Assembly: GCA_002391065.1 (NCBI GenBank)
Contig: DGRP01000094.1
Span: 1 to 21,725 of the forward strand
DNA: 21,725 bases
Direction of reading: 5' to 3'
Source: Ruminococcus sp. UBA4385
Lineage (GTDB): Bacteria; Bacillota_A; Clostridia; Oscillospirales; Ruminococcaceae
The translations under genes and the position numbers were made by a program. This document shows, piece by piece, positions 1 through 21,725 of this stretch; the first letter of the stretch is position 1, and each line of letters opens with the position of its first letter. Below the pieces are notes generated by a model that was not told where the DNA came from, did not search any database, and was given only the letters and a program-made list of their open reading frames with translations.

Positions 1-849
1 AACGAGAACATCTTCAGAATGGAGCAGTTCAATAAGGCAAGAGGCGGCTCGGGACTTGAGAATGTTATCCTCTACGGCTTCATTGAGGATTACATCAAGC
101 TTGTTGATGCACTTGACGGTCTTGATATTCACGCTTCGGTTCTGGGTGTGCCTGCACAGATCACAGGATATGAGAACTTCGAGTTCACAGTGTTTGCAAA
201 TGCGATCGGTGCTCTGTACAGAAGAAATAAGCAGACAGAGCGTATTAACCTCCTCGAGGTCGACCAGTCCACAGGTAAGGGCGGCTCCTCGGGTATGGGC
301 TCGATGATGGTGACAGCCGGCGTTTTCGTTGCAGCAGCCGCAATTCTTGTTACCGCTGCTACATTGATCTTTAATATCAGAGAGAGTTCGATCCAGAAAG
401 ATATTGATACAAAAAAGAAGGAAATCAAGAAGGAAGAGGAAATCAAGAAGAAAAATCAGATCCTTCACAATCAGAAGGATATCCTTCAGGCTTATTCCGA
501 TTACGTAAATGCAGCTAATTCAGCACTGAAGTCTCTGCCGAAGATCAAGCAGGATAACCTTGATAAAATCGACGAAGTTCTTTCGGAGTGCTATCATAAG
601 GGCCTTACATACAATCTGGATACAGGCGCAATTCAGTTTTCAGATCTCAGATTTGAAACTCCTGATCAGATCAATACTGTTATTGATAATCTCTTTGCTC
701 TCGGACTGTTTGAGTCTGATATCGACTACAGCGGATATACGGTCGAAGAACCGGAAGAAGACGATGATAGCGAAGAAAACGATGAAAAGGCTAAGTATCC
801 TGTAGTCGTAAGCTCGATTACGATGTATCTGAAAGGAGAGGCTGAATAA
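1..849 (+). CDS. PilM-PilN fusion protein, C-terminal part (5' end outside window)
   Basis: The frame is open from base 1, so the gene starts upstream and 282 codons are visible; the ATG at 19 is internal. Codons 1-78 resemble the end of PilM, the actin-like cytoplasmic ATPase of type IV pili (pattern NVILYGF...IGALYRR). At codons 82-85 comes INLL, the usual N-terminus of PilN, then a Gly/Ser-rich linker, one membrane helix at about codons 103-124, and a Lys/Glu coiled coil at about 126-150. The C-terminal 130 residues fit the PilN periplasmic-type domain and end in an acidic stretch. PilM and PilN normally are separate proteins that bind through the PilN N-terminus; here they appear joined. 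The stop overlaps the next start (TAATG), so PilO is translationally coupled. Family calls rest on motif and order, not on a search; the fusion is inferred because the PilM ATPase core lies outside the window. Confidence 0.78.
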   Translation, partial: NENIFRMEQFNKARGGSGLENVILYGFIEDYIKLVDALDGLDIHASVLGVPAQITGYENFEFTVFANAIGALYRRNKQTERINLLEVDQSTGKGGSSGMGSMMVTAGVFVAAAAILVTAATLIFNIRESSIQKDIDTKKKEIKKEEEIKKKNQILHNQKDILQAYSDYVNAANSALKSLPKIKQDNLDKIDEVLSECYHKGLTYNLDTGAIQFSDLRFETPDQINTVIDNLFALGLFESDIDYSGYTVEEPEEDDDSEENDEKAKYPVVVSSITMYLKGEAE

Positions 850-1604
850 TGAAACTTAATTACCGTGATAAAGTAATACTTATTGTACTTTCGGTTTTAC
901 TTGTCCTTGTCGGAGGCTTCATGCTTTTTGTAAAGCCTGCAATGGACGACTGCAATAAAGCAAGCGATGAGCTCGAGGCTAAAAAGGTTGAGCTCGCAGA
1001 CCTTAAAGAACAGAACAAAAAAGATGCAAACCTGAAGAATGAGATCAAGGAGCTCAAGACTAAGACCAATGAGGTCGCAGCTAACTTCTATGATTATCAG
1101 ATAGGCTACGACGCAAACAAGACTGTTTACGATCTCTTCGGTGCAGAAGGTGTTGATATCGACGCAAGTTCAATGCAGATCTCAACCTACGGAAGCACAG
1201 TTCTCAGCCCATATCTTTACAATACAAAGCTTACATGGACTGATATGGATATGAGCGTAGATTCCTACAATGAGATGAACAATAAAGACGCGAAAGCAGC
1301 TGATAAAGCAGCAAAAAATGAAAATGCAGCAACCGCAACAGATCCGACAGCTGCAGCTTCTATGGCAGCGATTGGATGCTATCAGATCAATGTAGAATTT
1401 ACATCAAGCTATGAGGGCTTTAAGAAGTTTGCTCAGAATATCACAACTACCAGAGAAAAGTCTATGGTGATCAAGAGTATAACAATTGATGATGTAAACG
1501 GAATGAGCGAAGAAGAAGCCGGCGAAGAGCATGAGGAAAATGTTGGCAAGATCAGCGGAACTATGCAGCTCCAGATGATCGTTCTTAAGAAGATCGCTGA
1601 TTAA
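849..1604 (+). CDS. PilO-like type IV pilus inner-membrane alignment protein
   Basis: A 251-residue protein with the PilO layout: short cytoplasmic tail, one membrane helix at residues 9-28, a charged coiled coil at about 34-76, then a globular extracytoplasmic domain. PilO pairs with PilN to link the cytoplasmic motor to the pilus base. The start is fixed by AAGGAG about 830-837 and by the one-base overlap with the stop of the PilM-PilN gene. Residues 140-175 form an Ala/Asn/Asp/Lys-rich low-complexity insert, an oddity that probably loops out of the fold. Overall sequence similarity to PilO is weak by eye; the call depends on topology, size and position directly after PilN. Confidence 0.72.
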   Translation: MKLNYRDKVILIVLSVLLVLVGGFMLFVKPAMDDCNKASDELEAKKVELADLKEQNKKDANLKNEIKELKTKTNEVAANFYDYQIGYDANKTVYDLFGAEGVDIDASSMQISTYGSTVLSPYLYNTKLTWTDMDMSVDSYNEMNNKDAKAADKAAKNENAATATDPTAAASMAAIGCYQINVEFTSSYEGFKKFAQNITTTREKSMVIKSITIDDVNGMSEEEAGEEHEENVGKISGTMQLQMIVLKKIAD

Positions 1605-1617
1605 TAAGACTAAATAT

Positions 1618-1647
1618 GGCAGGAAAAGCCGTATATCTTTTCCTGCC
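1618..1647 (+). promoter_or_regulatory. Perfect 11-bp hairpin between pilO and the PilX-like gene
   Basis: Arms 1618-1628 and 1637-1647 are exact inverted repeats around an 8-nt loop. No U tract follows (AAUUAGUG), so it is not a classical intrinsic terminator. It more likely marks an mRNA processing or stabilising point that lets the pilin genes be expressed at a level different from pilMNO. The 103 bases from the hairpin to the ATG at 1751 hold no other recognised element. Confidence 0.5.
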
Positions 1648-1737
1648 AATTAGTGCTATATAAATGTTAAAATTTTTATCATCCTATTACGGGCTGATAA
1701 TAAGGACAGCAATCGCAACCAAACGTAACCATGAGGG

Positions 1738-1745
1738 AAAGGTGG
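1738..1745 (+). promoter_or_regulatory. Ribosome binding site that decides the PilX-like start
   Basis: AAAGGTGG lies 5 nt before ATG 1751. An in-frame ATG at 1664 would add 29 residues but has no Shine-Dalgarno and would bury the membrane helix far from the N-terminus, unlike pilin-type leaders. ATG 1751 is therefore preferred. Confidence 0.7.
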
Positions 1746-1750
1746 TAAAA

Positions 1751-4219
1751 ATGAGTAAGGAAAAGAGGAAAGCAAATGCTAACCGATCCGGCGTCGTACT
1801 CGTAACTGCTGTTGGTGTTATTGTTATGATCACCATACTTCTTTCTGCTGTTATTCATTATGTTTCTGTAAACAAAGCACAGACAAATGATAATTATAAG
1901 AAAGAACAGGCGTATCTGACAGCCTCATCAACCGTTCAGAGTTTCGTTGCTCAGATCGAGCAGGATACTGCAGCTCCTGAATCGCAAGATAATACGGCTG
2001 CTTTATTAAAACAGAAAAAAGCTATCGAGAGTCTTCAGGCTCTTGCAAAGGCAAACAGCGGAAAGGGTACAACTACCGAGGTAAAGTATAACGGCGAGGA
2101 CGGAAAGGCTGATGCTCTCGGTACTACTACCATTACGATCAAGACAAACAACGGAAGCGAAACAGACCTCGTTCTGCTCGCAAAAACAACTTATGCAGGC
2201 CATACTGAGCAGGTTGCAGCTCATATTTCTACAGCAACAAAGAGAAAGCCTGCAGATCTGAACAACTGTATCGAGCTTACAGGTGATCATGACCAGAACT
2301 ACGATAACCTTAATGTTGTCGGCGATATGGCATGTCTGAATGATTCGACCTCCATCAGCTATAAATTTGCAAACAATGTAAATGTATACGGTTCGTATAA
2401 GATGGCAGGTTCTCTGTATCCCGGTCAGGAAAATTCCAAGGTGGTTCTTAAATCAGCTCTCTGGGACAGCACTCAGGGCTCATCAATGATAGTTACTGAG
2501 GGTATCTATTACTGGCTGGATTGTACATCTTCAAAGCTTAAGACAAACGACAACAGCTTTAACTACATCTGTACTGACGGCTGCATCAACTTTTCTGATA
2601 CTAAAGGTAAAAAGTCCATAATCGGTTCTGCCGGCGGATTTGATGTTGATGCTTTCTGCAGCTATCTTTATGTTGGTAAAGAGGGCCTTGAGCAGTACGG
2701 TAATATGTGCGTTTATGCCGGCTCAGGAACGAATAAAGACGGCACAGCACGTAACGGTGATGCTTATTTTGACAATGAAGGCTCTGTAAATATTCACGGA
2801 AACCTTTATGTTGACGGCGACCTCTATATTGTTAAAAGACAGAATTCCACAACTATTACTGTAGATGGAAGCGTTTATGTAGGCGGAAGCGTTAAGATCC
2901 TGACAGCTGATAAATCAGCCGAAGCAATGGGTTGGGATCCTGCAAAGGGACAGTCTGTACCATATACACCACAACAAGTCATTTTAGGCACAACCGATCT
3001 TAATATCGGCGAAGCACCTCCGAAGTCGGGCAGAACTGAGAAGCCCGGTAGTTCCAAAGAGGACGGCACAATAGCTGCAAGAAACTTCTCAAATGATTAT
3101 ATTTACTCACCTGAGGATTTCTTCCTTACAGACGATACTTCACTTTCTCCTATAGCATCTACCTATAAGAGCTTCTACAACGGCGGAAACACTCTCACAT
3201 TTGCTGACTTCAGAATGGAAGAGGATACTGCTTCTGACGGAAGTAAGGGTAAATATATCGGTGATGCATTCTTCAGATTTGTTGTAACCGATAGCTGTAC
3301 ACTTGATCCTAAGACTATACGTACATCGGGCGGCAATGATTCAACAGGCAAGGCTTATACATCTGACCTTGGCGGCCATTTCAGAACCTGCATAATTGTT
3401 AAGGATAAGGATATTGTTATCCGCCTCGGAAGAGGTTCTGAATGGGTTTGGGATGCTGCACAGGGTAAAAACATAGAGAAAGAGAAAAACGGTTTTTCAT
3501 GGGATTCTCAGTACGATCCGCTGATCGTTGTTAAGAATGAGTCCGAAATGGTAACAGATTCTGAAACAGGCTCTGTAGACCATAAGTATAACTGCTACTT
3601 TGTTTCGGATTCAGGCACATCCTTTACAATCAACAGTACCCCTGATACGAATACAGGAAAGTATCTGCATTCATATCCCAGTGATTTCGTAAAGCCTTAC
3701 TATCATATTGACAGTATTACTGTTCTTGATTATGATACATTTGTAAATGCATTTGATACAAATATCGTAAAGGGCAGCACGTGGAATCACGGAATGACTC
3801 CTAAGTCTGATTTTGTTATGAACGTTTCTGAAGTCGATGACGTAACGGCTGATACAGGCGTTAAGGCGTTCAAACCTGACCATGCAAGTATATTCTTCTT
3901 CATGGGCGAGGGTACAACATTTGAGGCAGGAAACAACTCTATCTTCCAGGGCTGCTGGTATTCACCTGATGCTACAGTCAATATCGCTACAGGCGGTATG
4001 AGTGGCTGGAACTTCTGCGACAGCGCAGGAAGCACAAAGTCAACTACCAGTCTTGGTGTCTGCAACATAGGCGTTGTCAACGCTGACAGCTTCGGAAGTA
4101 AAAACCTTGCATATTATGTATTTAATAAGCCTTCTGCTACATCATTGATGGCAGCAGCTAAGGGCGCAAAGGATAAGACCCTTAACGGCTTTAAGCTTGA
4201 CAGATTTGATCATTATTAA
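1751..4219 (+). CDS. Very large PilX/GspK-like minor pilus component
   Basis: An 822-residue protein. Residues 1-13 are a basic leader, G14 precedes a hydrophobic helix at 15-38 (starting VVLVTA), and a pilin-like amphipathic stretch follows. Position +5 after the Gly is Thr, not Glu; lack of Glu5 is typical of PilX/GspK-type initiators at the tip. The remaining roughly 780 residues are exported. They contain repeated short turns such as IHGNLYVDGDLY and VYVGGSV at about 350-385, suggesting a beta-solenoid like that in other large PilX-family proteins. PilX proteins are normally about 200 residues, so this is about four times the usual length. It opens the pilin part of the operon and is followed 18 nt later by a prepilin. 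The role as tip or assembly-priming subunit is inferred; the ectodomain is not recognised and could be an adhesin. Confidence 0.68.
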   Translation: MSKEKRKANANRSGVVLVTAVGVIVMITILLSAVIHYVSVNKAQTNDNYKKEQAYLTASSTVQSFVAQIEQDTAAPESQDNTAALLKQKKAIESLQALAKANSGKGTTTEVKYNGEDGKADALGTTTITIKTNNGSETDLVLLAKTTYAGHTEQVAAHISTATKRKPADLNNCIELTGDHDQNYDNLNVVGDMACLNDSTSISYKFANNVNVYGSYKMAGSLYPGQENSKVVLKSALWDSTQGSSMIVTEGIYYWLDCTSSKLKTNDNSFNYICTDGCINFSDTKGKKSIIGSAGGFDVDAFCSYLYVGKEGLEQYGNMCVYAGSGTNKDGTARNGDAYFDNEGSVNIHGNLYVDGDLYIVKRQNSTTITVDGSVYVGGSVKILTADKSAEAMGWDPAKGQSVPYTPQQVILGTTDLNIGEAPPKSGRTEKPGSSKEDGTIAARNFSNDYIYSPEDFFLTDDTSLSPIASTYKSFYNGGNTLTFADFRMEEDTASDGSKGKYIGDAFFRFVVTDSCTLDPKTIRTSGGNDSTGKAYTSDLGGHFRTCIIVKDKDIVIRLGRGSEWVWDAAQGKNIEKEKNGFSWDSQYDPLIVVKNESEMVTDSETGSVDHKYNCYFVSDSGTSFTINSTPDTNTGKYLHSYPSDFVKPYYHIDSITVLDYDTFVNAFDTNIVKGSTWNHGMTPKSDFVMNVSEVDDVTADTGVKAFKPDHASIFFFMGEGTTFEAGNNSIFQGCWYSPDATVNIATGGMSGWNFCDSAGSTKSTTSLGVCNIGVVNADSFGSKNLAYYVFNKPSATSLMAAAKGAKDKTLNGFKLDRFDHY

Positions 4220-4237
4220 TGAGAGGAGCGTGCTTTT

Positions 4238-5026
4238 ATGAAGCTTAATAAGCATAATAAAAAAGGCATGACGCTTGCTGAGTGTATCATCGCTATGGCT
4301 CTTCTTGGTATAATGTCTGCTATGCTGGTAACTGTTGCAGTTGCAGCTAAAAGACAGAATCTGAAAAATTATCAGAGATCACAGGAAATGTATGTCCAGT
4401 CCGCAAGGATCGAGACATACAATCCGGGACTTGTATCTGCTGATACATCAAGAATCAGAGTTAGTGCGTTGATCAGCAAGGCTGCCTCTGCATCCGGAAA
4501 TGTATTCAATCTTTATGCAAAGCTCGGCGACTATGAGCTCAATACTACTACTTATGGATACAAGGCTTTGTCTACAGGTGTAAAGGATAAAGATGCGCAG
4601 TACACATTAAAGGCGCTTAAAAGCGAGTTCGGTACTGCTGTAGAGATCACTCCTAACGTTTCCAGAGGAGAGTATGTTATAAGGATATATAACTACTCAG
4701 GAACTGATCTGGATATGGAACTGTACACAGACCCTGAAAATGGCGGCACACTTTATGGCGCTGACGGAGCTTCGGCAGGAAATAACTATCCTAAAGAGCT
4801 TCTCAACGGTGGAATTGTTGAAATCGGCCTGAGAATCACAGCCTATGATGATATATTCAATCTTGAGCTTGGTGATATAGGCACTATTGAATTTGACAGC
4901 GGCTTGTTCGATGCCTTCTGTGAGACTGATGAATCGGGACACAGAACAGGATATGTAAGCATCTATATTGATAATAGCGGTCAGCTGCAAAGCAAGGAAA
5001 GCTATGAGGAAAATGTCACTACTTAA
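4238..5026 (+). CDS. Type IV prepilin-like protein (262 aa)
   Basis: The N-terminus is a clear class III prepilin signal: basic leader MKLNKHNKKG, cleavage predicted after G10, then MTLAE with Glu at +5 (E15) and a hydrophobic helix to about residue 33. The first mature residue is Met rather than the usual Phe, which PilD accepts in several minor pilins. The remaining 225 residues form an unrecognised globular head with several Tyr- and Gly-rich beta-like stretches. A GAGAGGAG site lies 9 nt before the ATG. It sits between the giant PilX-like gene and the large prepilin, so a minor-pilin role (PilV/PilW/FimU-like, bridging tip and shaft) is most likely; a major pilin would usually be about 120-180 residues. 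Substrate for the PilD encoded downstream. Confidence 0.85.
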   Translation: MKLNKHNKKGMTLAECIIAMALLGIMSAMLVTVAVAAKRQNLKNYQRSQEMYVQSARIETYNPGLVSADTSRIRVSALISKAASASGNVFNLYAKLGDYELNTTTYGYKALSTGVKDKDAQYTLKALKSEFGTAVEITPNVSRGEYVIRIYNYSGTDLDMELYTDPENGGTLYGADGASAGNNYPKELLNGGIVEIGLRITAYDDIFNLELGDIGTIEFDSGLFDAFCETDESGHRTGYVSIYIDNSGQLQSKESYEENVTT

Positions 5027-5041
5027 GGAGGGTGAATATAA

Positions 5042-7081
5042 ATGAAAAAGAATAATAAAGGTTTCACCCTGGTAGAGCTTATAGTTGTTGTTGCTATCTT
5101 CGGAATTATTCTCGGTGCTATCCTGAATATTATCCGACCTACACAAGAGATCTATAACGATACAGATGAGACCATGCATACCAATACGATCGGTTCAGGT
5201 CTTGCTGAGTACATTGATGATGAGCTCAGATATGCTACAAATGTACTCGTGTTTGAAAACTATGCAGGCGTTCCTGAGGTTACCAATACAGGTTTAGTCG
5301 GCAACTATAAATGTGAGTTTACAAACTGTCTCGTACTTGACAACAGAAACCTCAGAGGCTCAAACCTCAAGGGCTTCTCAAGCAGTGCCGATACAGTTGC
5401 AAACAGAATGGGTGCAACAGGTGCTATCATCAAGGTAAGCAAGCTGAATACCGAGGGATTTAACTTCAATAACTCAGTAGTAGTTAAGGGAGTTGATTTC
5501 TACGATAAGTATAAGTTTGAATTCAATAAGTTTGATAAGGCTACCGATAAGATGTTTGATCTGGATTCAAAGGATAAGAAAACAGGTATATCAAGCAGCA
5601 CAAATCTGACCTCGGTTGAAAACAATACAACAAACAAAGAAAAATTCAGAAGATGCCTGTATCTGAAGGTTCAGGCTTTCGTTCCTCGCTATGAAGGCGG
5701 AAAATATGTATTTACAAAGTCCAAGTTCAACAAGCTTACAGCGATAGACCTCATCAATATTAACATTAACAACGGTGATGAGTTCAATCTCCTCGGATCT
5801 CCTGATTTTTCTGTTCAAGGTGTAAATTTCTATTCTCTGTGTGGTACTGATCAGGCTTCTGCTCCTGCCGATGCTACTGACGGTCAGAAGTTATATTATG
5901 ACACTGATGAGGATAACACCTATACTTATATTTTCTATAAGAAGGAATCCAGAGCAACAAAGCCTCAGTGTACATTGAAGTTCTATCGTGACATCACAGA
6001 CCCCGATCAGCCCGGAGCTATGTATACTTCAGACAGAACTGCTCAGAAGGGTTCAACCTATAAGAACTTCCCGCTGCTTCCTGACAAGACAGGATACAAG
6101 CCCGGTTACTGGAAAGATCAGACTACCGGCGATAAAATTGATCCTTCCGCAGGATTCCTTATAACAGGGGATACAACCTTTATATGTATTTATGAGCCTG
6201 AAGAGGTTAAGCCGAGTCACGATGTTACTTATCTGAACTATGACGGCAGTGTGTATCAGACCGTTCCTGTAATGGAGACAGGAACCTGCCCTAACGGCAT
6301 TACAGCGCCGTCTGATATACCCGAAGATAAGTATTTTATTGGTTGGGTATTGGTTGGCGACGAAAGCAAGACCCCATCGGATTGCGTAATGCCCGAAAAC
6401 CCGGGTGCAGGTGCAGTGTTCTCCTTCAAGCCGAGTGTTGGAAACAACTATAAAGTTGAGTTCAGACCGGGCGGAGAAGGCACAGAGATCGATGATTCAA
6501 AAACAAAATATGTTAAGGTCGGAGACAAAGCGATCTGGACAGGCGAACCACCTGAGGCGCCAAGCGGAAAGGTGTTTGATAAGTTTGTACTTGAGGGTAC
6601 AGGACAGAGTATGTCTGAGGTTTATGTAACGTCTGATTGTGTATTCTATGCAACATTTAAGGATGAAGTTGCTCCGGAAGAGCCGGAAGAGCCGGAAGAA
6701 CCCGAAGAACCCGAAGAACCAACACCATCTGAAAGCACTTTAGATGTTCAGGTTGAAAAGATCAATAAGGATGCAGACTGGGGTGGCGGAAATGGACAGA
6801 TATCCATTACGTTCAAAAATGCTTCATCTGAAACAATGAACAAAAAATACAAGTTCATTGTAACGCCACCTAGCGGAGTTAACATAACATCATTCAGTAA
6901 TGCTTGGGGATTTGATGAAAGAATTAATAATTCCTTTGAGAATAACAGCATTGTATATATTGCTGATTGTAGCTATCACACTATTGCTCCCGGACAAAGC
7001 AAGACTTTGTCTATACAGTTAGGTATTTCAGGTGGAAGCCTTAATCCGTCAGGGTTTACATTGACTGTAGTAGAGATTTGA
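5042..7081 (+). CDS. Multidomain type IV prepilin with InlB-like repeats and C-terminal CBM2-like domain
   Basis: A 679-residue protein starting after a strong AAGGAGG site (5025-5032, overlapping the upstream stop). The leader MKKNNKG is cut before FTLVE (E12 is Glu+5), and helix 8-27 is the pilin spine. Residues 28-305 form a pilin-like head. Three tandem modules follow at about 310-385, 393-465 and 469-543; modules 1 and 3 end in F.C.Y/FYATFK and resemble InlB B-repeats (Listeria-Bacteroides repeats), a common extracellular stalk. Residues 546-560 are five EEP repeats, a stiff linker. Residues 567-679 look like a family 2 carbohydrate-binding module. The likely role is a pilus-borne adhesin for cellulose or related polysaccharide, exported by the PilB/PilT machine and matured by PilD. 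Prepilin identity is near certain. The CBM call comes from motif alignment by eye, and ligand binding is inferred. Confidence 0.88.
   Translation: MKKNNKGFTLVELIVVVAIFGIILGAILNIIRPTQEIYNDTDETMHTNTIGSGLAEYIDDELRYATNVLVFENYAGVPEVTNTGLVGNYKCEFTNCLVLDNRNLRGSNLKGFSSSADTVANRMGATGAIIKVSKLNTEGFNFNNSVVVKGVDFYDKYKFEFNKFDKATDKMFDLDSKDKKTGISSSTNLTSVENNTTNKEKFRRCLYLKVQAFVPRYEGGKYVFTKSKFNKLTAIDLINININNGDEFNLLGSPDFSVQGVNFYSLCGTDQASAPADATDGQKLYYDTDEDNTYTYIFYKKESRATKPQCTLKFYRDITDPDQPGAMYTSDRTAQKGSTYKNFPLLPDKTGYKPGYWKDQTTGDKIDPSAGFLITGDTTFICIYEPEEVKPSHDVTYLNYDGSVYQTVPVMETGTCPNGITAPSDIPEDKYFIGWVLVGDESKTPSDCVMPENPGAGAVFSFKPSVGNNYKVEFRPGGEGTEIDDSKTKYVKVGDKAIWTGEPPEAPSGKVFDKFVLEGTGQSMSEVYVTSDCVFYATFKDEVAPEEPEEPEEPEEPEEPTPSESTLDVQVEKINKDADWGGGNGQISITFKNASSETMNKKYKFIVTPPSGVNITSFSNAWGFDERINNSFENNSIVYIADCSYHTIAPGQSKTLSIQLGISGGSLNPSGFTLTVVEI
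6677..6721 (+). repeat. Five tandem 9-bp units encoding Glu-Glu-Pro
   Basis: Five in-frame 9-mers (GAAGAGCCG twice, then GAAGAACCC/A three times) encode the linker between the InlB-like modules and the CBM2-like domain. Such a coding repeat can change in copy number by slippage without breaking the frame, which would alter linker length. Confidence 0.9.
6740..7078 (+). other. CBM2-like carbohydrate-binding domain of the large prepilin
   Basis: Residues 567-679 follow the family 2 pattern: DWGGG opening, I.ITFKN strand, a NAW site, APGQSK (compare iaPGgs) and a closing strand after NPSGFTL (compare aPtaFsLNG). Recalling the Cex CBM2a, its three flat-face tryptophans (W17, W54, W72) correspond here to W580, W622 and Y645 with similar spacing (42 and 23 residues against 37 and 18). 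Core W38 corresponds to Y603. The Cys pair that usually closes CBM2 is missing. Families with related beta-sandwich folds cannot be excluded. Confidence 0.68.
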
Positions 7082-7102
7082 CAATTTTCAAACATTTCAC
7101 AG

Positions 7103-7153
7103 GCGGCTCAAATGAGCCGCTTGCTGAAAAGAACCCCCTGAGAAACCCTCAGG
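7103..7153 (+). terminator. Two tandem hairpins downstream of the pilin operon
   Basis: GCGGCTC/GAGCCGC (7103-7109, 7114-7120; AAAT loop) is followed by CCTGAG/CTCAGG (7137-7142, 7148-7153). Neither is followed by a good U tract. They may protect the 3' end of the pilin mRNA or assist the terminator that follows. Confidence 0.45.
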
Positions 7154-7192
7154 AGGCTCTTTTGAGCAAAACGTAAAGACAGCAAAAAAACA

Positions 7193-7222
7193 GCCGCCCC
7201 GTGCGGACGGCGTGATTTTTTT
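7193..7222 (+). terminator. Bidirectional terminator between the pilin operon and pilD
   Basis: A GC-rich hairpin (GCCG and CGGC arms, one C/A mismatch, inner CC/GG pairs) spans 7193-7211 and is followed by seven T's at 7216-7222 on the plus strand. On the minus strand the same stem is followed by T7 (A's at 7184-7190), so it also ends the pilD transcript. Confidence 0.78.
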
Positions 7223-7226
7223 CATG

Positions 7227-8048
7227 TCATATTATCTGAACTGCATCTTTAAGGAGCTCTCTCATTCCTGTGAACTCCATGTACCAGTTCCCTATGATGT
7301 CGCCGTAAAGCGCTCCGACTGCTATCCCGACTGACAGGAACGGCCCGAATGCAAACTGCGATCCGCCGTTTATCTTTTTCAGGATAAGTCCGCCGATCGC
7401 TCCGCCGATAAGGCCTATGCCGAGCGCAACGAGTATTCCCTGTGTTCCGAGGAAGAGCCCCGCAGCAGCCATGAGGTAAACATCACCCATGCCCATAGCC
7501 CTCTCCTTTGAGATAAGCGCTATAAGCAGCAGCGGTACGCTTACACAGAATGCTCCGATAATGTGCGAGCTTATCGTAAGCTGAAAGTATTCGTCAGTCA
7601 GGAAGATTGAGGCAACTCCGAGAACTGCAATAAACAGACATACAAAGCTGTTTATAAGCTGAGTGTCCCAGTCCATGAAGAATACTACGATCAGTGCCGA
7701 GAACAGCAGGCAGCAAAGAATTGCAGGCCACAGGTTTACAATACCGTCAAAATGCCAGAACACAAACAGGTAGAGAAGTGCATTCAATGCCTCAACAACC
7801 GTGTATCTTGGCGAGATTTTAGCCCCGCAGGCATGACACTTTCCTTTAAGACAGCACCAGCTGATTATCGGGATAAGATCACGCTTCCTGATTTCGGTTC
7901 CGCAGGTCATACAGTGAGAATTGCGCTTGATAAGGCTTTCATTAAGCGGCAGTCTGTAAATGCACACGTTAAGAAAGCTTCCTATACAAGCACCGAAAAT
8001 AAATACAAACACATAAATGACTAAGCTATAAATATCGTATTGAGTCAT
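7227..8048 (-). CDS. pilD: Prepilin peptidase / N-methyltransferase PilD (A24 family)
   Basis: A 273-residue polytopic membrane aspartyl protease that cleaves class III leaders after Gly and usually methylates the new N-terminus. It has the family motifs in order: GxxxGSFLNV.IYRLP at 19-34, the cytosolic zinc tetracysteine (C46, C49, C71, C74), first catalytic Asp in FMDWD (D126), and GMGD with the second catalytic Asp (D189). About eight hydrophobic segments are visible. The start at 8048 is chosen because AGGAGG (8057-8062) lies 8 nt upstream; a longer frame to 8093 would cover the ribosome binding site. It is transcribed alone, convergent to the pilin operon and divergent from pilB, from a well-formed promoter. 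Its substrates should be the two prepilins and the PilX-like protein encoded to its left. Confidence 0.95.
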   Translation of the reverse strand: MTQYDIYSLVIYVFVFIFGACIGSFLNVCIYRLPLNESLIKRNSHCMTCGTEIRKRDLIPIISWCCLKGKCHACGAKISPRYTVVEALNALLYLFVFWHFDGIVNLWPAILCCLLFSALIVVFFMDWDTQLINSFVCLFIAVLGVASIFLTDEYFQLTISSHIIGAFCVSVPLLLIALISKERAMGMGDVYLMAAAGLFLGTQGILVALGIGLIGGAIGGLILKKINGGSQFAFGPFLSVGIAVGALYGDIIGNWYMEFTGMRELLKDAVQII

Positions 8049-8081
8049 TTTACGTTCCTCCTTGAATAATAGGCTGGAACA

Positions 8082-8110
8082 ATTATAGCACATTTTTCAG
8101 AAAAAGTAAA
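8082..8110 (-). promoter_or_regulatory. Sigma-A-type promoter of pilD
   Basis: On the minus strand, TTTACT (8105-8110), a 17-nt spacer and a perfect TATAAT (8082-8087). Transcription should begin near 8075, leaving a leader of about 27 nt before the ATG. Confidence 0.75.
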
Positions 8111-8134
8111 GCATAACTATAAAAAGGCAGCTTA

Positions 8135-8172
8135 CCGCAGAAGCCGCCGTTCGCTTAAAATATTATCTGCGG
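8135..8172 (+). promoter_or_regulatory. Inverted repeat upstream of pilB
   Basis: CCGCAGA (8135-8141) and TCTGCGG (8166-8172) are exact inverted repeats 24 nt apart, ending 4 nt before the pilB ribosome binding site AGGAG (8177-8181). It could be a leader hairpin or an operator. I found no convincing -35/-10 pair for pilB in 8049-8189. Confidence 0.35.
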
Positions 8173-8189
8173 AGACAGGAGTAATATTT

Positions 8190-9866
8190 ATGAGAAACGG
8201 CCCAATAGGTCAATATCTTGTTCAGAAAGGCATGATCACCGAAGAACAGCTCAAGGACGTTCTTGAAAAGCAGAAAGAACGTAAGGGACAGCTCTTTGGT
8301 GACGTTATCGTAGACCTTAAATACGTTACAGACGTTCAGTTTGCACAGGTGCTCGCTGAGAGACTTAACGTTCCTTATGTAGACCTTGACAGTACTGAGC
8401 TTATACCTGATGTTGTAAAGCGTATCAACGAGCAGACTGCAAGAAAGTATACTGTTATTGCAGTCAATAAGGTAGGCAAGCGTCTTACAGTCGCAACTAA
8501 TGACCCTATCAACTTCTATGTATTTGAGGACCTGCGTGTTCTTACAGGCTGCTCTATCGTACCTGTCCTTGCAACCAAGGCTTCTATCAACAGAGCGATC
8601 GGTAAAATGTACTCCGCAGGCAAGACAGACGCTATCGCCGATGAGGCTACTAAAGAGAAGGAAGAAGAGCTCGACCTCGAAGAACTCAAGGATATGTCTG
8701 AGGAGCGTATCGAGAATGCGCCTATCGTTAAGCTTGCTACGGCCATCGTTGAGAACAGCTTCCGTCAGCACGCAACAGATATCCATATTGAGCCTTTTAA
8801 GGATATGACAAAGATTCGTATCCGTGTAAACAGTGACCTTATTGAGCTTATGACCCTGTCAGCAGCGCTGCATACATCGCTCGTAACACGTTTCAAGATC
8901 CTCTCTGGAATGAACATCGCTGAGAAGAGAGTACCTCAGGACGGCCGTATGTCTCAGGTGGTTGACGGCACTACTATTGACCTTCGTGTATCTAATCTTC
9001 CTATGGTATACGGCGAGAAGATAGTTCTCCGTATCCTCGCAAGCGATGACTCCGTAAGACGTATTCAGGACCTCGGTATGACCGACTATAACTACGAGAG
9101 ATTTGTATCCTGCCTGAAGGTGCCTCAGGGCGTTGTTCTTGTAACAGGACCTACAGGTTCAGGTAAATCTACTACACTTTATGCGGCTCTCGGTGAGATC
9201 GCAAAGCCTAACCTTAACGTTATCACGGTCGAAGACCCTGTCGAGAAGAAGATCAGAAATATTAATCAGTGTCAGATAAATGAAAAGGCAGGAATGACCT
9301 TCGGAGCTGCGCTTCGTTCTATCCTCCGTCAGGACCCTGACATTATAATGATCGGAGAGATGCGTGATACCGAGACTGCTGAGATCGGTATCAGAGCCGC
9401 TATCACAGGACACCTGGTTCTCTCCACACTTCATACCAATGACGCAGCTTCCACTGTAACAAGACTTGTGGACATGGGCGTTGACGCATACATGGTTGCG
9501 ACATCACTTATCGGTGTCGTAGCACAGAGACTTGCAAAGGTGCTCTGCCCAGACTGCAAGAAGCAGACAATGTCAAACGATACGGATAATGAGCTGATGC
9601 AGATAGATCACTCTGTTCCTATCTATCAGCCGTGCGGCTGTCCTAAGTGCAACAACACAGGCTACACAGGCCGTACAGCTATCCACGAGATCCTCCTTGC
9701 TACACCTAAGATGAAGGAGATCATCGCTGCAGGTGCAAAGTCAGAACAGATACAGGAGCTTGCCAAAGAAGAAGGCTGCCGCCTGCTTCGTGACAACGTA
9801 TCCCAGCTTGTACAGAAGGGTGTTACATCAATGGATGAGCTTGTTCGTGTAACATACGCAGTATAA
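8190..9866 (+). CDS. pilB: Type IV pilus extension ATPase PilB (GspE family)
   Basis: A 558-residue secretion ATPase that powers pilus polymerisation from the cytoplasmic face. Residues 1-140 are a MshEN/GspE-N domain with two repeated blocks (about 5-28 and 35-58). The ATPase core has Walker A GPTGSGKST (K326), an Asp box, Walker B with E390 in GEMRD, and a His box with LSTLHTNDA. The C-terminal zinc motif, typical of PilB and absent from PilT, is C453, C456, C484, C487. ATG 8190 has AGGAG 8 nt upstream. pilT follows after 71 nt, so the two motors are probably one transcript. MshEN domains can bind c-di-GMP through RLG-type motifs, but here the Arg positions are Pro5 and Leu35, so binding is uncertain. 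Confidence 0.95.
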   Translation: MRNGPIGQYLVQKGMITEEQLKDVLEKQKERKGQLFGDVIVDLKYVTDVQFAQVLAERLNVPYVDLDSTELIPDVVKRINEQTARKYTVIAVNKVGKRLTVATNDPINFYVFEDLRVLTGCSIVPVLATKASINRAIGKMYSAGKTDAIADEATKEKEEELDLEELKDMSEERIENAPIVKLATAIVENSFRQHATDIHIEPFKDMTKIRIRVNSDLIELMTLSAALHTSLVTRFKILSGMNIAEKRVPQDGRMSQVVDGTTIDLRVSNLPMVYGEKIVLRILASDDSVRRIQDLGMTDYNYERFVSCLKVPQGVVLVTGPTGSGKSTTLYAALGEIAKPNLNVITVEDPVEKKIRNINQCQINEKAGMTFGAALRSILRQDPDIIMIGEMRDTETAEIGIRAAITGHLVLSTLHTNDAASTVTRLVDMGVDAYMVATSLIGVVAQRLAKVLCPDCKKQTMSNDTDNELMQIDHSVPIYQPCGCPKCNNTGYTGRTAIHEILLATPKMKEIIAAGAKSEQIQELAKEEGCRLLRDNVSQLVQKGVTSMDELVRVTYAV

Positions 9867-9937
9867 TCAATATTTTGTGACTGCTAGGCAGCACTCGAAA
9901 TAAAAATAATATCTTTATTATATGGAGGTAGATCATT

Positions 9938-11002
9938 ATGGCAATCAACATTAACAAGATTCTTGACGAGGCAAGGGCTCTGGGCTGCTCCGACCTGCAC
10001 TTTACAGTCGGTATTCCCCCTATCGTTCGTCAGGGCGGTAACCTCAGAAAGCTTTCGTCTTATCCTGATATGACCGAGATCGAAATTCAGGACATCTGCA
10101 AAGACATCTGTAACGAGAGACAGCTCCAGCAGGTTAAAGACCACATAGATACCGACCTTACTTATGTATCAAGCAGAGGCTTCCGTCACCGTGTTAATAT
10201 CTATCGTCAGAGAAATAACACAGCTATCGCTTTCCGTCTGCTGAGAAACGATATCCCGACACTTACCGACCTCGACCTTCCGCCTGTACTGGCAGAGTTC
10301 GCTATGCGTCCCCGTGGACTTGTTCTTGTAACAGGCCCTACAGGTTCAGGTAAGTCAACAACACTTGCTGCAATGATCGACCATGTTAATATCCATAAGT
10401 CGGCACATATCATCACAATTGAGGACCCTATCGAGTATATGCACGCTCACAAGAGATGTATGGTAAACCAGAGAGAGATCGGCCCCGACGTACCAAGCTT
10501 CTCAATGGCTCTGAGAGCTGCCCTCCGTGAGGACCCCGATATTATTCTCGTAGGAGAAATGCGTGACTTCGAGACTATCGAAGCTGCCGTAACCGCAGCC
10601 GAGACAGGACACCTTGTTATGAGTACCCTTCATACAACGTCCGCACCTTCCACCATCGACCGTATCATCGACGTTTTCCCTGCACATCAGCAGCACCAGA
10701 TCAGAACTCAGCTCGCATCTGTACTTGTAGGTATCTGTACTCAGACACTCTGCCGTACAATGGACGGTACAAGCCGTGTAGCTTGCTGTGAGATACTGAA
10801 CGCTACCGATAACATCAAGGCAATGGTTCGTGACGATAAGGTACACCTTATCAGCTCGGCAATGCAGACAGGTAAGGCACAGGGAATGCAGACTATGGAC
10901 CAGGAGCTTGCAAAGCTCGTTCGTTCCAAGACGATCTCTATGGACGTTGCACTCGAGAAGTGCGTAAACCCTGCTGACCTCAAGAGATTTATCGCAGGCT
11001 GA
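9938..11002 (+). CDS. pilT: Type IV pilus retraction ATPase PilT
   Basis: A 354-residue hexameric ATPase that depolymerises the pilus and drives retraction and twitching. It has the short PilT layout with no MshEN domain and no zinc tetracysteine: N-terminal PAS-like domain (starting near INKILDEARALGCSDLHF), Walker A GPTGSGKST (K139), Walker B with E207 in GEMRD, and a His box with MSTLHTTSA. The start has GGAGG 9 nt upstream (9924-9928). Its presence next to pilB implies a dynamic, retractable pilus rather than a type II secretion pseudopilus. A hairpin terminator follows at 11020. PilT and PilU paralogues are hard to tell apart from one sequence; as the sole copy seen here, PilT is the better call. 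Confidence 0.94.
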   Translation: MAININKILDEARALGCSDLHFTVGIPPIVRQGGNLRKLSSYPDMTEIEIQDICKDICNERQLQQVKDHIDTDLTYVSSRGFRHRVNIYRQRNNTAIAFRLLRNDIPTLTDLDLPPVLAEFAMRPRGLVLVTGPTGSGKSTTLAAMIDHVNIHKSAHIITIEDPIEYMHAHKRCMVNQREIGPDVPSFSMALRAALREDPDIILVGEMRDFETIEAAVTAAETGHLVMSTLHTTSAPSTIDRIIDVFPAHQQHQIRTQLASVLVGICTQTLCRTMDGTSRVACCEILNATDNIKAMVRDDKVHLISSAMQTGKAQGMQTMDQELAKLVRSKTISMDVALEKCVNPADLKRFIAG

Positions 11003-11019
11003 TAATTAATATTCCAATT

Positions 11020-11047
11020 AAAGGGGAACGGTTTTTGTTCCCCTTTT
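11020..11047 (+). terminator. Intrinsic terminator after pilT
   Basis: AAGGGGAAC (11021-11029) and GTTCCCCTT (11037-11045) form a 9-bp stem with a 7-nt loop, extended by A-U pairs and followed by a short TTTTC. The U tract is weak, so some read-through into the next gene (ATG 11063) is possible. Confidence 0.6.
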
Positions 11048-11062
11048 CTATCGGGAGGAAAT

Positions 11063-11593
11063 ATGGAAAGAATAAAAAAGCTTTTTCCGCAGGATAAACA
11101 CCTGAGATTGAGTGTCATATTCTTTGCACTGGGGTTGGTAGTAAGGGTGGTTCTGTTTATCTTGTCAGATATATCTTCTTTTTCGGTTGATACATATGGA
11201 AGACCGGATAAAAACCTCGGTGGGATGGCAACATTGCTTGCCGTCGGAAACCCGATACTTGTTTTTATATCAATGTTCATTATCAACGCAGTGGGAAAGA
11301 TTATCGGAACAATAGTTTCGACATTGACCTCAACAATTATATGCCAGCTCATTAACCTTGCTGCTGATATTCTTATTCTGACAGCATTTTATAAGCTTGA
11401 CAAGTGTTTCAGCCCGACTGTAAAGTTGTTCTCAACAATATATGCGCTCAGCTATATCATAGGTCTTGTATTTGGCGGATTGATCTTTTTTCAGGTGCCG
11501 TTTAATATGCTTACTTTGATAGCGGCGTTCACATTTTATAGGTACAGAGTGCCTGAGATCGAAGCTGAAAATGAAGAAGGACTGAGTGAATAA
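11063..11593 (+). CDS. Unrecognised multi-pass membrane protein (176 aa)
   Basis: The family is not recognised. ATG 11063 has GGGAGG 7 nt upstream. Hydrophobic segments lie at about residues 17-35, 57-78, 80-108, 125-140 and 143-158, giving four or five membrane helices. The N-terminus is basic and the C-terminus acidic (EIEAENEEGLSE). There are no Cys pairs or catalytic motifs. It sits downstream of pilT beyond a modest terminator and converges on the EamA gene with one base between the stop codons. A pilus role is possible by position but nothing in the sequence supports it. Confidence 0.75.
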   Translation: MERIKKLFPQDKHLRLSVIFFALGLVVRVVLFILSDISSFSVDTYGRPDKNLGGMATLLAVGNPILVFISMFIINAVGKIIGTIVSTLTSTIICQLINLAADILILTAFYKLDKCFSPTVKLFSTIYALSYIIGLVFGGLIFFQVPFNMLTLIAAFTFYRYRVPEIEAENEEGLSE

Positions 11594-11606
11594 CTCAGTC
11601 CTTTTT
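11577..11606. terminator. Shared bidirectional terminator overlapping two gene ends
   Basis: An 11-bp stem (AAGGACTGAGT 11577-11587, its complement from 11593) with a GAATA loop is followed by T's to 11606 on the plus strand. It covers the stop codons of both convergent genes (TAA 11591-11593; minus TGA 11595-11597), so the terminator is built into coding sequence. The minus-strand U tract is poorer. Confidence 0.7.
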
Positions 11607-12488
11607 ATGTGCCCTTTCGGGGTCGTGCCAGACGTTATTATAAAGGAACACTATCACCGCCATAGCGATAATGATAAAGTATCCGAGGAAGCTCCAGCCG
11701 TCGGGAATATCTCCGAAGAGGAAAAATCCGAGGGTAGTTGTAAAAATAAGCTGTGAGTAATCATATACGGATATTTCCCTCGCAGGTGCGTGAGAGTATG
11801 CCGCAGTTATAGTGAACTGTCCTCCTGCCGCCGCAGCACCTGCACCCAGCAAGCAGAGAAACTGCTTTGTGCTCATAGGCTCATAGCTCATTATCATGAA
11901 CGGCAGCGTCAGCAGACAGGAAAAAGCCGAAAAGCAAGCCACTATCAGCGGACCTTTTACCTTGTGGTTTCCAAGGTATCTTACGCAGGCGTAGGCAAGT
12001 CCTGCGCCCATTCCGCCGAGAAAGCCAACTATTGCAGGAAAGAGATCCGAGTTTGAAAAGCTCGGCTTTATAATGAAAAGGCTTCCGCCGAATGCCCCAA
12101 GTATCGTCAGAAGCTGTACAAAGGTCAGCTTTTCCTTTACAACTATTATCGAGAACACCACCGCAAAAAACGGCGACATTTTATTCAGCATTGAAGCGTC
12201 AGACAGCTTTAAGTGGTCTATCGCATAGAAATTACCGATCATTCCGAGCGAACCTGCCAGACAGCGCACAAACAGTGCAAACCTGGGCTTGTGCCCCTCA
12301 ACCCTGAGTGGGATCTTGTTCTTCACCATAACTCCTATCGCAAACCACAGTGCCACAAAGTTTCGGAAGAACGTTTTCTGCATAGTGGGCAGATCTCCTG
12401 CCATACGCACAAACGCAAACATAAACGCAAAGCTGAACGCCGACAGAATTATATAGATGATACCGAGATACTTTTTCTTAACTGCCAA
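11595..12488 (-). CDS. EamA/DMT-family transporter
   Basis: A 297-residue integral membrane protein with two tandem EamA halves of about five helices each. Typical features are MLNKMSPFFAVVFSIIVVKEKLT near the end of the first half and the Tyr/Gln-rich SQLIFTTTLGFFLFGD near the end of the second. Members export or import small metabolites by proton or counter-ion exchange; the substrate cannot be told from sequence. The start is TTG at 12488: AAGGTGA (12493-12499) lies 4 nt upstream and overlaps the stop of the DUF3783 gene, and no upstream ATG fits in frame. It is the last gene of a coupled four-gene operon and ends in a terminator shared with the convergent gene. Confidence 0.86.
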   Translation of the reverse strand: MAVKKKYLGIIYIILSAFSFAFMFAFVRMAGDLPTMQKTFFRNFVALWFAIGVMVKNKIPLRVEGHKPRFALFVRCLAGSLGMIGNFYAIDHLKLSDASMLNKMSPFFAVVFSIIVVKEKLTFVQLLTILGAFGGSLFIIKPSFSNSDLFPAIVGFLGGMGAGLAYACVRYLGNHKVKGPLIVACFSAFSCLLTLPFMIMSYEPMSTKQFLCLLGAGAAAAGGQFTITAAYSHAPAREISVYDYSQLIFTTTLGFFLFGDIPDGWSFLGYFIIIAMAVIVFLYNNVWHDPERAHKKD

Positions 12489-12492
12489 TCTA

Positions 12493-12499
12493 TCACCTT
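12493..12499 (-). promoter_or_regulatory. Ribosome binding site deciding a TTG start for the EamA gene
   Basis: On the minus strand AAGGTGA is followed 4 nt later by TTG (12488-12486), then Ala-Val-Lys-Lys-Lys and the first helix. The site overlaps the TAA of the preceding gene, favouring coupled translation. Confidence 0.65.
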
Positions 12500-12893
12500 A
12501 ATTCTGTTTCCTGTTCATATATTCGTGTTCCTCGGTCAGATGTCCGATAAGCTGTGAGAGCGTCCAGTCTTTGTTGTGCTCCGTAACTGCCGCTTTGAGA
12601 GGTATCTTCGCACCAAGCTGACGCAGCCGGCTCACAAACTGCCTGAGAGCAGTATCATCAAAGCCCGATATAACAAGCACCTCATCACTGACGGTAATAT
12701 CCCGTCTTCCGCTGAAGGAGAACCCGTTCAGCCCGAAAAATGCTCCGACCTTTTCAGCGCCCTGTTCAGCAGAGGCGCTTATCATTTCTGCTCTGTCAGC
12801 CGAGCAGGCAGCCTCGACAAGCTTTTTCTTCTCCTCATCAAGGTTTACGCAGAGCACCTGTCTTTTTACTGTATCTCTTATCCTTGCTTTCAT
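12498..12893 (-). CDS. DUF3783-domain protein (131 aa)
   Basis: A small soluble protein with a DUF3783 segment in its C-terminal half: VISGFDDTALRQFVSRLR, then a Lys-Ala-Ala-Val-Thr patch, DWTL..LI.HL.EEHEYM. DUF3783 has no established function; in Clostridia it often occurs as a small stand-alone protein. The N-terminal 60 residues have an ATP-independent, ferredoxin-like look but are not recognised. Its ATG overlaps the TGA of the acyl-CoA synthetase gene by 4 bp (12890-12893) and has only a weak Shine-Dalgarno, so it probably depends on translational coupling. Confidence 0.8.
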   Translation of the reverse strand: MKARIRDTVKRQVLCVNLDEEKKKLVEAACSADRAEMISASAEQGAEKVGAFFGLNGFSFSGRRDITVSDEVLVISGFDDTALRQFVSRLRQLGAKIPLKAAVTEHNKDWTLSQLIGHLTEEHEYMNRKQN

Positions 12894-14560
12894 TTTCCGG
12901 ACTTCTTTGCATCGTTTTCTCTGATCTCAACTCGTCTGATTTTTCCGCTGATAGTCTTCGGAAGCTCCTCAACGAACTCAACTATTCTCGGATATTTGTA
13001 CGGTGCAGTAGACTTCTTAACGTAGTTCTGAAGCTCCTTAGCAAGCTCGGGTGAGCCTGTGTAGCCGTTAGCAAGCACGATAGTTGCCTTTACAACCTTA
13101 CCTCTGATGGGGTCATCTGCTGCCGTGATAGCACATTCAAGCACGCTTGGGTGCTCCATGAGTATGCTCTCTATTTCAAACGGTCCGATACGGTAGCCCG
13201 AAGCCTTTATAAGGTCATCAGTTCTTCCCACATACCAGAAGTACCCGTCCTCGTCACGGTAGGCTGTATCGCCTGTGTGGTAAACACCGCCTCGCCAAGC
13301 GTTATCGGTGAGCTCCTTGTTGCGGTAGTACTCCTTGAAAACAGCAGGGTGTTTGCCCCTCTCGGTGCGGATAATTATCTCTCCTGTTTCATTTGCAGGA
13401 CAGGACTTGCCCTCCTTGTCGATGATATCCACATCATAAAGCGGAGACGGCTTGCCCATTGAGCCGGGCTTCGGCTTCATACCGAAGAAATTAGCCACTA
13501 CAACAACAGTCTCCGTCTGCCCGAAGGCCTCCATAAGGTCAAGACCTGTGTACTTTTTCCACTGGTTGAACACCTCGGGATTGAGCGCCTCACCTGCGAT
13601 AGTCGAATATCTCAGGCTTGAAAGATCGTAGTTTTCAAGCCCTGCCTTTATGAAAAACCTGTACATGGTCGGCGGAGCGCAGAAGGAGTTCACCTCGTAC
13701 TTTTCAAGCACTGAGAGCATTTTTGCAGGATCAAACCTGTCAAAGTCATATACGAAATTAACAGCGCCGAGTGCAGTCAGCCCGTACATTTTTCCCCATG
13801 CACACTTGCCCCAGCCGCTTTCCGAAACCGTCAGATGAACGCTTGTCTCGTCAAGGTGATGCCAATGCTTTGCCGTGATGAGGTGTCCTGCCGCATAGGA
13901 ATGAGCGTGCAGCACCATTTTAGGATAGCCCGTTGTTCCCGAGCTGAAATAAGCGAGCATAGGGTCATCACGTTTTGTGTCACGTCTTTCAAACGTGGTG
14001 GGGTACTTTTCTATCTCAGCGAGGAAATCCGTCCAGCCCTCCTTAGAGCCGTGACAGACGAATTTCTCCTGCATATCGTCATATTCTTCCAGCGCTGCAT
14101 CTATATGCTCAGTTACCTTGTCCTCGAGGGTCGCAAATATGTACTTCACACTTGCCGCCTTGAAGCGATATATGTAGTCCTTTTTCATAAGCTGGCAGGT
14201 AGCAGGAATAAGCACTGCACCTACCTTCATAAGGCCGTAAGCCACAAACCAGAACTCATAATGGCGTTTGAGCACAGCCATTACCATATCGCCCTTCTTA
14301 ACGCCGTGAGCGATAAGCATATTAGCAGTCTGATTGCTCTTCTCAACGAACTCACGGTAGGTAAACTTCTTCTCCTCGCCGTTCTCCCCGAGCCAGTGCA
14401 TAATAGTCTTGTCAGGCATTTCTTCGCCTATCCTATCAAGAATATCATAGGCAAAGTTAAAGTTATCGTCAAGTGTCAGCTCAGCAAAATTCAGCACTCC
14501 GTTCTCATCGAAGCCCTCTTTAAGAAACTGCTTGTAAAAAGTTCTGATATCGAATCCCAT
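12890..14560 (-). CDS. AMP-forming acyl-CoA synthetase (ANL superfamily, medium-chain/ACSM-like)
   Basis: A 556-residue enzyme that activates a carboxylic acid with ATP to an acyl-adenylate and transfers it to CoA. ANL motifs appear in order: phosphate loop YFSSGTTGYPK at about 204-214, GEALNPEVF, EAFGQTE, YHTGD, the hinge region GRTDDLIKASGYRIGP, and the catalytic Lys K540 in PKTISGK. The W-rich middle (SGWGKCAWG) and overall length fit the ACSM/medium-chain group better than acetyl-CoA synthetase, which is about 650 residues; actual substrate chain length is unknown. The ribosome binding site GGGAG (14568-14572) touches the stop codon of the upstream HAD gene. In anaerobes of this type it may scavenge short or branched fatty acids for lipid or amino-acid synthesis (inference). 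Confidence 0.92.
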   Translation of the reverse strand: MGFDIRTFYKQFLKEGFDENGVLNFAELTLDDNFNFAYDILDRIGEEMPDKTIMHWLGENGEEKKFTYREFVEKSNQTANMLIAHGVKKGDMVMAVLKRHYEFWFVAYGLMKVGAVLIPATCQLMKKDYIYRFKAASVKYIFATLEDKVTEHIDAALEEYDDMQEKFVCHGSKEGWTDFLAEIEKYPTTFERRDTKRDDPMLAYFSSGTTGYPKMVLHAHSYAAGHLITAKHWHHLDETSVHLTVSESGWGKCAWGKMYGLTALGAVNFVYDFDRFDPAKMLSVLEKYEVNSFCAPPTMYRFFIKAGLENYDLSSLRYSTIAGEALNPEVFNQWKKYTGLDLMEAFGQTETVVVVANFFGMKPKPGSMGKPSPLYDVDIIDKEGKSCPANETGEIIIRTERGKHPAVFKEYYRNKELTDNAWRGGVYHTGDTAYRDEDGYFWYVGRTDDLIKASGYRIGPFEIESILMEHPSVLECAITAADDPIRGKVVKATIVLANGYTGSPELAKELQNYVKKSTAPYKYPRIVEFVEELPKTISGKIRRVEIRENDAKKSGK

Positions 14561-14571
14561 GTTCTTACTCC

Positions 14572-15222
14572 CTATCTGAAAAGCTTCGTCAGCTCTTCGG
14601 GTCTTGAAATTATTATGTCAGCACCTGCTGTTTCGAGCTCCTCATGTCCACGGAAGCCCCATTCACAGCCTATGCACTTTATTCCTGCATTATGAGCCGT
14701 TATCACATCAACGTCGGAATCGCCCACAATAAGCGTTTGAGCCGCCTCAGCCCCAAGCTCTGCCAGAATGTCATTAATGATAGCAGGATCGGGCTTTGTA
14801 GGCACGCCCTCACGCTTTCCGAGCACCATATCAAAGCACCCCTCACCGAAAATGCTCCGAACAATAAAGCCTGCAAACTGATCGGGCTTATTGGATGCCA
14901 CAGCTATCTTAATGCCCTTTTCTTTCAGAGATTCCAACACCTCGGTAATACCCTCATAGGGCTTTGTCTTGTCAAGGCAGCGCCTCTGATACTGCTCAGC
15001 AAACCGAGCGTGAAAGCTCTCTATATTCTTTTTAGTTCTCATACCCTCGGGCAGAGCTCTCTCGATAAGCTTTGCGGTTCCGTTGCCCACAAAGTGCTTG
15101 TAGGTCTCGTAGTCAAAGCAGGGGAGACCCTCCTCCTCAAGGACGAAATTTACCGAATCCCCGAGGTCAAATATCGAGTTGACGAGCGTGCCGTCAAGGT
15201 CAAATATCACAAGTTTATACAT
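14572..15222 (-). CDS. HAD-family phosphatase, phosphoglycolate phosphatase-like
   Basis: A 216-residue HAD hydrolase with all four motifs: DLDGT (nucleophile D8, acid D10), motif II Ser in VASNK, the motif III Lys in TKPDP, and motif IV GDSDVD. An alpha-helical C1 cap lies between motifs I and II, as in Gph, PgmB and PpaX. The physiological substrate is not determinable by eye. Two consecutive ATGs occur (15223-15225 and 15220-15222); AGAGG at 15228-15232 is 5 nt from the second and only 2 nt from the first, so the second is chosen. It heads the four-gene operon and is followed after 11 nt by the acyl-CoA synthetase gene. Confidence 0.9.
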   Translation of the reverse strand: MYKLVIFDLDGTLVNSIFDLGDSVNFVLEEEGLPCFDYETYKHFVGNGTAKLIERALPEGMRTKKNIESFHARFAEQYQRRCLDKTKPYEGITEVLESLKEKGIKIAVASNKPDQFAGFIVRSIFGEGCFDMVLGKREGVPTKPDPAIINDILAELGAEAAQTLIVGDSDVDVITAHNAGIKCIGCEWGFRGHEELETAGADIIISRPEELTKLFR

Positions 15223-15252
15223 CATAACCTCTTTATAATTAAAGTTACAGAT

Positions 15253-15258
15253 ATTATA
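15253..15258 (-). promoter_or_regulatory. Probable -10 element of the HAD operon
   Basis: A perfect TATAAT on the minus strand, 30 nt before the HAD start. The best -35 match, TTCACA at 15279-15284, is 20 nt away, which is too far for a strong promoter, so the assignment is tentative. Confidence 0.4.
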
Positions 15259-15339
15259 CCGCCCTTTTATGTATTGGCTGTGAACATTAAAACGAATATT
15301 CATTAATTCCGCTGATTTAAATTGTTAAAGCACAGCTCG

Positions 15340-15379
15340 AAAAATGCAAAAATAGTCCGCACCCGATAAAGGTGCGGAC
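15340..15379 (-). terminator. Intrinsic terminator of thrS
   Basis: A 9-bp stem GTCCGCACC/GGTGCGGAC (15355-15363, 15371-15379) with a 7-nt loop, followed on the minus strand by TATTTTTGCATTTTT. It lies 14 bases beyond the thrS stop codon. Confidence 0.88.
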
Positions 15380-15393
15380 AATAAATCTATACA

Positions 15394-17340
15394 TTATTTT
15401 GCCTTTGTTCTGATCTCCTCGTCAAGCTTGGCCACAAGCTCGTCAACAGGCATATTTGGTATCTCTCCTTCTTTTCTGGAGCGAACCGTTACAGTGTTGG
15501 CTGCAACCTCGTTATCACCGATGATAAGCATATAAGGCACTCTTGCGAACCTTGCGTTCTTGATCTTCGGGCCGATGTTTGAGTCTTCATCGTCAACCGT
15601 TGTTCTGATGCCCATATCCTCAAGCCTTTTTGAGAGGGCATAAGCGTAGTCGTTATGCTCGGGCTTGATAGGCAGCAGTCTTACCTGCTCGGGAGCGAGC
15701 CACAGCGGCAGCACACCTGCATATTTCTCAATAAGCAGAGCCAGCGTTCTCTCGTAGCAGCCGACAGATGTTCTGTGAATGATGTAAGGCATCTTCATCT
15801 TGCCGTCCTTGTCAACGTACTCCATGCCGAATTTCTTAGCTATCTGCATATCTATCTGAATGGTGATGAGCGTATCCTCCTTGCCGAATACGTTCTTTAT
15901 CTGAATGTCAAGCTTCGGTCCGTAGAAGGCAGCCTCATCTATACCGATCTCATAGTCAAGGCCTATATCGTCGAGTATCCTCTTCATAGCACCCTGAGCT
16001 TCGTCCCACTGCTCAGCAGTACCCTCGTACTTGTTGTTCGGGTTAGCAGGATCCCACTGCGAGAATCTGTAGCTTACGTCCTCAGCAAGACCGATAGTTT
16101 CCAGACAGTACTTAGCCAGATCAAGACAGCCCTTGAATTCCTCCTCGAGCTGTTCGGGTCTGATGATAAGGTGACCCTCAGAGATCGTGAACTGACGAAC
16201 TCTGATAAGGCCGTGCATCTCGCCGCTGTCTTCTTTTCTGAAGAGGGTAGAGGTCTCGCCCAGTCTCATAGGCAGGTCTCTGTAGGAACGCTTTCTGTTC
16301 AGGAATACCTGATACTGGAACGGACAGGTCATCGGCCTGAGAGCGAAGCACTCCTTAGTCTCATCATCGGGGTCTCCCAGAATGAACATTCCGTCTCTGT
16401 AGTGATCCCAGTGTCCCGAGATCTTATAAAGCTCTCTCTTAGACATATACGGAGTCTTTGTGAGCTGATAGCCTCTCTTGTACTCCTCGTCCTCTATCCA
16501 GCGCTGGAGTGTCTGAATGACCTTAGCACCCTTAGGCAGCAGTATCGGCAGGCCCTGACCGATGTAGTCAACGGTCGTGAAGTATTCAAGCTCACGTCCA
16601 AGCTTGTTGTGGTCACGCAGTTTAGCCTCTTCCATCTGCTTCAGATGAGCTTCGAGCAGGCTTGCCTTCGGGAATGCAGTACCGTAGATACGGCTCAGCT
16701 GTATACCGTCCTCGGCCTTGCCCCAGTAAGCACCCGTACACTGAGTCAGCTTGAAAGCCTTGACAGGTGCAACGCTCATAAGGTGAGGGCCTGCACAAAG
16801 GTCGATGAAATCGCCCTGCTTGTAGAAGGAGAGCACCTCGCCCATTTTGTTGTGCTTTTCGATGAGCTCTACCTTGTATTTCTCGTTTCTCTCCTTCATA
16901 AGAGCGACCGCCTCATCGTAAGGCAGCTCAAATCTTTCAAGCTCGTAGCCCTCTTTAACGAGCCTTTTCATCTCGGCTTCGATCTTTTCAAGGTCGGCAG
17001 GAGCAAAAGGCTTTTCAACCTCAAAGTCATAGTAGAAGCCTGTCTCGGTAGCAGGGCCTCTTGCAAGCTTTGCCTCGGGATAAAGATTCTTTACAGCCTG
17101 AGCCATAAGATGTGCAGCTGTATGCCTGAATGTCTCAGCACCCGACTTTGATTCAAAGGTCATTACCTCAAATTCGCAGCCGGAGTCAACGACTGTTCTG
17201 AGGTCCTTTACCTCTCCGTTTATCTTTACGCAGCAGGCAGCCTTGTAAAGACCCATTCCGATCCCCTTGATGATCTCGGAAGCAGGCTGAGCGCTCTCTA
17301 TCTGCTTTACCGAGCCGTCTTTAAGCTTTAGTTCGATCAT
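15394..17340 (-). CDS. thrS: Threonine--tRNA ligase
   Basis: A 648-residue class II synthetase that charges tRNA-Thr. Domains in order: TGS (1-62), editing domain with the HxxxH...CxxxH set at H73, H77, C182 and H186 (the same numbers as in E. coli), the catalytic core, and an anticodon-binding domain from about 548. Zn-site residues that select Thr over Val are C339 in PMTCP, H390 in SEGH, and a third His in the region of motif 3. Motif 3 reads HRTSVGCYERT rather than the common HRAILGS.ER, a variant I cannot place further. AGGAGGT precedes the ATG. It is the second gene of a unit controlled by a threonine T-box, 50 nt after a small membrane protein, and ends at its own terminator. Confidence 0.98.
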   Translation of the reverse strand: MIELKLKDGSVKQIESAQPASEIIKGIGMGLYKAACCVKINGEVKDLRTVVDSGCEFEVMTFESKSGAETFRHTAAHLMAQAVKNLYPEAKLARGPATETGFYYDFEVEKPFAPADLEKIEAEMKRLVKEGYELERFELPYDEAVALMKERNEKYKVELIEKHNKMGEVLSFYKQGDFIDLCAGPHLMSVAPVKAFKLTQCTGAYWGKAEDGIQLSRIYGTAFPKASLLEAHLKQMEEAKLRDHNKLGRELEYFTTVDYIGQGLPILLPKGAKVIQTLQRWIEDEEYKRGYQLTKTPYMSKRELYKISGHWDHYRDGMFILGDPDDETKECFALRPMTCPFQYQVFLNRKRSYRDLPMRLGETSTLFRKEDSGEMHGLIRVRQFTISEGHLIIRPEQLEEEFKGCLDLAKYCLETIGLAEDVSYRFSQWDPANPNNKYEGTAEQWDEAQGAMKRILDDIGLDYEIGIDEAAFYGPKLDIQIKNVFGKEDTLITIQIDMQIAKKFGMEYVDKDGKMKMPYIIHRTSVGCYERTLALLIEKYAGVLPLWLAPEQVRLLPIKPEHNDYAYALSKRLEDMGIRTTVDDEDSNIGPKIKNARFARVPYMLIIGDNEVAANTVTVRSRKEGEIPNMPVDELVAKLDEEIRTKAK

Positions 17341-17390
17341 TTTTTTTACCTCCTGAAAAATTTTAGTCTGTATTAGTGCCCTTTGAGGGC

Positions 17391-17738
17391 TTATTTACTA
17401 TTCATAAACGAAAGAAGATTTGTGTATCTTGTCACATACATATATGCCCACACGCATATCAGCCCGACACTCAGTATTGTGAGAACATCTCCCATTATGC
17501 GCCTTGCTGTTTTGCCGATCACACGGGTCTTTTTCCCGTCTTTTGCCTTTATTACGGAAAGCTGTGCGAAAAACGTCGAAAACCAGTAAGACCCGATCCA
17601 GAACAGCACAAAGGTCAGAAAACCCTGCAGCTCGGAGATCACACTCGTGTAGGTTATATAAGTGATATATCCGCAGCAGCTGAGACAGGCAATTGAAATC
17701 ACATAGCAGATAATTGCCGGTACTCTTCTTTTTCTCAT
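17391..17738 (-). CDS. Small membrane protein in the thr T-box unit (115 aa)
   Basis: The family is not recognised. ATG 17738 has AGGAGG (17744-17749) 5 nt upstream; a longer open frame reaching 17819 runs through the T-box terminator and is rejected. The protein starts MRKRRVP, then has hydrophobic segments at about 7-27, 38-58 and 83-103, with a basic loop at about 63-80 (KAKDGKKTRVIGKTARR), suggesting three or four helices. It lies between a T-box leader and thrS, so its expression should rise when uncharged tRNA-Thr accumulates. T-boxes also control amino-acid transporters, but the protein is small for a complete carrier. Function unknown. Confidence 0.78.
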   Translation of the reverse strand: MRKRRVPAIICYVISIACLSCCGYITYITYTSVISELQGFLTFVLFWIGSYWFSTFFAQLSVIKAKDGKKTRVIGKTARRIMGDVLTILSVGLICVWAYMYVTRYTNLLSFMNSK

Positions 17739-17753
17739 AAAATCCTCCTCAAT

Positions 17754-17991
17754 AAAAAATCCCGTGAGAAATAAAATCTCACGGGACGAAAAAATTCGTG
17801 GTTCCACCCTGATTCGCACAGAACAATGCCCTGTGCCTCATTATCCCGATAACGCAGGGCTGCGGCGTGTATTAAACGCACTCGGAGGCGGTGTCCCTGT
17901 TCGCTGCACCTGCTCTGCTTTCAGCCTCGGCAAAGCTCTCTGGAAGATGTTTCTGCAAATGGGCTTCCTCGTCATAGATTTCACTATATCT
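17754..17991 (-). ncRNA. T-box riboswitch leader, threonine type
   Basis: The conserved T-box AGGGTGGAACCACG lies at 17797-17810. It is followed by a terminator with a 10-bp stem (17760-17769 with 17777-17786) and T6 (17754-17759). Stem I features: helix GAGG/CCUC (17967-17970 with 17885-17888), AG-bulge motif AGAGAGC, and a GGCUG distal loop. Directly above the helix on the 3' side is ACC followed by a purine (17890-17892, then G at 17889), the canonical specifier position. ACC is a Thr codon and thrS is downstream, which agree. Uncharged tRNA-Thr should pair with ACC and with the UGGA bulge of the T-box, stabilise the antiterminator and allow transcription. Confidence 0.92.
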
Positions 17992-17997
17992 ATGGCT

Positions 17998-18026
17998 ATT
18001 CTACCACCATTTTACCGACTTGTCAA
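17998..18026 (-). promoter_or_regulatory. Sigma-A-type promoter of the T-box/thrS unit
   Basis: TTGACA (18021-18026), a 17-nt spacer and TAGAAT (17998-18003) on the minus strand. Transcription should start near 17991, at the 5' end of the T-box leader. Confidence 0.85.
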
Positions 18027-18076
18027 GAGAGCGTACTGAAAAATTTAAAAAAATGTAATAATGAGAGGAAAATACC

Positions 18077-18105
18077 TTGACAAGAAAGCGATTTTGTTAT
18101 ACAAT
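18077..18105 (+). promoter_or_regulatory. Sigma-A-type promoter of rny
   Basis: TTGACA (18077-18082), a 17-nt spacer and TACAAT (18100-18105). Start near 18112 gives an untranslated leader of about 164 nt, AT-rich, with a hairpin at 18205-18246. It is divergent from the thrS-unit promoter, 50 bp between the two -35 boxes. Confidence 0.82.
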
Positions 18106-18204
18106 AATATTATGCATTATAGTTTTTATATACTGGGGGACTATGGTTCTCTTTTTTATAAAATTACTTTTGCAAATTTGTATCTTTACAATTTAATATG
18201 GGTG

Positions 18205-18246
18205 GGTATTTTTTGATGTTAATATTATTAACGGAAGAAAATATCC
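18205..18246 (+). promoter_or_regulatory. Extended hairpin in the rny 5' leader
   Basis: The outer helix pairs 18205-18214 with 18236-18246 (one bulged T, one G-U). The inner helix GTTAAT/ATTAAC (18218-18223 with 18227-18232) has an ATT loop. Between them GAT faces GGA, which could form tandem G-A pairs. The structure ends 14 nt before GGAGG (18261-18265). A CTTTC/GAAAG pairing (18250-18254 with 18265-18269) could also shield the ribosome binding site. The rest of the leader shows nothing recognised. Confidence 0.5.
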
Positions 18247-18275
18247 ATACTTTCTAAGAAGGAGGAAAGCTATAC

Positions 18276-19841
18276 ATGGGAACAGTAACTGCGATACTGC
18301 TATGTTTAGTTGCTCTTGTTCTTGGTGCTGCGGTAAGCGGCTTGCTCTGCTATAAGCTTGGATACAAAAACCGTCAGAAGACGGCCGAGATGCAGATAGG
18401 CTCCGCTGAAAAAGAAGCTGAAAGAATAGTTGATTCGGCAAAGAAGGAAGCCGAGTCAATGAAGAAGGAAGCACTTATCGAGGCTAAAGATGAGATTCAC
18501 AAGTCTCGCCAGGAAACAGAGAAAGAATTAAAGGACAGAAGGTCCGAGGTCTCCAGACAGGAGAGAAGGATCCAGCAGAAGGAAGAGTCTATCGATAGAA
18601 AGCTGGATAACATGGAGAAGAAGGAAGAAACCCTCAACAAGAAGCTGAAAAAGGCTGATGAAAAGCTGGAGGAGGCCGACAGGATCAAGAAGTCCCAGCT
18701 CGATATGCTTGAAAAGATTTCGGGCTTCAGTATCGATCAGGCAAAGGATTACCTTCTTACTCAGCTTGATGAACAGCTCACTCACGAGAAGGCTGTAAGA
18801 GTCATGAATTATGAAACTCAGGTCAAGGAGGACTGCGAGGCAAAGGCAAGGCAGTATATTTCGCTGGCAATTGCAAGATGCGCCGCAGATCAGGTTTCTG
18901 AGGCTGCTGTATCGGTAGTGGCACTGCCTAATGATGACATGAAGGGCAGGATCATCGGCCGTGAGGGAAGAAACATCAGAACGATCGAGACACTTACAGG
19001 TGTTGACCTCATTATTGATGATACTCCCGAGGCAATTACTATTTCATGTTATGACCAGGTAAGAAGAGAGGTCGCAAGGATCGCTCTTGAAAGACTTATC
19101 CAGGACGGACGTATTCATCCGACAAGGATAGAGGAAATGGTCGAGAAGGCAAAGAGAGAGGTAGAGCAGAAGATCAAGCAGGAGGGCGAAAGAGCTGTGC
19201 TTGAGACCAATGTTCACGGCCTTAATCATGAGCTTATCAAGCTTCTCGGAAGACTTCGCTACAGGACAAGCTTCAGACAGAACGTACTTAATCATTCTAT
19301 TGAGGTTGCACATCTCGCAGGAATGATGGCATCTGAACTGGGTGTTGATGCAAACCTTGCAAGAAGAGCAGGTCTGCTTCATGACATCGGTAAGGCTCTC
19401 AGCTATGAAATCGAGGGCTCGCACGTTCAGATCGGTGTTGATGTATGTAAGAAGTATAAGGAAAGCGCTGAGGTTATTCACGCTATTGAGGCTCACCACG
19501 GTGATGTTGAGACCAGAACTGTAGTAGCTGCACTTGTACAGGCTGCTGACGCTATAAGCGCTGCAAGACCCGGTGCAAGAAGCGAGAACTATGAGAACTA
19601 TATCAAGAGACTTGAAAAGCTTGAGGAGATATGCAGTTCTTATGACGGCGTTGAGAAGTCATTTGCTATTCAGGCGGGTCGTGAAGTCAGAATTATGATT
19701 CAGCCTGAGAAGATCAACGACGAGAAGATGGTACTCGTAGCGAGAGAGATTGCCAAGAGAATAGAGACCGAAATGGATTATCCGGGTCAGATCAAGGTAA
19801 ATCTTATTCGTGAGAGCAGAGTAGTTGAGTATGCAAAATAG
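18276..19841 (+). CDS. rny: Ribonuclease Y
   Basis: A 521-residue membrane-anchored endoribonuclease that starts bulk mRNA turnover in many Firmicutes. Layout: N-terminal helix (about 3-26), a long Lys/Glu coiled coil (about 35-170), a KH RNA-binding domain with [13 protein letters not shown] (about 227-239), and an HD domain with the catalytic HD pair at H369-D370 in LLHDIGKA, as in the B. subtilis enzyme, which is nearly the same length. The start has AAGGAGG about 10 nt upstream. It is transcribed alone from its promoter through a structured leader and ends at a strong terminator at 19850. Confidence 0.98.
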
Positions 19842-19849
19842 CTTGAAAC

Positions 19850-19880
19850 AAAAAGCGGACGGAATTCTGTCCGCTTTTTT
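19850..19880 (+). terminator. Intrinsic terminator of rny
   Basis: AAAAAGCGGAC (19850-19860) and its complement from 19869 enclose an 8-nt loop and run into T6 (19875-19880). The A's on the other side make it able to act in both directions. Confidence 0.92.
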
Positions 19881-19904
19881 AATAACTCCGTGAGGAGGAG
19901 AAAA

Positions 19905-21416
19905 ATGTCAAAAAAAATTGAAAATAAAAAAGAACGAAAGCACCTTTTCGGTACAAGCGAAAAGAGTGACTTCATACTTAATATGTCGGAGGAGTCCGCA
20001 CAGAAAATGAGTGGAATATACGGATTGATCTGCATAGCTTTTCTGTGTGCTATGGCGATACCGTACTATTTCACACAGAATATAGTGTATGGCGAGGACA
20101 AGGAAATAGGAAGAACACTTTATCTGAATGAGAAGTTCATATTCTTCATATCGACAGCCGTTCTTATAACTGGTTTTGTCGGCTTTATTATCTTTATGGT
20201 AAGCTGTATGAAAAAGCAGGTGCTTTTAGAAAGAAATAAAGCATTGTTCCTGCCTGTGCTGATACTTGCGGTAACGCTGGTGTCCTGTCTGGCATCGGGA
20301 GAGATCTTCACCGCCTTTTACGGCTATCTGGACAGGTCTGAGGGTATGCTTACTATCATAGGCTATTGGGGTCTTTTTGCGGCAGGCTTGTCTGTAACAA
20401 ATGCTGACAGACGTCTGCACATCAGTGATACGTTCGTAGGCTTCGGCATTTTCCAGAGCCTTGTGGGCATCCTGCAGGTGATACCTGCGACTGCAAAGAT
20501 AGTTCCAAATTACTTTAAGGATGTTTTCTATGGCTTTTCAGATGATAAAAGCGGTCTGATATTCAATTCTGAAACAAAGCTTTACTACACAAGAGAGTAT
20601 ATTCCTACGGGCTTTGTGTGCTCGCCTCATGCGCTTGCGGCAGTGCTTACGCTAACCTTTGCGCTGGCGCTTATCGGCTTTGTGTATGCAGAGTCTAAGG
20701 GCAGACGCATTTTCTGCGGCGCAGGAGCGCTTCTTATGTCGGCTGTGATGGTTCTTACCTGCACGCTGACAGCAGTGGTAGGACTTGGAACCGTGCTGCT
20801 TATTACATTGGTGATAACAGCAATCAAGGCAGGCAAGGAAAAAGCAAAGAAACCAATAGCTGTTTGCTGTGCTGCACTGGTTGCAATAGGGGCAGTTTTC
20901 GGAGCGCTTGCAGCAGCAGGGAAGTTCAGGCTGCTTGATGAGCGTCTTATCTATCATGACAGCTTCGACAGACTTTCGATCTCGGACGTCGACCGTAATA
21001 AAGAGAGCGAGTGGATATACTCATACCTTTGGGATAACGGCTCGTATGTCATCGAGCAAAACCCGCTGTTCGGTGTCGGTCCTGATAACTGGTCGAAAAT
21101 GGTTTCGCAGTACGGACTTGACATAGACCGCAGCTACAACGAGTTTATCGACATTTTCATGACCAGAGGTATCTTTACTCTTGTACTGACCTGCCTGTTC
21201 TGCATCTTGACGCTGATAAAGGGCTTCAGGACGCTGGCGGCCTTCATTTCAGGAAAAGCCCGCGCAGCAGATGCGGCATTCATGGTCGCAGTTACAGCTT
21301 ATCTTGTGCAGTCGGTGTTCAATATAAGCTCAGTAACATCAACTCCGTACTTCTTCCTGATACTGGGCTTGGTATGGAGCAGGGAAGCGCTCGGCAAGGT
21401 GAAGAAAGAAGCATAA
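19905..21416 (+). CDS. O-antigen ligase / Wzy-type polymerase family membrane protein
   Basis: A 503-residue polytopic membrane protein with a basic N-terminal tail (about 45 residues) and some 10-12 hydrophobic segments. A large extracytoplasmic loop at about 345-400 precedes the Wzy_C-like signature NPLFGVGPDNW and DRSYNEFIDIFMTRG, matching the family pattern (NPl.G.G...f, then .HNe.l...G.), with Tyr in place of the usual His before Asn-Glu. Members join or polymerise surface glycans on lipid carriers; in a Gram-positive cell this would be a wall-linked or capsular polysaccharide, or glycosylation of surface protein such as pilin (speculative). ATG 19905 has AGGAGGAG (19893-19900) upstream; a GTG at 19890 in the same frame would precede the ribosome binding site and is rejected. 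No glycosyltransferases lie beside it. Confidence 0.8.
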   Translation: MSKKIENKKERKHLFGTSEKSDFILNMSEESAQKMSGIYGLICIAFLCAMAIPYYFTQNIVYGEDKEIGRTLYLNEKFIFFISTAVLITGFVGFIIFMVSCMKKQVLLERNKALFLPVLILAVTLVSCLASGEIFTAFYGYLDRSEGMLTIIGYWGLFAAGLSVTNADRRLHISDTFVGFGIFQSLVGILQVIPATAKIVPNYFKDVFYGFSDDKSGLIFNSETKLYYTREYIPTGFVCSPHALAAVLTLTFALALIGFVYAESKGRRIFCGAGALLMSAVMVLTCTLTAVVGLGTVLLITLVITAIKAGKEKAKKPIAVCCAALVAIGAVFGALAAAGKFRLLDERLIYHDSFDRLSISDVDRNKESEWIYSYLWDNGSYVIEQNPLFGVGPDNWSKMVSQYGLDIDRSYNEFIDIFMTRGIFTLVLTCLFCILTLIKGFRTLAAFISGKARAADAAFMVAVTAYLVQSVFNISSVTSTPYFFLILGLVWSREALGKVKKEA

Positions 21417-21418
21417 AC

Positions 21419-21451
21419 AAAAACGGAGAGCACAAAGCTCTCCGTTTTTTT
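21419..21451 (+). terminator. Intrinsic terminator after the O-antigen ligase-like gene
   Basis: ACGGAGAGC/GCTCTCCGT (21423-21431, 21437-21445) with an ACAAA loop and T7 to 21451. Flanking A's extend the stem and make it bidirectional. Confidence 0.92.
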
Positions 21452-21464
21452 ATATTTTATACAT

Positions 21465-21492
21465 AAAAAAATCCCCGAGCAAAAACTCAGGG
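21465..21492 (-). terminator. Intrinsic terminator of the tRNA cluster
   Basis: On the minus strand CCCTGAG/CTCGGGG (21486-21492 with 21473-21479, one U-G) is followed by ATTTTTTT. It lies four bases beyond the CCA of the last tRNA-like gene, showing that the tRNA-like gene is inside the transcript. Confidence 0.82.
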
Positions 21493-21496
21493 CAGA

Positions 21497-21570
21497 TGGA
21501 GCGGGTCGTAAGAGTTAAACTCACATCTCCTACCGGGAAGGAAGGTATTCTAACGTTGAAATAAACCCGC
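21497..21570 (-). tRNA. Divergent tRNA-Gly(UCC)-like gene with encoded CCA
   Basis: Folds as a 74-nt tRNA including CCA: 7-bp acceptor (GCGGGTT/GACCCGC), discriminator U, T arm GTGAG-TTTAACT-CTTAC, anticodon loop CTTCCCG with anticodon UCC, and a 4-nt variable loop. It aligns without gaps to a typical firmicute tRNA-Gly(UCC) but departs at conserved sites. D-loop G19 is T, T-loop C56 is T and G57 is A, so the G19-C56 contact is lost. Position 37 is C rather than a purine. The D stem and anticodon stem each have one U-U mismatch, while the T stem remains paired. It is either a specialised non-translational tRNA-Gly, a decaying copy, or a lineage-specific variant. Confidence 0.7.
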
Positions 21571-21576
21571 ATAAGA

Positions 21577-21649
21577 AGCGGATTACGAGGCTCGAACTCG
21601 CTACCTCCACCTTGGCAAGGTGGCGCTCTACCAGATGAGCTAAATCCGC
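21577..21649 (-). tRNA. tRNA-Gly (anticodon GCC)
   Basis: Canonical cloverleaf: acceptor GCGGATT/AATCCGC, D stem GCTC/GAGC with GG in the loop, anticodon stem CCACC/GGTGG with loop TTGCCAA, and T arm GCGAG-TTCGAGC-CTCGT. The discriminator is U and CCA is not encoded. Six bases separate it from the next tRNA-like gene. Confidence 0.96.
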
Positions 21650-21701
21650 ATATTATAAGGAGAGCAGTCAATCATCATGCCGACTTATCTGCCCGCCGAA
21701 G

Positions 21702-21725
21702 TGCTTCCGGACGGAATCGAACCAT
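21702..21725 (-). tRNA. 3' end of a tRNA cut by the window edge
   Basis: On the minus strand the last bases read ATGG-TTCGATT-CCGTC (T arm, first base missing), then CGGAAGC (3' acceptor strand) and discriminator A, with no encoded CCA. The 5' acceptor should read GCTTCCG. The anticodon lies outside the window, so the identity is unknown. Confidence 0.75.

Follow-up and report, generated by a model that had tools for sequence, protein, structure and literature searches.

What kind of domain ends the 679-residue type IV prepilin encoded in a 21,725-nucleotide stretch of DNA from Ruminococcus sp. UBA4385 (hereafter the window), and is that domain a lasting part of the protein? A preliminary description had seen in it a family 2 carbohydrate-binding module (CBM2) built onto a pilin spine, which would turn the pilus into a polysaccharide-binding organelle. 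Our data partly confirm this observation and partly support its interpretation. They also point to a feature that the description had missed, namely that the domain appears to be an exchanged part of the protein, its place in the near-identical pilin P0001 being taken by a domain of a different class.

The forward strand of the window carries a type IV pilus gene cluster from position 19 to 7081, followed by pilD on the opposite strand and then by pilB and pilT, again on the forward strand (table 1). According to its open reading frame (ORF) and its N_methyl signature, which was the only Pfam match along the full-length protein, the prepilin is real. Gene order, the sole basis here, would give it a J-like place within a K-I-J cluster of minor pilins, and no major pilin was recognised among the scanned ORFs of the window. 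With 449 bits against a family cut-off of 319, PilT makes a retractable pilus probable. The extension ATPase contains an N-terminal MshE-type c-di-GMP-binding motif (56.1 bits, cut-off 38), from which it follows that pilus extension may be under c-di-GMP control.

Table 1. Features of the pilus locus and of the prepilin (A1, alignment of 15 pilin tails described in the text)
Feature	Position	Strand	Basis or remark
PilM/PilN-like protein	19-849	+	name given by us; no family match above cut-off
PilO/GspM-like assembly protein	849..1604	+	Pfam T2SSM 30.3 bits, cut-off 27.8
K-like (GspK/ComGG-like) protein, 851 aa	1664..4219	+	NCBIfam ComGG 17.7 and GspK 12.4 bits, both below cut-off
ComGE/GspI-like prepilin, 262 aa	4238..5026	+	N_methyl 26.8 bits against a cut-off of 21.2; ComGE sub-threshold at 25.5 bits
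Modular type IV prepilin, 679 aa	5042..7081	+	ORF list; N_methyl 36.1 bits against a cut-off of 21.2
Class III prepilin signal and start of alpha-1 helix, residues 2-28	5045..5125	+	Pfam N_methyl; model helix 10-63
Pilin module, residues 42-304	5165..5953	+	fold closest to Streptococcus sanguinis PilB
Beta-repeat stalk, InlB B-repeat type	5960..6670	+	repeats 307-387 (first) and 469-543 (last) matched; middle inferred
Pro/Glu-rich linker (PEEPEEP), residues 543-562	6668..6727	+	sequence; mean pLDDT no higher than 58
CBM2-like C-terminal domain, residues 563-679 (exchangeable tail)	6728..7078	+	profile, fold model, relatives
W580, counterpart of first CBM2 aromatic	6779..6781	+	Trp in all 15 A1 tails (a set chosen as CBM2-like)
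W622, counterpart of second CBM2 aromatic	6905..6907	+	Trp in 9 or 10 of 15 A1 tails
Y645, probable counterpart of third CBM2 aromatic	6974..6976	+	alignment; one residue uncertain
Conserved 3' flank: terminator and prepilin peptidase gene	7097..8200	.	84.7% identical to RUG393
Prepilin peptidase (PilD)	7227..8093	-	A24_N_bact 117 bits; Peptidase_A24 45.5 bits
Extension ATPase (PilB-type)	8190..9866	+	type_IV_pilB 562 bits, below its own cut-off of 675.65
Retraction ATPase PilT	9938..11002	+	pilT_fam 449 bits, cut-off 319

The full-length model shows a pilin module resembling that of S. sanguinis PilB, InlB-type B-repeats, a linker and a CBM2-like tip, in this order. The module has the pilin fold of modular type IV pilins, the repeats have the fold of the InlB B-repeat, and the additional C-terminal module, CBM2-like by both profile and fold, is of a kind not specific to pili. 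In its predicted structure the 679-residue protein is therefore a modular pilin, a kind that has already been described. The arrangement originally proposed for this locus, a pilin spine leading to a CBM2-like domain with PilT nearby, is supported by profile, fold model and gene context. When the full-length model was used as a Foldseek query, the top two entries were a mannose-bound cell surface protein and ABIN1, both through long and poor alignments (rmsd 22 and 16 Å).

The assignment of the C-terminal domain to CBM2 gains from its profile, from its predicted fold and from two relatives whose tails exceed the Pfam CBM_2 cut-off (L147, 27.9 bits; L082, 33.3 bits), but the window's own tail falls short of a Pfam hit, its last 117 residues reaching 15 bits against a gathering cut-off of 24; against DUF11 they reached 14.4 bits. 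A CBM_2 match at E 0.1 or better was found for seven of 31 pilin tails, that is, the window's and 30 from related genomes. From 15 pilin tails that we picked as CBM2-like, the window's included, we built the alignment and profile A1, and among solved structures its first matches were CBM2 domains (3ndy, 3.3e-9; 1exg, from Cex, 7.1e-9; 6qfs, 2.3e-7; 6f7e, 8.7e-4). In 29 genomes of the genus, A1 had 34 matches spread over 22 genomes, 11 of them in pilin ORFs (9 being tails used to build the profile) and 23 elsewhere. One of the latter (L162 2102-4051, genome G300) belongs to a membrane-anchored protein that combines a CBM_2 domain (58.1 bits) with a GH5 cellulase domain; the remaining 22 lie in ORFs of 405-733 residues found across the genus.

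Against a profile built without it, the window's tail scored 18.1 bits, the best of 5000 shuffles of the same tail reaching 17.2; tails of type E from the R. bicirculans-like group, which we leave out of the CBM2 class, did equally well with the tail profile (15-28.6 bits). In pairwise comparison with 3ndy, 12 of 1000 shuffles scored equally high, and the likeness was weak with the other CBM2 domains, for which shuffles scored as high in 154 of 1000 (1exg), 268 of 1000 (6f7e) and 416 of 2000 cases (the GH5 CBM2). Taken alone, the window's tail retrieved nothing from the PDB sequences up to E 10, no protein relative at E 0.01 among 214 word-sharing candidates and no relative in the 29 genus genomes, the last search having no positive control. 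As the tail had no direct sequence relatives in these searches, its nearest kin were reached via the scaffold: the tail of L134 is 27-28% identical (phmmer E <1e-4), and that of L098 was linked to it at phmmer 1e-3 only. In G308 (L137/L161, C16:133937-134260), an in-frame TAG interrupts the CBM2-like tail of the pilin, so that in this genome the head may be switched off or the gene may be in decay.

Foldseek placed CBM2 domains closest to the predicted fold of the tail, which has the CBM2 beta-sandwich that the preliminary description had expected. In a fold comparison, other beta-sandwiches were nearly equal to CBM2, with scores of 8.5 for a mu-homology domain, up to 8.3 for CBM3 and 7.7 for cohesins. 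The tail might be a generic structural domain of Ig-like or DUF11/CARDB type, or else an adhesin for proteins, with a beta-sandwich that binds no carbohydrate. We consider this explanation unlikely, because the best solved matches by both sequence profile and Foldseek are CBM2 domains, because two relatives pass the CBM_2 cut-off and because W580 and W622 fit CBM2 binding-site positions. These are two of the three residues that had been equated with the aromatics of CBM2a, and for both of them the proposal fits: W622 fell on the CBM2a position in all three alignment modes and W580 in two of the three, the latter lying where both models have low confidence (block means of 58 and 48). The placement of the third is uncertain by one residue, Y645 being off the exact third-aromatic position in multiple alignments. 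On profile and model grounds, the prepilin ends in a CBM2-like beta-sandwich with putative ligand binding.

The same domain is not found on all pilins of this kind. We grouped the scaffolds of 120 listed homologues (of 174) and of the window at 88% identity, and all four groups with at least two members contained more than one tail type. P0001 (JGI, contig of 8,232 bases), the closest relative of the window's pilin among the matches listed, is identical to it in residues 1-260 and 96.7% identical over the scaffold up to residue 542, beyond which its C-terminal domain belongs to another class. An unfiltered BLAST search suggested kinship of the two tails (31% over 113 columns, E 7e-7), and we read this match as the shared Pro/Glu linker, since phmmer did not join the tails at E 1e-3 once the linkers had been trimmed. 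Identity drops to 14 of 20 in residues 521-540, a breakpoint visible in the protein sequence only, as if the import had begun inside the last repeat. Likewise, P0003 differs in tail type from P0004 and P0005, members of the same scaffold group (P0003 and P0004 have scaffolds 95.3% identical). In P0009 and P0010, with scaffolds 89.7% identical, the tails are 31% identical and of one broad class, so that this pair represents strong divergence and no change of class.

A scaffold group of 109 members, assigned to Ruminococcus where named (P0115 is R. bicirculans), has tail types occurring in 71, 31, 2 and 1 of them, the other 4 being too short to be typed. Its tree was drawn with 108 of the 109, of which 101 were labelled by motif; among the 7 unlabelled, 3 end at the scaffold/tail junction and 4 group with type E. 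The 101 labels require 7 changes (minimum 3, shuffled mean 21.9), which indicates that a tail type is passed on mostly along with its scaffold. Two sets with identical residues 1-300 bear different tail types. As far as sequence comparison goes, the tail is the variable part of the protein, exchanged among relatives.

Errors of assembly or binning could have joined scaffolds to foreign gene ends, given that most sequences are metagenomic and that P0018, P0020 and P0023, from the R. bicirculans-like group, stop right at the scaffold/tail junction. Of the explanations considered, this is the least likely, and we find it highly improbable: the pilin of G300, a genome in contigs of 2.24 and 0.73 Mb, has a class C tail in frame, tail classes recur over many separate contigs and genomes, and the pilD flank is conserved. 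Several tails coexisting in one sample may be what breaks assemblies at the junction. In size, the two contigs of G300 fit the two replicons of R. bicirculans, and its pilus cluster, with the pilin, lies on contig 2 (727,623 bases), the smaller one, and not on that of 2.24 Mb.

Across species, tails were assigned by phmmer to classes whose letters are our own, some of the "A?" labels by eye. On a tree of 41 scaffolds, the classes require 17 changes (minimum 6, shuffled mean 25.3). Classes B (6 changes in 7 rows) and C (3 changes in 3 rows) need no fewer than expected by chance; clustering is seen in classes A and A?, for each of which 1 of 500 shuffles was as low, and in B2 (0 of 500), and exchange is therefore not free. 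L145 and L146 have tails with 88% identity on scaffolds with only 71%, suggesting that a tail passed from one species to another. Each of the 20 further class B pairs compared has tails less similar than its scaffolds, and old polymorphism and old transfer are indistinguishable in them. Class B tails belong to no clear family, their best PDB profile match being a PA14-domain protein at E 0.025, and the one class C tail tried had no Pfam match.

Repeated class changes on the scaffold tree would also be expected if the tail were a target of phages or of immunity, serving as a decoy or as a receptor surface, shaped by diversifying selection, on which glycan binding is incidental or lost. The lack of a recognisable binding domain in several tails, such as those of classes B and C just mentioned, agrees with such an origin, and so does the fast divergence of the outer pilin parts beside a PilD that is 82-100% identical per segment. 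The window's class, however, retains both the CBM2-like fold and W580, the latter in all 15 tails picked as CBM2-like, and since this predicted binding-site residue is conserved, escape from phages or immunity would not be sufficient by itself; we give this explanation a low probability.

How might tails be replaced on an otherwise stable gene? In the comparison with RUG393, DNA identity starts 16 bases past the pilin stop codon and runs to the end of the compared stretch, and the tail region had no DNA match. At the protein level, every PilD segment is 82-100% identical, and segments of the pilin tail are 44% (9 aligned), 37% (16), 13% (30) and 21% (28) identical. The conserved 3' flank is thus a possible recombination arm. 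In contrast to PilD, the K-like and I-like proteins have also diverged from those of RUG393 in both middle and outer regions, where identity per segment falls as low as 47% and 27%, and are still alignable to their C-termini (74% and 56%).

Class B tail sequences were matched once per genome in nine of the 29. Eight of these matches are at known pilin loci, with ORFs 647-701 residues long; the remaining one is a pilin fragment in G001, a 220-residue ORF that we considered as a spare cassette and rejected, as it is the end of a pilin gene split over two contigs, beside pilD. In the R. bicirculans-like genome G300 a single such pilin was found, bearing a single tail, and the group's three other tail types had no match there. 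Two other tail searches are less informative than that of class B: one was empty in both genomes, and thus had no positive control, and the second had G308's own pilin as its sole match. A second scaffold-plus-tail copy was not found in four genomes, and the repeats beside the gene are just short, imperfect, scattered pairs, none cassette-like. Silent cassettes or a shufflon were rejected on the basis that no spare tails were found in the genomes searched, a sample that is partly incomplete, from which divergent tails could escape and to which the window's genome does not belong. A diversity-generating retroelement was set aside because the tails differ wholly, without a scattered-site pattern. 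A plasmid collection searched with the R. bicirculans-like pilin gene gave no match. The GC content is 37.3% in the tail and 42.2% in the scaffold, but 37 of 424 scaffold stretches of equal size are equally low, making it a weak mark of foreign origin. The simplest route suggested by the sequences would be homologous recombination with DNA from other strains.

Based on the computed architecture, CBM2-like fold, tail exchange and conserved 3' flank, we put forward, with slightly better than even confidence, that the prepilin acts as a modular minor pilin in a retractable pilus, with a CBM2-like polysaccharide adhesin at its tip that is retuned by allelic exchange. By analogy with PilB and PilC, the pilin module would enter the tip complex of the pilus, the stalk of InlB-type B-repeats would keep the C-terminal head clear of the fibre, and the CBM2-like beta-sandwich would serve as the adhesive head. 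Its likeliest target would be an insoluble polysaccharide, such as a plant cell-wall glycan or chitin, contacted through W580, W622 and Y645, and retraction by PilT would draw the cell to the bound polysaccharide. Scaffolds that are nearly identical would bear different classes of head in different strains and species, one head being replaced by another through homologous recombination between cells, for which the conserved last repeat upstream and the terminator/pilD region downstream would provide the arms. In this way the pilus could switch the target of its grip with its machine unchanged, and selection for different ligands, adhesion being the presumed function under selection, would drive the exchange of heads.

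More tentatively, and with somewhat less than even confidence, this may extend to a system of interchangeable heads in Ruminococcus, in which a fixed scaffold gene receives unrelated C-terminal heads that circulate by allelic replacement and are polymorphic across species, each strain gripping a different polysaccharide or other ligand. The window's CBM2-like head would then be one member of the pool. If so, the system would provide a molecular account of how type IV pili aid the adhesion of Ruminococcus to cellulose, so far tied to small pilins, and the fibre or niche preference of gut and rumen strains might be read from one gene end. Pilus heads swapped by nature on a constant scaffold would also offer a system for studying the role of the tip in substrate choice, phage sensitivity and DNA uptake.

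The preliminary description knew of no described pilin of this architecture, and on this point it does not stand: according to PMC8179133 and PMC9934059, modular pilins are known and one of them bears a glycan-binding lectin module, and a supplementary list of PMC8179133 holds more than 1,200 modular pilins. Among the papers listed by the literature searches, mostly open ones and exclusive of that supplement, no pilin with a CBM2 or any other fused carbohydrate-binding module appeared, nor anything on point about exchanged pilin tips, pilins with B-repeats or the pilins of R. bicirculans. What is new here is thus a modular pilin with an exchangeable, CBM2-like head, the modular kind itself being known. 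In S. sanguinis, the modular type IV pilins PilB and PilC carry a vWA and a lectin module, respectively, whereas the graft in the window is CBM2-like, sits on an InlB-type B-repeat stalk and changes its identity between near-identical scaffolds.

Within the same genus, CbpC/GP25 of R. albus and Pil3 of R. flavefaciens are also type IV pilins. PMC3672088 suggests cellulose adhesion by the type IV pilus of R. flavefaciens, in which a type IV pilin was bound to cotton and induced on Avicel, and places pil1 and pil2 in a cluster position comparable to that of the window's prepilin; type IV pili have also been reported in cellulose adhesion by R. albus (cited in PMC3244431 and PMC3672088). Unlike the large minor pilin of the window, Pil3 is a 14-kDa protein, and the available parts of these sources mention no grafted binding domain for the cellulose-related pilins of Ruminococcus. 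According to PMC4300822, growth on cellulose did not induce the pilin-like genes of R. albus 7, a result that we count against a polysaccharide adhesin.

With the CBM2 domains, such as the CBM2a of Cex from C. fimi and that of EngD from C. cellulovorans, the window's tail shares a predicted beta-sandwich, a profile match and the placement of two of the three aromatics. It differs from them in scoring below the Pfam cut-off and in having a pilin, and no glycoside hydrolase, as its partner. The tapirins of Caldicellulosiruptor are cellulose adhesins from a type IV pilus locus, with an unrelated fold, and are not pilins. In the PilV shufflon of IncI plasmids and the pilE/pilS system of Neisseria, a constant pilin part is combined with alternative C-terminal or variable parts. 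These two differ from the system of the window, where the genomes searched yielded no spare cassettes and exchange apparently takes place between genomes.
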